In this document: positions 1-64,000 of the stretch, piece by piece
Numbering within the stretch: the first letter of the stretch is position 1
Layout of the letters: every line of letters begins with the position of its first letter
Assembly (NCBI RefSeq): GCF_900115205.1
Contig: NZ_FOYQ01000001.1
Span: forward strand, 585,240-649,239
Length of the DNA stretch: 64,000 nt
Direction: 5' to 3'
Source of the DNA: Robiginitalea myxolifaciens
GTDB lineage: Bacteria; Bacteroidota; Bacteroidia; Flavobacteriales; Flavobacteriaceae
The notes under the pieces: generated by a model
Databases searched by the model: none
Told to the model about the DNA's origin: nothing
What the model saw: the letters and a program-made list of their open reading frames with translations, nothing else
Made by a program: the position numbers and the translations under genes

Positions 1-184
1 CGTCGCGATCGATGTAGACGTATTCCTCCCGAGACGTGGTAACGTCGATAAATGGGGGTGCAAACTCCATAAGCGGATCGATATTCCGGTAGAGTTCTTC
101 AATGTTCTTTCCCTTTACAGGAGGAATAACCTCAAAGGAAAAAAGGGTGCCATCGGACTTGGCGATATGTTCTGTTACTTTCAT
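1..184 (-). CDS. metF: Methylenetetrahydrofolate reductase, N-terminal part (runs off the window)
   Basis: Reading the minus strand from the ATG at 184 gives 61 codons that continue past base 1. The product opens [19 protein letters not shown] and continues with a proline pair and a lysine-rich stretch, the N-terminal strand of MetF (5,10-methylene-THF to 5-methyl-THF, FAD/NADH enzyme). It supplies the methyl group used by the adjacent methionine synthase. Its ATG overlaps the stop of metH by four bases (ATGA), so it is the last visible gene of the operon that begins behind the SAM riboswitch near 4.1 kb. Only the first fifth of the protein is present, so the active site is not visible. The identification rests on the N-terminus and the operon context. 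Confidence 0.85.
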
Positions 185-2862
185 TGTTCTGCCAGATTTG
201 GACGCAGCCATTTTTCGGCCACCTCCCGGGGAATTTCTTTACGCTGGGCGAAGTCGGTTACCTGATCAGGAAGGATCTTGCCCAAACCAAAATAACGGGC
301 CTCTTCGTGGGCAAAATAGTAACCGCTCACACTGGCGGCCGGCCACATGGCCAGGCTCTCTGTCAGGCGGACACCTATCCGCTTCTCAACCTCCAGTAAT
401 TCCCATATTGTTTCCTTCTCCAGGTGGTCGGGACATGCCGGATAACCCGGGGCTGGTCGGATCCCGCGATAGGCTTCCCGGATCAGGGCATCGTTGTCAA
501 AGGTCTCGTTTGGAGCATACCCCCAGTGACGTACCCGTACTTCACGATGCAGGTATTCCGCAAAAGCTTCTGCCAGGCGGTCGGCCAGCGCCTTTACCAT
601 AATGCTGTTATAATCGTCCCCGGCCTGCTCATAGGCCAGGGCTAACGCTTCGCATCCGAGGCCCGCTGTTACGCAAAAACAGCCAACATAGTCCTGCACC
701 CCAGCTTCCGGTGGCGCGATATAGTCGGCTAATGCGCGATGTGGAACCCCTTGCTTTTTATGAGCTTGTTGTCGAAGCGTACGGAATACGAAGTCTTCTC
801 CTTCCGGGGTTTGCAAGGCAATGTCATCGGCTCCCTGGCGTACTGCAGGAAACAAACCAAAAACTGCCTTGGCTTGCAATTGTCCTTCCCGGATTAGCTT
901 CTTGAGTAATTTGCGGGCATCCTCATACAACTGGGTGGCTTGCTGCCCCACCACCTTGTCCTTGAGGATATCCGGAAACCTGCCATGCAGATCCCAAGTC
1001 CTGAAAAAAGGCGTCCAGTCGATATAGGGTTCCAGCGTTCGGAGGTTCATCGCTTCAATGGTATTGACGCCCAAGGTCCTGGGAATTGTAATCCCGTCTG
1101 GGGTAAACTCCAGCTTCAGGGCGTTGGCTCTGGCTTCCTCCAGGCTGTTGTACTGCTTCTCCTTACCGCGGGATAGAAATTTTTCACGGAAACTCTCATA
1201 ATCGAGCTTGATCCCTGCCTTGTAATCCTGGCTTCTTTCTTTCTGCAGCAGATCTCCTACCACGGTAACCGCGCGACTCGCATCATTGACATGAACCACT
1301 GCTGCACTGTATGCCGGGTCGATCTTTACCGCGGTATGTGCCCGGCTGGTAGTTGCCCCACCGATAAGCAGAGGCACCCGGAAGTTTTCCCGCTCCATTT
1401 CCCGGGCCAGGTATACCATCTCATCCAGGGAAGGGGTTATGAGTCCGCTAAGGCCAATAATATCGACCTCCTCTTCCCGGGCAACCTGAAGGATCCGCTC
1501 CGGGGGAACCATCACCCCCAAATCGATGATCTCATAATTGTTGCAGGCCAGGACCACGCTTACGATATTTTTACCGATATCGTGGACATCTCCTTTGACG
1601 GTAGCCATCAGGATACGTCCTGCCGATTGGCGGGATCCCTTGTCTTTCTCGGCTTCGATATACGGGGTGAGATAGGCCACTGCTTTTTTCATGACCCGGG
1701 CCGATTTTACCACCTGGGGTAAAAACATTTTCCCGGATCCGAACAGGTCTCCCACCACATTCATCCCGGTCATCAGCGGGCCTTCAATTACCTCAATGGG
1801 AGCGGCACTCGCAAGCCGCGCCTCCTCCACATCTTCCTCGATATATTGATCAATGCCTTTGACCAGCGCGCGGGTTATCCGATCCTGCAGGGGTTCCTCC
1901 CGCCAGCTCAGGTCGGTACTGCGTTCCTTTTCCCGGCCTTCCACGGTTTCTGCAAAAGCGAGCAAGCGCTCCGTGGCATCTTCCCTGCGATCGAGCAAGA
2001 CATCCTCTACATGTTCCAACAGGTCGTTCGGGATATCGTCGTAGACTTCAAGGAGCCCAGGGTTTACAATACCCATATTCATCCCGGCTTTAATCGCGTG
2101 ATAGAGGAAGGCGGAATGCATGGCTTCCCGAACGGCATTGTTCCCGCGAAAACTAAAGGAAATGTTACTCACTCCCCCGCTGACACTGGCATGGGGCAGG
2201 TTTTGGCGCACCCACCGCGTGGCTTCGATAAAGTCAACCGCATTGCGCCGATGCTCTTCCATCCCGGTGGCAACCGGAAAAATATTCAGGTCAAAGATCA
2301 AATCCTCCGGAGGAAAGCCAATGCGTTCGGTAAGGAGCTTATAGGACCTTTCGGCAATTTCAATCCGGCGCTCATAGGAATCGGCCTGTCCGGTTTCGTC
2401 AAAAGCCATAATGATAACCGCTGCTCCATATTGCCGGATCTTACGGGCCTGATAGAGGAATTCTTCCTCTCCTTCTTTCAGGCTAATCGAATTCACCACG
2501 CATTTCCCCTGAACCACTTGAAGCCCGGCTTCGAGAATTTCCCACTTGGAACTGTCTATCATAATCGGCAGGCGGGCAATATCCGGCTCGGCCATCATCA
2601 GGTTCAGGAAAGTAACCATTGCCTCCTTCCCGTCGATCAGGCCGTCGTCCATATTGACGTCGAGGATCTGCGCCCCGCCTTCGACCTGGTCCCTGGCAAT
2701 TTCCAGGGCCTCCCCGTAATTCCCTTCCTTCACCAGGCGCAGGAAACGTCGGGATCCGGCCACATTGGTGCGCTCCCCCACGTTGATGAAATTGCTCTCG
2801 GGGGTAATTACCAGCGGTTCAAGTCCGGAAAGTTTCAAGTATCTCGGTGCTGTTTCACTCAC
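181..2862 (-). CDS. metH: Cobalamin-dependent methionine synthase, folate/B12/activation part
   Basis: 893-residue protein carrying everything of MetH except the homocysteine domain. A pterin-binding domain (about 20-300, with [14 protein letters not shown] near 27-40) binds methyl-THF. The cobalamin cap and Rossmann domains follow (about 320-550); DVHDIG at 425-430 supplies the His that ligates cobalt. The SAM-dependent reactivation domain occupies about 560-893 ([15 protein letters not shown]). The first gene of the pair, encoding the homocysteine/zinc domain, lies directly upstream and overlaps by four bases, so the two products must assemble into one enzyme. The two-gene form is known in Bacteroidetes. 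Transcription is expected to start before the SAM-I riboswitch at 3993-4128; no cobalamin riboswitch was seen. Confidence 0.95.
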
Positions 2863-3884
2863 GGGGTAGTCAGGGTATTCGCTTGGGAAGTACTCGCGTA
2901 TTCCCGGGGTTTATATGATTGTACCAGTTCCGCGATGGCGCGAATATGCTCCGGGGTAGTTCCACAACATCCCCCGATAATATTGACCAACCCCAACTCC
3001 AGGTATTCCCGGATTTGACCAGCCATGGCTTCAGGCCCTTGATCATAGGCGCCAAAGGCGTTGGGTAAACCAGCATTCGGATGGGCGCTGATGGCCATGG
3101 TGGCGTTATTTGCCAGCACCTTAAGGTAAGGTGTAAGCTGGCTAGCTCCCAGGGCACAGTTAAGTCCAACAGATAACAGCGGCATATGGCTGATCGAGAT
3201 CAAGAAGGCTTCCGGGGTTTGACCCGAAAGTGTTCGACCCGAAGCATCCGTAATGGTGCCACTAACCATGATAGGAATTTCACGACCGGTGTCTTCCCGA
3301 AGCTCCTGCAGCGCAAAGAGGGCCGCTTTGGCATTGAGCGTATCAAAAATGGTTTCCACCAGGAATAAATCTACCCCGCCTTCCAGCAATCCTTCGGCCT
3401 GTTCCCGGTAGGCCTCCCGCAATTGATCGAAAGTAATTGCGCGATATCCGGGGTCATTGACGTCGGGAGACATGCTGGCTGTTTTATTCGTAGGCCCGAT
3501 ACTTCCGGCAACAAAGCGCGGCTTTTCCGGAGTCTTCGCTGTATACTCACGGGCAGCTTCCCCGGCAATACGGGCAGCTTCCCGATTGATTTCCCGTACC
3601 AGCGCTTCCATGCCGTAATCGGCCATCCCTACGGATGTAGCCGAAAAGGTGTTGGTTTCTATAATATCCGCCCCGGCCTCCAGGTAGGCCCGATGGACTT
3701 CGGCCAGGGCTTCTGGCTGGGTAATGGAAAGTAAGTCGTTATTCCCCGCCAGGGAGGATTCCCAGTCTGCAAATCGCTTGCCCCGGAAGTCTTCCTCCTG
3801 GAATTTATAGGCCTGTAACATCGTGCCCATTGCCCCATCCAGGACAAGGATACGCTGTTCGAGTTCTTTGAATAAATCTGCCAT
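2859..3884 (-). CDS. metH1: Methionine synthase homocysteine-binding subunit (split MetH N-terminal domain)
   Basis: 341-residue homocysteine S-methyltransferase (Hcy) domain, a TIM barrel that binds zinc and activates homocysteine thiolate. The zinc ligands are visible: a Cys in GLNCALGAS (about residue 240) and the Cys pair in [11 protein letters not shown] (306-307). The N-terminus has the usual [10 protein letters not shown] motif. The length matches MetH residues 1-340, and the partner gene downstream supplies the folate, B12 and activation domains; their coding regions overlap by four bases, which suggests translational coupling. The gene is the first after the SAM-I riboswitch, about 110 bases from its 3' edge, so methionine synthase output should fall when SAM is plentiful. 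A stand-alone MmuM/BHMT enzyme is the alternative, but the partner gene makes split MetH much more likely. Confidence 0.92.
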
Positions 3885-3992
3885 GTTTTACTGCATATAT
3901 TCATCAGCTGCCCCGGGCATTCATAAATAGAGCCGGGAATCAGCATGGTAAACGGTTACGAGAAAGTTGCAGGAATGCCTGTAAAGGCGGGT

Positions 3993-4128
3993 GTTATCTG
4001 CCCTGAGCTAGTAAATTCCCGCCGGGAACTGCATGGCAACAGGATAGAATGTAGCACCTTCTTGGCCGGGACGGCGCAAGGGTTGCTAAGGCTTCACCGG
4101 GTCTATTCCCTCCACCTTTCTCGATAAC
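3993..4128 (-). promoter_or_regulatory. SAM-I (S-box) riboswitch controlling metH1-metH-metF
   Basis: The minus strand shows the S-box core: P1 GTTATC (4128-4123) pairs with GATAAC (3998-3993). Between them lie GAGAAAGGTGGAGGGA, then GACCCGGTGAAGCC and TAGCAACC, and later AAGGTGCTACATTC, which are the conserved SAM-I segments in the right order. No strong terminator follows, so control is probably by start-site access or another mechanism. A second copy with nearly the same core precedes the metX-thrA fusion. Confidence 0.95.
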
Positions 4129-4162
4129 TGTATCACATTGTAGATGAACTGAGGACAAAGAA

Positions 4163-4198
4163 AAGGCAAGCCCGGCTTAAAACCAAGACCTGCCTTTG
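4163..4198 (-). terminator. Probable terminator of the sulfite-reduction operon
   Basis: On the minus strand AAAGGCA (4198-4192) pairs with TGCCTTT, with further G-C and G-U pairs extending the stem to about 12 bp; a short T-rich tail (TTTTCTTTG) follows. It lies after the ferredoxin reductase stop and before the riboswitch, and would separate the two operons. The tail is weak. Confidence 0.55.
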
Positions 4199-4249
4199 AT
4201 TTTTACGATACCCAAATGGCTTTCGGGTCAAGGGAAACGAATTCCGGGG

Positions 4250-5311
4250 TCAGTCCAAAGTTTGAACCACCTCTTTCTTCGCCTCTTTCTTGGTTCCGTC
4301 AAATCCCGATACGCCCCCCACGGTAGTATATTTCATCAGGTACCGCTTGTCCGGGTGAATCCGGGCATAGGCACTCTGCATCATAACAGCCGCTTCGTGA
4401 AAACCGGATAAGATGAGCTTGAGTTTCCCGGGATAGGTATTGACATCGCCAATAGCGTATACGCCGGGGATGTTCGTTTGGTAATCATAGGCGTTATTCA
4501 CGCGGATGGCATTCTTTTCAATTTCCAGCCCCCAATTCCCCATAGGACCCAGTTTAGGCGAAAGCCCGAAAAGGGGTATAAATGCATCTGTTTCGAGATA
4601 AATTGGCTCCTGAGTGGAGTCATTCGGGGTAAGCTGGACGGCACGTAATTCCCGCTCTCCTATCAGACCCGTAACCTGGGCTTCAGTATACATTTTGATC
4701 TTTCCGGCGCGGGCCAGTTCCCGGGCTTTTTCCACAGAGTCCAGGGCACCCCGGAATTCCCTTCTCCGGTGTACCAGGCTCAGTTCTGAGGCCAGTTCGC
4801 TTAAATGGATGGCCCAGTCCAGGGCAGAATCTCCACCTCCGGCCAGGACCACCTTTTTGTCGCGATAAATTTCCGGGTCCTTAATCATGTAGGACACGCC
4901 CCGGCCTTCATAAAGTTCCAGATCGGCCAGGTCGGGTTTTCGGGGTTCGAAAGATCCCAAGCCGCCGGCAATCACAACAACAGGTGCCCGGTGCAGAGTC
5001 CCTGAACTACTGCGTACCAGGAACTGACCTTCACTGTCTTTTTCCAGGGTTTCGGCCCGTTCTCCCAGGGTGAAGCCAGGGCAAAATGGCCGGATTTGCT
5101 CCATGAGCTTATCGATCAGGTCCCCGGCGAGTATCTCCGGATAGGCCGGAATATCATAAATGGGCTTTTTGGGATAGATCTCCGAACATTGCCCGCCTGG
5201 CTGCGGCAAGGCGTCGATCAGGTGGCACTTTAATTTGAGTAATCCTGCTTCAAAAACAGTAAAAAGGCCGGTAGGACCGGCTCCGATAATAAGGATATCC
5301 GTTTGGATCAT
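4250..5311 (-). CDS. Ferredoxin-NADP reductase, thioredoxin-reductase-like type
   Basis: 353-residue FAD/NAD(P) flavoprotein. The FAD-binding motif IIGAGPTGLFTVFEAG is at the N-terminus, a second GxGxxA-type NADP site (VVLAGGGDSALDWAI) is in the middle, and the FAD-closing motif YAIGDVNTYPGKLKLI is near 290-310. It lacks the CxxC of thioredoxin reductase, and the C-terminal TTVGGVSGFDG stretch is typical of the YumC-type ferredoxin-NADP reductases. It is the last gene of the cysH-sir-cobA-cysG run, 44 bases after the siroheme gene, so it probably regenerates reduced ferredoxin for the ferredoxin-type sulfite reductase. The ferredoxin itself is not in the window. Confidence 0.88.
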   Translation of the reverse strand: MIQTDILIIGAGPTGLFTVFEAGLLKLKCHLIDALPQPGGQCSEIYPKKPIYDIPAYPEILAGDLIDKLMEQIRPFCPGFTLGERAETLEKDSEGQFLVRSSSGTLHRAPVVVIAGGLGSFEPRKPDLADLELYEGRGVSYMIKDPEIYRDKKVVLAGGGDSALDWAIHLSELASELSLVHRRREFRGALDSVEKARELARAGKIKMYTEAQVTGLIGERELRAVQLTPNDSTQEPIYLETDAFIPLFGLSPKLGPMGNWGLEIEKNAIRVNNAYDYQTNIPGVYAIGDVNTYPGKLKLILSGFHEAAVMMQSAYARIHPDKRYLMKYTTVGGVSGFDGTKKEAKKEVVQTLD

Positions 5312-5355
5312 GAGATTATAGATTTGTAGGATTCACATTGAAATTTCAATGCGCT

Positions 5356-5964
5356 TTAGACTTTGGAATTTGTTGGCTGGAATTTGCTTTTGCTTTGCAA
5401 AAGCTTCCGGGTAGCCCTGTTCATTAGTTTTACTTTGGTTTCAAAATCGGCCCTCAGGGTATCGCGGTAATCATTGAGGTAGGTAACCATTTCGCTCAAA
5501 CCCTCGGGAAGGACTTCTTCGAGTAATTGTCTCAGGCGTTTGGCGGTCGTAGGTGACTGCCCGTTGGTACTGATAGCGATTTTTACATGTCCCTTGTTTA
5601 CAATTCCTCCCATATAGAAGTCGCATAGTGGCGGGTTATCGGCTACGTTGACCAGTATCTGTCGCTTCCGGCATTCCCGGTAAACCCAGGCGTTAACCTC
5701 GGGGCGGTCCGTAGTTGCGATGACCATATGCCGGCCATCTAAGTGCCAGGTGGCCACTTTGGCATGGATCAACTCTGCTCCATAGCGCTCGGCCAGTTCC
5801 CGCGTGCGATTTCGAAATAGCGGAGCAACCAGGCTCACCCGGGCATCCGGACTGGATTTGGTCAGGAAATGCAGCTTTTCTTCAGCAACATTCCCACCTC
5901 CGACAATCAGGATATCGAGAACACTGCTTTTGAGAAAAATGGGATATAAGGTATTGCGTTGCAT
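5356..5964 (-). CDS. Precorrin-2 dehydrogenase / sirohydrochlorin ferrochelatase (CysG N-domain)
   Basis: 202-residue stand-alone equivalent of the N-terminal part of CysG (Met8p/SirC family). It oxidises precorrin-2 with NAD+ and probably inserts Fe2+ to make siroheme. The N-terminal Rossmann segment reads LDILIVGGGNVAEEK, followed by ATTDRPEVNAWVYREC and NVADNPPLCDFYMGG, all characteristic of the family. The preceding gene supplies the methyltransferase half, so the two genes replace a fused CysG. It lies 10 bases after cobA and 44 before the ferredoxin reductase. Siroheme is the cofactor of the sulfite reductase encoded two genes upstream. Whether this protein also performs the chelatase step cannot be read directly. 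Confidence 0.9.
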   Translation of the reverse strand: MQRNTLYPIFLKSSVLDILIVGGGNVAEEKLHFLTKSSPDARVSLVAPLFRNRTRELAERYGAELIHAKVATWHLDGRHMVIATTDRPEVNAWVYRECRKRQILVNVADNPPLCDFYMGGIVNKGHVKIAISTNGQSPTTAKRLRQLLEEVLPEGLSEMVTYLNDYRDTLRADFETKVKLMNRATRKLLQSKSKFQPTNSKV

Positions 5965-5974
5965 AACTGTTCGA

Positions 5975-6742
5975 TTAAATCTGTACGGGTTGCGGTACTC
6001 TAGCTAACTCCCGGGCGTATTCCGGCAACCCATACCGTACAACTTCCCCGATAACAATGACAGCTGGGTTGCCCAACCCCTGCTCAGCTACTTTGGCAGC
6101 GATGTCTGTTACCGTTCCGAATGCCCTGCGGGCCCTTTTGGTTGTTCCTTCCTGTAGTACGGCTACAGGCATGGCCGACTTTCCAGCTGCCTGGAAACAG
6201 GCCATAATCTTTTGCAGTTTGGACATGCCCATCAAAATCACCACGGTTGCGCTGGATTGCGCAGCCAGAGCCACGTCGCGACTCAATTTGTGTTCCTTGG
6301 TGGTGCCAGTTACCACCCAAAAACTCTCACTGATTCCTCTTTGGGTCAGGGGAATATTTTCACTGGCCGGCACGGCAAGACTCGAGCTTATCCCGGGGAT
6401 TACACGCACTTCCATACCCGCGGCAGCGGCCAACACCATTTCCTCTCCCCCGCGTCCAAATACAAAGGGATCTCCCCCCTTAAGACGTACCACATGCTTT
6501 CCCTGGGCTCCGCGTTGCAAAATGAGATCGTTGATCTGCTCCTGGAGGTAGGAGGCACATCCTTTGCGCTTCCCCACGTAAATGTGTTCGGCCTGGGGGG
6601 CATACTGCAATAATTGGTCACTGGCCAGCGCATCATAGAGCACGACATCGGCTTCCCCCAGCAGGCGAACGCCTTTGAGCGTAATCAATTCGGGATCCCC
6701 CGGTCCGGCCCCGATAAGGCTTAAAATTCCCGGCTTATGCAT
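5975..6742 (-). CDS. cobA: Uroporphyrinogen-III C-methyltransferase
   Basis: 255-residue SUMT. It transfers two methyl groups from SAM to uroporphyrinogen III to give precorrin-2, the branch point to siroheme. Family motifs are VGAGPGDPELITLKG in its local form (IGAGPGDPELITLKG, about 10-24), VVRLKGGDPFVFGRGGEE (about 83-100) and the VIPGISSSLAVPA segment. The start overlaps the end of the sulfite reductase by eight bases and the next gene follows after 10 bases, so the three are co-transcribed. The length is that of a single SUMT domain with no uroporphyrinogen synthase fusion. Because it consumes SAM, it links the siroheme supply to the same pool the two riboswitches sense. Confidence 0.95.
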   Translation of the reverse strand: MHKPGILSLIGAGPGDPELITLKGVRLLGEADVVLYDALASDQLLQYAPQAEHIYVGKRKGCASYLQEQINDLILQRGAQGKHVVRLKGGDPFVFGRGGEEMVLAAAAGMEVRVIPGISSSLAVPASENIPLTQRGISESFWVVTGTTKEHKLSRDVALAAQSSATVVILMGMSKLQKIMACFQAAGKSAMPVAVLQEGTTKRARRAFGTVTDIAAKVAEQGLGNPAVIVIGEVVRYGLPEYARELARVPQPVQI

Positions 6743-8861
6743 GACTCAATTGCTTTTCGCGAAATAATTCCGCGCGTTCGATAAAATTTCCAGCCTGATT
6801 CCGGTACCGTCGGGCAAATTCTGAATCCGGTGCGGCCTGATTCATGGCGAGCACCTCCTCCTTTAAGCTCGTTATTCCAAAGTCAGGGAGGTAATTCGCC
6901 AAATGGGTATCGAATAATTCGAGAATTCCAGAATGGGTGTTGGTATTAACCTCCTCCGCGGTTAGCAAGGCTTTGGCCGTATTGATCTGGGCGCTGTAGG
7001 CATAGTAAATCGCCGCAGCGTACCGTTCCTCGGCAAGTGCCTTATCGGCTGCTTCCAACTTTTCCTTGCCTTCCAGCATCAGAGTGGCCACTAAATCAAT
7101 GATGGCCCCAGCGCACTCCCCGACCCCAATGGCTTTCTCATAGCGAGTCGTACTTCCCCAATCGATAAAATCAGCATCTCCAAGATTGGTGACATCGGTA
7201 AGCGGACGCAAGAACTCATAAAAATACTGTTGCCCTTGCTCCGCATAATACGCATCGTACCGTTTTCCCCCTCCATTTGCCAGATAATCCTCAAGGATCA
7301 ATCGAAGGGCCTGAGGGCCTCGTTTTGAAGGGATTTTAACCACTTTATCGGCAAAACGGCCATTGCCTTCCCCGGCGTTTCCACCCCCAAGCAATACCTG
7401 GAGGGCAGGGGCCACGCGCTTATCCGGAGTACGTACGGACATCCCCTGAAACCCAATATGGGCGATTGTGTGTTGACCGCAGGCATTCATACAGCCGCTG
7501 ATCTTGATTACCAGATCGGGAGCGGCCAGTAAAAGGGGATATTCTTCAGCAATGATACGCTCCAGTTCCGCGGCGATGCCGGTACTACTGGCTATCCCGA
7601 GGTTACAGGTATCGGTACCCGGGCAGGCCGTGATGTCGGCCGCCGAATTATACCCGGGATCGGCCAGGCCAATGCGTTGCAATGCAGCATAGACCGCGGG
7701 TATCCATTCCTCCCGGATAAATGGGATCAGGATATTCTGTCTCAGGCTAAGGCGAACTTCTCCCGCGCCATATGTTTCGATGATATCGGATAGTTGCCGC
7801 GCCTGATCCGTGGTAAAGTTTCCTAGAAAAACCCGGATTCCTACTGCCTTGAATCCCGGTTGTTTTTGCGTTATTACATTGGTACTTTGCCACAAATCAT
7901 ACGCCTGTGCGGCATCCGTTTCCTGTAACTGCAGTTTTACCGCTTTCAATTGGCTTTCGAGGTCTTCTGGAGCACTAGTAACCGGTTGCGTAGCGGGATA
8001 AGACTCATGGGGAATTTCAAAAATGGGATTGGGAAGGGACGGAGCCACCTTGGCTAGTTCCTCCCGGAATGCTTCCACCCCCAGATCCCGAACCAAATAC
8101 TTGAGTCGGGCTTTTGCGCGACTTTTGCGCTCGCCAAAGCGATCAAACACGCGTACAACTGCTTCCATCAGGGGAATAATTCGGTTTTCCGGTAGGAAAC
8201 TGTACAACAAATCGGCATGTCGGGGTTGGGCTCCCAGTCCGCCACCAATCATGACCTGGAAGCCGCGTACCCCAGCCTGAAGCTTTGCAATAAAACCCAG
8301 GTCATGCATAAACGACAAACCGGTATCGGAGCGACCGGCTGAAAAACTCACTTTGAATTTTCGCCCCATTTCCTGTCCGATGGGATTTCGCAGGAAATAC
8401 TCAAAAACGGCCTGGGCGTATGGACTTACGTCGAAGGGCTCCTCCGGGTCAATCCCCGCTGTTTCACTGGCCGTTACGTTGCGGACCGTATTGCCACAGG
8501 CTTCACGCAGGGTAACTTCATCGCGTTCCAGCTCGGCCCAAAGTTCGGGGGTGCGATCCAGATCAACATAGTGGATTTGTATGTCCTGCCGGGTAGTGAT
8601 ATGTAATGTACCCGAGGAATAGGTATCGCTTACCTCGGCAATACGACGCAATTGACGGGCACTTACCTTTCCATAGGGCAGTTTTATGCGAATCATTTGC
8701 ACCCCGGCCTGTCGCTGGCCGTAGACTCCACGAGCCAAACGCAGGCTTCGAAACTTTTCTTCGTCTAACGCGCCATTCTTAAACTGGTGAATGCGAGCTT
8801 CGAGCTCCAGAATATCCTGCTCCACCACCGGGTTCTCCAACTCCGTTCTAAAACTCTTCAT
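6735..8861 (-). CDS. sir: Ferredoxin-type sulfite (nitrite) reductase with C-terminal HEPN-like domain
   Basis: 708-residue protein. Residues 1-560 are a siroheme/[4Fe-4S] reductase with two ferredoxin-like and two siroheme domains; the cluster ligands are Cys413 and Cys419 (C-x5-C in TACPGTDTCN) and Cys457 and Cys461 (C-x3-C in SGCMNACGQH). It should carry out the six-electron reduction of sulfite to sulfide. Residues about 570-708 are an extra helical domain resembling HEPN (segment AAIYYAYSAQINTAKALL and a conserved helix ending in LF near 650); this extension is seen in flavobacterial homologues but its role is unknown. A nitrite reductase is the alternative, but cysH upstream and siroheme and methionine genes around it favour sulfite. 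A candidate operator lies 10-26 bases before the ATG. Confidence 0.9.
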   Translation of the reverse strand: MKSFRTELENPVVEQDILELEARIHQFKNGALDEEKFRSLRLARGVYGQRQAGVQMIRIKLPYGKVSARQLRRIAEVSDTYSSGTLHITTRQDIQIHYVDLDRTPELWAELERDEVTLREACGNTVRNVTASETAGIDPEEPFDVSPYAQAVFEYFLRNPIGQEMGRKFKVSFSAGRSDTGLSFMHDLGFIAKLQAGVRGFQVMIGGGLGAQPRHADLLYSFLPENRIIPLMEAVVRVFDRFGERKSRAKARLKYLVRDLGVEAFREELAKVAPSLPNPIFEIPHESYPATQPVTSAPEDLESQLKAVKLQLQETDAAQAYDLWQSTNVITQKQPGFKAVGIRVFLGNFTTDQARQLSDIIETYGAGEVRLSLRQNILIPFIREEWIPAVYAALQRIGLADPGYNSAADITACPGTDTCNLGIASSTGIAAELERIIAEEYPLLLAAPDLVIKISGCMNACGQHTIAHIGFQGMSVRTPDKRVAPALQVLLGGGNAGEGNGRFADKVVKIPSKRGPQALRLILEDYLANGGGKRYDAYYAEQGQQYFYEFLRPLTDVTNLGDADFIDWGSTTRYEKAIGVGECAGAIIDLVATLMLEGKEKLEAADKALAEERYAAAIYYAYSAQINTAKALLTAEEVNTNTHSGILELFDTHLANYLPDFGITSLKEEVLAMNQAAPDSEFARRYRNQAGNFIERAELFREKQLSHA

Positions 8862-8870
8862 TATATTATT

Positions 8871-8887
8871 CCTATAGATTAACTAGA
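8871..8887. promoter_or_regulatory. Candidate Rrf2 operator, copy A (before sir)
   Basis: CCTATAGATTAACTAGA, a CTA-N9-TAG dyad in the 75-base gap between cysH and sir. It matches copies B (9575) and C (9655) at most positions. The function as an operator is inferred from repetition and position near the Rrf2 gene. Confidence 0.5.
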
Positions 8888-8936
8888 TATATTTACAGCA
8901 AATGCTGTCTACCTACTTTGAAGGTTGTACTAATTC

Positions 8937-9554
8937 CTAGGTGTGCAAGCCGCACTCCCGGTTTTCCAGGACTTTGGTAGGATCGAAATAACGATGTTCG
9001 TTAGGGAGGTTCCGGGCCTCGAGATAGGCATCGAGTTGGGTATCACTCCAATAATAGAAAGGACTTACCTTCAGGACACCGTCTTTACTGAGACTGAGGA
9101 TATCCAGGGTATCCCGGTGCGCTGTTTGCCCGCGGCGCAGGTTCGTAAACCAGAGGTCGGGTTCAAATTCCCGCATCGCACGCTGAAAGGGTTCCAGCTT
9201 TACCTGCCGGGTAAACTCAGCATGTCGGGGATCGTCTATCCCGGGGATTCCCATAACCGCATCACGATGGGCTGCTGTTTGCTTTGGAACGTAGAGTCGG
9301 ATATCCAACCCCAGGCGATAGGTCAGGTCCTCTGCATGCGCGTAGGTTTGCGGGGTGTTGTATCCCGTATCGCACCAGATTACCGGAACCGTGCGATCAA
9401 TATCGGTTACGGCGTGGAGGATGGCTACCTCGTAAGGCCTGAAATTCGTTGTGAGTACAGGTCGTTTAGCCCGCTCCAGGGCCCAGGCGATTATTTCTTC
9501 AGGGGGAATTCCTCGTAATTGCTGATTAAGCTGGTCAACTTGTTTCTGGGTCAT
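8937..9554 (-). CDS. cysH: Phosphoadenosine phosphosulfate (PAPS) reductase
   Basis: 205-residue PP-loop family reductase that converts PAPS to sulfite with thioredoxin as electron donor. It has the substrate loop (TTNFRPYEVAILHAV), VIWCDTGYNTPQTYAH, the Arg-rich NLRRGQTAHRD segment and the C-terminal catalytic ECGLH at the very end. Only two cysteines are present, so the CC...CxxC iron-sulfur ligands of APS reductases are absent, which points to a PAPS enzyme that needs an APS kinase elsewhere. In many flavobacteria cysD and cysN follow; here the next gene is sir after 75 bases. A clear promoter with an overlapping dyad lies upstream, so cysH starts the sulfite operon. Confidence 0.9.
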   Translation of the reverse strand: MTQKQVDQLNQQLRGIPPEEIIAWALERAKRPVLTTNFRPYEVAILHAVTDIDRTVPVIWCDTGYNTPQTYAHAEDLTYRLGLDIRLYVPKQTAAHRDAVMGIPGIDDPRHAEFTRQVKLEPFQRAMREFEPDLWFTNLRRGQTAHRDTLDILSLSKDGVLKVSPFYYWSDTQLDAYLEARNLPNEHRYFDPTKVLENRECGLHT

Positions 9555-9574
9555 AATTCAGTATTTCCTTTTAT

Positions 9575-9591
9575 CCTATCGTTTTACTAGG
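9575..9591. promoter_or_regulatory. Candidate Rrf2 operator, copy B, at the cysH start site
   Basis: CCTATCGTTTTACTAGG, the most symmetric copy (CCTA-N9-TAGG). It begins about six bases downstream of the cysH -7 box, so it would cover the transcription start and could block polymerase. This is inferred from position and repetition. Confidence 0.55.
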
Positions 9592-9596
9592 TTATT

Positions 9597-9604
9597 CAAA
9601 GATA
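9597..9604 (-). promoter_or_regulatory. cysH promoter -7 box
   Basis: Minus strand TATCTTTG is an exact match to the Bacteroidetes -7 consensus TAnnTTTG, about 45 bases before the cysH ATG. No clear -33 TTG at the best spacing was found; a CAATT-TTC-AATTG dyad occupies the spacer (9609-9621). Confidence 0.6.
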
Positions 9605-9654
9605 AACGCAATTTTCAATTGTAAAAGCCGAAACGGCAATAAATATCAGTTTAC

Positions 9655-9670
9655 CCTATAGTTTTAATAG
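9655..9670. promoter_or_regulatory. Candidate Rrf2 operator, copy C (upstream of the cysH promoter)
   Basis: CCTATAGTTTTAATAG, 13 of 16 identical to copy B, about 50 bases upstream of the cysH -7 box and 56 bases after the rrf2 stop. Two sites flanking a promoter suggest cooperative binding, but this is inference. Confidence 0.45.
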
Positions 9671-9725
9671 ATTTTTAAAATATCCCGGGTTTTACTGCGG
9701 AAATTTTAGGAGAACCTTGGGATTT

Positions 9726-10133
9726 TTAGAGGATATCAGCGAGGCTGTGACTGCGATATACGTCCAGGGCACTGTCCCGGACCCGCAACATCAAGCGATG
9801 TACGGAACACTTGTCTTCATCCGGGCAGTCGTCGCAGGCTTCGTAAAAATTAAGGCTGACGCAGGGAACCATGGCAATGGGTCCTTCCAGCACCCGCATG
9901 ACAGCGGTCATTGGGATATCCGCCGGATCCTTAATCAGGTAGTAGCCTCCCCCCTTCCCTTTGCGGGATCCCAGAAAGCCGTTTTTACGCAAGGTGAGTA
10001 AGATACTCTCCAGGAATTTTTGAGAGATCTGCTCCTGCTCTGCTATCTCAGCGATTTGCACGGGTTGCCTGTCCTCGCGGTTTGCGAGGTAAACCAGGGC
10101 CTTCAATCCGTACTTCGTCTTTTTGGATAGCAT
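9726..10133 (-). CDS. Rrf2-family transcriptional regulator, probable sulfur regulator
   Basis: 135-residue winged-helix protein of the Rrf2 (IscR/CymR/NsrR) family. The helix-turn-helix lies at about 25-60 (IAEIAEQEQISQKFLESIL, then the wing SRKGKGGGYYL). Four cysteines are clustered at 91, 100, 103 and 109 with a His at 112, so an Fe-S cluster or a metal could be bound, although the spacing differs from that of E. coli IscR. It lies between metZ (26 bases upstream) and cysH, and dyads flank the cysH and sir promoters. Control of sulfate/sulfite assimilation is inferred from this context; CymR-like binding to a cysteine-synthesis enzyme, or Fe-S sensing, are alternatives. Confidence 0.88.
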   Translation of the reverse strand: MLSKKTKYGLKALVYLANREDRQPVQIAEIAEQEQISQKFLESILLTLRKNGFLGSRKGKGGGYYLIKDPADIPMTAVMRVLEGPIAMVPCVSLNFYEACDDCPDEDKCSVHRLMLRVRDSALDVYRSHSLADIL

Positions 10134-10159
10134 CTTACGAAGATAGGAAAATCCGTCGC

Positions 10160-11347
10160 TCAGACCGCTTTGAGCGCCTGCTCCAGATCTGCCAGTATAT
10201 CCGCAGGATGTTCCAGACCAACGGAAATGCGAACCATGCCATCGGTAATTCCACTGGCCTGACGTTGCTCAGGACTCAATTTGCTGTGGGTTGTAGAAGC
10301 CGGATGCGTAACAATGCTGCGGGAATCTCCCAGGTTGGCCGAAAGGGATAGCAACTGGATCTGATCAAAAAACCGCCGGCCGCCTTCCACCCCACCAGCT
10401 ACTTCAAAGGCTACCACACAGCCACCGGCTTTCATTTGTTTCACGGCCAGCGCATGGGCAGGATGCGATTTCAAAAAAGGATATTTGACCCAATTCACTT
10501 TGGGGTGCGCCGAGAGGAATTCGGCCACCTTGAGGGCATTTTCACATTGACGGTCTACGCGAACAGCCAGGGTTTCCATACTCTTGGAAAGCAGCCAGGC
10601 ATTGAAGGGAGAAAGCGCCGGACCCGTAATTCGGGAGAAACGATAGACCCTATCGATCAGTTCCCGGCTCCCCACGGTAATCCCGGCAAGAACCCTTCCC
10701 TGGCCGTCCATTAATTTGGTTCCGGAATGGATAACCAGGTCTGCTCCGAAGCGAATGGGCTGTTGCAAATACGGTGTTGCAAAACAGTTATCGATCACCA
10801 GTAATATCCCGTGATCCCGGGCAATTTTGCCCAATGCCTCCAGGTCCAGGACATCGACCCCGGGATTGGTAGGGGTCTCCGCATACAGCATTTTGGTATT
10901 CGGGCCAATAAGCGCGGGAATGTCTTCCAGCCGATCGGGTTGAAAATAGCTGTGCTGAATATTCCATTTCGGAAAGAACTGTGTAAAAAGGGTATGGGTA
11001 GAACCAAACACACTGCGGGAGGAAACGATGTGATCCCCGCTTTCGAGCAAGGCAGCGAAAGTGGAAAACACTGCAGCCATTCCGGAAGCAAAGGCAAAAC
11101 CATCCTCGGCCCCTTCCATCTTACAGACCTTATCGATCCATTCCGATGTATTAGGGTTGGAATAGCGGGAGTAAATATTGCGCTCTTTTTCCTCCGCAAA
11201 GGAAGCCCGCATGTCCTCAGCATCGTCAAATACAAAGCTCGAGGTAAGATAGAGCGGTGCACTGTGTTCCTGAAACTCCGATCGCGGAATCTGGGTCCGG
11301 ATAGCTTCTGTCTCGGGTTGTAACCCGTTTTTCTTATTCCTTGACAT
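10160..11347 (-). CDS. metZ: O-acetyl/O-succinylhomoserine sulfhydrylase
   Basis: 395-residue PLP enzyme of the Cys/Met metabolism family. It joins sulfide to activated homoserine to give homocysteine directly. The PLP-binding lysine is Lys211 in HSGTKLMDGQGR; the MDGQGR form after the lysine is typical of the MetZ group and unlike cystathionine gamma-synthase. YSRYSNPN near 59-66 and the SLGDSRSIVTHPASTTH-type segment near the C-terminus (as NLGDSRSIVTHPASTTH) are present. It is 51 bases downstream of the metX-thrA fusion whose product it uses and 26 bases before the Rrf2 gene, so it links carbon activation to the sulfide made by Sir. The acyl group preference cannot be read from the sequence. 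Confidence 0.9.
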   Translation of the reverse strand: MSRNKKNGLQPETEAIRTQIPRSEFQEHSAPLYLTSSFVFDDAEDMRASFAEEKERNIYSRYSNPNTSEWIDKVCKMEGAEDGFAFASGMAAVFSTFAALLESGDHIVSSRSVFGSTHTLFTQFFPKWNIQHSYFQPDRLEDIPALIGPNTKMLYAETPTNPGVDVLDLEALGKIARDHGILLVIDNCFATPYLQQPIRFGADLVIHSGTKLMDGQGRVLAGITVGSRELIDRVYRFSRITGPALSPFNAWLLSKSMETLAVRVDRQCENALKVAEFLSAHPKVNWVKYPFLKSHPAHALAVKQMKAGGCVVAFEVAGGVEGGRRFFDQIQLLSLSANLGDSRSIVTHPASTTHSKLSPEQRQASGITDGMVRISVGLEHPADILADLEQALKAV

Positions 11348-11398
11348 GTGTATCGTATTTAAGCCAAAATACGGCTGTAATCTATTTTGTTTCTTATG

Positions 11399-14300
11399 TT
11401 AATCCCGTAACCCCTGCTCCGCTATCCTTAAAATATCACCGAATACGCCACGTGCCGTTACCGCGGCACCAGCTCCGGCACCCTGGATAACCAGCGGCTT
11501 TTCACCATAGGATTCCGTAAAAATCTCAATGAGCGAATCCGCACCCCGAACCTGACCCAGGGGGTCGTTTTGGGGAATGCATTCCAACCGCACTTTTAAG
11601 TCTCCTTTTTGCTGGAGTAAGTCGCCTGAAAGCTCCCCGACGTACCGCAATACCTCATCGGAACCACAGGTTTTTTTTCGTTCCTGAAAAATCGCATCTA
11701 ACTGGGGCAGGGCCGCTATAAAATCGGGCAGCTCCAACTCCTGCATGTCCTGAGGGATCAGATTCTCTATCGCGATATCTTCAAATTCATTTTCCAGGTC
11801 GAGTTCACGTGCCAGGATGAGGAGTTTCCTGCCAACGTCATTCCCGCTGAGGTCTTCCCGGGGGTCCGGTTCGGTGTATCCGCGATCCAGGGCTTCCTGA
11901 ACTATTTCAGAAAATGGGCGATCCTCCTGACAATAACTATTGAAAATATAACTGAGGGAGCCCGAGAAAACCCCTCTGATACGGGTAATGTTCTCCCCGG
12001 ACAAATGGAGCAAGGCAATAGTATCGATAAGCGGTAGCCCGGCCCCTACATTGGTCTCATAGAGGTATTGCTTTTGATGCTGTTGCAATTGCTCCCGCAA
12101 ACTCGTGTAAAAATCGAAGGATAGCGTGTTGGCTATCTTGTTGGAAGATACCAGGTCAAATCCATTGGCAACCAAATCGGTATAGCGTTCTACAAAACGA
12201 AGGCTGGCGGTATTGTCTACAGCGATCAGGTTTTCCAGATGATGTGCGCGTGCATAATCAAAAATATCCTCCAGGCGATATCCCTGATTTGCGGCTTTCA
12301 GTTTCGTTTCCCAGTCACTGTTTATCCCCCGGTGATCCAGGAGCACCTGCCGGGAATTGGCCACGGCAAAGACATGGATAGCAATCCCTTTTCGAGCCTC
12401 AATTTTCTCCCGGGATTCCAGAATCTGTTGCATTAGGGTTCCGCCAACGGTCCCCACGCCAAATACCGCGAGATTGATCTTTTTCAGGATGCCGAATATT
12501 TGCCCGTGGATAACATTTACCGCTTTGAGCAAATCCGGTTTTCGCACCACCAGACTGACGTTACGTCCACTCACGGTATTGTTAAAGAGCAAGGGAACAA
12601 CCTGATTTCGGATAAGGGCCGAATAGGGCTTGTGGAAATTACTCAGCTCCAGGCCAACGATGGAGATCACGGCTACTTCGGAGCGGATGGTGATCCCCTG
12701 GATATCCCTGGTTTTAAAATCTTCCTCAAAGGCGGCAATGAGCGCATCTCTGGCCCGGGTTGCTTCACTTGCGGCAACTACCAACCCAATCCCCCGCTCA
12801 GAAGATCCCTGTGAAATGATGCCCACGCTGATCCCGCTTTGACCCAGGGCCCGGAAAATCTTGGCATCCACCCCGACTTTTCCCAGTAACCCGCGGCCTT
12901 CCAAATTTATAAGGGCCTGGTCCTCGATAACCGAAAGCGAGCGAATACCCTCTCCCCCGGAAGCCGGACCAATCAGTGTCCCTTCATTATCTGAATTGAA
13001 GGTATTGAGGATGCGCAGGGGAATATTTTTTTCCAACAGCGGCACAATGGTCTTAGCGTGCAAAATGGTCGCTCCAAAATTTGCCAGTTCATTGGCCTCC
13101 TCGTAGGAAAGTCTGTCGATGCGCCGGGCTTCCGGTACCAGGTCCGGATTGGCGGTGTAAATCCCATCGACGTGGGTATAATTGCGCATTTCGGCTGCGT
13201 TCAGGAAATTCGCCAGCAAGGCAGCCGTGTAGTTGCTTCCATTGCGCCCCAGGGTTGTGGTTTCTCCTCGCTCATTGGAGGCTATAAAACCCGTGACCAG
13301 CGGTAAGCTTCCCTTTGGCAGCTTCTCAAAAAAGTCGGCGGTGTTCTCCCGGCTTACCCCTTCAAGGAGTTGTCCGTCCAGAAAGTCTCCTTTGGTCTTT
13401 AAGAATTCCCGGGAATCTACCGCTATGGCATTTAAACCGGAGGCCTGCAACCGTTCGCTCACCCAGGCCACTGACAGCAATTCCCCAATGGCCAGGACCT
13501 GTGCCCTGATTTTTGGACTGTAGTCCCCGAGTATTTGCACGCCTTCCAGCAAACGCCCCAATTCCTCAATATATCCATTGAGCAGTGCTGTACTTCCCGC
13601 ATGTTGCTGATACTGCACAAATTCCTCCAGATCCTGGTGGTAGTCCTTCCCAGTTGCTGCCCGTTCCAATAGGTTTTCCAGCTGGTCGGTTGCTTTTCCC
13701 CGCGCCGACAGAACCACCAGGACTTTTTGATTGTGGGCAGCCTGGTCCCGGATAATTTCCACTACCCGATCCAGCCCATTGCCGTTGGCCAGAGACTTCC
13801 CTCCGAATTTGAGGACCAGGGGTGCCTTGGCCTGAGCTTCCGGTTTAAAGATAGGAGCCAGAAGTTCCTCCATTTGCTCAAATTCAATGAGGAAGGCATC
13901 ATGGCCGTGAACCGACTGGATTTCCCCATAGGTAACCCCGGCATTGGATTGCGCCAATTGCTTGTAGGTCTCCTTGTTCTCCACAGCGGTAAAGAACAAA
14001 TCCGAATCCACCCCGATGATGTGGATTTTCATAGGGCTCTTCCGAAGCTGCTGGAAAACCTCCTCGCCGTTCCGGGTAATATCAATGGTCTTGAGTAGCT
14101 GGTTGGTAAGCTTATAAGCAGCCAGTTGAAAGCGTTGCTGCAATTTCTTACCGTGATGCAACAACCAGCTTTCGACATTGAACACCTGAAGATCTTCATT
14201 TGTGCTGCGTCCAAATCGGCGTTTAAAGGATTCCGGCGTCCGATAGCAGAGCATGGCGTGCATACGGGCATCGTGTACAGGTTGGCTGGAGTTAACCAGG

Positions 14301-14797
14301 AACTGCTCCTGAATCTGGCAGTTGGCGATGAGCCAGTCCGTAGATTTCCAATCTGAGGCTACCGGGATCAGGTGCGCAATGCGTTCGGGTTGTAAGGCCG
14401 CCATCTCCCAGGCAATCCCTCCGCCCAAAGAGCCGCCCAATAAAGCAAAAAGCCTATCTACACCCAGGGCGTCCAGGCCCTGCCAAAAGATTCGGGCAAT
14501 GTCCCCGGCTACAAAATCCTTGTAATTCTCAATGAGGAATCCGTCATAGCCGTTTCCGGGAACATTAAAACAAAGCACCGTGTACCTTTCGATATCGATA
14601 CACTTATCGAGGCCAACCAGAGCATTCCACCACCCATCTGGTCCCCCCACATGGGAGTTTCCCGTTAAGGCATGGTTGATCAATACCACGGGAGCCTCGC
14701 CGAGCTTCTGCCCAAACTGTTCATAAGACAGGCGAATATCGAGTTGTGCACCGCTACGGGTGGTAAATCCGGGTATTGCTATTTCAGGTAAATCCAT
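11399..14797 (-). CDS. metX-thrA: Trifunctional MetX-aspartokinase-homoserine dehydrogenase fusion
   Basis: About 1132 residues with three enzymes in one chain. Residues 1-316 are a homoserine O-acyltransferase (MetX, alpha/beta hydrolase): LLGGSLGGG has the nucleophile Ser123, VDSDLFF the Asp, SVHGHDAF the His. Residues about 327-640 are aspartokinase (VLKFGGKSLANG), followed by ACT regulatory repeats to about 770. Residues about 774-1132 are homoserine dehydrogenase (INLAVFGVGTVGGT, ETNVGAGLP, GVFSGSLSYIFNSY). The protein thus makes aspartyl phosphate and homoserine and then activates homoserine. The aspartate-semialdehyde dehydrogenase step is not included. I chose the ATG at 14797; another in frame at 14809 adds four residues. 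The SAM-I riboswitch 64 bases upstream puts the whole chain under SAM control, which suggests a methionine-dedicated isozyme. Confidence 0.95.
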   Translation of the reverse strand: MDLPEIAIPGFTTRSGAQLDIRLSYEQFGQKLGEAPVVLINHALTGNSHVGGPDGWWNALVGLDKCIDIERYTVLCFNVPGNGYDGFLIENYKDFVAGDIARIFWQGLDALGVDRLFALLGGSLGGGIAWEMAALQPERIAHLIPVASDWKSTDWLIANCQIQEQFLVNSSQPVHDARMHAMLCYRTPESFKRRFGRSTNEDLQVFNVESWLLHHGKKLQQRFQLAAYKLTNQLLKTIDITRNGEEVFQQLRKSPMKIHIIGVDSDLFFTAVENKETYKQLAQSNAGVTYGEIQSVHGHDAFLIEFEQMEELLAPIFKPEAQAKAPLVLKFGGKSLANGNGLDRVVEIIRDQAAHNQKVLVVLSARGKATDQLENLLERAATGKDYHQDLEEFVQYQQHAGSTALLNGYIEELGRLLEGVQILGDYSPKIRAQVLAIGELLSVAWVSERLQASGLNAIAVDSREFLKTKGDFLDGQLLEGVSRENTADFFEKLPKGSLPLVTGFIASNERGETTTLGRNGSNYTAALLANFLNAAEMRNYTHVDGIYTANPDLVPEARRIDRLSYEEANELANFGATILHAKTIVPLLEKNIPLRILNTFNSDNEGTLIGPASGGEGIRSLSVIEDQALINLEGRGLLGKVGVDAKIFRALGQSGISVGIISQGSSERGIGLVVAASEATRARDALIAAFEEDFKTRDIQGITIRSEVAVISIVGLELSNFHKPYSALIRNQVVPLLFNNTVSGRNVSLVVRKPDLLKAVNVIHGQIFGILKKINLAVFGVGTVGGTLMQQILESREKIEARKGIAIHVFAVANSRQVLLDHRGINSDWETKLKAANQGYRLEDIFDYARAHHLENLIAVDNTASLRFVERYTDLVANGFDLVSSNKIANTLSFDFYTSLREQLQQHQKQYLYETNVGAGLPLIDTIALLHLSGENITRIRGVFSGSLSYIFNSYCQEDRPFSEIVQEALDRGYTEPDPREDLSGNDVGRKLLILARELDLENEFEDIAIENLIPQDMQELELPDFIAALPQLDAIFQERKKTCGSDEVLRYVGELSGDLLQQKGDLKVRLECIPQNDPLGQVRGADSLIEIFTESYGEKPLVIQGAGAGAAVTARGVFGDILRIAEQGLRD

Positions 14798-14840
14798 ACA
14801 GTTAAACAATAAAAGAACGGTATGGGAAAGGGAAGGATAG

Positions 14841-14855
14841 GGACCTCAAAGGTCC
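14841..14855 (-). promoter_or_regulatory. Hairpin between riboswitch and metX-thrA start
   Basis: GGACCT-CAA-AGGTCC, a perfect 6-bp hairpin six bases from the 3' edge of the SAM-I aptamer and 44 bases before the start codon. It has no T-tract, so it is more likely part of the expression platform than a terminator. Confidence 0.5.
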
Positions 14856-14860
14856 GTTAT

Positions 14861-15005
14861 GTTATCTGCCCCGAACAGCTCATTGCTGTCTGCGGCCGCT
14901 CTGACAAACCGCAACAAACGGGATAGAATGTAGCACCTTCTCCGCACAGGGGCGAAGGGTTGCTAAGGCTTCAAAGGGTCTATTCCCTCCACCTTTCTCG
15001 ATAAC
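14861..15005 (-). promoter_or_regulatory. SAM-I (S-box) riboswitch controlling metX-thrA
   Basis: Minus strand: P1 GTTATC (15005-15000) pairs with GATAAC (14866-14861). The core GAGAAAGGTGGAGGGA, GCCTTAGCAACC and AAGGTGCTACATTC is identical or nearly identical to the copy at 3993-4128, while P3/P4 arms differ in sequence. This is a clear SAM-I aptamer. Confidence 0.95.
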
Positions 15006-15031
15006 CGATCAATAAAACGTTGAACTTGGGT

Positions 15032-15039
15032 CAAATATA
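15032..15039 (-). promoter_or_regulatory. Promoter -7 box of metX-thrA
   Basis: Minus strand TATATTTG fits TAnnTTTG exactly. Transcription would begin about 20 bases before the first riboswitch base, so the aptamer is at the 5' end of the message. Confidence 0.6.
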
Positions 15040-15079
15040 GGGTGCCCTGAAGCTAAAAACCCAATATTTGGCCGAATAT

Positions 15080-16336
15080 TTATAATTCGAATGCCTCGCG
15101 AACCTGGTCTACGGCATCCAGTTTCTCCCAGGTGAACAATTCTACTTCTTTTTCTACCCGGCCATTATAGGGGGATTCAAATACCTTGGTAACCGTTCTG
15201 GGCTCCTTGCCCAAATGGCCGTAGGCCGCTGTTTCCTTGTAAATAGGGTTTCGGAGTTTCAAGCGCTCTTCTATGGCGAAGGGCCGCATATCAAAAAGTT
15301 TGGCAACGCGGGCGGCAATCTCCCCGTCGCTTAAAGCTACCTTAGCCGTCCCATAAGTATTTACCATTACCGAAGTGGGTTCCACGACACCAATAGCATA
15401 GCTCACCTGCACCAGGATCTCGTCGGCAACTCCTGCGGCCACCAGGTTTTTAGCCGCATGTCGGGCAGCATAGGCCGCGCTGCGATCTACCTTACTCGGA
15501 TCTTTTCCGCTGAAGGCTCCCCCGCCATGGGCCCCTTTACCTCCATAGGTATCCACGATAATCTTGCGTCCGGTCAGGCCTGTATCGCCATGAGGTCCGC
15601 CGATGACAAACTTACCGGTTGGGTTTATGTGGTAGGTAATGTCGTCATTGAACAGCTTCGCAATGCGATCGGGCAGGGACTGGCGTACCCGTGGGATCAG
15701 GTACTTCAGAATATCTTCTTGAATGCGACGGAGCATAACCGCGTCGTCAGCATCGAAGGGATCGTGCTGGGTGGAGATTACGATAGTCACAATCCTGAGT
15801 GGGTTGTGGTCATCGTCATACTCAATGGTTACCTGGGCTTTGGCATCCGGTCGGAGATAGGGTATTTCCCGGGCTTCCCTTCTGAGCGCCGCCAGTTCCC
15901 GCAGCAGCCGGTGCGCCAGTTCCAGTCCCAGGGGCATATAGTTATCGGTTTCCCTGGAGGCATAGCCGAACATCATTCCCTGATCCCCGGCGCCTTGTTC
16001 TTCCTTTTCTCCCCGGTCTACCCCCTGGTTTATGTCCTGGGATTGCTCGTGGATCAGCGATATCACCCCGCAGGAATCCCCGCTGAATTGATATTCGCCT
16101 TTGGTATACCCGATTTCATTGATTACCTCCCGGGTTATCTGTTGCAGATCTACATAGGTATGGCTTTTGACTTCTCCTGCAAGTACCACCTGCCCCGTGG
16201 TCACCAGGGTCTCACAGGCAACCTTGCTTTCCGGATCAAAGGCCAGGAAATTATCGAGCAAAGCGTCGCTTATCTGATCTGCAATTTTATCCGGATGGCC
16301 TTCGCTGACCGATTCGGAGGTAAATAAATATGACAT
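15080..16336 (-). CDS. metK: S-adenosylmethionine synthetase
   Basis: 418 residues from the ATG at 16336 ([21 protein letters not shown] begins there); an upstream in-frame ATG at 16396 would put 20 non-conserved residues in front and run through a leader RNA structure, so it was rejected. The enzyme makes SAM from methionine and ATP. The family signatures [12 protein letters not shown] and [16 protein letters not shown] are present, with the first His of GHPDK as a catalytic residue. The gene sits at the head of the methionine block, 60-odd bases past the second riboswitch promoter. No SAM-I aptamer precedes it, but a different, compact structured leader does (16362-16433). The long + strand reading frame opposite this gene is a shadow. 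Confidence 0.97.
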
Positions 16337-16361
16337 GTTGTTGTAATTCCTTACGAGGAGA

Positions 16362-16433
16362 GATTGCACGGGTTTCCCGGCAAACTGCTTTAGCATTTTT
16401 CGGGTCGCGGATCGGATCCCGGAGGTTGCAATC
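16362..16433 (-). promoter_or_regulatory. Structured metK leader RNA, possible riboswitch
   Basis: On the minus strand GATTGCA (16433-16427) pairs perfectly with TGCAATC (16368-16362) and closes a 72-base multi-hairpin fold. Inside are a G/C hairpin (about 16401-16421, CGGG with CCCG), a small hairpin TGCT-AA-AGCA (16395-16386) and CGGG-AAA-CCCG (16379-16369). It lies 25 bases before the ATG. It matches no SAM riboswitch class I can recognise. The fold is from hand pairing only. Confidence 0.45.
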
Positions 16434-16436
16434 AGT

Positions 16437-16471
16437 CAAATCTATCCTCAAATATGACAGCGGCAAAGGTA
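16437..16471 (-). promoter_or_regulatory. Two candidate -7 boxes for metK
   Basis: TAGATTTG (16444-16437) and TACCTTTG (16471-16464) on the minus strand both fit TAnnTTTG. Use of either would place the 72-base structured leader at the 5' end of the metK message. Confidence 0.45.
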
Positions 16472-16610
16472 AGCTTTTGATGGAAATAACAAAGCATGGA
16501 TTCCAGGCGAATTCCTCCGAATTTTGACCCCTTCCGGTTTTTGGCATCCGGTTGTTCTTTGTATATTGCTTTCCCCTTTTACGGGGCTAATCAACCAAAT
16601 TCACCCCTTC

Positions 16611-17225
16611 ATGCACATCGCAGTTGCCGGGAATATCGGCGCGGGTAAAACTACCCTGACCAAGCTCCTTTCCAAACACTACAAGTGGGATGCCCATTTT
16701 GAAGATGTGGTGGATAACCCCTATCTGGACGACTTTTACACCCAGATGGAACGCTGGAGTTTTAACCTGCAGATTTATTTCCTCAATAGCCGGTACCGTC
16801 AGATTCTGAGGATCCGAGAAAGTGGAAAGAATGTCATTCAGGATCGAACCATTTACGAGGATGCGCACATTTTTGCACCTAACCTCCATGCCATGGGCCT
16901 GATGACCAACCGGGATTTCCAGAATTACACCTCGCTATTTGAATTAATGGAAAGCCTGGTACAACCCCCCGACTTGCTGATATATCTGCGCAGTTCCATT
17001 CCCAATCTGGTCAATCAAATCCACAAGCGGGGCCGGGAATATGAGAACTCCATTTCCATCGATTACCTCAGCCGGCTCAATGAGCGCTATGAAGCCTGGG
17101 TACAGGGTTATGACAAGGGGAAGTTGCTCGTTTTTAATGTGGATCAACTGAATTTTGTGGATGATCCCGAAGACCTGGGACAGGTTATCAACCGCATCGA
17201 CGCGGAAGTAAACGGTTTATTCTAA
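16611..17225 (+). CDS. Deoxynucleoside kinase
   Basis: 204 residues from the ATG at 16611 (MHIAVAGNIGAGKTTL); 29 upstream codons in frame look unlike the family and were excluded. P-loop GNIGAGKT is at 7-14, the IQDRTIYED motif near 80 takes the place of the DRS substrate-binding motif, and the arginine-rich lid KRGREYENSISIDYL is near 140. It phosphorylates deoxynucleosides with ATP for nucleotide salvage; base preference cannot be told. The neighbours are divergent metK and convergent app1-like gene, so it is a single-gene unit. A second, homologous kinase is fused to FolK at 58.3-59.4 kb. Confidence 0.9.
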   Translation: MHIAVAGNIGAGKTTLTKLLSKHYKWDAHFEDVVDNPYLDDFYTQMERWSFNLQIYFLNSRYRQILRIRESGKNVIQDRTIYEDAHIFAPNLHAMGLMTNRDFQNYTSLFELMESLVQPPDLLIYLRSSIPNLVNQIHKRGREYENSISIDYLSRLNERYEAWVQGYDKGKLLVFNVDQLNFVDDPEDLGQVINRIDAEVNGLF

Positions 17226-17255
17226 GGGGTAAAGCCCCATTCTTACCAGTACAAC

Positions 17256-18266
17256 TTATTTCAGTAAGCCAAGCTCCCGGACATGACTTAAGATTTCCCG
17301 GGACTTTTCCGCCAGCAACACCGGCACCGTTTTTTCGTGGGCAATCAAATTCCGAACCCGTTTCATACGGCCCGGATGCCGGACGGTCCTGAGGTAAATG
17401 GCGCGTATCCGACCGGGGTAGCGCCGGGCAATATCGAGATAGATGTCTGCATCTTTTTCCCCGCTATCCCCAATCAGGACAAATGACAGCTTGGGATAGG
17501 ACTCCAGGATATTTACGATCTCGTGCTGTTTATGGGGTACATCTTCCCGCTTGCGGCGCCAGAAACTGGCCATACTCCGCAGCAGGATGGGACCTTTGGG
17601 GAACTGATTCCGCCTTAGAAATAATTCCAGGTAGCGATACAGGTTCCAGGGACTGTGACTTACGTAAAAAATCGGGTTGGCAGCTTGCCCGTCGGTTCCC
17701 TTATGCAAGGTGTGATACAGCTCGGCCGCCCCACTAAGGGGAATTCGACTTTCGGCCCGTTTAAAGAGGGTATTCACGATTACCCGCCATTTGAGGTAGG
17801 AGGTGACGCCCGTTTGCAGGATGGTATCGTCGATATCTGAAATCACGCCAAACCGCGCCGTAGCAGCGGGAATGAGCATTGATCCCGGGAATCGGTTTTC
17901 GCCGAGTACAGGTCGGGATAATTGTCCTTCCCTATAGGACATTTCGAAGTGGACCCAGCCTTCTTCGTTAGTGAGGCTGTCCAGGGCCTGGGCCTGCTGA
18001 TCCAACAGGTAATACCCCTCCATGTCCGTAGTCAGCTCAAAAACACGGTCGTCGGGCAGGCGGATCCTCAGCGGGGCGTGGCGAATTTCATCGGTCTCAA
18101 AACGCTTCCAGCTATTGGTAAGCAAGGGGACAAAACCTTTGCGTGCCAGATCAATACTTTCATCTTCCAGGGCCCTTCCGCGAATATATAGTCGCTGTGG
18201 GGTTCCGTAGCTCTGAAATGCAACGATTTGAAGCGGATCTTTCCGGCCTAACCAGCCCATAGGCAT
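17256..18266 (-). CDS. App1-family (DUF2183) phosphatase
   Basis: 336-residue protein with the App1-type phosphatidate phosphatase catalytic domain. The HAD-like motif GVISDIDDTILQTGV (about 139-153) holds the DxDxT nucleophile, FYVSHSPWNLYRYL (about 199-212) the second motif, and FVLIGDSGEKDADIY (about 258-272) the third. The N-terminal 130 residues form a beta-rich domain that precedes the catalytic part in bacterial family members. No signal peptide is obvious. The substrate in bacteria is unknown; dephosphorylation of a phospholipid is the family-based guess. Terminator hairpins upstream separate it from hppA, so it has its own promoter or is read through. Confidence 0.8.
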   Translation of the reverse strand: MPMGWLGRKDPLQIVAFQSYGTPQRLYIRGRALEDESIDLARKGFVPLLTNSWKRFETDEIRHAPLRIRLPDDRVFELTTDMEGYYLLDQQAQALDSLTNEEGWVHFEMSYREGQLSRPVLGENRFPGSMLIPAATARFGVISDIDDTILQTGVTSYLKWRVIVNTLFKRAESRIPLSGAAELYHTLHKGTDGQAANPIFYVSHSPWNLYRYLELFLRRNQFPKGPILLRSMASFWRRKREDVPHKQHEIVNILESYPKLSFVLIGDSGEKDADIYLDIARRYPGRIRAIYLRTVRHPGRMKRVRNLIAHEKTVPVLLAEKSREILSHVRELGLLK

Positions 18267-18321
18267 GCACCAATTTCTTCCTGTGAAGATACCACTTTAG
18301 GAAATTCCGGACCGAGCGACC

Positions 18322-18346
18322 AAAAAAGGTCCGGTGGACCTTTTTT
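18322..18346 (-). terminator. Perfect hairpin terminator between hppA and the App1-like gene
   Basis: AAAAAAGGTCC (18322-18332), loop GGT, GGACCTTTTTT (18336-18346): an 11-bp perfect inverted repeat that ends in a T-run on both strands. On the minus strand it lies 55 bases before the App1-like start, so it could end a short upstream RNA or attenuate that gene. Confidence 0.65.
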
Positions 18347-18353
18347 AGCGCGA

Positions 18354-18386
18354 CACTGCGCAAGCAGTGGGCGAGCCGATGCGGCT
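18354..18386 (-). ncRNA. Two adjacent GC-rich hairpins, possible small RNA or leader
   Basis: CACTGC-GCAA-GCAGTG (18354-18369) and AGCCG-ATG-CGGCT (18374-18386) stand side by side, and on the minus strand are followed by the terminator hairpin at 18346-18322. A near-match -7 box (TTGATTTG, 18419-18412, 7 of 8) lies just upstream, so an RNA of roughly 85 bases could be made. This is a prediction only. Confidence 0.4.
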
Positions 18387-18423
18387 GGGCTGTTGCGCAG
18401 GCATTCTGATGCAAATCAACACC

Positions 18424-18460
18424 AAAAAAAAACCCCGGCTTTACAGCCAGGGCATTTTTT
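18424..18460 (-). terminator. hppA terminator (bidirectional)
   Basis: Minus strand CCCTGGCT-GTAA-AGCCGGGG followed by nine T residues; one mismatch in the stem. It lies 33 bases after the hppA stop. A six-T run on the other side lets it work on both strands. Confidence 0.8.
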
Positions 18461-18492
18461 ATATCGGCGGTAGGTACTACCGCGAACCGTCA

Positions 18493-20907
18493 TTACTCGG
18501 AATCGGTCATTTCCTCTTCCTCAATGACTTCTTTTTCAATTTTGATTTTGGCGCCGTCTTTGGCTTCTCCAAGAGCTTCGACCTTAGCCTTAACCTCTTC
18601 CATGCTTCCGGTAAAGGTTTGCTCGTCGACCAATTGGGCTCCGTTCTCCTCCGAAGTAGTCGTTACCATCGCGGTGTACGTACCATCTTCATTGGCCTCC
18701 ATACGCACCTCAACGCGCTTCTCCATGGAAGCAGCCATCATCTCATCGGCAGCAGCTGCGCTATCCGTTGCAGAAAGGGCAATACTAGGTGCAATAACCA
18801 GGGCAACAACAGAGATCAATTTCAGGAGTATATTAAGGGAAGGTCCTGAGGTATCCTTGAAGGGATCTCCAACGGTATCTCCAACAACCGCAGCCTTGTG
18901 GGCATCTGTTCCTTTACGGCCTTGCTCCTCGATCATTTTCTTGGCGTTATCCCAGGCACCTCCGGCGTTCGATTGGAAGATCGCCATAAGCACACCGGCA
19001 GAGGTAACCCCGGCGAGCAGTCCACCGAGCATCTCGGCTCCACCGATGAAACCAACCAGCACGGGAACAGCAATAGCCAGAAGTCCAGGCAATACCATCT
19101 CACGGATGGAAGCCTTGGTGGAAATTTCCACACATTTATCGTATTCGGCTTTTCCGTCTGCAGCATCAAAGACAGCGCGATCGGCTTCAGAAGCCTTGCT
19201 CATATCTGAATCGTACTTCCGCATGATTCCCAGGGCAGCTTTAAGCTCAGGGATATCGCGGAATTGGCGACGCACCTCCTCGATCATGGACATGGCTGCA
19301 CGTCCTACTGCATTCATGGAGAGTGCAGAGAAAACGAAAGGCAGCATGGCGCCAACCAGGAGTCCGGACATAATATCAGGACGGCTTACGTCAATCGCGG
19401 TTACATTAGCTGTTTTCATAAAGGCTGCAAAGAGCGCCAGGGCGGTCAGGGCCGCAGAGGCGATAGCAAATCCTTTTCCAATTGCAGCAGTAGTGTTTCC
19501 TACAGCATCCAGCTTATCGGTACGCTCGCGTACCTCACCTGGAAGTTCTGCCATTTCGGCAATTCCTCCTGCGTTATCGGAAATTGGCCCGTAAGCATCA
19601 ACAGCCAGCTGGATTCCTGTATTGGCCAGCATCCCTACGGCAGCAATAGCAATTCCGTAAAGACCCGCGTAGTAGTGGGAAACCAGGATCGCAGCTGCGA
19701 TCAGGATAATTGGAATAGCTGTAGACATCATCCCTACTCCAAGTCCGGCAATAATATTGGTAGCCGATCCGGTTTCGGACTGGCGTACAATGCTGTTTAC
19801 AGGTTTGGTTCCCGTTCCTGTATAGTATTCAGTTACTTTTCCAACGAGCAGACCAGCTACGAGACCGGCGATAGTGGCAAGGAAAACCCCGAAAGAGGTA
19901 AACTCTTTTCCACCTTCCATCCAGGATTCAGGCAGCATATAATCGATCAGGAAGTAAGAGGCTACAAGCATTAATCCGGCAGAACCGAATTCTCCGATGT
20001 TCAGTGCAGCGTGAGGCGATCCGCCTTCTTTAACGCGCACAAAGAAGGTTCCGATAATGGACATGATGATTCCGGCAGCAGCGAGGGTCAGGGGCAGTAA
20101 TACCGCTCCCAAACCGTCAAAAGAAGCGGCGAATTCCGGCAGGGCTACGAAGGTTGCCCCAAGTACCATGGTTCCGATGATAGACCCTACATAAGATTCG
20201 AACAGGTCGGCACCCATTCCCGCTACGTCACCAACGTTGTCCCCAACGTTATCGGCGATTGTGGCCGGGTTTAAAGGGTGGTCTTCCGGGATACCCGCTT
20301 CTACCTTACCTACCAGGTCGGCTCCAACGTCCGCAGCTTTGGTATAAATACCTCCACCTACACGAGCAAAGAGGGCAATAGAAGAAGCACCCAGGGAGAA
20401 ACCAGAAAGCACATTGAGTACTTCTGCGATGCTCCAGCCCTGTCCGCTATAGATCATGAACAAACCGCTGAGTCCCAGTACACCGAGTCCAACAACGCCC
20501 AAGCCCATTACAGCACCTCCGGCGAAAGCAACTTCTAAGGCCTTCCCTAATGAGGTACGCGCGGCATTGGTCGTACGTACGTTTGCCAGGGTAGCTACCT
20601 TCATTCCGATAAATCCGGCAAGGGCAGAACAGATGGCCCCTACAAAGAATGATACGGCAACCATCCCGTTATTGTTGGCCTCATTCTCACCTTTAAAGAA
20701 GAGAAGAGCAGCAACAGCGACGACAAAAATAGCCAGGATCTTGTACTCTGCCTTCAGGAAGGACATAGCACCATCCGCGATATTCTTGGCGATGCGGGCC
20801 ATTTTATCGTCTCCTACTTCCTGCTTGGCAACCCATGCATTCTTAATAAATACATAGACCAAGGCCAGAAGACCGAAAGCCCACAAATAATTCACGATTT
20901 GTTCCAT
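18493..20907 (-). CDS. hppA: Membrane-bound cation-translocating pyrophosphatase with long C-terminal tail
   Basis: 804-residue integral membrane pump that couples pyrophosphate hydrolysis to H+ and/or Na+ export. Catalytic loops are visible: [12 protein letters not shown] (192-203), [12 protein letters not shown] (219-230) and [15 protein letters not shown] (676-690). GNTTAA at 470-475 has Ala where K+-independent enzymes have Lys, which predicts the K+-dependent subfamily, many of which move Na+. About 16 membrane helices are evident. After the last helix (ending about 711) there is a roughly 90-residue polar tail rich in Glu and Thr that most described family members lack. The gene has its own promoter and terminator. 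Na+ versus H+ specificity was not resolved. Confidence 0.95.
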
Positions 20908-20939
20908 TATGTCAGTTATTTAAGTTTTTAAAACGGGGG

Positions 20940-20947
20940 CAAATGTA
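20940..20947 (-). promoter_or_regulatory. hppA promoter -7 box
   Basis: Minus strand TACATTTG fits TAnnTTTG, 33 bases before the hppA ATG and inside the short gap behind the DUF5686 gene, so hppA can be transcribed on its own. Confidence 0.55.
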
Positions 20948-20958
20948 GTAAAACCGTC

Positions 20959-23457
20959 TCAGAAATGAAACCCAAAAGTGCCTGTTACGCTAAACGGTCG
21001 GGCTTCGGGCAGGTCCAGGTAATTTCCCCGGAAATTGAAGTCGATCCGGAAGATCTTAAAGATGTTCCCGATCCCTAAGGAGTATTCGTAATAAATCTGC
21101 TTATCCGGAGCCCGCAACGGAATGTTTGCCGGGCTGTTCAGCAGCTGATTCTCTTCGGACAGCTGCCCCCACACCCCGCGGAGTCCCACAATTTCCCGGA
21201 GGTTCCATTTGCGGATCAGGGGTATTCTAGAAAATAGGCGCCCGTTAAAATTATGTTCCAGGTGCCCGGCCACATAAACGTCGGTAACGAATTCGTAGAA
21301 ATTGAGGTTGGGGAATGTATTGTAAATAGAAAACAAGGTTTGGTTCCCGGGAACCACGTTGAGCAGTCCCAGGGGTACGGCCCCGGAGGTACGGCCAACT
21401 TCCAGGGTCGTAAACATGCGACCGAATCCACCGAGTTGCCAGGGTCGGCTATAGGAAGCCTGAATCTTGGTGTAATCAAAATCACTTTCCAGAAACCCTT
21501 GAAGTCCTCGGGTATATTGGATATACAGGGTACTGTAATTCTCATTCACCTCGCGGCGCTCGACCCCGTAGCCAATGGTTTGACGCCCCGGGGTGTAGAT
21601 CAGGGAGGTAATGATGTCTAATTGCTTGATTTCGGAGGAGATCCCGCCAGGGGCATCGGGATCGAGGTAATCCAGGCTAAAAGCATCCGGCAACGCCGAG
21701 CGCATGGTTCTTAGCGAGGCACCAAAGCCGAGCCGTAAATTCTTAAAGGGTTCTGCCTGTAAATTGAAGGTGGTAAGATTCAAGTTGGTCAGGCGGTCGT
21801 TATTCCCGACAGTAAGCACTGCGCCCGAGGCCACGGATCGTCCGAGAACATCGGTTGTAGCGGTAAGGTTCAGTCCCAGTTGTTCGATATCCCTCCGGTT
21901 CCCACCGGAAACGATCAGCCTCATTTTGCGATCGAGCAACCACTTCCCCGAGATTCCGTACTTCACTTTTTTATCCCGGAAACCATAGGCCATATAGCCT
22001 TCCAGGCGCCAGGGGTCGTTCTGCCCGAAATAGGTCCGGGCCCCACCCCGAAAACGCCAGCCCTCGGCATCGTTGAACCCCACCACGCTGTAGATATCAC
22101 CCAGATCCAGGTTCCACTTATCGATTTCCACATAGCCGGAACCCAGGATACTGACCAGGTTGTAATAGGATTTAAAGCGGGGGACTGTTTTTAAGGTGTC
22201 GAGCAAGCTGTAAATCCCCAGCTCATCCTGATTCAGGGATTCCAGGCGGTTTTGTTCCCAAAAACCGTTGTCCCGTTCAAAAATCCGGGGATCAAAAGGA
22301 TCGGTCTCGCCCTTGTAAAAGGCAGCCGGGCGTTCTACATCGAATTGATAGTTGTCGTAGACCGTGGTGCGCTTTCCGTATACTCCCCGCGACTTTTCCT
22401 TTTTATTCAGGGCAAAATCCGTGAGCATGTAGTCCCGTTTCAGGAGGAATACCGAATCGGACAGCAACTCAAAATCCTGCTCGATATAGAGCTCCTTGAC
22501 CCAGTTCAGGTTAGCGCTCCGGGTTAGCTGTAAATTGATATTTACCAGGGCGAAGGTGGAATCATTGACCCAGAAATCCCCCTTAAAGGTGAGTTCGTTG
22601 CGGCGCCTGGGGTAATATATAATGTTGTAACACCACTTATCGCCCAGGTAGGCGCTATCGGCCAGCACGTAATTATAGGTGTCAATCCCCGTGGTAGACA
22701 GCGGGCTGGTAAAGCTTTTATCAAAAAATTTCAGGTAATTTTCATAGACATCGTACTGGGAATACAAGTCCTGTACAAAGGCGATGATTGCCTGGTTGTT
22801 GCTGAATCCGGAATTCTTGTTCCCTAAAACATCCTTCCGCTCTTCTCCGAGTTGGTTGTCCCCATAAACCCTGGAAAACTTCTCATTCAGGAATATTGGG
22901 AGATAGGTTTTTCCCGTGATTCGGGAAGTGTCGAGGTCCTCAAACACGAATTCCATGCCTTTAAAAAGGCGGCTTTGGATCAGGGCGCTGTCAATGGTAT
23001 TCAGGTCAAATTCGACCTTCTCGTATTCGTCGTAGGTGTATTGCTTGAATTTCCGAAGGCCATTGACCCGGCGTTTCTCCCAGATCTTCCTCAGGATATC
23101 AATCGCCGGATTGTTCTTTTTGGATTGCTTCCCCACATAAACCACAACCTCATCCAATTGTTCATTGGATTCCTGCAGCACGATTTCCAAATCGAGCATG
23201 TTGGGGCGCGTCAGGGGCAGGGTCAGGCGCTCATAGCCAATAAATGAAACTACGAGGGAGTCATAACGGGTTTCGGACTCCAGGTAAAAGCGGCCATTGT
23301 CGTTACTGATAGTCCCTTCTGTGGATCCCGCAAAAACTATATTGGCAAAGGGCACTGCTTCTCCGTCCTGGTCTACCACCATTCCCCCTACACGGGTCTG
23401 GGCAACTGCCAGTATGGGCAGTAATAAAAACAGGAAGACCGGAAAAAAATTTTTCAT
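20959..23457 (-). CDS. DUF5686 / carboxypeptidase-regulatory-like outer-membrane protein
   Basis: 832 residues. A signal peptide (about 1-19, ending in AVAQ) is followed by a carboxypeptidase-like regulatory beta-sandwich (about 22-95: GGMVVDQDGEAVPFANIVF, then the NDNGRFYL turn) and a large DUF5686 region. The C-terminal half reads as amphipathic beta-strands and ends in GTFGFHF with a terminal Phe, as in outer-membrane barrels. Family members are common in Bacteroidetes and their function is unknown; the layout resembles TonB-dependent receptors but no plug domain is seen. It lies between pdhB and hppA, 73 bases from pdhB, with no evident operon partner. Confidence 0.85.
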   Translation of the reverse strand: MKNFFPVFLFLLLPILAVAQTRVGGMVVDQDGEAVPFANIVFAGSTEGTISNDNGRFYLESETRYDSLVVSFIGYERLTLPLTRPNMLDLEIVLQESNEQLDEVVVYVGKQSKKNNPAIDILRKIWEKRRVNGLRKFKQYTYDEYEKVEFDLNTIDSALIQSRLFKGMEFVFEDLDTSRITGKTYLPIFLNEKFSRVYGDNQLGEERKDVLGNKNSGFSNNQAIIAFVQDLYSQYDVYENYLKFFDKSFTSPLSTTGIDTYNYVLADSAYLGDKWCYNIIYYPRRRNELTFKGDFWVNDSTFALVNINLQLTRSANLNWVKELYIEQDFELLSDSVFLLKRDYMLTDFALNKKEKSRGVYGKRTTVYDNYQFDVERPAAFYKGETDPFDPRIFERDNGFWEQNRLESLNQDELGIYSLLDTLKTVPRFKSYYNLVSILGSGYVEIDKWNLDLGDIYSVVGFNDAEGWRFRGGARTYFGQNDPWRLEGYMAYGFRDKKVKYGISGKWLLDRKMRLIVSGGNRRDIEQLGLNLTATTDVLGRSVASGAVLTVGNNDRLTNLNLTTFNLQAEPFKNLRLGFGASLRTMRSALPDAFSLDYLDPDAPGGISSEIKQLDIITSLIYTPGRQTIGYGVERREVNENYSTLYIQYTRGLQGFLESDFDYTKIQASYSRPWQLGGFGRMFTTLEVGRTSGAVPLGLLNVVPGNQTLFSIYNTFPNLNFYEFVTDVYVAGHLEHNFNGRLFSRIPLIRKWNLREIVGLRGVWGQLSEENQLLNSPANIPLRAPDKQIYYEYSLGIGNIFKIFRIDFNFRGNYLDLPEARPFSVTGTFGFHF

Positions 23458-23530
23458 GAAAAGCAGTGGGAAAAATAATACCCGGGATTCGAATGCAAAA
23501 ATCAGGCCTTAAATGGCCCGGCGGGCAGTC

Positions 23531-24508
23531 TTACTTGTATAAGACCTTGTGGACCGCCTTAATCACGTCTTCCTTGTTCGGCAACCATTCCTCCAACAAG
23601 GTAGGAGAATAAGGCGCCGGGGTATCGGCCGTGTTGATTTTTACGATTGGGGCATCCAGGTAGTCAAAGGCGTGCTGCTGTACCTGATAGGTAATCTCGG
23701 TGGCGACATTGCCAAAAGGCCAGGCCTCTTCGAGGATAACCAGGCGATTGGTCTTCTTGACCGACTTCAGAATGGCCTCAGAATCCATGGGGCGAACGGT
23801 TCTCAGGTCAATTACCTCACAGCTGATTCCCTCTTTGTCCAGGTCCTCGGCTGCGGCGTAAGCTTCCTTAATAATTTTCCCAAAGGAGACAATGGTGACA
23901 TCGCTTCCTTCACGTCCTATTTCGGCCACCCCAAGAGGAATGGTGTATTCTCCTTCCGGCACTTCGCCCTTATCGCCATACATCTGCTCGGATTCCATGA
24001 AGATAACAGGGTCGTCATCGCGAATCGCGGACTTGAGCAATCCCTTTGCATCCTTAGGGTTCGAAGGAACGACCACCTTAAGTCCCGGGGTATTGGCGAA
24101 CCAGCTTTCAAAAGCCTGGGAGTGCGTGGCAGCGAGTTGTCCTGCAGAAGCAGTTGGCCCACGGAAAACGATAGGGATATTGAATTGCCCCCCGGACATC
24201 TGACGCATCTTAGCGGCATTGTTGATAATCTGGTCAATTCCCACCAGGGAAAAGTTAAAGGTCATAAACTCGATAATCGGACGGTTGCCGATCATGGCAG
24301 AGCCCACTCCAACCCCAGCAAAGCCCAATTCCGAAATAGGTGTATCCAGCACGCGTTCGGGTCCGAATTCATCCAGCATTCCCTTGGAGGCTTTATAGGC
24401 CCCGTTATACTCCGCAACTTCCTCCCCCATCAGGTAAATGGAGTCGTCCCGGCGCATTTCCTCGGACATGGCTTCGGCAATAGCTTCTCTAAATTGAATG
24501 GTCTTCAT
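23531..24508 (-). CDS. pdhB: Pyruvate dehydrogenase E1 component, beta subunit
   Basis: 325-residue beta chain of a two-subunit 2-oxo acid dehydrogenase E1. The N-terminus REAIAEAMSEEMRRDDSIYLMGEEV holds the Glu that activates thiamine diphosphate; the central segment FRGPTASAGQLAATHSQ and the C-terminal transketolase domain (VILEEAWPFGNVATEI, about 263-278) are complete. Sequence form and length match PdhB of flavobacteria rather than branched-chain BkdB, but substrate choice depends on the alpha subunit, which is not in the window. It starts divergently from etfB and has its own promoter at 24555-24562. Confidence 0.9.
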   Translation of the reverse strand: MKTIQFREAIAEAMSEEMRRDDSIYLMGEEVAEYNGAYKASKGMLDEFGPERVLDTPISELGFAGVGVGSAMIGNRPIIEFMTFNFSLVGIDQIINNAAKMRQMSGGQFNIPIVFRGPTASAGQLAATHSQAFESWFANTPGLKVVVPSNPKDAKGLLKSAIRDDDPVIFMESEQMYGDKGEVPEGEYTIPLGVAEIGREGSDVTIVSFGKIIKEAYAAAEDLDKEGISCEVIDLRTVRPMDSEAILKSVKKTNRLVILEEAWPFGNVATEITYQVQQHAFDYLDAPIVKINTADTPAPYSPTLLEEWLPNKEDVIKAVHKVLYK

Positions 24509-24554
24509 TGGCTCTAAATTAGTGTTGACTCAGGATACGCAATTGAAATGCCCA

Positions 24555-24562
24555 CAAAAATA
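24555..24562 (-). promoter_or_regulatory. pdhB promoter -7 box
   Basis: Minus strand TATTTTTG fits TAnnTTTG, 46 bases before the pdhB ATG. It is divergent from the etfBA promoter, 68 bases away. Confidence 0.55.
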
Positions 24563-24614
24563 GAAAATTATCGCCCAAAAGGGGGCTGGCCTGAATCAAA
24601 AAAGTGAAATTTTT

Positions 24615-24630
24615 ATTATGCATGCATAGT
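24615..24630. promoter_or_regulatory. Palindrome abutting the etfBA promoter
   Basis: ATTATGCATGCATAGT, with the perfect inner palindrome TATGCATGCATA. It ends at the first base of the etfBA -7 box, so a bound protein would block polymerase. The same 16-mer with one change occurs at 43566. Confidence 0.5.
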
Positions 24631-24637
24631 ATTTTTG
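24630..24637 (+). promoter_or_regulatory. etfBA promoter -7 box
   Basis: TATTTTTG fits TAnnTTTG, 54 bases before the etfB ATG at 24692. Confidence 0.6.
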
Positions 24638-24691
24638 AATATTTATGGCTATCTTAGCCACCCATTATTCAAGCGACAATTCAAACCCGAT

Positions 24692-25438
24692 ATGAAGATA
24701 TTAGTCTGTATCAGCAATGTGCCCGATACCACGTCAAAAATCAATTTCACGGCCGACAATACGGCCTTTGACACCACGGGCGTTCAATTTGTAATCAATC
24801 CCAATGACGAGTTTGGCCTGACACGCGCCATGTGGCTGAAAGAAAAGCAGGGTGCCACCCTTCATGTGGCAACTGTCGGAACGGCAGCCGTTGAACCCAC
24901 CATGCGCAAAGCACTGGCCATTGGAGCCGATGAAGCCATCCGAATCAACGCAGAACCTACCGACGGGCTCTTTACTGCCCGACAACTGGCAGAAGTTGTG
25001 AAAAACGGGGGGTACGACCTCGTGATTGCAGGAAGGGAATCTATTGACTACAATGGCGGTATGGTTCCGGGAATGCTGGCCGCAATGCTCGACTGGAACT
25101 TTGTAAATACCTGTATAGGCCTGGAAATCGACGGAGATAAAGCCACAGCTGTTCGCGAAATCGACGGGGGTAAAGAAACCCTGGAAACGAAACTCCCCCT
25201 GATTATAGGTGGGCAAAAAGGATTGGTAGAGGAGAGTGACCTGCGCATCCCAAACATGCGCGGTATCATGATGGCGCGCCAAAAAACCCTTACCGTTATG
25301 GATCCGGTGGATATGGAACCCGGAACCCGTGATACCCAATACGAAAAGCCAGCACCCAAGGGAGATGTGAAGCTGGTTGATCCCGGAAATCTGGATCAGC
25401 TAATCGATTTGTTACACAAGGAAGCTAAGGCCATTTAA
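24692..25438 (+). CDS. etfB: Electron transfer flavoprotein, beta subunit
   Basis: 248 residues from the ATG at 24692 (MKILVCISNVPDTTSKI); an ATG 57 bases upstream lies within the likely untranslated leader. The ETF beta signature region is present near 120-160 (VIAGRESIDYNGGMVPGMLA), followed by GLVEESDLRIPNMRGIMMARQK, which binds AMP and the alpha chain. The pair EtfAB carries electrons from acyl-CoA dehydrogenases to the quinone pool through ETF-quinone oxidoreductase, neither of which is in the window. etfA follows after 12 bases, and a strong terminator ends the two-gene operon. Confidence 0.95.
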   Translation: MKILVCISNVPDTTSKINFTADNTAFDTTGVQFVINPNDEFGLTRAMWLKEKQGATLHVATVGTAAVEPTMRKALAIGADEAIRINAEPTDGLFTARQLAEVVKNGGYDLVIAGRESIDYNGGMVPGMLAAMLDWNFVNTCIGLEIDGDKATAVREIDGGKETLETKLPLIIGGQKGLVEESDLRIPNMRGIMMARQKTLTVMDPVDMEPGTRDTQYEKPAPKGDVKLVDPGNLDQLIDLLHKEAKAI

Positions 25439-25450
25439 AAAATCAGAACC

Positions 25451-26419
25451 ATGTCAGTACTTATATATACAGAAACAGAAGGCGGTAAATTCAAAAAGAA
25501 TGCCTGGGAGGTATCCAGCTACGGCAGTGCCCTGGCGGAGTCTTTAGGCGTTCCGGCGATAGCGCTCGCCATCAACGCAGACAACCCGGATGCTCCTGGT
25601 AATTATGGGGTATCCAAGGTAGCTCACCTGCAGGACGATCGACTGGATAGTTTTAACGCTACCGCGGTTGCTTCCCTGTTGCAACAAGCAGCTTCCAAGT
25701 ACGGCGCCCAGGTAATTATCCTGGGATCAGGGGCCGACGCCCGCTATCTCGCCGGAATCCTGGCCGGTAAATTAAAGGCTGGATATGCCCCCAATGTAGT
25801 GGGATTACCGGTAAGTACCAGCCCGCTGGTGGTGAAGCGAACCGTTTTCAGTAACAAAGGATTTGCACATACAACCCTTGAGGGAACCTTAGGGATTATC
25901 GGGGTTTCCAACAACGCCTTTGGGGCCAGGGAAACCGGTGGAAGTGCGGAAGTTGAAAGTTTTGACGGAAGTGTCTCCGATGCCGATCTCGGTGTTAAAT
26001 CCGTATCGGTAGACCGGGCCAATGACAAAATCGCTATTGCCGATGCTGAAGTCGTTGTTTCCGGAGGTCGAGGCCTCAAGGGACCTGAGAATTGGGGAAT
26101 GATCGAAGAACTGGCCGATGTACTCGGAGCGGCTACGGCCTGCTCCAAGCCGGTTTCCGATCTGGGATGGCGCCCGCATAGCGAACACGTGGGGCAAACC
26201 GGAAAGCCGGTAGCCAGTAATCTGTACATCGCTATAGGTATCAGTGGTGCCATACAGCACCTGGCCGGAGTCAACGCCTCAAAAACCAAAGTGGTCATCA
26301 ATAACGACCCGGAAGCGCCCTTCTTCAAAGCCGCAGACTATGGAGTGGTTGGGGATGCCTTCGAAGTTGTGCCGGAACTCATCGAAAAATTAAAGAGCTT
26401 TAAGGCCCAAAACAGCTAA
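25451..26419 (+). CDS. etfA: Electron transfer flavoprotein, alpha subunit
   Basis: 322-residue alpha chain that binds the redox-active FAD. The C-terminal FAD domain has [21 protein letters not shown] (about 197-217, FAD contacts), the loop [27 protein letters not shown] and the closing [19 protein letters not shown] motif. The N-terminal domain matches EtfB-interacting folds. It is co-transcribed with etfB (12-base gap). With its partner it feeds electrons from fatty-acid or amino-acid oxidation to respiration. Residues are typical of the housekeeping type rather than the bifurcating type, although that distinction is inferred from overall form. Confidence 0.95.
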
Positions 26420-26445
26420 TTTTTGTTAATTTGTCCCGCTAAGAG

Positions 26446-26491
26446 GGCTGTTAAACAACTGGAACATCCCTGTTGTTTAACAGCCTTTTTT
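26446..26491 (+). terminator. etfBA terminator
   Basis: A perfect 14-bp stem, GGCTGTTAAACAAC (26446-26459) with GTTGTTTAACAGCC (26472-26485), followed by TTTTTT. It is one of the strongest intrinsic terminators in the window and isolates the etf operon from the DUF151 gene, whose ATG lies only 13 bases later. Confidence 0.95.
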
Positions 26492-26504
26492 ACTGCGAGT
26501 GATT

Positions 26505-27134
26505 ATGAGCCTGGTACGCCTTAAAATAAAGGGAATTTCCTATAGTCAAACCCAAAATGGGGCTTATGCCCTCATTCTGAATGAGGTGGAAGGCGACCGC
26601 AAATTACCTATTGTTATTGGTGCCTTCGAAGCTCAGTCCATCGCAATTGCCCTGGAAAAGGAAATCAAACCCCCGCGTCCGCTAACGCACGACCTGTTCA
26701 AGAACTTTGCCGATCGCTTCGAAATCGTCATCAAACAGGTAATTATCCACAAGTTGGTCGACGGGGTCTTCTATTCCAGTATTATTTGCGAGCGGGATAA
26801 GATCGAAGAGATCATCGACGCCCGTACCAGCGATGCAATCGCGTTGGCCCTGCGTTTTGACGCCCCGATTTTCACCTATCGCAATATCCTGGACAAAGCG
26901 GGTATTTTCCTGAAATTTTCCTCCAAAGACAAGGACAAAGAAGGTGCCGACGACAGTATCATGGTCGACGAGATTTTGCAGGAAAGCGAAACCGTCGAAA
27001 TTGATGCTCCCGACGCGGCAATGTACAAGGAAATGACCCTGGAGGAGCTCCATCAGGAACTGGATAAGGCCGTGGCCAGCGAGGACTATGAGAAGGCCGC
27101 CAAACTCCGGGACGAAATCTCCAAACGCCAATAA
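26505..27134 (+). CDS. Bifunctional nuclease (DUF151) with UVR motif
   Basis: 209 residues from the ATG at 26505; a GTG two codons upstream is possible. Residues 1-135 form the DUF151 (BFN) domain, with LPIVIGAFEAQSIAIALE and the conserved DARTSDAIALALR segment. Residues about 175-207 are a UVR motif (LHQELDKAVASEDYEKAAKL), the UvrB-UvrC contact helix pair. A BFN-type protein from plants has RNase/DNase activity, but no bacterial role is settled; the UVR part suggests a link to nucleotide excision repair or to Clp-type partners. The nucleoside transporter gene begins 40 bases downstream and is probably co-transcribed. Confidence 0.88.
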   Translation: MSLVRLKIKGISYSQTQNGAYALILNEVEGDRKLPIVIGAFEAQSIAIALEKEIKPPRPLTHDLFKNFADRFEIVIKQVIIHKLVDGVFYSSIICERDKIEEIIDARTSDAIALALRFDAPIFTYRNILDKAGIFLKFSSKDKDKEGADDSIMVDEILQESETVEIDAPDAAMYKEMTLEELHQELDKAVASEDYEKAAKLRDEISKRQ

Positions 27135-27174
27135 CAATTTGGAAACCCTCCTACCTAATGAAGGATTCGGATGG

Positions 27175-28467
27175 ATGTCCCTGGGAAGGGGTGCCCTCGG
27201 AATGCTGGTTTTGGTGGGTATTGCCGTGCTATTCAGCAAGGATCGAAAAGGCATTAATTGGAAAACCACCGCAATCGGTCTCGGGGTTCAACTCCTACTG
27301 GCCGTAGGAATCCTAAAGGTCCCTGCGGTCCAGTGGTTCTTCAATGTACTGGGAACCTTCTTTAACAATGTACTGGAATTTACCCTGGCGGGAAGCACCT
27401 TCCTGTTTGGGAACCTCATGAACCTGGAGAATGCCAATATCGGGTACGTATTTGCCTTCCAGATTCTTCCCACCATAATATTTTTCTCTGCACTCACCTC
27501 GGTACTGTACTACCTCGGAATTATCCAGAAAATTGTCAAAGGCCTGGCCTGGCTGTTGACCAAATCCTTCGGGATTTCGGGTCCGGAAAGCCTGAGTGTG
27601 GCCGGGAATATTTTTCTCGGACAAACCGAAGCCCCGCTGCTGATCAAGGCCTACCTGGAGAAGATGAACCGCTCCGAAATTATGCTGGTTATGATCGGGG
27701 GAATGGCAACGGTAGCCGGAGGTGTACTTGCCGCCTATATTGGTTTCTTAGGAGGAAACGACCCGGTACTGCGCCTGGAATTTGCACGCCACCTGATTGC
27801 CGCTTCGGTAATGGCTGCCCCTGGGGCCATCGTGATTTCGAAGATCCTCTATCCGCAGACGGAAAGCGTTGATAAGGAAATCAAAATCAGCACGGAAAAA
27901 GTTGGGAGCAACCTGCTGGATGCCATCGCTAACGGTACCACCGAAGGGCTCAAGCTCGCGGTGAATGTGGGCGCCATGCTTTTGGTTTTTATTGCCTTTA
28001 TCGCTATGCTTAATGGTATCCTCAACTGGACAGGGGGAATCAGTGGGATCAATGGCTGGATTGCCTCAGTAAGCCCGTATGAAACCCTGTCCCTGGAAGC
28101 AATCCTGGGAACGGTCTTTGCTCCGCTGATGTGGCTGATCGGGATTGATTGGCAAGACGCCATGCTTATGGGGCAATTGCTTGGGATCAAACTTGCGGCC
28201 AGCGAATTCGTGGGCTATACCCAACTGGCGACTTTAAAGGATATCGCGAGCAACCCTTCGCTCAGTTATCAGAAGTCGGTAATCATGGCTACGTATATGC
28301 TCTGTGGCTTCGCCAACTTCGCCTCTATCGGTATCCAGATCGGGGGGATTGGATCGCTGGCTCCCGGACAGCGTAAAACCCTTTCTGAATTCGGAATGCG
28401 AGCCGTTTTGGGAGGAACACTGGCCTCGTTGCTTTCGGCAACCATTGCCGGGATGATCCTGGGGTAA
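27175..28467 (+). CDS. Concentrative nucleoside transporter (NupC/CNT family)
   Basis: 430 residues from the ATG at 27175 (MSLGRGALGMLVLVGIAVLF); a TTG at 27139 would add 12 residues. About ten membrane helices are visible. CNT signatures are SGPESLSVAGNIFLGQTEAP (central re-entrant loop that binds nucleoside), GGMATVAGGVLAAYIGFLG and LGIKLAASEFVGYTQLA, with YMLCGFANFASIGIQIGG near the C-terminus. It imports nucleosides with Na+ or H+; Na+ coupling would fit a marine cell. It follows the DUF151 gene and precedes thyA, and two deoxynucleoside kinases in the window could use its substrates. Confidence 0.93.
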   Translation: MSLGRGALGMLVLVGIAVLFSKDRKGINWKTTAIGLGVQLLLAVGILKVPAVQWFFNVLGTFFNNVLEFTLAGSTFLFGNLMNLENANIGYVFAFQILPTIIFFSALTSVLYYLGIIQKIVKGLAWLLTKSFGISGPESLSVAGNIFLGQTEAPLLIKAYLEKMNRSEIMLVMIGGMATVAGGVLAAYIGFLGGNDPVLRLEFARHLIAASVMAAPGAIVISKILYPQTESVDKEIKISTEKVGSNLLDAIANGTTEGLKLAVNVGAMLLVFIAFIAMLNGILNWTGGISGINGWIASVSPYETLSLEAILGTVFAPLMWLIGIDWQDAMLMGQLLGIKLAASEFVGYTQLATLKDIASNPSLSYQKSVIMATYMLCGFANFASIGIQIGGIGSLAPGQRKTLSEFGMRAVLGGTLASLLSATIAGMILG

Positions 28468-28576
28468 CCTGGATCTTGGTACTTGGAATTTCCCCCAAGT
28501 ATATCGTTGATAAAGTCTTGAAAATTCCTGCCACTGCCCCTTCACCTTTTTCGCAGTTCCCATTACTTTTATAGCT

Positions 28577-29401
28577 ATGCAACAATACCACGATCTACTT
28601 CGCCATGTGCTGGAGCACGGCATCGACAAAAGCGACCGTACGGGTACGGGAACGCGGGCTGTTTTTGGTTACCAAATGCGCTTTGACCTCAGCAAAGGGT
28701 TCCCTCTGGTCACCACTAAAAAAATCCACACCAAATCCGTTATCCACGAGCTTTTGTGGTTCCTCCGCGGGGATACCAATATCGGATACCTGCAGGAAAA
28801 CGGGGTGCGGATCTGGAACGAATGGGCCGATGAAAATGGCGACCTCGGTCCGGTTTACGGCCATCAATGGCGCAATTGGAACAGTGAAGGTATTGACCAG
28901 ATCCGCGGCGTCATCGACACGATTAAAAACAATCCGGACAGCCGCCGGATGTTGGTAGCCGCCTGGAACCCTTCCGTCCTACCGGATACTTCGGAGAGCT
29001 TTTCCGAAAATGTTGCCAAGGGTAAGGCTGCCCTTCCCCCCTGCCACGCATTCTTCCAATTCTATGTGGCCGGTGGAAAACTCAGCTGCCAGTTGTATCA
29101 GCGTTCCGCAGATATTTTCCTGGGGGTACCCTTTAACATTGCCTCCTATGCCTTGCTTACCCTGATGATGGCACAGGTCTGCGAACTGGAACCCGGGGAT
29201 TTCGTGCACACCTTTGGCGATGCGCATATCTACAACAACCATATGGAACAAATTGAGCTGCAACTGAGCCGGGAGCCGCGCCCCCTGCCCACGATGCATC
29301 TGAATCCGGAGATCAAGGATCTTTTTGCGTTTACCTTTGAGGATTTCCGCCTGGAGAACTACGACCCGCATCCCCATATCAAAGGCGTAGTTGCGGTTTA
29401 A
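28577..29401 (+). CDS. thyA: Thymidylate synthase
   Basis: 274-residue ThyA that methylates dUMP to dTMP using methylene-THF. The catalytic cysteine is Cys156 in [11 protein letters not shown]; the dUMP-binding [19 protein letters not shown] block and the C-terminal closing residues ([10 protein letters not shown]) are complete. The length is close to the 264 of E. coli ThyA. A -7-like TACTTTTA (7 of 8) is 20 bases upstream. The dihydrofolate it makes is recycled by FolA, encoded 4 kb downstream, so both halves of the thymidylate cycle are in the same stretch, but not in one operon. Confidence 0.97.
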
Positions 29402-29446
29402 TCTTAATCTGCGGTATATTCCTTATCTTAGGGTAAAATCGCATGA

Positions 29447-30664
29447 ATGCCGCTTACCGCAACCCTGGCAGACCGCTTCCTGGAATGCCGTACTGCCTCA
29501 GAATCCCTATGTGCTCCGCTGGAAACGGAAGACTATGTGGTGCAACCTATTGTCGATGTCTCCCCGCCCAAATGGCACCTGGGGCATACGACCTGGTTCT
29601 TTGAAGAATTCATCTTAAAACAACACCAACCGGGGTATCGGGAATTCCACCCGGACTTTTCTTTTGTATTCAACAGCTATTACGAGAGTGTGGGCAAACG
29701 CGTGGTGCGGGCCAACCGCGGCAACCTCAGCCGGCCCGGGGTAAAGGAAGTCTATGCCTACCGCCGCTATGTAACCGAAGCGTTAACAGCGTTGCTCGAG
29801 GCGGGTGTTGATGAGGAAATAACCAGCCTGGTTGAAATTGGTATAAACCACGAACAGCAGCATCAGGAATTACTACTCACAGATATCAAATATATCCTGG
29901 GAAACAACCCCTTGTTACCCCCTTATGTGAAGGGGGAACTCGGAGCGAATTTGGCCGCTCAGGAATATGCCGCAATACACAATGAAGCCGGGGACGGCCC
30001 CCAAGGCACAGATAGTAATACCCCTTACTGGCTGGACATCCCCAGAGGTATTTATCCGATTGGTTTCCAGGGGGAAGGATTCTGTTTCGACAACGAACTG
30101 GGGGCTCATGAAGTGTTGTTGCAGGACTACAGCATCAGCAGGAATCTCGTGACCAATGGCGAAATGATGGCCTTTATTGCCAACGGCGGATACGAGCGCT
30201 TTGAGCTTTGGCATGCCGCGGGATGGGATTGGGTCCAGGAGGAAAAAGTTGAGGCTCCCCTCTACTGGCATCACATAGACGGCGAATGGTACTATTACAG
30301 CCTGCGAGGCCTTCAGAAAGTAGATCCAATGGCTCCGCTATCACATATCTCCTATTATGAAGCTTTTGCGCTTGCCGGATCCCAGGGCCTCCGCTTGCCT
30401 ACGGAATTTGAATGGGAGGTTGCCGCCGCCTCGCTCCATTGGGGGCAGCGTTGGGAATGGACAGAAAGCGCCTACTTGCCTTATCCAGGGTACAAACGCG
30501 CCGATGGTGCGCTGGGGGAATACAATGGAAAATTCATGGTAAGCCAGAAAGTGCTTCGCGGTGCTTCCATAGCCACTCCCCCCGGACATTCCCGGCCAAC
30601 CTATCGCAATTTCTTCCACCCGCAGCTGCGCTGGCAATATACCGGACTAAGGTTTGCCAGGTAA
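29447..30664 (+). CDS. egtB: Ergothioneine biosynthesis sulfoxide synthase
   Basis: 405-residue EgtB-type non-haem iron enzyme. Residues 1-150 are a DinB-like helical domain with the iron ligands His47 (WHLGHTTWF) and His135/His139 (GINHEQQHQELL). Residues about 190-405 are the formylglycine-generating-enzyme-like domain, with the ends GLRLPTEFEWEVAAA and KVLRGASIATPP. It forms the C-S bond between a thiol (cysteine or gamma-glutamylcysteine) and hercynine. The gene for hercynine synthesis follows directly. No egtA or egtC glutamine amidotransferase gene is seen, so the thiol may be free cysteine or the missing genes lie elsewhere. It starts 45 bases after thyA. Confidence 0.92.
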   Translation: MPLTATLADRFLECRTASESLCAPLETEDYVVQPIVDVSPPKWHLGHTTWFFEEFILKQHQPGYREFHPDFSFVFNSYYESVGKRVVRANRGNLSRPGVKEVYAYRRYVTEALTALLEAGVDEEITSLVEIGINHEQQHQELLLTDIKYILGNNPLLPPYVKGELGANLAAQEYAAIHNEAGDGPQGTDSNTPYWLDIPRGIYPIGFQGEGFCFDNELGAHEVLLQDYSISRNLVTNGEMMAFIANGGYERFELWHAAGWDWVQEEKVEAPLYWHHIDGEWYYYSLRGLQKVDPMAPLSHISYYEAFALAGSQGLRLPTEFEWEVAAASLHWGQRWEWTESAYLPYPGYKRADGALGEYNGKFMVSQKVLRGASIATPPGHSRPTYRNFFHPQLRWQYTGLRFAR

Positions 30665-30732
30665 TTTCGACTAATCTCAAATCCACTACTAATTTGGAGT
30701 CATCCAACAATACACAATCACCTGCAGTCCGT

Positions 30733-31692
30733 TTGAAAAAATCAGAAAGTTCCTTTGAAGCCGCCATACGGGAAGGCTTGGGTAATTACCCAAAACGCCT
30801 GCCCTCCCGATTTATTTATGATAAGGAAGGTGATGCGCTCTTTCGCCGCATCATGGATATGCCCGAATACTACCTGACCAATTGCGAAACGGAGATTTTT
30901 GAGCAGCAAAAAGTTCAGATTATCGATGCCCTGGAGCCTCTGGGGGAAGGATTTGACCTGGTGGAACTAGGGGCCGGAGATGGTAGCAAGACCCGCATCC
31001 TGCTCGACGAAATTATCCGACGGGATATGGATTTCAGGTACCTGCCCATCGATATCAGTCAAAATGCACTAAGTGGTCTGAGCAAAAAACTCGTCGCTGA
31101 ATTTACGGAGCTGGAGATCCTACCCCAGCAAGGCACGTACTTTGACATCCTTGAGGAAATGCAGCAGTGGAAGGAGCGCCCGAAGGTTATTCTTTTCCTG
31201 GGTTCGAACATCGGCAACCTCCTGCATCCGCAAGCCATTGATTTCTTGCAAAAACTACGGGCAGTCATGGGACCTTCTGACTTATTGCTATTGGGTTGTG
31301 ATCAGAAAAAGGAGCCGCAGATCGTACTGGATGCCTATAACGATCCCGCAGGAATTACAGAAGCCTTCAATAAAAATCTGTTGGAGCGGATCAACCGGGA
31401 ATACGGGGCCGACTTCGACACTGAGCGTTTTATCCATTGGGAAACCTATGACCCGGAAAGCGGGACCGCCCGCAGTTACCTGGTTGCCCGGGAGTCCTTT
31501 GAAGTCACTATCCCCGACCTGGATATGCAGGTAAACTTTGAAGCCTGGGAAAGTATCCACACGGAAATCTCCCAGAAGTACGACAATCGCACCCTGGAGT
31601 GGATAGCCGGGGAAACCGGATTGGAAATAGCCGCTTCCTTCACCGATTCTCGAGGGTATTACAAGGACTATCTACTGCAGGTACCCAAATAA
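30733..31692 (+). CDS. egtD: L-histidine N-alpha-methyltransferase (EgtD)
   Basis: 319 residues from a TTG at 30733 (MKKSESSFEAAIREGL as translated). The reading frame has no ATG between the egtB stop at 30664 and the conserved N-terminus, so a non-ATG start is required; another TTG at 30694 adds 13 residues. Mycobacterial EgtD has about 321. It trimethylates histidine with SAM to give hercynine. RFIYDKEGDALFRRI, the SAM site DLVELGAGDGSKT and the region ILFLGSNIGNLLHP match the family. The ORF extends upstream into egtB in another frame, which is not coding. A SAM-consuming step, it draws on the pool sensed by the riboswitches. Confidence 0.92.
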   Translation: MKKSESSFEAAIREGLGNYPKRLPSRFIYDKEGDALFRRIMDMPEYYLTNCETEIFEQQKVQIIDALEPLGEGFDLVELGAGDGSKTRILLDEIIRRDMDFRYLPIDISQNALSGLSKKLVAEFTELEILPQQGTYFDILEEMQQWKERPKVILFLGSNIGNLLHPQAIDFLQKLRAVMGPSDLLLLGCDQKKEPQIVLDAYNDPAGITEAFNKNLLERINREYGADFDTERFIHWETYDPESGTARSYLVARESFEVTIPDLDMQVNFEAWESIHTEISQKYDNRTLEWIAGETGLEIAASFTDSRGYYKDYLLQVPK

Positions 31693-31715
31693 AAAAAGCG
31701 GGGCATTGCCCCGCT
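31691..31715 (-). terminator. Terminator of the CBM48 gene
   Basis: Stem AGCGGGGC-ATT-GCCCCGCT (31697-31715) followed on the minus strand by seven T residues. It lies 27 bases after the stop of the minus-strand CBM48 gene and between it and the convergent egtD. The plus-strand side has only two T residues, so it mainly ends the minus transcript. Confidence 0.85.
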
Positions 31716-31742
31716 TCCTGCTTTACAATAAGTAATCGATAT

Positions 31743-32039
31743 TTACAGTTCCAGAACAGCGTTCTCGGCACCGGCAAAATCGTTCCACTGGTAACGATCG
31801 GCAGCTTCGTCATTGACGTAAGTCCCGTCTACCAGGTAACGGAATTCATAAGATTGCTCCATTGGAAGATCAAAAGTTCCTTTGAAGGTTCCGTTTTTCA
31901 GTTTTTTCAGTAGACTCCCTTTAGGATTCCAGTTATTGAAGTCTCCAACAACTGCTACTTTCTTTGCTTCTTCTGCAGGCACGGTAAAGGTTACCTTACA
32001 TACAGGTTTTGATTTCAGATATTGTTTCTTAATAGCCAT
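31743..32039 (-). CDS. Stand-alone CBM48 / isoamylase N-terminal-like glycogen-binding domain protein
   Basis: 98 residues, one immunoglobulin-like domain of the CBM48 type found in glycogen branching enzyme and the AMPK beta subunit. The signature KKVAVVGDFNNWNPKGSLLKKL (about 26-47) and YEFRYLVDGTYVNDEAADRY cover the whole domain; there is no catalytic part, signal peptide or other domain. Flavobacteria encode such single-domain proteins, but the role is not established; sensing or organising glycogen is a guess. It stands alone with its own terminator, in the 0.5 kb between egtD and a class V aminotransferase gene. Confidence 0.85.
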   Translation of the reverse strand: MAIKKQYLKSKPVCKVTFTVPAEEAKKVAVVGDFNNWNPKGSLLKKLKNGTFKGTFDLPMEQSYEFRYLVDGTYVNDEAADRYQWNDFAGAENAVLEL

Positions 32040-32216
32040 GATTAAGGGTGTTTAAGTATTTGTATTTACTATTTGGGGGACAAAGCAACGTATAAAAGTA
32101 CTTACAGCCAAGGAGTTAAAGAAGATTTATGAATTTCGTAAAATTGAATTTACTTCTCCCTTAACTTGATAAAATATGCCGGGTTGTTTTGTTGAGATTA
32201 CAACAATGATGCAGGG

Positions 32217-33308
32217 TTATTCTGCGCTGTCAAGCGCACCAAATAACCGCTCCAGATCCTGAGTATTATTATAGCAATGTACCCCAACGCGGATGCCTCC
32301 CCCACGCGGGGAAAAGACGATTCCTGCTTCCCGCATGGCCTGATGGCGGGCCTTGCTGTAGGCGATATTGAAGATGGAGCTATGGACTGGCCGGCCGGAA
32401 ATTTCCGCTGAAAGCAGGCCGCGCTCGTGCAGACCGGCTTTCAAGGCTGCGCTTAAATCCCGTACATAGGTCTCGACTTGCTGCAGCCCCAGGCCTTGAA
32501 GAATTTGAAGGGCCTTTAAGAGACTTCCAAAATTTAAGGTATCCAGGTGTCCGGGTTCCAGGCTGCGCGCCAACGAGATACCCGAGAGGCCATCCAGGTC
32601 CCCCGAAGTGGAGTTAAACCCTGCAGAGCGCTTTGCTATTCTTGCTTCAGCCATTTCACTGAGGAACACAAACCCGTTTCCGTTACCCCCCAGCAGCCAT
32701 TTGTAGCCACTTGCGCCGAGCACATCGATACCCGAGCTGTCAAAATCACAATCAAAAGCACCCAGGTACTGGGTGGCATCTGCAATAATCAGCAACTCTG
32801 GATTATCCGCTTTGAGGGAAGCCAGAAAGTCATGCGAAATCAATAACCCATCTGTCCAGCGCACCAGACTTAGCATCAGGATTTCGGGTTGGATGCGTTC
32901 AACGGCACGGGACAACTCCCCTTCCGGATCCCCGGAAAGCGGAACCCGGGTAACCGCAAACTCCCGGTGCGCAAAAGGCCAGTCCACTGATGGATATTCG
33001 TCTGCTGGGAGCAGGACCTTTGCCCCCTTAGGAAGACCCTCCAGCAACATGTTAAGACCAAGCGATACATTGGGGACCAGCGCCGTGCGATCCGGATCGC
33101 CATTAAAGAGGCTTGCGGCCAATTCACGAGTTTGCTGCAGCAGCGCCATAGCTTCCAGCTTAAAACGGCTTCCACCCATTGCAAAATCCTCGTCGTATTC
33201 CCGTCGCCAGGCCAGAATTTCCTGGTGCATAAGTCCCCAGGCTGGAGTGTTCAGATAAGCAGATTGTTGGAGTAGCGGAAAGTTGAGACGAAAATCCTGC
33301 ATGTTCAT
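32217..33308 (-). CDS. Class V PLP-dependent aminotransferase
   Basis: 363-residue fold-type I PLP enzyme of the aminotransferase class V group (SufS/EgtE/isopenicillin epimerase/kynureninase relatives). The PLP lysine is in LGASGYKWLLGGNGNGF near residue 203; IIADATQYLGAFDCDF holds the pyridine-binding Asp; a C-terminal FSPRGGGIRVGVHCYNN segment is intact. Substrate is unknown. It lies 0.5 kb from egtD, and EgtE, the last ergothioneine enzyme, is a PLP C-S lyase of this family, so that role is possible, but the gene is on the other strand with another gene between and would need testing. A cysteine desulfurase Cys is not evident. Confidence 0.8.
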   Translation of the reverse strand: MNMQDFRLNFPLLQQSAYLNTPAWGLMHQEILAWRREYDEDFAMGGSRFKLEAMALLQQTRELAASLFNGDPDRTALVPNVSLGLNMLLEGLPKGAKVLLPADEYPSVDWPFAHREFAVTRVPLSGDPEGELSRAVERIQPEILMLSLVRWTDGLLISHDFLASLKADNPELLIIADATQYLGAFDCDFDSSGIDVLGASGYKWLLGGNGNGFVFLSEMAEARIAKRSAGFNSTSGDLDGLSGISLARSLEPGHLDTLNFGSLLKALQILQGLGLQQVETYVRDLSAALKAGLHERGLLSAEISGRPVHSSIFNIAYSKARHQAMREAGIVFSPRGGGIRVGVHCYNNTQDLERLFGALDSAE

Positions 33309-33326
33309 TTATCGGCGATGACCGGC

Positions 33327-33358
33327 TTGAATTGCCCTGGCCATTTGGCGTATCTTTG
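33327..33358 (+). promoter_or_regulatory. folA promoter
   Basis: TTG (33327-33329), 21-base spacer, TATCTTTG (33351-33358): a full match to the Bacteroidetes consensus. It shows that any start before about 33364 is upstream of the transcript. Confidence 0.7.
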
Positions 33359-33451
33359 CTTCTAAAGATAATCAATCGCATGCTCTCCGCCCTTCGTAAT
33401 TTTTTATCGGGCTTACTGGCTATAACTCCTAAAAAAGAAAACGTTCATCAG

Positions 33452-33955
33452 ATGTCGCAACATCAAGAGATCATACTAATCGCTGCTGCCGGCGAGGAAA
33501 ACGAATTGGGGCTCAACGGAGATCTGCCCTGGCACCTTCCCGACGATTTTAAACGTTTTAAAACGCTGACCATGGGCCATCCCATGATCATGGGAAGAAA
33601 AACCTTTGATACCTTTCCGAAACCCTTGCCAGGACGCGAACACATAATTGTAACCCAAGACAAAACTTATACCGCCGACTTTCCTAATTGTACGGTCGTA
33701 TACAGCCTGGAAGAAGCTATCTCAGTCGCAGGCACTTCAGAGAAGATCTATATTATCGGTGGGGGTGAAATTTACCGCCAGGGACTCCCCTATGGCACTG
33801 GAGTGGAGCTAACCCGGGTTCACGGTAGATTCCCGGCAGATACCTATTTCCCCGTTCTGGATCCTTCCCAGTGGGAGTGTGTGGCCGCTGAGCTCCAGGG
33901 GGCGGATGAGCGACATGCCTTTGCCTATACTTACGAAACGTATCGCAGGAAATAA
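33452..33955 (+). CDS. folA: Dihydrofolate reductase
   Basis: 167 residues from the ATG at 33452 (MSQHQEIILIAAAGEENELG). Conserved features are the Met20-type loop DLPWHLPDDFKRFK with the catalytic acid, the MGRKTFDTF motif near 50 and IYIIGGGEIYRQGL near 105. It regenerates THF after thymidylate synthesis (ThyA is 4 kb upstream). An in-frame ATG at 33380 would give 24 additional residues, 16 bases after the expected start site, and some flavobacterial homologues do have an N-terminal extension, so the true start is uncertain. The stop overlaps the murI stop from the other strand by 25 bases. Confidence 0.9.
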   Translation: MSQHQEIILIAAAGEENELGLNGDLPWHLPDDFKRFKTLTMGHPMIMGRKTFDTFPKPLPGREHIIVTQDKTYTADFPNCTVVYSLEEAISVAGTSEKIYIIGGGEIYRQGLPYGTGVELTRVHGRFPADTYFPVLDPSQWECVAAELQGADERHAFAYTYETYRRK

Positions 33956-34764
33956 ACCTGCCCCGTTCTCCCGAGTTTTGCCAACATTTGTTGCATGACT
34001 TCGGGACTGCCATTGGTGTAGAGTTCACTACTGCCTTCGTTGGCCGGATTCAATAAATCCTGCGCCTCCAGAATCCTTCGGGTCTGCCGGGCAACCGGAA
34101 GTCCACAATCCAGGATGGCCACCTCTTTTGGCAGTAGTTCATTCAGAACTGGTTTGAGGTAAGGGTAATGCGTACAACCCAAAACCAAATGATCTATGCC
34201 CGCATCCAGCATGGGTGCCAAAAGCGGTTGTAAATGGGCCTGCATTTGAGGTCCGTCCGTTACCCCGGATTCTATGAGTTGTACCAGGCCTTTCCCTTCC
34301 TGCTCATATATCTCGATTCCGGAAGCATGGAGCTTGGAAGTATCCGCAAAAAGAGCGCTGCTCAAGGTACCCCGGGTGGCTAACACCCCAATTTTACCCG
34401 ATTGGGATTGCAGGGCAGCTGGCTTAATTGCCGGTTCAATTCCGATAAAAGGAATCGGGAATTCGGCGCGTAGGGCGGCAATAGCATTTGTGGTGGCCGT
34501 ATTGCAGGCCACTACGATAAGTTTACAGCCTTTGGAGAGCAACCAGCGGGTAATGAGTCGGCAACGTTCAAGGATTTCCTCTGGAGTTCTTTGCCCGTAA
34601 GGGGCGTAAGCACTATCCGCAACGTAGATGGTATGCTCCGCCGGCAGTACCTCCGAAATCTCTTTCCAAATGGTTAGCCCGCCTACCCCGGAATCAAAAA
34701 TACCAATCGGGCTGGCTGTCCGGTTCGGGAATGCGGGGTTTTTTTTGGCCAAGGCGTTGTTCAT
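33931..34764 (-). CDS. murI: Glutamate racemase
   Basis: 277-residue cofactor-independent racemase that makes D-glutamate for peptidoglycan. The two catalytic cysteines are visible, one in VVACNTATTNAIAAL (about residue 83) and one in LVLGCTHYPYLKPVL (about 196); the N-terminus has GIFDSGVGGLTIW. A strong terminator for the preceding ompH lies 16-43 bases before the start, so an internal promoter or read-through is needed. Its last 25 bases overlap the end of convergent folA. The length is normal for the family. Confidence 0.95.
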   Translation of the reverse strand: MNNALAKKNPAFPNRTASPIGIFDSGVGGLTIWKEISEVLPAEHTIYVADSAYAPYGQRTPEEILERCRLITRWLLSKGCKLIVVACNTATTNAIAALRAEFPIPFIGIEPAIKPAALQSQSGKIGVLATRGTLSSALFADTSKLHASGIEIYEQEGKGLVQLIESGVTDGPQMQAHLQPLLAPMLDAGIDHLVLGCTHYPYLKPVLNELLPKEVAILDCGLPVARQTRRILEAQDLLNPANEGSSELYTNGSPEVMQQMLAKLGRTGQVYFLRYVS

Positions 34765-34779
34765 CAGTACTGGAAAGGT

Positions 34780-34806
34780 AAAAAAAAACCGCCCCTTGGG
34801 GCGGTT
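34780..34806 (-). terminator. ompH terminator
   Basis: AACCGCCCC-TT-GGGGCGGTT (34787-34806) with a run of nine T residues on the minus strand. It falls between the ompH stop (34824) and the murI start (34764). Confidence 0.85.
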
Positions 34807-34823
34807 TGTATGCTGTGCTTTTC

Positions 34824-35333
34824 TTAGAAGCCGAGCTCTTGTTTTACATCGGCCAGCAGATCCTTGCCAGTGGCAACAATCACACCACTACCGGGGCTGG
34901 AATCAAAGACATAGTTATATCCCTGAGCAGCAGCAACCTTTTCAATGGCTTCCTTAGCTTTCTTAGAAATAGGCTCGAAAAGTTCGGCCTGCTTCTTTTG
35001 CAGTTCCTGAGAAGCTGCTTGTTGCGCTTCCCCAATGTTGCGTTCAAATCCCTGAAGTTCCTGGGCACGCTTTTGGTTCTCCTCCTGAGAAACACCGCTG
35101 GCTTCATTCTGATACTGGGTCAGTTTGTTCTGAAGCTCAGTCATGGATCCCTGGATATCTGCGCGATAGGTTTCTTCCAGTTTCTTGAGTTCGGCCTGGG
35201 CCGCTTTCATCTCTGGCATTTGAGAAAGTAACTCGGTCACATTAATGTGAGCTGTTTTACTTTGCGCCTGAGCGGTGAATGACATTGCAAAGAGTAGGAC
35301 AATGGCAATGGCTATCTTCTGTAAATGTTTCAT
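34824..35333 (-). CDS. OmpH/Skp-family periplasmic chaperone (copy 1)
   Basis: 169 residues from the ATG at 35333 (MKHLQKIAIAIVLL). A signal peptide ends near residue 23 (AQAQ). The mature part is a helical coiled coil rich in Glu, Lys and Gln (about 40-140), typical of Skp, and ends YNYVFDSSPGSGVIVATGKDLL. The family traps unfolded outer-membrane proteins on their way to BamA. A second OmpH gene lies 45 bases upstream and bamA just before that, so the three act together. The stop is followed by a strong terminator. Confidence 0.9.
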   Translation of the reverse strand: MKHLQKIAIAIVLLFAMSFTAQAQSKTAHINVTELLSQMPEMKAAQAELKKLEETYRADIQGSMTELQNKLTQYQNEASGVSQEENQKRAQELQGFERNIGEAQQAASQELQKKQAELFEPISKKAKEAIEKVAAAQGYNYVFDSSPGSGVIVATGKDLLADVKQELGF

Positions 35334-35377
35334 GATTTCTGAATTGTGCAATTTGAGTTATGTAATCTATCGTTTAA

Positions 35378-36211
35378 TTAGTTTCCGCTAATCGTGTCTT
35401 TGGCCTGCTCGGTAGCCTTTCGACGTTCTTCTTCTTTTTGTTTCCGGCGGGCTTCCCGCTCTTCGAGCAACTTCTGGCGGCGCGCTTCGTATGCTTTCTT
35501 TCGCTCCTCCCTCAGACGGACCTGCTCGGCCCGGTAGTCTTCCGCTTCCTTGGCTCGTGTCGCTTCGGCTTCCTTGGCGCGCTGTTGACGCTCCAACAAT
35601 GCCTCGCTGGGTTGGTCCACTACCTCCTCGTCTTCGGCCTCGAATTGCTCCAGGCGATCCCGACGGGATTTCTTCGGGGCACTCACCTTGCGGGTTCTGG
35701 CTATTTGCCTGAGGACCAGCTCACTGATGTCGTGCCTTTTTTCGGAGTACAACATTACAACATCCGCCGATTTATCAAAAATAAAATCATACCTTTTATT
35801 GGCACCGATTTTCTGAACTTCGCTGAAGACCTGGTCCTGTATGGGTTGAATCAGGCGTTGCTTCTGCAATACCAAATCCCCCTGGGGACCAAAACGGTCT
35901 TGCTGGTAATCCAGCAATTCCTTTTGAAGGATTCCGATTTCCTCTTCCCGTTCCGCGACCAACTCATCCGTTAACAGGACGCGCTCTGCATCCAGAGCTT
36001 CTTGTTGCTGGTCTATGGCTCGCTGGCGGCTCTCTATCTCAGTTTTCCACTGATTTACTTTTGTTTCGAGCTGCTCACTTGCCTCGCGGTACTCCTCAAC
36101 ATTCTCGAGGATATATTCCATGTCCACATAACCGATCCTAACGCCGCGCTGAGCCTGTAAGCCGCACAACAGCCCGATCAGGGCCAGGAAACTAATTATC
36201 CTTGTCTTCAT
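35378..36211 (-). CDS. OmpH/Skp-family periplasmic protein (copy 2, long coiled coil)
   Basis: 277 residues with a signal peptide (about 1-20, ending GLQAQ). It has the OmpH core (GVRIGYVDMEYILENV at the mature N-terminus, YDFIFDKSADVVMLYSEK near 140) and then a long highly charged stretch from about 180 to the end rich in Arg, Glu, Lys and Ala. This tail is roughly 100 residues longer than in copy 1 and reads as a continuous helix. Both OmpH genes follow bamA, which fits a chaperone pair for barrel assembly. The tail could contact peptidoglycan or the partner copy; that is not shown by the sequence. A promoter lies 34 bases upstream. Confidence 0.88.
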   Translation of the reverse strand: MKTRIISFLALIGLLCGLQAQRGVRIGYVDMEYILENVEEYREASEQLETKVNQWKTEIESRQRAIDQQQEALDAERVLLTDELVAEREEEIGILQKELLDYQQDRFGPQGDLVLQKQRLIQPIQDQVFSEVQKIGANKRYDFIFDKSADVVMLYSEKRHDISELVLRQIARTRKVSAPKKSRRDRLEQFEAEDEEVVDQPSEALLERQQRAKEAEATRAKEAEDYRAEQVRLREERKKAYEARRQKLLEEREARRKQKEEERRKATEQAKDTISGN

Positions 36212-36244
36212 TACTGCGTGTTTAGACTATAGAAAATATCGTGC

Positions 36245-36252
36245 CAAAATTA
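36245..36252 (-). promoter_or_regulatory. ompH promoter -7 box
   Basis: Minus strand TAATTTTG fits TAnnTTTG in the 94-base gap between bamA and the second ompH gene, so the ompH pair can be made apart from bamA. Confidence 0.5.
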
Positions 36253-36305
36253 TTAAATCTTTTAAAATGAACGATTTAACAAGGTTTTACACAATAGGAC
36301 AGGCA

Positions 36306-38951
36306 TCAGAATTGCTGACCGATAACGAAGTGGGTCTGCCATCCGCTGGGTCCTGGAGTGTTGTCTGGCCGGAGATCGTCGTCGAATCCGTATCCAAAAT
36401 CAATACCCAGGAGCCCGAATGCGGGCATGAAAATCCGGAGCCCCACCCCGGCTGACCTTCTTAACTGAAACGGATTAAACTCCTGAAAATTGTTGAAGGC
36501 ATTCCCTGCTTCGAGAAAGGTTAACATATATATGGAAGCGGAAGGCTTCAAGGTAAGCGGATAACGCAGTTCAAGGGAGAATTTGTTATAGATTAATCCT
36601 CCTTCTACCTGTCCGGTGAGCGGGTCTACCGGGGTCAGGCTGTTATTTTCATAACCGCGAAGCTGAATAACCTCCCGGCCATCGAGCGTAAAGTTACGTC
36701 CCAGGCCATCGCCCCCAACGAAGAATCGCTCAAAAGGAACACGTCCTACGTCGGGATTATAGCTTCCCAAAAATCCAAATTCCGAATTGAACCGGAAGAC
36801 CAGCTTACCTACGATTCGGTTATACCAGTCGGCTTTGAATTTGATCTTATAGAATTCCAGCCATCGGAAGCGCTCCTGATCGAGCTCCTCGAGACGGTTT
36901 TGCAGGAATTCATCCCGTTCTTCACCGCCCAGTCCCAATTGCGCACGTTCCCGCTGTTCGGCAATAATATCTGCGCTTTCGTCCTGAAGCGCTGCAAAAT
37001 CCTTGTCACTAAATAAGGAATACGGCGGGGTGAACTTTGCCGTCAGCGCAATATTGCTACCGGAGATGGGGAAAATCGGGCTCGGTCCGGAACTGTTACG
37101 CGCAATCCCTATTGTATAGGCCAACGCATTGGAAGTACCGTTTCCGAAATTGAATAGTCCCGTTCGGTAATTCCGGAAATCATACAACTGGTAGCTCAAG
37201 GAGTGGGACAACACAAAGAGGTCGTCGGGCCACTGCACCCTTTTGGCCAATCCCAGGGAAATCCCGGTAATCGAAAACTGTTGGTCTTTGTCTACATCTA
37301 CCCGTCCGTTCTGCCCAAAAGTGGCGCGGAACTGCTGGGTTCGACTCAAACTCATATTAAATCGCACCGGTTTGCGACCCCCGAGCCAGGGTTCTGAGAA
37401 GTTCAGGGAATATACCCGGAACGTCCTACTGGCCTGCAGTCGCAAGGCAAAAGTCTGGCCGTCTCCCATCGGTACGGGTTGGTAGGCTTCCTTATTGAAC
37501 AAATTCTGTATCGAGAAGTTATTGAACGACAACCCAAGGGTTCCGATAAATCCACCGCCACCATAACCTCCTTGTAATTCTATCTGGCTGGCTCCGGATT
37601 CAACCAGGTCAAATCCGAGATCCACAGTTCCTTCATTCGGATTAGGATTCTGGATGTCCGGGCGAACCTGCTCAGGATCAAAGAAGCCCAACTGGCCCAG
37701 TTCGCGTATGGTTCGGATAATATCGTCTTTACTGTACTTTTGTCCGGGTTTGGTGCGGATTTCCCGGAAGACTACGTGGTCGTTGGTCTTATTGTTACCC
37801 TTTACCGTAACCTTATTGAGGAAGGTTTCTTTCCCTTCAATGATCCGTATCTCGAAATCGATGGTATCGTTTTCGGCGCTTACCTCAACCGGGTTGATCG
37901 TGGAGAAAAGATAACCGTTGTTCTGATACAGGTTGGTGATGTCCTGGCCGTCCGGTTTACTATCGTCGGCAATCCGCTTTCTCAGGAGTACCCCGTTATA
38001 GGTGTCCCCCTTTTTAATTCCCAGCACCTGATTGAGCTGACGATCGGTATACACGGTATTCCCCACATAATCGATATCGCCGAAGTAATAGCGGTTCCCC
38101 TCTTCCACATCGATATAGATGTCAATGCGCTTGTCGTTGCGTCGGGCCACGCTGTCCGAGAGTACCCGGGCATCGCGGTACCCATTTTCAGCGTACTTAT
38201 CGATCAGGGATTTTAAATCCTCCTCATAGTCCGCTTCGATAAACTTGGACTTTTTCCAGAATCGTCCCGGACGACGCTCCTTGGTATTTTTTAAGGCTCC
38301 CCGTAGTGCGGATCCTTTGAGCTTCTCATTGCCGTTGAAAATGATATTCTTAACCTTAACACGATCGCCCTTTTTGATATTGACCACCATATTCTGGGAA
38401 TTGGTCCCCGAGGTATCGGCGGAAGTCGCGATGGTAACCTGGGCATTGAGAAACCCTTGCTTGCGGTATTTGTTTTCGAGGTAGTTCTCCGAATTGGCAA
38501 TTAAGCTCTGGGTAATTTTCTTCCCTTTTTTCAGGTCCGTATCGTCTACAATTTCCTGGATCTTTCGCTTGGGAATTCCGTAAAACGTAACATTGTTCAG
38601 GGAAGGACGTTCCGAAATAGCCAGTTCCAGAAAAATCCGGTCTCCCTCAATCTGGTAGTAAAAGCTCACGTCCGTAAAGAGATCCAGACCCCATAATTTT
38701 TTGATGACCTCACTGATTTGGTCTCCGGGTACGGTAATCGGTTGGCCCTCTATGAGTCCCGTATAGGTTTTTACAGTCTGCTCGTTATAACTCTGTAATC
38801 CGGTAACGGTTAGACCCCCAAGGATATAGGTTTTCGGCTCTTCGAAGGAAACTTCCTGAGCTAGGGCAGGCAGGGTAAGCAAGAAGGCAAAAAGGGCGGT
38901 AAGGCTTCGTAGTGCTAGCCGCGCCCGGTTAACACTAGTTAAGTTGTTCAC
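36306..38951 (-). CDS. bamA: Outer-membrane barrel assembly factor BamA
   Basis: About 881 residues from a GTG at 38951; an ATG at 38999 in the same frame would add 16 and overlap uppS more deeply. A signal peptide (ALFAFLLTLPALAQ) precedes five POTRA domains (GGLTVTGLQSYNEQTVK at the start). The C-terminal barrel begins near 460 and ends in HFVIGQQF with a terminal Phe, the BAM recognition signature. It inserts outer-membrane proteins; OmpH/Skp chaperones follow. The overlap with the end of uppS (17 bases for the GTG) signals co-transcription. The start needs experimental evidence because no in-frame ATG lies between 38999 and the signal peptide. Confidence 0.92.
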   Translation of the reverse strand: MNNLTSVNRARLALRSLTALFAFLLTLPALAQEVSFEEPKTYILGGLTVTGLQSYNEQTVKTYTGLIEGQPITVPGDQISEVIKKLWGLDLFTDVSFYYQIEGDRIFLELAISERPSLNNVTFYGIPKRKIQEIVDDTDLKKGKKITQSLIANSENYLENKYRKQGFLNAQVTIATSADTSGTNSQNMVVNIKKGDRVKVKNIIFNGNEKLKGSALRGALKNTKERRPGRFWKKSKFIEADYEEDLKSLIDKYAENGYRDARVLSDSVARRNDKRIDIYIDVEEGNRYYFGDIDYVGNTVYTDRQLNQVLGIKKGDTYNGVLLRKRIADDSKPDGQDITNLYQNNGYLFSTINPVEVSAENDTIDFEIRIIEGKETFLNKVTVKGNNKTNDHVVFREIRTKPGQKYSKDDIIRTIRELGQLGFFDPEQVRPDIQNPNPNEGTVDLGFDLVESGASQIELQGGYGGGGFIGTLGLSFNNFSIQNLFNKEAYQPVPMGDGQTFALRLQASRTFRVYSLNFSEPWLGGRKPVRFNMSLSRTQQFRATFGQNGRVDVDKDQQFSITGISLGLAKRVQWPDDLFVLSHSLSYQLYDFRNYRTGLFNFGNGTSNALAYTIGIARNSSGPSPIFPISGSNIALTAKFTPPYSLFSDKDFAALQDESADIIAEQRERAQLGLGGEERDEFLQNRLEELDQERFRWLEFYKIKFKADWYNRIVGKLVFRFNSEFGFLGSYNPDVGRVPFERFFVGGDGLGRNFTLDGREVIQLRGYENNSLTPVDPLTGQVEGGLIYNKFSLELRYPLTLKPSASIYMLTFLEAGNAFNNFQEFNPFQLRRSAGVGLRIFMPAFGLLGIDFGYGFDDDLRPDNTPGPSGWQTHFVIGQQF

Positions 38952-39675
38952 TGGTTTTTCCAAATCGTCGTTCTCTGTTCTGGTAACTCTGAATTGCACT
39001 GATCAGGTGGGATTCCCCGAAATCCGGCCACAAGACGTCCGTAAAGTATAATTCAGCGTACGCAATTTGCCACAATAAAAAATTGCTGATCCGACATTCC
39101 CCACTGGTGCGGATTAGCAAGTCTACATCGGGCAAATCCCGGGTGTAAAGATGACCATTAATAATGGTTTCATCAATATTCTCGGGGGAAATTATATTAT
39201 TTTTAACTTTGGTTGCGAGGGCTTTAAAAGCACTTGTCAATTCCTCCCTGGAACCATAACTCAAGGCAAGCGTCAGGGTCATAGCCGAATTCTCAGCGGT
39301 CTTTTCCATAACCTCTTTCAGCTCCCGGTGCACTTTGTCGGGTAAGGTATTTATCCGGCCGATTGCATTGAGGCGGATATCATTATCAGAAAGGGTTTTG
39401 AGTTCTTTTTTAAGGGAAGAAACCAGCAGTTTCATCAAGGTATCCACCTCGATTTTCGGACGTTTCCAGTTTTCGGTGCTGAAGGCGTATAGGGTGAGGT
39501 TTTGCACGCCGAGTTTGGCCGCGGTCTCCACGGTCTCCCGAACCGCGCGAACCCCGTTTTCATGGCCGAAAACACGGAGTTTTCCGCGTTGTTTCGCCCA
39601 ACGGCCGTTGCCATCCATAATTACAGCAAGATGCCGGGGCACTGCCCCCTTTTTAAGCTCCTCAATAGTGTCCAT
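38935..39675 (-). CDS. uppS: Undecaprenyl diphosphate synthase (isoprenyl transferase)
   Basis: 246 residues from the ATG at 39675; an upstream ATG at 39696 would overlap the DUF6089 gene and adds non-conserved residues. The catalytic segment AVIMDGNGRWAKQRG (about 19-33) has the key Asp-Gly-Asn-Gly-Arg; the later LLIRTSGECRISNFLLWQ and YAELYFTDVLWPDF segments bind the isopentenyl chain. It makes C55-PP, the lipid carrier for peptidoglycan and other wall polymers. It lies 8 bases after DUF6089 and overlaps bamA, an envelope operon. Confidence 0.95.
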   Translation of the reverse strand: MDTIEELKKGAVPRHLAVIMDGNGRWAKQRGKLRVFGHENGVRAVRETVETAAKLGVQNLTLYAFSTENWKRPKIEVDTLMKLLVSSLKKELKTLSDNDIRLNAIGRINTLPDKVHRELKEVMEKTAENSAMTLTLALSYGSREELTSAFKALATKVKNNIISPENIDETIINGHLYTRDLPDVDLLIRTSGECRISNFLLWQIAYAELYFTDVLWPDFGESHLISAIQSYQNRERRFGKTSEQLN

Positions 39676-39683
39676 AAGTGCTT

Positions 39684-40376
39684 CTACTCGAAGCAATCCA
39701 TGCAGGGCTTTCGCCCGAAGGTGAAGGTGAGGGTAAGCCCGGAGAATACATACCAGTCGTTACTGTTAAAATTCTCAACGATATCGGCCTGTTGCTCAAA
39801 ATTCGTGCCTTCCGGATTGCTGGCATCCAGGTTATCCGTAAGGGTATACCTGGCGCCTATTTCGGCTCCGAGAATCAAAAACTGATTCAGCCGGTACTTT
39901 GCTCCCACGGTCATTGGGATCGCAAAATCGCCTTCCCGCTGATTGGTTTCGATCAACTGTCCGGCATCAAAATAATTAAAATCGTACCTGAAATACGTTA
40001 GACCGGTATAGAGGTACGGTGTAAAGGCTGGACCCAATTTGTGCAGGTTGTACTCCACAAAATTGAATTCCAGGCCAGCGGAGAATTCCATAACCCGGTT
40101 CTCCATTTCCAGACCTCTTTGTTGCCTTGAACGAATGCTTGAGCGCGTGTCGTCGGCGGTAAACTTACCATAGAGGGCATGAGCCCGCCAGGCGTAACGC
40201 TTACTGCGATTCCACTTGCCCAGAACGCCAAAGGCAGGTCCGGAGGGCGCAATATAATTCATCCTGCCGACGTCCCCAATATTATTTGTTCCACCTGCGA
40301 AAAGTCCTACTTCGTAGGTTTGCCCGGAAACAGCTATTCCCAGAAGCAAAAAGAGGGCGGAAAGAAGCAATCGCAT
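39684..40376 (-). CDS. DUF6089 outer-membrane-like protein
   Basis: 230 residues. A short signal peptide ends near residue 18 (AVSGQ). The rest alternates hydrophobic and polar residues like an eight-strand barrel (YEVGLFAGGTNNIGDVG, then FGVLGKWNRSKRYAWRAHALYG and more), and the protein ends in the unusual RKPCMDCFE rather than the usual Phe. The C-terminal Cys-x2-Cys may be a metal site or disulfide. The family is named from this conserved place between nadK and uppS in Bacteroidetes; function unknown. It lies 60 bases downstream of nadK. Confidence 0.82.
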   Translation of the reverse strand: MRLLLSALFLLLGIAVSGQTYEVGLFAGGTNNIGDVGRMNYIAPSGPAFGVLGKWNRSKRYAWRAHALYGKFTADDTRSSIRSRQQRGLEMENRVMEFSAGLEFNFVEYNLHKLGPAFTPYLYTGLTYFRYDFNYFDAGQLIETNQREGDFAIPMTVGAKYRLNQFLILGAEIGARYTLTDNLDASNPEGTNFEQQADIVENFNSNDWYVFSGLTLTFTFGRKPCMDCFE

Positions 40377-40436
40377 AAAGTCCGTTTGTTTGAAATGATA
40401 AACAGTATTTGGGGGCTTTTATTGCCCGCCCGGTAC

Positions 40437-41309
40437 TTAATTGCGACGGTCCTCGCCCCAGAGTAATTTGTTGCGAATGGTTTTAAAAAAGCTTTCGGAG
40501 GTAAACTCTACCATGGCGATATTGAAGGCGGCCTTGCGTATGCGAATCTCCGTCCCGTTATCCACAGTTGAGATACGGGAATCCAGGGAAACCAGGTGCT
40601 GCGGTTCGCGCCCGCTTACTGTGAGCCGAATCTCTGTTTCATCGGAAATCACCAGGGGGCGAGCATTGAGGTTGTGCGGAGCTATCGGGGTAATGACCAG
40701 GGATCGCGCCGAAGGAGTGATCACCGGACCTCCACAACTCAGGCTATATCCGGTAGAACCCGTTGGGGTGGCGACAATAAGGCCATCTGCCCAATAGGAG
40801 GTCAGATACTCCCCGTCCAGATAGGTGTCAATGGTAATCATGGAGGTAGTATCTTTTCGGGATACCGTAACCTCATTCAGGGCAAAATTGAGGGCGTCTC
40901 CTCCTGGGGTGGCTCCACTGAAATCGGCCGTTACCAGGCTTCTGGGCACCAATTTGTATGCCCCTGCCTGGAATGCGGCTACCAACTCAGCTGTTTTTTC
41001 CCGGGGAAATGTCGAGAGGAAACCCAAACGTCCGGTATTGACCCCAATCAGGGGGATATCCATATCGCGTATATAGGTGATGGCACGAAGGATTGTCCCA
41101 TCTCCCCCAATGCTGATCATCAGGTTGCAACTGCGATCAAGACCTTCTTTAAGATTAAAAAGCGGGTATTGTTTATCGGCTTTGAGCAGGGCACCCAGTC
41201 CTTCCTCCAGGAGCACCTCGCTACCGGCTTTCTCCAGCGCGCTGAGCAACTCCCGGGCCGGTTCCAGGGCGTCCTCAGAAAATGTTTGCGCGTAAAGTGC
41301 CACTTTCAT
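40437..41309 (-). CDS. nadK: NAD kinase
   Basis: 290 residues from the ATG at 41309 (MKVALYAQTFSEDALE); another ATG four codons upstream would overlap the CBS gene by eight bases. The ATP site SIGGDGTILRAI is near 72-83, and the NAD-binding segment GLIVATPTGSTGYSLSCGG near 180-198 with the SRSLVITPIAPH-like region is present. It phosphorylates NAD to NADP with ATP or polyphosphate. It is the second gene of the CBS-nadK-DUF6089-uppS-bamA row. Confidence 0.95.
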   Translation of the reverse strand: MKVALYAQTFSEDALEPARELLSALEKAGSEVLLEEGLGALLKADKQYPLFNLKEGLDRSCNLMISIGGDGTILRAITYIRDMDIPLIGVNTGRLGFLSTFPREKTAELVAAFQAGAYKLVPRSLVTADFSGATPGGDALNFALNEVTVSRKDTTSMITIDTYLDGEYLTSYWADGLIVATPTGSTGYSLSCGGPVITPSARSLVITPIAPHNLNARPLVISDETEIRLTVSGREPQHLVSLDSRISTVDNGTEIRIRKAAFNIAMVEFTSESFFKTIRNKLLWGEDRRN

Positions 41310-41313
41310 GGCC

Positions 41314-41973
41314 TTAGACATTTAGATATTTATCGAGGTAAATCGAGCGTTCCCGAAGCTCTTCCAGGAATTGGTCATCGACGCTTCCGAAGAGAATAGT
41401 ATACCCGTAGCGGCGGAAGGTCTGCAACACGTCGTTGATATTGGATTCACTCATTTTCAGCGTAATCTGCACCTGTTCCTCCCGGGCCTCCGTAATAAAA
41501 GCACCCAGCAGGCGGGTATTGCTGCTTTCGACAATTTGAGCGATCTCACTAAAACTGTAATCCCGGGCTGCCTTCTCCAACATAAGGATTACCCCAGGTT
41601 CTGTAAAGAAAGGCATCTGTGTAAAAATACCCACCACATCATTGAGGTCGTAATAGCCCATTAAGTGGTTCGCGTTGTCAAGAACCGGGACAATATTGGC
41701 CTCATTGCGGGTAAACACTTCCAGCACATCCAGCCAGGAAGCGTCCATCCCCACGGAAAAGCCTTCCAGTTGATAGCGAAAATCCTCTATCGTTGCGGTC
41801 TCCTGAAAGCTATCCATATCGGCTTCCCCCAGTAACCCGAGAAATTCATCATTCTCAATTATGGCCACATGAGAATAGGTGGAATGCGTAAAGAAATGCA
41901 TCGCTTCCTTCAGGGAATCCGTCAGTTCAAAAACCGGGATGGTCGTGATGATATGATCGCGCATGGACAGCAT
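41314..41973 (-). CDS. CBS-domain protein
   Basis: 219 residues with a CBS pair: domain 1 at about 5-60 (FELTDSLKEAMHFFTHSTYSHVAI-type segment) and domain 2 at about 70-130 (VGMDASWLDVLEVFTRNEANIVPVL). The last 85 residues look like a small alpha/beta ACT-like domain (LLGAFITEAREEQVQITLKM). No enzyme domain is attached, so it is probably a sensor of adenine nucleotides or another small ligand. It is directly upstream of nadK, with only four bases between, and could regulate NAD kinase; this is inference. An ATG at 41964 is an equal alternative start. Confidence 0.85.
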   Translation of the reverse strand: MLSMRDHIITTIPVFELTDSLKEAMHFFTHSTYSHVAIIENDEFLGLLGEADMDSFQETATIEDFRYQLEGFSVGMDASWLDVLEVFTRNEANIVPVLDNANHLMGYYDLNDVVGIFTQMPFFTEPGVILMLEKAARDYSFSEIAQIVESSNTRLLGAFITEAREEQVQITLKMSESNINDVLQTFRRYGYTILFGSVDDQFLEELRERSIYLDKYLNV

Positions 41974-42026
41974 AAGGACGGCGTGAAATTACTAATTTTT
42001 AAAGCACAAAAGGCATGCCTAATTTG

Positions 42027-42034
42027 TATTTTTG
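42027..42034 (+). promoter_or_regulatory. pdxJ promoter -7 box
   Basis: TATTTTTG fits TAnnTTTG, 27 bases before the pdxJ ATG. Confidence 0.6.
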
Positions 42035-42061
42035 GGGCCCGAAGCTCATAAATCCGATTAA

Positions 42062-42775
42062 ATGACACGACTCAGCGTCAATATCAACAAATTGGCAACC
42101 CTGCGCAATGCGCGGGGCGGCAACCAACCCGACCTGATTAAAAGCACCCGGGACATCGAGGCCTTCGGTGCCCAGGGGATAACGATCCACCCCCGGCCCG
42201 ACGAGCGGCACATTCGCTACCAGGACGCCCGGGACCTGAAATCGGTGGTCACCACAGAATTCAATATCGAAGGCAATCCCATCCCCTCTTTTTGTGATTT
42301 AGTCCTAGAGGTTAAACCGGATCAGGTAACCCTGGTCCCGGATGCGCCCGACGCGATCACTTCGAATGCCGGTTGGGATACCCGCAAGCACCAAAAACAT
42401 CTGCAAGACATCATTGCCACCTTTAAGGCAAGCGGAATCCGCACCTCTATCTTTGTGGATCCCGATCCGGAAATGGTACGGGCTGCAGCGGATACCGGTA
42501 CGGACCGGGTAGAACTTTATACCGAATCCTACGCTACAGCCTTTCCCGCTGATGCAGAAGCTGCGGTGTTGCCCTTCAGGAAAGCGGGAGAAGCCGCAGC
42601 AGCGGTGGGACTGGGGCTCAATGCCGGCCATGACCTGAATCTGGATAACATTGCCTGGTTTGCCCAAGAGGTGCCCGGACTACTCGAAGTAAGTATCGGA
42701 CACGCCCTGATTTGTGAAGCTATCTACGACGGCCTGGAATCGGTTATCGCAGCCTACCTCAAAAAACTCAGCTAA
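42062..42775 (+). CDS. pdxJ: Pyridoxine 5'-phosphate synthase
   Basis: 237-residue TIM-barrel enzyme of the DXP-dependent vitamin B6 route; it condenses 1-deoxyxylulose 5-phosphate and 3-amino-2-oxopropyl phosphate. [17 protein letters not shown] at the N-terminus, [12 protein letters not shown] near 40 and VELYTESYA near 150 are family segments. PLP made here serves MetZ and the class V aminotransferase in the window. An esterase-like gene follows after three bases. No pdxA or epd was seen. Confidence 0.95.
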
Positions 42776-42778
42776 CAG

Positions 42779-43549
42779 ATGCAACAGCTCTATAGTAAAG
42801 TATTAGGCGAGGGTAAACCCTTGCTCATCCTCCATGGATTTCTGGGGATGTCCGACAACTGGAAAACCCTGGGACAGCGCTATGCCGCTGCGGGGTGGGA
42901 AGTCCACCTGTTGGATCAGCGCAACCATGGCCGCAGCTTCTGGTCCGACCATTTCAATTTCAACCTCATGGCCGAAGATGTCCGGAGGTATATGGACGAC
43001 AAGCAAGTGGCTTCTGCCACGGTAATCGGGCATTCTATGGGGGGAAAAACGGCAATGACCCTGGCGGCGGCCTTTCCGTCCCGCGTCAGGAAGCTTGTGG
43101 TAGCGGATATTGGCCCCAAAGCCTATCCCCCACACCACCATACGATTCTCAATGCGCTGAATGGACTCACCCCTGAAGACCTGAAATCCAGAACCGCTGC
43201 CGATGAGGCCCTGGCTCAAAAAATTCCGGAATGGGGGGTGCGGCAATTCCTCCTGAAAAACCTGTATTGGGTAGAACCGGGTACTCTGGGATTGCGCTTT
43301 AACCTGGAGGTACTTTCACAAAGCATGGAAGCTATTGGGGAAGCCTTACCGCAGGGCGCACATTTTGCCGGGCCTGTTTGCTTTATCCGCGGAGGGGCTT
43401 CGGACTATATTCAGGAAGAAGACATGTCGTTGATCCACAATCATTTTCCCAATGCCACATTGAAAACCATAGCTGGCGCCGGACACTGGCTGCATGCCGA
43501 AAAACCCGATGAATTCTTCGCGATTTCCTCAGAATTTATGGAATTCTAA
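42779..43549 (+). CDS. Alpha/beta-fold hydrolase (YbfF-like esterase)
   Basis: 256 residues of the alpha/beta hydrolase fold with the oxyanion HG (LHGFLGMSDNWK, about 19-30), the nucleophile elbow GHSMGGKTAM (Ser about 86) and the catalytic His in AGAGHWLHAEKP (near 240). The DQRNHGRSFW segment resembles E. coli YbfF-type acyl-CoA/short-chain esterases. A small-substrate esterase is likely, but the physiological substrate is unknown. It is translationally close to pdxJ (3-base gap) and probably co-transcribed. Confidence 0.85.
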   Translation: MQQLYSKVLGEGKPLLILHGFLGMSDNWKTLGQRYAAAGWEVHLLDQRNHGRSFWSDHFNFNLMAEDVRRYMDDKQVASATVIGHSMGGKTAMTLAAAFPSRVRKLVVADIGPKAYPPHHHTILNALNGLTPEDLKSRTAADEALAQKIPEWGVRQFLLKNLYWVEPGTLGLRFNLEVLSQSMEAIGEALPQGAHFAGPVCFIRGGASDYIQEEDMSLIHNHFPNATLKTIAGAGHWLHAEKPDEFFAISSEFMEF

Positions 43550-43565
43550 AAAACTGGCCCTTACT

Positions 43566-43581
43566 ATTATGCATGCATAAT
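43566..43581. promoter_or_regulatory. Palindrome upstream of the GDSL lipoprotein gene
   Basis: ATTATGCATGCATAAT, a perfect 16-base palindrome, 39 bases before the -7 box. The etfBA promoter has the same 16-mer with one change (24615). A shared regulator is inferred. Confidence 0.5.
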
Positions 43582-43619
43582 TTTTTAGGCCATCATATTG
43601 CGAGTGTCATAATTTTAGT

Positions 43620-43627
43620 TACTTTTG
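43620..43627 (+). promoter_or_regulatory. GDSL gene promoter -7 box
   Basis: TACTTTTG fits TAnnTTTG, 51 bases before the ATG at 43678. Confidence 0.55.
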
Positions 43628-43677
43628 ATTACCGCCCGTATTATATGGGTAAATCGTACTAACTCAAACCCTCGAGA

Positions 43678-45180
43678 ATGAAAAAACTATTGGCTCTTCT
43701 GGCCGTTTTTGGCCTTTTTTTTGTGTCGTGTAGCGATGACGATACTATCGTGGATCCGGGGCCCGATATGCCGGACCCGATACAGTATAGCAGCGGCTCA
43801 GCCAACTTTAGCACTTACGTAGCCCTTGGAAATTCACTTACTGCTGGATTTTCCGATGCGGCCCTTTTCGTAGACGGACAAACCGCCTCCTATCCCAACA
43901 TGCTGGCGGGTAGTTTCGCCGAAGCTGGTGGAGGTGCCTTCAGCATTCCTTTTATGGCAGACAACCTGGGTGGTTTAACTCTCGGAGGAACACCAATCGC
44001 GGGTAACCGGTTAATTCTGGATTTCTCTACAGGCTCTCCTACGCCAGTACCGGTTAGCGGACAGGGAAGTACCGAGGTGAGCAGCGTGCTCTCCGGACCC
44101 TTTAACAACATGGGAATACCGGGTGCCAAAAGCTTCCATTTGGTAGCTCCAGGCTACGGGAATGTTGCCGGGGTAGCTGCCGGCCTGGCCAACCCGTATT
44201 ATGCCCGTATCGCAACTGACCCATCGGCCACTGTACTCGGGGATGCTGCTTCGCAAGGCGCAACCTTCTTTAGCCTTTGGATCGGAAATAACGATGTTTT
44301 AAGCTTTGCTACCTCAGGTGGTGCCGGGGTGGATCAAACCGGAAATTTAGATCCGACCACTTACGGCGGAAATGACCTGACGGATCCCAATGTTTTTGCT
44401 AGCGTCTACAACACCATCCTCCAGACCATGACGGCTGGCGGGGCACAGGGGGTTGTTGCCAACATTCCTGATGTAACGACTATTCCGTTTTTCACTACTG
44501 TTCCTCATAATCCGGTACCCCTGGACGAAGGAACCGCAGCCGCACTCAACGCTGCTTACGCGGCATACAACGGAGGGCTATTGCAATTGCAAGGTCTCGG
44601 AGCCATTTCGGCTGAAGAAGTTGCCCGTCGCCAGATTTCGTTTAGCGCTGGTGATGCTAATGCCGTTGTAATCCTCGACGAAGACCTTACGGATCTGACA
44701 GCGTTTAACCCGGCCCTGATCAATATGCGCCAGGCCACGGCCGATGACCTTTTGACGTTTACTTCTCAGACCATCATTGGTACCCTGGCGAATCCTATGG
44801 ATCCCACCAGTATCAACGGTGTTGCCATTCCGCTTGCAGATCAGTGGGTACTGACGCCTGAAGAACAAGAAATGGTAGCGACTGCCACAGCAAACTTTAA
44901 TGCAACCATTGCCGCCCTCGCGGATACTTATGGATTAGCTTTTGTGGATGCCAACGCCTACCTCGGTACGGTAGCCTCTACCGGAGTAACCCAGGCTGAT
45001 GGCAGCGTGGTTACTGCCGTGTACGCGACCGGAGGAGGATTCTCCCTGGATGGGGTACACCCGAGTCCGCGTGGCTATGCGCTGCTGGCAAACTTATTCC
45101 TCGACGCCATTGAGAGCGAATACGGGGCCACCTTACCGCGGGTTGAACCCCTTGGTTTTACAGGGCTCTATATCAACTAG
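43678..45180 (+). CDS. SGNH/GDSL-family hydrolase lipoprotein
   Basis: 500 residues. A lipoprotein signal peptide ends at Cys18 (GLFFVSCSDDD), and acidic residues follow the cysteine. The GDSL block I is VALGNSLTAGFSD (about 51-63, Ser nucleophile, with Asn for the usual Asp), block III SLWIGNNDVL (about 199-208) and block V DGVHPSPRGYALLANLF (about 460-476, Asp and His), so the catalytic set is complete. A long insertion separates the blocks. It is an esterase, lipase or glycan de-acetylase located at an outer membrane face; the substrate is unknown. A single gene with its own promoter and terminator. Confidence 0.88.
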   Translation: MKKLLALLAVFGLFFVSCSDDDTIVDPGPDMPDPIQYSSGSANFSTYVALGNSLTAGFSDAALFVDGQTASYPNMLAGSFAEAGGGAFSIPFMADNLGGLTLGGTPIAGNRLILDFSTGSPTPVPVSGQGSTEVSSVLSGPFNNMGIPGAKSFHLVAPGYGNVAGVAAGLANPYYARIATDPSATVLGDAASQGATFFSLWIGNNDVLSFATSGGAGVDQTGNLDPTTYGGNDLTDPNVFASVYNTILQTMTAGGAQGVVANIPDVTTIPFFTTVPHNPVPLDEGTAAALNAAYAAYNGGLLQLQGLGAISAEEVARRQISFSAGDANAVVILDEDLTDLTAFNPALINMRQATADDLLTFTSQTIIGTLANPMDPTSINGVAIPLADQWVLTPEEQEMVATATANFNATIAALADTYGLAFVDANAYLGTVASTGVTQADGSVVTAVYATGGGFSLDGVHPSPRGYALLANLFLDAIESEYGATLPRVEPLGFTGLYIN

Positions 45181-45203
45181 GAAAAAGTAAAAAATGTATC
45201 TTT

Positions 45204-45234
45204 AAAGGGTTCTGCAACTGCGGAACCCTTTTTT
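45204..45234 (+). terminator. Terminator after the GDSL gene
   Basis: AAAGGGTTC (45204-45212) pairs with GAACCCTTT (45223-45231), followed by three more T residues. Confidence 0.85.
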
Positions 45235-45270
45235 ATTGAATACAACCTTACTAAACCTGATTTCGCGATT

Positions 45271-45618
45271 ATGAACTTTTTGCTCAGAATGCTTTTATCC
45301 GCCCTGGCGGTAGTACTGCTTGCCAATATATTACCCGGGGTTTCGGTGAGCTCCTTTATGGTTGCACTAATCGTGGCCGTAGTGCTCAGCCTGCTCAATT
45401 TTATCGTCAAGCCCCTATTGATAATCCTCACCCTGCCGGTGACCCTGATCACTTTTGGCTTGTTCCTGCTGATTATCAATGCCTTGATTATCCTGCTGGC
45501 CGATGCGCTGATCGACGGCTTTGCCGTAAACGGGCTATGGTGGGCGCTGTTATTTTCCCTTTTGCTATCGTTGTTACAGTCGCTGCTGTTTTCCCTGCTC
45601 AAAGAGAAGAAAAGCTAA
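45271..45618 (+). CDS. Phage-holin-family (holin 4-type) small membrane protein
   Basis: 115 residues, almost all hydrophobic, with four predicted membrane helices (for example VVLLANILPGVSVSSFMVALI near 15-35 and TFGLFLLIINALIILLADALI near 70-90). It matches the Mycobacteriophage-holin-4-2/DUF360 type common in free-living bacteria, where a lytic role is not shown. No lysis gene or phage gene is nearby, so it is probably a housekeeping membrane protein. The basic C-terminus (LKEKKS) is cytoplasmic. It precedes tig but the tig promoter separates them. Confidence 0.78.
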   Translation: MNFLLRMLLSALAVVLLANILPGVSVSSFMVALIVAVVLSLLNFIVKPLLIILTLPVTLITFGLFLLIINALIILLADALIDGFAVNGLWWALLFSLLLSLLQSLLFSLLKEKKS

Positions 45619-45640
45619 AAATTTTACCCGCATCCAAAAC

Positions 45641-45671
45641 TTGGTCGCAGGCAAAAAATACTGTAATTTTG
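45641..45671 (+). promoter_or_regulatory. tig promoter
   Basis: TTG (45641-45643), 20-base spacer, TAATTTTG (45664-45671). It is the textbook Bacteroidetes promoter form and precedes tig by 33 bases. Confidence 0.75.
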
Positions 45672-45704
45672 CATCCCATTTTTAATTGCAAATCATAGCA
45701 TTAG

Positions 45705-47027
45705 ATGAATATCACCAAGGAGCAGATCGATTCGCTGAACGCCGTCCTCAAAGTAGATATCAAGAAAGAAGACTATCACGAGAAGGTCGAAAAAATCTTA
45801 AAAGACTACCGCAAGAATGCCAACATTCCTGGATTCAGGAAGGGCCAGGTCCCTATCGGCCTCATTCGCAAACAGTATGGACGTGCTGTTCTGGTAGATG
45901 AAGTAAATAAACTGCTTCAGGATAACCTCAACAAATACCTCACCGAGGAAAAACTCGATGTATTGGGTAACCCCCTGCCAAAGCAACAAGACAATTTCAA
46001 CTGGGATGCGGATGATTTCGCTTTTGAGTTTGAATTGGGATTGGCCCCGGAATTCGAAGTGCCGCTCAAAACCAAAAAAGCGATCACCCACTACAACATT
46101 GTAGCGGATAAGAAGATGATAGACGACCAGGTATTGCGGATCCGGAAGCAATACGGGAAGCTCGTCTCCAAGCAAGCCGTTGGGGAGAACGACGAAATCA
46201 ACGGAACCTTTACCAATGAGCAGGAGGAGATCGACAACAAAGCCGTTTTAGAACTCTCCAAAATCAAGAGTAAAAAAGCCGTAACCGCTTTAAAAGGTAA
46301 GGCTGTGGGCGACACGGTTACCCTCAAGACCAAAGGCCTCTTTAAAGAAGATTACTTACTGCCCAGTACACTGGGAATTCCAAGGGAGCGCGCCGAGGAC
46401 CTCAATATTGAAGTGTCTTTCACTATTGAAGAAATCAACGAGCGCGAGCCTGCGGAATTGAACCAGGAGCTTTTCGATAAACTCTTCGGGGAAGGAAATG
46501 TTACCTCGGAAAAGGACATGCGCGAAAAGATCAAAGCCGATTCTGAAGCCCAGTTTCAACAGCAGTCCGACCAGAAATTGCTCAATGACGTTACCGAGCG
46601 CCTGATCGAGACCACTTCTTTTGATCTGCCCACGGAGTTCCTGAAAAAATGGATGCAGACTACCGGCGAGAAGCCGCTCAGTGCTGAGGAGGCGAACGAC
46701 GAATTCGAGCGCACCGAAAAAGGCCTGCGTTATCAATTGATCGAAGGGAAACTCATTACAGAGCACGGGCTGGAGATTCAGTTCGATGAACTCAAGGAAT
46801 TTGCCAAAGGCTTTATTCGTTCCCAAATGGCGCAATACGGACAGGTAAATCCGAAAGAAGAGGATTTAGATAATATTGCCGGCCGGGTATTGGGGAATCA
46901 GGAGGAAGTGAAGCGGCTTTCCGAGCAGTTGATGAGCCAGAAACTCCTCCAACTCTACAAGGAAAAAGCCAACCTGAAAACCAAGGAAGTGAACTACGAC
47001 CAGTTCATCAAGGAGGTTTACGGCTAA
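45705..47027 (+). CDS. tig: Trigger factor
   Basis: 440-residue ribosome-associated chaperone and peptidyl-prolyl isomerase. The N-terminal domain has the ribosome-docking region IPGFRKGQVPIGLIRK (about 42-57). The FKBP domain is about 150-240 and is weakly conserved; the C-terminal helical arms follow. It is the usual first gene of the tig-clpP-clpX module and has its own promoter. The product binds nascent chains near the tunnel exit and hands misfolded ones to other chaperones. clpP begins 32 bases downstream. Confidence 0.95.
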   Translation: MNITKEQIDSLNAVLKVDIKKEDYHEKVEKILKDYRKNANIPGFRKGQVPIGLIRKQYGRAVLVDEVNKLLQDNLNKYLTEEKLDVLGNPLPKQQDNFNWDADDFAFEFELGLAPEFEVPLKTKKAITHYNIVADKKMIDDQVLRIRKQYGKLVSKQAVGENDEINGTFTNEQEEIDNKAVLELSKIKSKKAVTALKGKAVGDTVTLKTKGLFKEDYLLPSTLGIPRERAEDLNIEVSFTIEEINEREPAELNQELFDKLFGEGNVTSEKDMREKIKADSEAQFQQQSDQKLLNDVTERLIETTSFDLPTEFLKKWMQTTGEKPLSAEEANDEFERTEKGLRYQLIEGKLITEHGLEIQFDELKEFAKGFIRSQMAQYGQVNPKEEDLDNIAGRVLGNQEEVKRLSEQLMSQKLLQLYKEKANLKTKEVNYDQFIKEVYG

Positions 47028-47059
47028 ACTGACTATCTTTACCAATAGAATCTTACCCT

Positions 47060-47740
47060 ATGAATTACACCGAGGAGTTTAAACATTTTGCGATCAAAGA
47101 TCAGGGGATTAGCAGCCTGAACCTCGAACGCGGCCTAACGAGCATGTATCCTGTAGGCATGACGCCTAACATCATCGAAGAGCGGCAACTCAATGCCATC
47201 GCTATGGATGTGTTTTCCCGACTGATGATGGATCGCATTATTTTCCTGGGGACCGGGATCAGCGATCAGGTAGCCAATATCATCCAGGCGCAATTGCTTT
47301 TTTTGGCCAGTGCAGATTCCTCCAAGGACATTCAGATCTATATCAATTCCCCGGGTGGAAGCGTTTACGCCGGTCTGGGGATATACGACACCATGCAGTT
47401 CATTAAACCGGATGTAGCCACCATCTGTACCGGAATGGCGGCTTCCATGGCTGCCGTATTGCTATGTGCAGGAGAAAAAGGAAAACGCAGCGGGCTCAAG
47501 CACAGCCGGGTGATGATCCACCAACCCCTTTCGGGTGCGCAGGGTCAGGCCAGCGATATTGAAATCGCCGCCCAGGAAGTGCTTAAGATCAAAGACGAAC
47601 TCTACCAGATTATTTCCAAGCACAGCGGACAAACCTTCGACAAGGTCTACGAAGACAGCGATCGGGACTATTGGATGAAGGCCGAAGAGGCTATGAAATA
47701 CGGGATGATAGACGAAATTCTGGAGCGGGACAGCGCATAA
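47060..47740 (+). CDS. clpP: ATP-dependent Clp protease, proteolytic subunit
   Basis: 226-residue serine protease that forms a two-ring chamber. The catalytic triad is visible: Ser129 in TGMAASMAAVLL, His154 in VMIHQPLSG and an Asp in DSDRDYWM near 203. The N-terminal 30 residues before the conserved MTPNIIEERQLN include a propeptide or axial loop. It degrades unfolded or tagged proteins fed by ClpX. It lies in the standard tig-clpP-clpX order with 32- and 59-base gaps. Confidence 0.97.
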   Translation: MNYTEEFKHFAIKDQGISSLNLERGLTSMYPVGMTPNIIEERQLNAIAMDVFSRLMMDRIIFLGTGISDQVANIIQAQLLFLASADSSKDIQIYINSPGGSVYAGLGIYDTMQFIKPDVATICTGMAASMAAVLLCAGEKGKRSGLKHSRVMIHQPLSGAQGQASDIEIAAQEVLKIKDELYQIISKHSGQTFDKVYEDSDRDYWMKAEEAMKYGMIDEILERDSA

Positions 47741-47799
47741 AGCGCCATAAACACAATTTTTGCCCTCAGAAACGTTTAATTAGTAGCTAGTACAAGCAC

Positions 47800-49035
47800 A
47801 TGGCCAAGGAAAACCTTGAATGTTCATTTTGCGGGCGGAAAAAGCCCGAGACCAACCTGCTCATTGCCGGGCTGGACGCTCACATCTGTGACAGATGTAT
47901 TGAGCAAGCCCATGGTATCGTAGCCGAGGAGTCGCGTCAATCCAAATCGGAAGACCTCTCCAGCGAGCTTACCTTAAAGAAGCCGGTTGAGATCAAGGAT
48001 TTCCTGGATACCTATGTCATTGGCCAGGAACGCACCAAAAAAGTGCTTTCCGTGGCGGTGTACAACCACTACAAGCGCCTCTTACAACCTTCCACCAAAG
48101 AAGAGGAGATAGAAATACAGAAGAGTAATATCGTAATGGTCGGGCAAACGGGTACCGGAAAAACCCTGATGGCCAAAACCATTGCCAAAATGCTCAACGT
48201 ACCCCTGGCTATTGTAGATGCCACCGTGCTCACTGAAGCCGGATATGTTGGAGAAGATGTGGAAAGCATCCTGACCCGACTTTTACAGGCTGCAGATTAC
48301 AACCTGGAGAAAGCCGAACGAGGGATCGTTTTCCTGGACGAAATTGACAAGATTGCCCGCAAGAGCGACAATCCTTCCATTACCCGCGATGTATCCGGGG
48401 AAGGCGTACAACAGGGACTGTTGAAGTTACTCGAAGGGACCGTGGTCAATGTACCGCCCAAAGGCGGGCGGAAACACCCCGATCAGAAGTTCATCGAAGT
48501 CAATACAGAAAACATCCTCTTCATTGCAGGAGGAGCCTTTGACGGGATCGAGCGAATCATTACCAAGCGTTTGAACATGAAAGCCATTGGCTACAGTGCT
48601 TCAAAACGGGAAGAGAGCCTCGACGCGGAGAATGTGCTGCAGTATGTGATCCCGAAAGACCTGAAGGAATTCGGGTTAATCCCGGAAATCATCGGACGTT
48701 TACCCGTATTGACGCATATGAACCCGCTGGATCGCAAGACCCTGCGCGCTATCCTTACCGAGCCTAAAAACGCCATCATTAAGCAGTATCACAAGCTGTT
48801 TGCCATGGACGGGATCGACTTTAAGATCACCGATCATGCCCTGGAGTTCATTGTCGATAAGGCTATTGAATACAAACTGGGGGCCCGCGGACTTCGTTCC
48901 TTATGCGAAGCGATCTTTACGGATGCCATGTTTGAGCTGCCCAGTAGCGAGGATACCGAATTTAAGGTAACCAAGCCCTACGCAGAGGAAAAACTCTCCT
49001 ACGAGAAAATCAATAAGTTGAAAGCTGTTTCGTAA
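47800..49035 (+). CDS. clpX: ATP-dependent Clp protease, ATP-binding subunit ClpX
   Basis: 411-residue AAA+ unfoldase. The N-terminal zinc domain has [10 protein letters not shown] and CDRCIEQ (four Cys, about 9-34). The Walker A motif is VGQTGTGKT (about 111-119), Walker [12 protein letters not shown] near 178, the pore loop GYVG near 147 and the RKH-type loop GGRKHPDQ near 224. It recognises substrates such as SsrA-tagged proteins and passes them to ClpP. The stop codon lies within the last codons of the opposing gene, giving a 26-base tail overlap. Confidence 0.97.
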
Positions 49036-49582
49036 GCTGCGGAGTTACCGGTTGCTGCGTTACGGATTCCAGAAGTTCCAGACAAATCTTGCCGATAATC
49101 TTCTCATCGGAGTAGAGTTCCCGACCAAAATTCGGCATTACTTCCATATCCACGCCTAGTTGCTGTGCCCAGGCCTGGGCAGGCTTGTTTTCCTGGTATT
49201 CCCCGAATAATAGTTTCGCCGGAGCCTCAGGGCTGTTGTCGTAGCGATGTAACCATAACGGTGAAACGGCGTAGAGCGATTTCAAGGGTAAACCCTGTAA
49301 GGCTGCACTCCAGGCTATGGTCCCCCCAGCACAAAAAGTAAGGTAATGGCTGGGCTGAGTTTCCCGGCTTAACAAATGGGCTACGGCTGTGGAATAGCCG
49401 CCTTCCACAAAAGCCTTGCAGACGTTTTCAGGAGTCCTTACGGTAACTTCCAGATTTGCCAATTCCTGGCTATCGTAATAGACGATTTCGAAATATTGTT
49501 GGAGATAACCCAGGTAGGAAGTTATCCAGAGGCCTTTTTTGGCACCCCACATATCGGAAAGGACAACGAGACGTTCAGCCAT
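49010..49582 (-). CDS. Putative alpha/beta-hydrolase-like protein with atypical nucleophile elbow
   Basis: 190 residues from the ATG at 49582 ([19 protein letters not shown]). The hydrophobic strands and [15 protein letters not shown] segment (about 83-97) recall the alpha/beta hydrolase fold, but the usual G-x-S-x-G elbow is replaced by C-A-G-G, so a Cys or no nucleophile is present. The fold assignment is by shape of the sequence, not a database match, and the protein could be a degenerate or non-catalytic member. No signal peptide is seen. It overlaps the clpX end by 26 bases on the other strand and has no evident operon partner. Confidence 0.55.
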
Positions 49583-49766
49583 AGTACGCAATTTTTAGAA
49601 TACGTAAGATTGTTTCGGGACTTCTAAGTTGGATAATCACCGTGGATTTCGGGCTATTTTTCAGTTTATCGGAAGAAAATACTCGATGTAGACATAAAAT
49701 GGCGGTGCCAAAGGGCACAATTCTACCTCAAAATATCGGGCGGAAGACGCCTGGAAGGAATTGCAA

Positions 49767-50288
49767 CTAGAAGCGTTTCCCGAAAACGATCCCGATACGC
49801 GGATAGGCCTCAACGCCCAGGGAACCATTGAAATACCGGCCAACACCGAGGTAAATCTCCCCGATCCAATTCTTTGAGGTCAGGAATTTGGCCCCGGCGG
49901 CAATCCCCAATCCAAAGGTAAATTCGTTCTCGGTGATTTCCATATCGGTGGTAAAATCGTAATCGTACTGGGCTACGGAACCAAAAAAGGTGTTGGCTTC
50001 CAGAAAGAAACCGCGGGCATAACCGTCCCCGAAATAAAAGCGGTAAAAGGGTACAATCCCCAGCTTATACTCGATGTCATCATTCCAGGTAAACCCCACA
50101 CTTACCCCCAGGCCAGTGTCTTCGGAAAGCAGGCGTTCATAGGTAAGCTCCGGCACTTCAGCCAGGGCAAAAAGCATGTTCACCTTGATTTCATCCCTGG
50201 GTTGGTCAGAGGTTGTTTCTTCCTCCTGAGCAAATCCAACACAGCAGAATAATAACGCAAAAGCGAGTAGTAGAGAATTCCTTTTCAT
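49767..50288 (-). CDS. Small outer-membrane barrel-like protein (DUF3575-like)
   Basis: 173 residues from the ATG at 50288 (MKRNSLLLAFALLFCCVGFAQ, a signal peptide ending near 22); ATG codons further up do not give a good signal. The mature protein begins with an acidic stretch and then alternates short strands with aromatic ends (YKLGIVPFYRFYFGDGYARG, then GRYFNGSLG) and ends IVFGKRF with a terminal Phe, as in small outer-membrane barrels. A DUF3575-like identity is a guess from size and pattern; no function is assigned. It stands alone between the GH3 gene and the hydrolase-like gene. Confidence 0.6.
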   Translation of the reverse strand: MKRNSLLLAFALLFCCVGFAQEEETTSDQPRDEIKVNMLFALAEVPELTYERLLSEDTGLGVSVGFTWNDDIEYKLGIVPFYRFYFGDGYARGFFLEANTFFGSVAQYDYDFTTDMEITENEFTFGLGIAAGAKFLTSKNWIGEIYLGVGRYFNGSLGVEAYPRIGIVFGKRF

Positions 50289-50379
50289 AGCAATTGATTT
50301 GAGAATTTCTGGCAAAAGATAGCATAATTGCTGCGAGCCAGCCTGGAGTTAACCTAAAAATAACGCAGGGTTTTCCAGC

Positions 50380-51909
50380 CTACCCAACATTGACGGCCCG
50401 GGCGAGCTCCAAAAGGTCTTCCAGGTATTCGCGGTTGTTGGATAACCTGGGAATCTTGTGCTGCCCGCCGAGTTTGTCCTTGCTTTTGAGCCAGTCGTAG
50501 AACAGGTTGGGACGGGCTTGCCGGAGTTGCAGGGGATTGAGCGTAATGTTTTTATAGCGCTTGGCGTCATAATCCGAATTCAGGCGCTGCAATTCCTTGT
50601 CCAGGGCCTGCCCGAACTGCTCCAGGGATTCCGGTTCGTCCCGAAACTCTATGAGCCATTCGTGTGCCCCTTTCTCCTTGCCCTCCATGAAAATCGGGGC
50701 CACAGTATACTCTGCCACGCTACACTTAAACTCGGCACATACCCGGCGCAAAGCCTCCTCGGTATTCTCGATAATCAATTCTTCCCCGAAAACATTGATG
50801 TGGTGCTTGGTTCGCCCGGTAATACGGATGCGATAGGGGTTGGTACTGGTAAAACGTACCGTATCCCCAATCTGGTAGCGCCATAGTCCGGCATTGGTCG
50901 TAATCACCAATGCATAATTGACCCCGCATTCCACCTCCCAAAGGGGAAGCACGCGTTGCTGGGGCGTCCCGAAGGTATCCATCGGAATAAATTCGTAGAA
51001 AATCCCGTAATCCAGCATCAGGAGGAGGTCCGAACTTCCGTTTTGATCCTGGATGGCGAAAAATCCTTCGGAGGCGTTGTAAATCTCATAATAGCGGAAT
51101 TGATCCCGCGGAAGGATACTGCGATACTGATCCCGATACGGGTTAAAGCTCACCCCGCCGTGGAAATACACCTCCAGGTTTTCCCAAATCTCGAACAGAT
51201 GGTTCTTACCGGTGGTCTCGAGCATCTTGTTGAGCAAGACAAGCATCCAGGAAGGCACACCTGCCAGGCTGGTCACATTTTCCGCAATACTCTCCTGAAT
51301 TATAGCCGCAAGCTTGGTTTCCCACTCGCTCATCAGGGACACCTTATTACTCGGGGTACTGCTGAATTCTGCCCATAGCGGCATGTTATCGATCAGGATG
51401 GCACTGAGGTCCCCGAAAAACGTTCCGTTGTCCTCGTATAATTCTTTGCTTCCCCCTAGTCGCAAGCTTTTCCCCGTGAATAGCTGAGAATCCGGGTTGT
51501 TGTTCAGGTAAAGGCACAGCAAGTCCTTTCCTGACTTAAAGTGACAATCCTCCAGGGCCTCGCTACTTACCGGTATAAACTTAGAACGGGCGTTGGTAGT
51601 ACCACTGCTTTTTGCAAACCAACGGATTTCCGTGGGCCAGAACACATTCTGTTCCCCTTTACGGGAGCGTTCGATCAGCGGCTCAAATTCCTCGTAAGTA
51701 ACCAGTGGCACGTTGCGGGCAAATCGCTCGTAGGTAGACAAGGTCTCAAAACCGTACTGCAGGCCAAACTGGGTTTCGTCGGCAAATTCCAGAAGTTGTT
51801 GCAATACCTCGCGCTGCACTTCCTCCGGATATTTGAGGAATAGCTCAATCTGGTGATACCGCTTTTTGAGCAGCCAGGAAGCGATGGAATTAAATAGCGG
51901 GATAGGCAT
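50380..51909 (-). CDS. GH3-family acyl-acid-amido synthetase-like protein
   Basis: 509 residues from the ATG at 51909 (MPIPLFNSIASWLLKKR). It belongs to the GH3 auxin-responsive-promoter family, ATP-dependent adenylate-forming enzymes. Family features are the Ser/Thr-rich nucleotide loop FAKSSGTTNARSKFIP (about 98-113), the YNASEGFFAIQD segment near 275 and GLWRYQIGDTVRFTS near 350. Plant members attach amino acids to jasmonate or auxin; bacterial ones have unknown substrates, although those in Bacteroidetes are common. It is divergent from the DUF2797 gene, with 71 bases between. Confidence 0.85.
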   Translation of the reverse strand: MPIPLFNSIASWLLKKRYHQIELFLKYPEEVQREVLQQLLEFADETQFGLQYGFETLSTYERFARNVPLVTYEEFEPLIERSRKGEQNVFWPTEIRWFAKSSGTTNARSKFIPVSSEALEDCHFKSGKDLLCLYLNNNPDSQLFTGKSLRLGGSKELYEDNGTFFGDLSAILIDNMPLWAEFSSTPSNKVSLMSEWETKLAAIIQESIAENVTSLAGVPSWMLVLLNKMLETTGKNHLFEIWENLEVYFHGGVSFNPYRDQYRSILPRDQFRYYEIYNASEGFFAIQDQNGSSDLLLMLDYGIFYEFIPMDTFGTPQQRVLPLWEVECGVNYALVITTNAGLWRYQIGDTVRFTSTNPYRIRITGRTKHHINVFGEELIIENTEEALRRVCAEFKCSVAEYTVAPIFMEGKEKGAHEWLIEFRDEPESLEQFGQALDKELQRLNSDYDAKRYKNITLNPLQLRQARPNLFYDWLKSKDKLGGQHKIPRLSNNREYLEDLLELARAVNVG

Positions 51910-51980
51910 TTTTGGTATCTTTACGCGTCGCGTGCGCAAGTGACTAAATATACTATCATTTTTTAAAATCCATCTACCCA

Positions 51981-52775
51981 ATGACGTACGAAGGGGTGCT
52001 CAAAAAAATGCAAACCGAATTGGAGGATACTGTCCAGTACTACTGGTTGCTCCCGGGGGAATTCGTGCACGTGAATACCCTGTTGGAACGACAGTTAAAA
52101 TTGGAACTCCTCGGGTTTCAATGTCTGAATTGTGGCCTGGACCGTCCCATTTTCCGCCAGGGATTCTGCCGGAGTTGCTTCTTTGAAATCCCCCAGGCCG
52201 GCGATTGGATCATGCGCCCGGAATTGAGCCAGGCCCACCTGGGCAAAGAAGACCGGGACCTGGAGTACGAGAAAAAGATGCAGCTTCAGCCCCATATCGT
52301 ATACCTGGCGAACTCCAGCAATGTCAAAGTTGGTGTTACCCGTAAATCCCAGGTGCCTACCCGATGGATCGACCAGGGGGCCCACGAAGCCATAGGTATT
52401 GTAGAAACCCCGAATCGCTATTTGGCCGGAATTACCGAAGTGGCCCTGAAAGAACACGTGAGCGATAAGACCAACTGGCGAAAAATGCTCACCAACAACG
52501 CTAAGGACGAAGACCTTTTCGCCTGGCGGGAACGGTTGAAAACTTACATCCCGGAGGAGGCACTCCCCTACTTCCTGGCTTCGACCAAGGAAACCAACAT
52601 CAGCTTTCCGGTTCTGAAATATCCTGAAAAAGTCAACAGCCTGAACCTGGACAAAACCCCGGAGTACAGCGGCAAATTAATGGGGATCAAAGGGCAGTAC
52701 CTCATTTTTGAAGACAACACCGTCTTCAATATCCGTAGCAACGAAGGTTATGTGGTGCGGCTAAGCCTGGCGTAG
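51981..52775 (+). CDS. DUF2797 protein (zinc-ribbon plus GIY-YIG-like)
   Basis: 264 residues. A four-cysteine cluster (CLNCGLDRPIFRQGFCRSC, about 45-63) can bind zinc. The following HIVYLANSSNVKVGVTRKSQ segment (about 104-123) resembles the core strand and loop of GIY-YIG nucleases, with a TRWIDQGA segment after it. The family name is DUF2797; catalytic activity is unproven. The start codon is close to the expected promoter of the divergent GH3 gene. No partner gene is evident. DNA or RNA processing is only suggested by the fold resemblance. Confidence 0.82.
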   Translation: MTYEGVLKKMQTELEDTVQYYWLLPGEFVHVNTLLERQLKLELLGFQCLNCGLDRPIFRQGFCRSCFFEIPQAGDWIMRPELSQAHLGKEDRDLEYEKKMQLQPHIVYLANSSNVKVGVTRKSQVPTRWIDQGAHEAIGIVETPNRYLAGITEVALKEHVSDKTNWRKMLTNNAKDEDLFAWRERLKTYIPEEALPYFLASTKETNISFPVLKYPEKVNSLNLDKTPEYSGKLMGIKGQYLIFEDNTVFNIRSNEGYVVRLSLA

Positions 52776-52829
52776 GGCTGCTGACTAGCCAATCCAGTGT
52801 TTGCATCAGATAAGCACGCGTAAATTTCC

Positions 52830-55541
52830 TTATTGCTTGACCGAGTCTTTGACGGAACGCGCAGTGTCTTTTTTCCTTCCGAGCAAGCCGCCCAGAATGT
52901 TTTTAGCCTTCTCTTCCAGTGGCTTATTGGCCTGTGAATTCGTTTGGGTGGAATCAACCGGTTTTTCGGTACCTGTACCAGCACCGGAACCAGGTCCTTT
53001 CACCCCTTTCAGCAAGTCTCGCAAACCGCCCTGTATAGTTCGGGTACTGTCGGCCGTTGAATCCTTCCGTTGCCCGACCAGGTCGCCAAGTAGTTTCCGT
53101 GCTTTGTCCTTTCCTCCGTCGATCAGGCGTTGTTTCTTTATTTCCACCAGGCGTTTGGTCAGATCGGTGGCTGCGGCTTTCAGATCGGTGCTTACCTCCG
53201 GGTTGGTGTATTGCCCCCCGATACGCGCTACAACCGGAACGGCTACTGCTGCAAGATCGGGATCGTCCATCTCGGCTAGGAGGGCGTTTACTTCCTTGCC
53301 CAAATATTTGGCGGGCACCTCAAAGGTCGCGGTATAATCCAGGCGCTGGTCAAAAGTATGTCCCCCCGTAACATTGACCTTGATATCCTGGTAGGTAAAA
53401 CTAAAGGGTTCTACTGCCACCAATCCATTTTCAAATGCCAGGACGGTCTTCAAGCCCTTGAGGTTCAGATTTTCGGCGTTAAAGAAATCCAGGCGACTAC
53501 CCAGGGCGGATACGACGGCACCCTTTTTGCCGCTGAGTCCTGAGCTCAGCACCTCAGCAACCGCTTTACCGGCCAGGGTAGTCAGATCCGGGCTAAAATC
53601 TTCATTCAGGGCTCCGCTCAGCCGAAGTTTGGTGTTGAATTTCCCTTCTAAGAGCGAAGCAACTGGCGCCAAGGACTCAAAGAGTTCGATGGTTTCCAGG
53701 GTCTGGGCAATCCGGAATCCCTCGATCCCGAGATCAAGGTCAAATCGCGGTTTTCCCCCCGGGGCACTGATAGCGCCACTGAGGGCTAACACCCCATCCA
53801 GGGTATTGGACTGCAGATTCGTGAGTTGCAAGCTTTGATCCTTTAACCTAAGGGTACCATTTACCTGCTTCATTTCCAGGTTATCATAAACAAGGGTTTC
53901 GGCTTTAACCCCGGTGCTGATATCCAGGTTCGCAGGAAGCTCAAAGGTTTCCGCTTCCGTTTCGGCTTCTTCCGCTGCGGGAGGTTGAAAATCTGCCACC
54001 ACAAAACGATTGGACTCCAGGTTGAGTTGTCCCAGCAAGGTCCCATCGCTCAGCAGGTAGCCGATGTAATTTCTCAGGTTTCCATTGGCCTTGAAATCGC
54101 TTTGCCCCAGGGTTCCCTGCAAGGACTCCAGGACAGCCTGTTGGGGATCAAAACGGAGCCGCGCAGACTGCAGTTGTAATGCGCTGGGTAAGGCCCCCGA
54201 TGCATAGGTAAAATCCTGAAGATCCAGGTTGCCTGAACTTCGGGTTTCACTGTAGCGCCTGGCGGAAATGGCATTCCAGTTAAAGGCCGTCTGCACATCG
54301 GCCCGGAGTTTTCCGCGCATCCCGTGGGTATTCTCCATCGGATAGGCCCGGGCCAGGTTGGCCAGGTCCAGGACGCCCTTCAGCGCAGCATTGACTTTGG
54401 GGTTCCCGCCAAGTTCCGATGCATCCATACGCATCTCAAAGCGGTCCCCACCCAGGGTAAACCGCGCAAAAGGCAGCTGCAGACTGGTCTGTTCCACCTG
54501 TCCGCTGGAATTGCTCAGGGTAGCATCGAAAGCTATTTCCTCCACCCCCATCGGCAGCTCCGGATATTTAAAGGCGGCCTTATCGGCCAGCATCCGCAAT
54601 TCAAAATCCGGGATGCGCTCTTCGCTATTGATTCCTTTCAGGGTTCCTTCCAGGGTAAATTCCCCTGAGGTGGTAACGCCATCGAGATTTCCAGCGTAGG
54701 CTTGAGGTACCAGGGCCAGTAAATTTTTAAAATCTGAATTCGGGGTGCTGAGACGTAAATCGAGCTCCTGCCCTTCCGGGATCAGCGCGACACTTCCATT
54801 GACTTCCAGCGGCATCTGGTTGATGCGTCCCTTGCTCTGTTGAAAGGTGTAGGTATCTGTAGTCAGGTCAATCCCCAGCAGGGCATCCAACTCCACTTCG
54901 TTGCGATCCAGGTAATTCACGCCCTCGATCCCAAAAGAAATCAAGCCCTGGGTATGGGTGTCTAATTCGGATTGCTCCAGGGTGAGGTCCCCGCTGCCAC
55001 TATGCTGGATATCTTCCAGGAGGAAGGCCATGCGCGAGGCCAGGTCTACATAGGATACCCGGGAATCTATTATCGCATATTCCTGCAGGGATAGGGTAAA
55101 CGGCTCGGACTCAGTTTCGGCAGTATCGATTTTCGCGATCAGGTAATTCACCTGTTCGTCGGAATTGGACACCAGGCGAAGGTCGGCCCCGGTAATTCGG
55201 AGTTCCCGCAATTCAATGGCTTCCCCCTCGGACTTAAAAAGTTCCCCCAGGCCCATCACCAGTTCCAGCTTAGAAGCCGCAATCAGGGTATCTCCGGCAA
55301 AGGGCTCCAAGGTAGTAATCGATGCATCCTCCAGAGAGACCTGTACATTCGGAAAACTTCGGATCAGGCTTAAGCGAGCCGCTCCAAAATCAAAATTCCC
55401 ATTGATGGAGGCATTGACACTTCGCTTGAGTATGGGCTCAATCTTCGCTTCGAGAAACAGCGGTATAGCCGCCAGTAACCCAAAAAATGCCAGCAGGACA
55501 ATGCCTGCAATTTTCAATCTCTTTTTTGTTTTCTTTTTCAT
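52830..55541 (-). CDS. AsmA-family membrane-anchored protein
   Basis: 903 residues from the ATG at 55541 (MKKKTKKRLKIAGIVLL); ten extra codons upstream were rejected because no membrane anchor begins there. A single N-terminal helix anchors the protein, followed by the AsmA beta-rich repeated domain (about 30-830); a C-terminal stretch from about 810 is polar and rich in Lys, Asp and Thr. AsmA-like proteins (TamB, YhdP relatives) act in phospholipid or lipopolysaccharide transport between membranes. The low-complexity segment KGVKGPGSGAGTGTEKP near 870 is a linker. It is not in an operon with its neighbours. Confidence 0.85.
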   Translation of the reverse strand: MKKKTKKRLKIAGIVLLAFFGLLAAIPLFLEAKIEPILKRSVNASINGNFDFGAARLSLIRSFPNVQVSLEDASITTLEPFAGDTLIAASKLELVMGLGELFKSEGEAIELRELRITGADLRLVSNSDEQVNYLIAKIDTAETESEPFTLSLQEYAIIDSRVSYVDLASRMAFLLEDIQHSGSGDLTLEQSELDTHTQGLISFGIEGVNYLDRNEVELDALLGIDLTTDTYTFQQSKGRINQMPLEVNGSVALIPEGQELDLRLSTPNSDFKNLLALVPQAYAGNLDGVTTSGEFTLEGTLKGINSEERIPDFELRMLADKAAFKYPELPMGVEEIAFDATLSNSSGQVEQTSLQLPFARFTLGGDRFEMRMDASELGGNPKVNAALKGVLDLANLARAYPMENTHGMRGKLRADVQTAFNWNAISARRYSETRSSGNLDLQDFTYASGALPSALQLQSARLRFDPQQAVLESLQGTLGQSDFKANGNLRNYIGYLLSDGTLLGQLNLESNRFVVADFQPPAAEEAETEAETFELPANLDISTGVKAETLVYDNLEMKQVNGTLRLKDQSLQLTNLQSNTLDGVLALSGAISAPGGKPRFDLDLGIEGFRIAQTLETIELFESLAPVASLLEGKFNTKLRLSGALNEDFSPDLTTLAGKAVAEVLSSGLSGKKGAVVSALGSRLDFFNAENLNLKGLKTVLAFENGLVAVEPFSFTYQDIKVNVTGGHTFDQRLDYTATFEVPAKYLGKEVNALLAEMDDPDLAAVAVPVVARIGGQYTNPEVSTDLKAAATDLTKRLVEIKKQRLIDGGKDKARKLLGDLVGQRKDSTADSTRTIQGGLRDLLKGVKGPGSGAGTGTEKPVDSTQTNSQANKPLEEKAKNILGGLLGRKKDTARSVKDSVKQ

Positions 55542-55658
55542 GTAGTGGTTCTTCCGATCCGAGGTTGACATATATACGCAAAAAACATCCTGATAGCCTT
55601 CCTCATATGCCTTAATTGATAACGCATTTGCCCGGGATTGTGGTATCCGGGCCGGGAC

Positions 55659-56372
55659 TTAAAATTCCAGGGGAATCTCCTCGTTGGGCTTGAGCTTGAA
55701 ACGCCGGCGCAGCAGGTAAACGAATAGGTAAAGTAAGGGAGTGTCCAAGGCGGCGATCATCACTTTAAAAATGACGCCGGAAACAAAGAGGCCGTAGAAC
55801 ATATCCCAGGTAAAAACCTTAAACACGCAGAGCAGGAAAACCACCGTAAAGGTGTCTACAATCTGGGAGGAAAAGGTGGAGAAGTTATTTCTGAGCCAGA
55901 GATGACGCCCGTCCGTAAGTCTTTTCCAGAAATGGTAGATGGCAATATCGATATACTGGGCAAAGAGATAGGCCAGCATGGACGCCAGTACTGCGACAGG
56001 CGAAAGTGCAAAGACCTTACTGAAGAGCTCGTCGTTAACCCCGGAACTTTCAATTGCCGGAAGGGAATCGGCCAGTAAAATAATCCCCATGGAAAATACG
56101 GACGCAAAAATACCGGCTGTGACAACCTGATTTGCTTTTCGTTGTCCAAAGATCTCGGAGATCGTGTCTGTAATCAGGAAGGTAATGGGATACGGGAGGA
56201 TCCCTACGGATAATACAAAAAGCGGGGCGCCAAAAAGCGTAGCCCCTTCCCCGAAAGGTTCCCAGGAGAAAAACTTCTGGAAAATCAGGTTGCCTACCAC
56301 CAGGGAGGTGATAAACAAAGCCCCCAGGAATAAATAAATGCGGTAAGCGGCGCGTTGGTCTCTAGGCTTCAT
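55659..56372 (-). CDS. Queuosine precursor transporter (YhhQ/QPTR family)
   Basis: 237-residue membrane protein with six to seven helices, of the VUT/ECF-like YhhQ family that imports preQ0/preQ1. Family-typical features are the FLITDTISEIFGQRKANQVV segment (about 65-84) and DIAIYHFWKRLTDGRHLWLRNN near 140-161. The start lies 3 bases after the sppA stop, so the pair is co-transcribed with sppA first. No queuosine-modification gene is nearby, so the link to tRNA modification is by family only. Confidence 0.88.
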   Translation of the reverse strand: MKPRDQRAAYRIYLFLGALFITSLVVGNLIFQKFFSWEPFGEGATLFGAPLFVLSVGILPYPITFLITDTISEIFGQRKANQVVTAGIFASVFSMGIILLADSLPAIESSGVNDELFSKVFALSPVAVLASMLAYLFAQYIDIAIYHFWKRLTDGRHLWLRNNFSTFSSQIVDTFTVVFLLCVFKVFTWDMFYGLFVSGVIFKVMIAALDTPLLYLFVYLLRRRFKLKPNEEIPLEF

Positions 56373-56375
56373 CCA

Positions 56376-58130
56376 CTAGCGAATCTTCAGCTCAAAAGGC
56401 AGTCGGGTTTGCATTCCTTCTCGTTTCAGGGAAGTCTTCAGACTCTGGAAAATCCCAGCCCATTCGCTTCCTAATTCCTGCTCAATAATCTCGGAACTGT
56501 TTACCTGGGAGGAAGCATTCATATCTTCCAGGAAGCGCTCCAGCCCGGTTTTATACCGGGGCATTTCCTGCAGGCGGAAGTCTTCTATTTCGGCCAGTTC
56601 TGCTGCTTTTTCAACGGCTTCCGGAAGTCCGCCCAGGCCATCGGCCAAACCATTTTCTACGGCCTGAACCCCACTCCAAACCCGGCCCTGAGCCAATTCG
56701 TGGGCTTGTTCAACGGTAATATCCCGGCCTTCGGCTACCCGCTCGAGGAAGGTTTGATAGGTTTCTTCAACCCCTTCGCTAAGGATTTCCCGGAAGTCTT
56801 CCCGCATGGGTTCAAAGACGGAATAATCCAGGGCATATTCGTGCGTCCCGACTTGTTCAGCGTTGATCCCAATTTTGTCGCTTAGCCCTTCAATATTGGG
56901 GATGGTCAGAAAGACGCCGATAGACCCGGTAATGGACGTCGGTTCGGTAAGGATATGATCTGCTCCAACGGCCAGGTAATAGCCCCCGGAAGCCGCTACA
57001 TCGCTCAAGGAAACCACCACAGGTTTCACTTCCTGGGTGCGTCGTATCTCCCGCCAGATTATTTCGGAGCTCAGCGCACTTCCACCCGGAGAATTGATGC
57101 GCAGTACCACGGCTTTGACCTTGTCGTTTTCACGGGCCTTCTTCAGAGCAGACACCATGATGCCCTGCCCGATATAGTCCTGATTTCCCTCTCCATAGAG
57201 GATTTCGCCCTGGGCATAAATAACGGCGATGCGATCCTCGCCGGTGTATACTTTTTTGTTTCGGGAAGCTTTGATATAATCCTGCAAGCTTACCATGGAC
57301 GGAGTCTTTTTGTCGGACTCAGTAGCCGCCAGGAGCTTGGCATCGTACTCATCCCGATACATAATGCCGTCGATCAAACCGTACGCCTGGGCCTTTTCAG
57401 GGCTGCGGGCCAACAAGCCGTTTGCTATGTCGTCCAGGTCGGCTTCGGGCATGTTCCGGCCTTCGGCAATTTCCGAGCGCATCTGCCCCCAGATCGATTC
57501 CAGCAGGCTTTCCAACTGGCTCCGGTTCTCGTCGCTCATCGTATCCGAAAGAAACGGCTCAACAGCGCTCTTGTATTTCCCATGGCGAACTACCTCCATT
57601 TTGAGTCCGGACTGCTCCTGGAAGTCCCCGAAATAGAGTACTTCTGCCGCCAGACCTTTGAAATCCAATTCCCCAACGGGATTTAAAAAAATGCTATCGG
57701 CAACACTACTCAGGTAATAGTCTTTCTGCAGGTAAAAGTCGCTGTAGGCATACACGAACTTGCCAGTGGCTTTAAAATCGGCAATGGCGTTTCGAATGGC
57801 CCGGGTCTGGGACATCCCGGCAACCAGGTACGGACCCCCCAGGCTTATACCTGAAATTCGGTCGTCTTTGGCCGCCAGGGCAATGGCCTTGGTAATTTCG
57901 TTCAGCCCGGTCGTGGGCTCATCAAAAATGGCAAAAGGATCTTCCGGATCGCTGGTCGCGTATTCCGCAACAGGTCGGGTAAATCTCAGTTCCAAAACAG
58001 AATTATTCGCAATGCGGACTTGCTCCTCCGCTCCGGCAATACTGACAAAGATCAGGAACATAAGGAAAAGGATTCCAAAAGCCACCAAACTACCTAAAAT
58101 GGAAGCCAGGAGGTTACGCAAAAATGCCAT
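56376..58130 (-). CDS. sppA: Signal peptide peptidase SppA, 67K type
   Basis: 584-residue inner-membrane protease with one N-terminal helix and two tandem SppA domains. The catalytic Ser is in RINSPGGSALSSEIIW (near 350), and the general base Lys in the FYLQKDYYLSSVAD segment (near 150); GGYYLAVGADHILTEP and TGSIGVF follow the pattern. It cuts the remnant signal peptides after cleavage from secreted proteins. It is the first gene of a two-gene unit with the queuosine-precursor transporter. It has the full-length (67K) form rather than the short SppA36K. Confidence 0.93.
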   Translation of the reverse strand: MAFLRNLLASILGSLVAFGILFLMFLIFVSIAGAEEQVRIANNSVLELRFTRPVAEYATSDPEDPFAIFDEPTTGLNEITKAIALAAKDDRISGISLGGPYLVAGMSQTRAIRNAIADFKATGKFVYAYSDFYLQKDYYLSSVADSIFLNPVGELDFKGLAAEVLYFGDFQEQSGLKMEVVRHGKYKSAVEPFLSDTMSDENRSQLESLLESIWGQMRSEIAEGRNMPEADLDDIANGLLARSPEKAQAYGLIDGIMYRDEYDAKLLAATESDKKTPSMVSLQDYIKASRNKKVYTGEDRIAVIYAQGEILYGEGNQDYIGQGIMVSALKKARENDKVKAVVLRINSPGGSALSSEIIWREIRRTQEVKPVVVSLSDVAASGGYYLAVGADHILTEPTSITGSIGVFLTIPNIEGLSDKIGINAEQVGTHEYALDYSVFEPMREDFREILSEGVEETYQTFLERVAEGRDITVEQAHELAQGRVWSGVQAVENGLADGLGGLPEAVEKAAELAEIEDFRLQEMPRYKTGLERFLEDMNASSQVNSSEIIEQELGSEWAGIFQSLKTSLKREGMQTRLPFELKIR

Positions 58131-58265
58131 AGACTAATTTTAATTTTTAAAGATAACTATATGTCGTTGGTTTGCCCTCGGAGTTACAATTCAAAGTCTT
58201 TATTTACTAATTCATTTTTCCTATGAGCAACCAGCTTTTTTAAGGTTTTCGTACTTTGCCTCGCG

Positions 58266-59435
58266 ATGCAAAACGCAGTTACCACATATCTTTCTCTGGG
58301 CAGCAATCAGGGCAGCCGCGCCTGGATTTTGCAGCAGGCCATTTTTGCCTTGCAGGAGAAGGCAGGCACGGTTTCGGCTATTAGTTCGGTATACAGCAGC
58401 CCTGCCGTGGGTTTTGAGGGGGACGACTTTCTGAACCTCTGCGTAGCCCTGGAAACTACCCTGGGTGCATCGGAATTGCTGAGCTTATTGCTGGAGATCG
58501 AACGCGACTTTGGCAGGGTGCGCCGGGACGATGGCACCTATGCCAACCGCAGTCTGGATCTGGATCTCATCTATTATGGGGAAGCGCAATTGCAGGAGGA
58601 AAACCTGATAGTCCCGCATCCGCGAATGCACACGCGGGCTTTCGTATTAAAACCCCTGGCCGATATCGCCCCGCAGCACTACCATCCGGTCTTGATGAAA
58701 GACACCCGGAACCTGTTGCAAACGGCACCCGACCGCAAAGAAGTCGTCCGGACTGGAATTCGACTTTTTTCCGAGCGCAAACAACTGCTTGCGGATATCG
58801 GTTTTCTGGCGATTGAAGGAAACATTGGCTCGGGTAAAACCACCCTGGCACAAAAAATATCCGAGGAGTTTCAGGGGAAACTCATCCTCGAGCGCTTTAA
58901 GGACAACCCCTTCCTCCCGCGTTTTTATGAGGACAAGGAGCGCTATGCCTTTCCGCTGGAAATGTCCTTTCTGGCAGATCGCTATCAACAATACACCGAG
59001 GATACCGGCCAGCTCGATCTGTTTTCCCGCTTCATGATCAGTGACTACGATATTTACAAGAGCCTGATCTTTGCCAACATTACCCTGCAGGCCGAGGAGT
59101 TTACCCTGTATCGCAAATTATTCCGGCTCATGTATTCCGAAGTGCGTAAACCCCGGGTCTATGTGTATCTCTATCAGGGAACCGAACGCTTGTTGGAGCA
59201 AATTGCCCGCAGGGGGCGGGACTACGAAAAATCTATCGGGGCGGAATACCTGGAGGAAATCCACCGGGGCTATTTTGATTTTATGCGCTCCACTCCGGAT
59301 CTCAACAGCCTGGTTATTGACATGGAGCCGTTGGATTTTGTGGCCCGGGAAACCGACTACCTCACCATCCTGGATCGCATCTGCGCCCACCACATACAGG
59401 GGATGCCGCTACAGCCCGGGAATGTTAAAGTGTAG
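58266..59435 (+). CDS. folK: FolK-deoxynucleoside kinase fusion
   Basis: 389 residues carrying two enzymes. Residues 1-160 are 6-hydroxymethyl-7,8-dihydropterin pyrophosphokinase (FolK): TTYLSLGSNQGSRAW, the signature NRSLDLDLIYYG (95-106) and IVPHPRMHTRAFVLKPL. Residues about 178-389 are a deoxynucleoside kinase with P-loop GNIGSGKT (185-192) and lid RRGRDYEKSIGAEYL. The first makes the pterin precursor of folate and the second salvages deoxynucleosides. Flavobacterial genomes commonly encode this fusion. A paralogue without FolK is at 16.6-17.2 kb. A terminator follows the stop. Confidence 0.93.
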   Translation: MQNAVTTYLSLGSNQGSRAWILQQAIFALQEKAGTVSAISSVYSSPAVGFEGDDFLNLCVALETTLGASELLSLLLEIERDFGRVRRDDGTYANRSLDLDLIYYGEAQLQEENLIVPHPRMHTRAFVLKPLADIAPQHYHPVLMKDTRNLLQTAPDRKEVVRTGIRLFSERKQLLADIGFLAIEGNIGSGKTTLAQKISEEFQGKLILERFKDNPFLPRFYEDKERYAFPLEMSFLADRYQQYTEDTGQLDLFSRFMISDYDIYKSLIFANITLQAEEFTLYRKLFRLMYSEVRKPRVYVYLYQGTERLLEQIARRGRDYEKSIGAEYLEEIHRGYFDFMRSTPDLNSLVIDMEPLDFVARETDYLTILDRICAHHIQGMPLQPGNVKV

Positions 59436-59520
59436 GTGACTTTTGGAAAAAACCAGCCAAATTGCTTTCTTGGCCGTCCTTTTAGAAAGGTAACCAGCTA
59501 ACTCAAGCACTCAAATAAGT

Positions 59521-59549
59521 ACCCCGGATCTCACGATTCGGGGTTTTTT
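59521..59549 (+). terminator. Terminator of the folK-dNK gene
   Basis: ACCCCGGATC-TCAC-GATTCGGGGT, with one G-T pair in a 10-bp stem, followed by TTTTT. It lies between this gene and the convergent trmH-like gene. Confidence 0.85.
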
Positions 59550-59565
59550 GTTGGATCATTTTTGC

Positions 59566-60111
59566 CTACAGCTTGGAACTTGCAGGGGAAAGTTTCCGAC
59601 TCACTTCCCAAAGCACTATTCCCGCGGCTACGGAAACATTTAGGGAGTGTTTGGTGCCGTGCTGAGGGATTTCCAGGACCCCGTCGCACACATCGACCAC
59701 TTCCTGGGCTACCCCATCTACCTCATGGCCCAGAATCAAAGCTATGGGCGTATTCACTACCGGTTGAAAATCCGCCAATTCCTGGGCACGGGTCGCCTGT
59801 TCCACGGCAAAACACTGAAAGCCTTCCCCCTGTAATTGGCCAATTAACTCCGGGGTGGATTCGGCATACTCCCAGGCCACACTTTCCGTTGCCCCCAGGG
59901 CCGTTTTCCGGATATCGCGATTGGGCGGCGTGGCCGTGATTCCGCATAGCCAGATTTTTTCCACCCGAAAGGCATCTGAAGAGCGGAATACCGATCCCAC
60001 ATTGTGGGCGCTCCGAACGTTGTCCAGCACTACGTGCACCGGAATCTTCGGCGCCTCCCGGAATTCTTCCGGTGAGAGCCTTCCCAATTCTTCGTTTTTG
60101 AGTTTACGCAT
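59566..60111 (-). CDS. TrmH-family (SPOUT) RNA methyltransferase
   Basis: 181 residues from the ATG at 60111 (MRKLKNEELGRLS); codons upstream lack similarity. The SPOUT motifs are LDNVRSAHNVGSVFRSSDAF (about 29-48), LILGHEVDGV (about 125-134) and IPQHGTKHSLNVSVAAGIVL (about 147-166), the C-terminal knot that binds SAM. Its size and single-domain form resemble TrmH/TrmL. It probably makes a 2'-O-methyl ribose in tRNA, but rRNA cannot be excluded. The gene is divergent from mutS with about 210 bases between and convergent with folK-dNK. Confidence 0.9.
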   Translation of the reverse strand: MRKLKNEELGRLSPEEFREAPKIPVHVVLDNVRSAHNVGSVFRSSDAFRVEKIWLCGITATPPNRDIRKTALGATESVAWEYAESTPELIGQLQGEGFQCFAVEQATRAQELADFQPVVNTPIALILGHEVDGVAQEVVDVCDGVLEIPQHGTKHSLNVSVAAGIVLWEVSRKLSPASSKL

Positions 60112-60320
60112 GTTGGAATTTTCGTCCGCCCTGCAAGGTAGCCATTTTCGACTTCGCACTGTCTGGCTTGGAAGGTGATGCTTCCCTTCTTGGAATTTGC
60201 AGCACGGAATCTTTTGAAGTTATCCGAAAATATTAACAGGCATTGGCCACGGCGGGCATTTCTGTTATTTTCGTTTGAATAGCTATTTCGCAAGGTAAAA
60301 TCGATCGGACCAGAACAACC

Positions 60321-63035
60321 ATGGCCAAAAAAGCAAAGAAAGAAACCCCGTTGATGCAGCAATACAACAGCATCAAGCGTCGCTATCCCGACGCCCTGTT
60401 GCTGTTTCGCGTGGGGGACTTCTATGAAACCTTTGGCCAGGATGCCGAAAAGGCAGCCGGGATCCTGGACATTGTGCTAACCCAGCGCAACAACGGAGGC
60501 GATAAAACCGCCCTCGCTGGCTTCCCCCACCACGCCCTCAACACCTATTTACCGAAGTTAGTCCGAGCCGGACAACGGGTGGCCATTTGCGACCAGCTCG
60601 AAGATCCGAAGCAAACCAAGACCATCGTGAAGCGTGGCGTTACCGAATTGGTGACCCCGGGGGTAAGCCTTATGGACGATGTGCTGCAGGACAAGGACAA
60701 CAATTACCTGGCCGCAGTGCAATTCGGAGCCCGAAATCTCGGGATTGCCTTTCTGGATATCAGTACCGGGGAATTTTTCCTGGCGGAAGGCCGGGAGGAA
60801 ACCATCGGGAAGTGGTTGCAGAATTTTGGGCCCAAGGAAGTCCTGATCCCGCGCAATCAACGCCGCCATTTCGAGGAGGTTTTCGGTAGCTCTTATCACA
60901 CCTTTATTCTGGAGGAATGGATCTTCCAGGAGGATTATGCCCGGGAGCAACTCACCGGACACTTCAAGACCAGCAGCCTCAAAGGCTTTGGGGTCGAGAG
61001 CCTGACCGACGGGATTATCGCTGCAGGTGCAGCCCTGCATTATCTGAGCGAAACCCATCACCGCCGCCTGGGGCACATCCAGTCCCTGAGACGATTGGCG
61101 GCCGAAGATTATGTCTGGATGGATCGCTTTACCCTGCGCAACCTGGAGGTTTTGCAGGCCCGGGATTCAGAAGGCGTGTCCCTGCTCGATGTATTAGACC
61201 AGACGCGAAGCCCTATGGGTGGGCGTATGCTCCGTCGCTGGTTGGCCCTTCCATTAAAGGAAGAAGCCCGCATCGTAAAGCGGCAGGATGGGGTGGCTTA
61301 TTTTGTAAAGGCTACTCCTGCCCTGGAGCGCTTGCGCAACCAATTAAAACAAATGGGCGACCTGGAGCGGCTCATCGCCAAGGTGGCTACGGCTAAAATC
61401 GGTCCCCGGGAATGTGTGCAACTCAAGAACTCCCTGATGGGGATTACCCCGATTCAGGGCCTCCTCAAGGAATCGGATACAGACGCCCTGCTAGAGATTT
61501 CCAATAGCCTTGACCCCTGCACGCCTTTGATCGAACGCATTCAGCAAGTCCTGCGGGAGGAAGCCCCAGCCGGTATTACCAAGGGTGGCGCTATCGCCGA
61601 AGGCTTTTCCGAGGAACTGGACGAGCTTCGCGGACTTTCCAGAAGTGGCAAGGATTACCTGGACCAGATGCTGGAGCGGGAATCGGAACGCACGGGAATC
61701 CCTTCCCTTAAAATCGCTTCCAACAACGTCTTCGGTTACTATATCGAGGTGCGCAACACCCACAGGGACAAGGTTCCGGAAGAGTGGATCCGCAAGCAAA
61801 CCCTGGTCAATGCAGAGCGCTACATTACCGAAGAACTCAAGGAATACGAAGCCAAGATCCTGGGGGCCGAGGAGCGCATCCTGGATTTGGAGCAACAACT
61901 GTTCAACCAGTTGGTGAGCTGGCTACAAGAATATATCGGACCCGTTCAATTGAATGCCCGCTTGCTGGCCGAACTGGATTGCCTGGGCAGTTTTGCCCAA
62001 AGTGCCGCCCAGTATAACTATGTGCGCCCGGAAGTCCACCAGGGCACCGACCTATATATTGAACAAGGGCGCCATCCGGTGATTGAGCGTCGCCTTCCCC
62101 CTGGAGAAGGGTACATCGCAAACGACTTGTTGATGGATCGGGAGAATCAGCAAATCCTGATGATTACCGGGCCCAACATGAGCGGTAAATCGGCTATTCT
62201 GCGACAAACGGCCCTGATTAGCCTCATGGCCCAAGCCGGGAGTTTTGTACCTGCAAATGCAGCAAGACTGGGGCTGATCGACAAGATTTTTACCCGTGTG
62301 GGCGCCAGTGACAATATCAGCCTGGGGGAATCGACCTTTATGGTAGAGATGAACGAGGCGGCCTCCATCCTGAATAACCTTTCGGACCGCAGCCTGATCT
62401 TGCTCGACGAGATCGGACGGGGTACCAGTACCTACGACGGGATTTCCATTGCCTGGGCCATTGCAGAATTCCTTCACCGGCATCCCTCCCGCCCCAAGAC
62501 CTTGTTCGCGACCCACTACCACGAACTCAACGAAATGGAGAACAGCTTCCCGCGCATCCGCAACTTTAATGTTGCCGTTCGGGAGTTGGAAGACAAAGTG
62601 CTGTTCCTGCGGAAACTGGAAGCAGGGGGAAGTCATCACAGCTTTGGTATCCACGTGGCCCGCATGGCAGGGATGCCCCAACAGGTAGTGCAGAAGGCCA
62701 AAAAGATCCTGAAGAAACTGGAGGCAAGCCACTCGGCCGAAGCCCTGGAAGGCACCGCTTCCAATACTACTACCCAAGTTGAAGCCAGCATGACCAATGG
62801 CGAAGCCGAAGCCGCTCCCAAGGCCTATCCTAGCCGGGAACAAACCTCTGGGGCCCTACAGGCTGTTCAGGAAGACATGCAACTCAGCTTTTTTAACCTG
62901 GACGATCCGCTGTTGGAATCGATCCGGGAGGAAATCCTGGACCTGGATATCGACCGACTCACCCCGGTAGAGGCGCTTATGAAACTCAACGAAATAAAGC
63001 GCATACTCACTGCCAAAAAGCGGGCGAGTTCTTAG
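60321..63035 (+). CDS. mutS: DNA mismatch repair protein MutS
   Basis: 904 residues, the MutS1 form. The mismatch-binding domain has FRVGDFYETFGQDA (about 31-44) with the Phe-x-Glu that intercalates at a mismatch. The ATPase has Walker A GPNMSGKS near 615-622, Walker B LLDEIGRGTSTYDGI near 695-710 and FATHYHEL near 730. A C-terminal extension after about 800 has a variable low-complexity part and a final helix, also seen in relatives. It recognises mismatches together with MutL, which is not in the window. The gene stands alone. Confidence 0.97.
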   Translation: MAKKAKKETPLMQQYNSIKRRYPDALLLFRVGDFYETFGQDAEKAAGILDIVLTQRNNGGDKTALAGFPHHALNTYLPKLVRAGQRVAICDQLEDPKQTKTIVKRGVTELVTPGVSLMDDVLQDKDNNYLAAVQFGARNLGIAFLDISTGEFFLAEGREETIGKWLQNFGPKEVLIPRNQRRHFEEVFGSSYHTFILEEWIFQEDYAREQLTGHFKTSSLKGFGVESLTDGIIAAGAALHYLSETHHRRLGHIQSLRRLAAEDYVWMDRFTLRNLEVLQARDSEGVSLLDVLDQTRSPMGGRMLRRWLALPLKEEARIVKRQDGVAYFVKATPALERLRNQLKQMGDLERLIAKVATAKIGPRECVQLKNSLMGITPIQGLLKESDTDALLEISNSLDPCTPLIERIQQVLREEAPAGITKGGAIAEGFSEELDELRGLSRSGKDYLDQMLERESERTGIPSLKIASNNVFGYYIEVRNTHRDKVPEEWIRKQTLVNAERYITEELKEYEAKILGAEERILDLEQQLFNQLVSWLQEYIGPVQLNARLLAELDCLGSFAQSAAQYNYVRPEVHQGTDLYIEQGRHPVIERRLPPGEGYIANDLLMDRENQQILMITGPNMSGKSAILRQTALISLMAQAGSFVPANAARLGLIDKIFTRVGASDNISLGESTFMVEMNEAASILNNLSDRSLILLDEIGRGTSTYDGISIAWAIAEFLHRHPSRPKTLFATHYHELNEMENSFPRIRNFNVAVRELEDKVLFLRKLEAGGSHHSFGIHVARMAGMPQQVVQKAKKILKKLEASHSAEALEGTASNTTTQVEASMTNGEAEAAPKAYPSREQTSGALQAVQEDMQLSFFNLDDPLLESIREEILDLDIDRLTPVEALMKLNEIKRILTAKKRASS

Positions 63036-63091
63036 TACTTCCCCTTATTCCCACACCTTCGAAATGCCCTTGTTTTTGGGGTAAAAATTCT

Positions 63092-63120
63092 TTGGAATTC
63101 CTCAAATTGTATTAAATTTG
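63092..63120 (+). promoter_or_regulatory. Promoter of the tRNA genes
   Basis: TTG (63092-63094), 18-base spacer, TAAATTTG (63113-63120), about 39 bases before tRNA-Gly. It fits the Bacteroidetes form. Confidence 0.65.
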
Positions 63121-63158
63121 CCTCCGCGCCGGACCTGAGGTCCCAAGCCTGAAATAAT

Positions 63159-63231
63159 GCGAAAATAGCTCAGTTGGTAGAGCGCCACCTTGCCAAGGTG
63201 GAGGTCGCGGGTTCGAATCCCGTTTTTCGCT
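63159..63231 (+). tRNA. tRNA-Gly(GCC)
   Basis: 73 bases. Acceptor GCGAAAA pairs with TTTTCGC; anticodon loop TTGCCAA gives anticodon GCC; the T-arm has TTCGAAT. The CCA end is not encoded. Confidence 0.95.
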
Positions 63232-63243
63232 CAGAGCAAGAAG

Positions 63244-63268
63244 AAACGCTGTCCGTCAGCGTTTTTTT
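63244..63268 (+). terminator. Terminator between the two tRNA genes
   Basis: AAACGCTG (63244-63251), loop TCCGT, CAGCGTTT (63257-63264), then TTTT. It lies after tRNA-Gly and before tRNA-Leu, which is unusual for a shared tRNA operon. Confidence 0.75.
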
Positions 63269-63280
63269 GTTCCAACCCCT

Positions 63281-63365
63281 GCTCGGGTGGTGGAATTGGT
63301 AGACACGTTGGACTTAAAATCCAATGACCATTGCGGTCGTACGGGTTCAAGTCCCGTCCCGAGTA
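63281..63365 (+). tRNA. tRNA-Leu(UAA)
   Basis: 85 bases with the class II extra arm. Acceptor GCTCGGG pairs with CCCGAGT (one G-U); anticodon loop CTTAAAA gives UAA; T-arm GTTCAAG. CCA is not encoded. It borders an AT-rich gene and may serve as an integration site. Confidence 0.95.
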
Positions 63366-63370
63366 CTTCT

Positions 63371-63403
63371 AACCCTCTTAATCATTTGATTTTGAGGGTT
63401 TTT
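63371..63403 (+). terminator. tRNA-Leu terminator
   Basis: AACCCTC (63371-63377) pairs with GAGGGTT (63394-63400), followed by TTT. The loop is 16 bases, so the hairpin is weak to moderate. Confidence 0.6.
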
Positions 63404-63474
63404 GTTTCAACCTTAGTCAACTATTAGCCCACATTCTTGAAAGGAGGCTAGTTTTTGTCAAAAAAAACTACATC

Positions 63475-64000
63475 ATGGAAAAGGAAGAACTTATTACCCA
63501 AATACGTAGGATAATGGATATTGCCGATAAGAACATTCATGGAGGCTACGCACAAGCTAAGGAATTTTTAAGATTGTATGCAGGGAGCGATTCAGAATTT
63601 TATAAGGCGCTAGACTTTAAAGTATTTCCAGTTCACACTTCGGCCATACCCTCAAGAGTCATCACCGTGCTAAGTTCCTTCATTACGTATGTGCAAAATG
63701 ATCTTCTACGAAGCCTTTCATTACAAAGGGAAATTCAAATAGAAACAGTTTCAGATTACCTTAGCCAGGCGGAAGATTTGTTAAATAATTCTAAGATACA
63801 TCCAGCGGCTCCTGCAATTATTATTGGTGCTTCTCTGGAAGAGTACCTAAGAACTTGGCTAGAGGACTTGGATTTAGATATAGACAACTTCCCGGCAGGT
63901 TTAGATCATTATGCCAAACAGCTAAGGAAAGCCGAAAAAATAACAAAACAAGATCTTAAGGACATCACCTCTTGGGCTGGTATAAGAAATGATGCTGCAC
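63475..64000 (+). CDS. Partial AT-rich gene with HEPN-like motif (runs off the window)
   Basis: 175 codons from the ATG at 63475, open to the window end. The product starts MEKEELITQIRRIMDIADKN and is mostly helical. The visible end reads ITSWAGIRNDAA and would continue with a residue starting in C; if His, this is the RN-x4-H-type HEPN signature (R-N-D-A-A-H). The family is unknown to me beyond this. Two sampled 60-base lines are 33% and 37% GC, against 50% for a line in mutS, so codon use is foreign to the neighbours. It lies 110 bases after tRNA-Leu. Possible roles are toxin, abortive infection protein or a regulator, none proven. Confidence 0.6.
   Translation, partial: MEKEELITQIRRIMDIADKNIHGGYAQAKEFLRLYAGSDSEFYKALDFKVFPVHTSAIPSRVITVLSSFITYVQNDLLRSLSLQREIQIETVSDYLSQAEDLLNNSKIHPAAPAIIIGASLEEYLRTWLEDLDLDIDNFPAGLDHYAKQLRKAEKITKQDLKDITSWAGIRNDAA

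Follow-up and report, generated by a model that had tools for sequence, protein, structure and literature searches.

Organization of the locus

The window analysed in this study is a stretch of 64,000 nt from Robiginitalea myxolifaciens (assembly GCF_900115205.1, contig NZ_FOYQ01000001.1, positions 585,240-649,239), in which a metZ-like gene, rrf2, dyad C, a promoter, dyad B, cysH, dyad A, sir and the siroheme genes follow one another in this order, all on the minus strand (Table 1). The three dyads are copies of a 15-letter mirror-image DNA element that precedes cysH and sir, and the nearest relatives are Robiginitalea species. Considering their contiguity on the minus strand, the siroheme genes downstream of sir likely form one transcription unit with it. 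Among relatives, the operon often consists of rrf2, a DUF2061 gene, cysH, cysD, cysN and sir; the gene for this small DUF2061 membrane protein is regularly the first in the putatively Rrf2-controlled operon of many of them (for example loci L286-L288 and L304).

The window also contains two SAM riboswitches and one SAM-II riboswitch, which precede genes of the methionine branch, namely a metH-type gene, a metX-aspartokinase-homoserine dehydrogenase fusion and metK. Neither cysH nor sir was found to have a SAM or SAM-II riboswitch, and one locus combines a methionine branch under riboswitches with a sulfate branch under the candidate Rrf2 operator.

Table 1. Coordinates of the features of the window that are discussed in the text
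Feature	Position	Strand	Description
SAM riboswitches (two) and SAM-II riboswitch (one)	3991-4130, 14896-15007, 16380-16455	-	precede methionine-branch genes
Siroheme genes	5356..6742	-	uroporphyrinogen-III methyltransferase 5975-6742; CysG N-terminal-type 5356-5964; NCBIfam
sir	6735..8861	-	nitrite/sulfite reductase family, C-terminal HEPN domain, 708 aa; PF01077, PF03460, PF05168
Operator A (candidate)	8871..8887	-	core TCTAGTTAATCTATAGG; matrix score 22.8, held-out 23.2
cysH	8937..9554	-	phosphoadenylyl-sulfate reductase family, 205 aa; PF01507; NF002537 below its cut-off
Operator B (candidate)	9575..9591	-	core CCTAGTAAAACGATAGG; matrix score 33.8, held-out 29.3
-7 box of cysH promoter	9597..9604	-	TATCTTTG, TAnnTTTG sigma-A type; conserved in relatives
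Operator C (candidate)	9655..9671	-	core TCTATTAAAACTATAGG; matrix score 30.7, held-out 22.2
rrf2	9726..10133	-	Rrf2-family regulator, 135 aa
Fourth CTA-N9-TAG dyad	35367-35381		CTATCGTTTAATTAG; between two ompH/Skp-like genes

Occurrence of the dyad in the window and in the genome

A first-pass annotation, made from the sequence alone, had reported a dyad shared by three copies at 8871, 9575 and 9655, and these positions proved to be exact: in plus-strand reading the copies occupy 8871-8886, 9575-9590 and 9655-9670, the genes being on the minus strand. The pattern common to the copies, CCTATNGNTTNANTAG, was found four times in the window when up to one mismatch was permitted, against 0.18 expected, and none of 100 shuffles reached four. 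The bare CTA-N9-TAG was rejected as the motif, its count in the window (nine seen, 7.6 expected) being near chance; the signal resides in the extended consensus, since CTA-N9-TAG alone is uninformative. Across the whole 3.2-Mb genome, the core as first read gave four exact matches, all of them in the window (the three dyads and one chance occurrence), the extended 20-mer with no mismatches recovered B and C only, and matches with three mismatches were no commoner than in controls. The dyads are genuine and well beyond chance expectation.

The fourth match qualifies the earlier statement that the window holds no further copy. This dyad scores about -2.5 to -3 with the matrix described below, whereas A, B and C reach 22.8-33.8, and no comparable site was seen in the corresponding region of nine congeners. 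With its background score and lack of conservation in congeners it was rejected as a functional site and attributed to chance, and the statement holds for functional copies.

Conservation of the sites in relatives

For footprinting, 104 distinct rrf2 loci were sampled, and a motif, WAnYCTAnTAAAnCnATAGGRTAAWW in cysH-strand reading, was derived from 120 sites in the 700 bp after rrf2. A scan of these loci over 1.17 Mb gave 224 matches against two in shuffled sequence, and a site occurred within 700 bp upstream of cysH in all 92 loci where rrf2 and cysH lie near each other, with none in the reversed-sequence control, although many of the conserved sites share ancestry and the counts are not phylogenetically independent. 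Because this matrix was trained on the very sites that it scored, a held-out matrix was built from 35 sites, using only loci with 60-75% Rrf2 identity; in the window, A, B and C were again the sole strong matches, the next scoring 3.9. The A site of this genome lies outside the 700-bp training region, and the training set contained no A-type sites. Of 83 relatives, 41 have such a site ahead of sir, placed directly before it even where the longer cysH-cysD-cysN-sir operon is present. In the footprinting of cysH and sir upstream regions that had been proposed as a check, the dyads are conserved, at sir less widely than at cysH.

Nearly all copies are oriented as the gene, and the reversed orientation seen in L213-L216 fits a site for a dimer. 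In distant orders of the phylum (L286-L288), rrf2 is also followed by a dyad and the same genes, so that the association predates the family. Relatives that lack C (L072, L077, L146, L151 and other loci of the Algibacter/Tamlana/Hyunsoonleella type) carry another conserved block, ATTCCATTATTCTAAAAAGTTGTTAA, about 35-50 nt upstream of the -7 box of the cysH operon, where another regulator may bind in place of C.

Geometry of the cysH promoter

The sigma-A box TAnnTTTG of Flavobacterium psychrophilum occupies -12 to -5 (PMC9723704), and the same placement here gives a predicted transcription start at 9592, so that B would span +2 to +18. The first reading, that copy B begins about six bases after an exact -7 box, is borne out, as the CTA of B starts 6 nt past TATCTTTG; 73 of the 92 loci share this gap of 6 nt. 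A position over +2 to +18 of the predicted start fits repression, which on this geometry is likely at B. The placement of copy A at 10-26 bases before the sir ATG, which lies at 8861, was also confirmed. A -7 box before A was looked for and none was recognised, and A may act as a roadblock. In several relatives terminator-like hairpins occur just upstream of A, with no promoter box recognisable between the hairpin and sir.

C is centred near -71 relative to the predicted start. Among 49 loci, 40 have C 74 nt away from the -7 box and six have it 73 or 75 nt away, the exceptions being 63 nt in two Cellulophaga (one helical turn less) and 105 nt in one locus (three turns more); where B has slipped to a gap of 2, 4, 5 or 12 nt, the distance of C to the box is unchanged. 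The 44-nt spacer has a mean pairwise identity of 47%, and taken with the fixed distance this indicates a tighter constraint on the length of the spacer than on its sequence. A TTG near -33 is present in 11 of 47 promoters bearing C and in 28 of 41 lacking it (p 3e-5, with kinship among loci ignored). These features hint that C may contact RNA polymerase, perhaps as an activator site, while B would serve repression.

The probable reader of the dyads

An rrf2 ortholog is present in 134 of 201 Flavobacteriaceae genomes sampled at approximately one per genus, cysH in 126, and the two together in 123 (Fisher p 7e-37, with kinship among the genomes ignored). In ten genomes rrf2 has moved away (L071, L197, L211-L218), to 2.6, 5, 6.7 or 180 kb off, or to another contig or a distant place, and in each of them a site is still found upstream of cysH. 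On the other hand, no site of at least 12 bits was found near cysH in the 14 genomes that have cysH and lack an rrf2 ortholog (12 of one genus including G156, along with G099 and G181), a set that amounts to about three independent lineages, includes two genomes that are 73-80% complete, and was searched over 1.5 kb either side of cysH in the 11 congeners of G156. G156 and G240 retain an Rrf2 paralog of 30-32% identity and have no sites, so the paralog is insufficient to keep them; the R. myxolifaciens genome likewise encodes an Rrf2 paralog elsewhere (28% identity). Joint retention and joint absence provide the strongest evidence, comparative in nature, that the dyad is recognised by the product of the adjacent rrf2, and this neighbouring protein is very probably the regulator of cysH and sir through their dyads. 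Autoregulation of rrf2 was also considered and rejected, as the separated sites follow cysH and the window shows no site before rrf2.

The first-pass annotation had proposed that the Rrf2 protein represses both cysH and sir. The link of the protein to the dyads and their targets is upheld by the 92 cysH loci, the ten genomes with displaced rrf2 and the absence of sites in all 14 genomes without it. The further proposal of plain repression of both genes is less secure: B has the geometry for it, C at about -71, in promoters poor in a -33 element, hints at activation, and no -7 box was recognised at A.

Extent of the regulon

With a strict pattern, 145 matches were counted over the 201 genomes; its reversed version, used as control, yielded about 46 (summed over control columns). 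Fifty-nine of the matches fall no more than 6 kb downstream of rrf2, with 58 of them on the same strand and most of them 52-267 nt past rrf2, and the clustered excess is linked to cysH. Of the remoter matches in genomes with rrf2, the 36 that were retrieved lie mostly inside genes, and none recurs except at the displaced cysH operon of G083. A wider regulon was rejected, the far strict matches being mostly coding and without a recurrent gene family, and no isc or suf gene was recognised as a target among the fetched sites. The genome-wide search suggested earlier, run in R. myxolifaciens with the extended 20-mer as a pattern, returned exact matches at the cys locus only. From these searches the regulon appears to be narrow, comprising the cysH operon and sir. 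Eleven genomes carry rrf2 without cysH, and rrf2 must therefore have other targets somewhere.

In one locus with rrf2 and no cysH (L222, genome G016), a dyad at 1149-1174 follows rrf2 and sits upstream of a luciferase-like (alkanesulfonate-type) monooxygenase gene and metH, which suggests that organosulfur use is under the same regulator. In a distant order (L296), the gene for a 46%-identical Rrf2 homolog is directly followed by a similar dyad before an AhpC-type peroxiredoxin gene, and this homolog may be a sister regulator recruited to peroxide defence.

Sequence and structural features of the probable regulator

The rrf2 product matches PF02082 at 126 bits (cut-off 30, E 1e-36) and TIGR00738 at 117 bits (cut-off 73.3). 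Its structural model (pLDDT 87) matches 2y75, 4hf0 and 5n07, a predicted fold like that of CymR, IscR and NsrR, and the wing of its wHTH has the form GxxGGY with G59, G62, G63 and Y64 invariant. Four cysteines arranged as C91-X8-C100-X2-C103-X5-C109 are invariant in all 101 orthologs, and H112, which aligns with the ligand histidine of IscR, is His in 74% and Asn in 23% of orthologs. The cluster ligands of IscR are three cysteines and one histidine, and the spacing C103-X5-C109-X2-H112 equals that of IscR C98, C104 and H107. From the conserved residues a metal centre is likely, with an Fe-S cluster as the best guess, although the four cysteines could instead bind zinc. Membership of the CymR and IscR equivalogs was rejected, at 82.3 bits (cut-off 195) and 76.9 bits (cut-off 207.55) respectively.

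As in CymR of Bacillus and Staphylococcus, an Rrf2-family protein here appears from comparative genomics to control genes of cysteine and sulfur assimilation, and the nearest solved fold to the model is that of CymR (2y75, TM about 0.8, 32% identity). However, B. subtilis CymR has no cysteines in the aligned region, and the presence of four invariant ones here makes Fe-S sensing likely. CymR carries no Fe-S cluster and has CysK as its partner (PMC9338935), and its regulon is global, whereas the one described here is confined to one locus. With IscR of E. coli the protein shares the Rrf2 wHTH and the spacing of the last cysteine pair and histidine, but the apparent targets are sulfate-reduction genes rather than those of Fe-S assembly, there is an extra cysteine, and the histidine is not invariant. 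The type 2 site of IscR, xxWWWWCCxYAxxxxxxxTRxGGWWWWxx (PMC4055776), resembles the present dyad in its 17-bp core, C..G ends and A/T-rich flanks, but the inner bases differ (CTA-N9-TAG here, CCxYA-N7-TRxGG there), the inner YA being unmatched.

RisR of Myxococcus xanthus and RirA of rhizobia are Fe-S-binding repressors of the Rrf2 family; they work at promoters, and iron or oxidative stress makes them let go (PMC9973013, PMC6748827), although their targets are isc/suf and iron uptake genes and the fourth invariant cysteine distinguishes the present protein. In Rhodobacter, IscR recognises the Iron-Rhodo-box, a short palindrome, with repression by the cluster-bound protein and activation of some genes by the apo-form; one of these sites lies inside an operon, as A does here (PMC4618611), but the targets are in iron uptake and the protein has a single cysteine. 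The R. myxolifaciens protein can be regarded as a member of the superfamily that is CymR-like in its targets and probably IscR/RirA/RisR-like in its sensing.

A model for regulation and its alternatives

We consider it quite probable that the Rrf2 protein and the dyad YCTAnTAAAnCnATAGR control sulfate reduction, with repression at B, local control at A, tuning at C and an Fe-S signal. This model builds on the computed sites, their conservation, the link to rrf2, the narrow regulon, the geometry and the invariant cysteines, from which we infer binding, dimerisation, the sign of regulation, the cluster, the signal and the roles of A and C. The protein, probably as a dimer, would bind the 17-bp pseudo-palindrome and thereby control the cysH operon and sir. 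At B it would block transcription start or promoter clearance at the sigma-A promoter of cysH, comparable to RisR, where the holo-Rrf2 repressor sits at -10/+1 (PMC9973013). At A it would control sir locally, through a roadblock or an unrecognised promoter. C, locked on one helical face, would provide a second contact that most likely aids RNA polymerase or stabilises the complex, so that output would be tuned instead of being just shut down. What is sensed is most likely the condition of a metal centre, probably Fe-S, on the four invariant cysteines: with the centre intact, sulfate reduction would be held down, and once a lack of sulfur or iron had cost the protein its cluster, repression would be relieved or Rrf2 would rearrange from B to C.

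How B and C work together can be read in more than one way. Activation from C in one state (class-I-like, from -71) and repression from B in another state or at higher occupancy is a serious candidate that we hold at somewhat below even chances. The locked distance of C to the box despite the divergent spacer, the shifting of B relative to the box while C stays in place, the rarity of TTG near -33 in promoters bearing C, and the activation of suf by IscR in E. coli (PMC4055776, PMC9973013) are all in its favour; however, the TTG content is confounded by phylogeny and composition, the length constraint equally fits looping or a nucleoprotein complex, and a large clade keeps B without C. Pure repression, in which B and C would be cooperating operators bridged via looping or protein contacts, finds support in their near-identity and in the spacing between C and B, which is precisely 80 bp in 35 out of 50 loci, but 80 bp corresponds to 7.6 turns and is out of phase, and where the gap between box and B differs, it is to the box rather than to B that C keeps its spacing; we regard it as rather doubtful.

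Two further explanations dispense with the neighbouring protein as reader of a DNA site at these promoters. A different transcription factor, such as the other Rrf2/IscR-like protein of the genome, might bind the dyads, the adjacency of rrf2 being coincidental and proving little by itself; with sites absent from G156 and G240, which have only the distant paralog, and retained where rrf2 has moved, this is improbable. The dyad might also be an RNA element, a leader hairpin acting after transcription, given that B lies inside the predicted cysH 5' leader, A just before the sir start codon, and nearly all copies follow the orientation of the gene. This was rejected on the position of C, which, lying some 70 nt before the predicted start, would be untranscribed from that promoter, and on the orientation flips; moreover, the outer stem is very short and no Rfam family was found at the dyads, leaving it with hardly any likelihood.

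Starting from the model of control by the neighbouring Rrf2 protein, a bolder conjecture may be entertained, although we think it rather doubtful: that an undescribed Bacteroidota Rrf2 clade (C-X8-C-X2-C-X5-C) is a two-way switch, activating from a helix-phased position at -71 (or -60) and repressing over +1, with Fe-S status metering the supply of sulfide for Fe-S clusters.

Implications

Flavobacteriaceae are major marine polymer degraders, and in the open-access PMC literature we found no earlier mention of this regulator or its operator from Bacteroidota and no account of the control of sulfate assimilation in Flavobacteriaceae. The present analysis offers a candidate regulator, an operator consensus, a predicted promoter geometry and a target set, which together form a testable control circuit for sulfur assimilation. 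It suggests that the task performed in Firmicutes by a cluster-free Rrf2 protein with CysK is in Bacteroidota given to an Rrf2 protein resembling an Fe-S sensor, with SAM riboswitches taking charge of the methionine branch at this locus. If the two-way switch were true, Fe-S status would directly meter the pathway from which Fe-S clusters obtain their sulfide.
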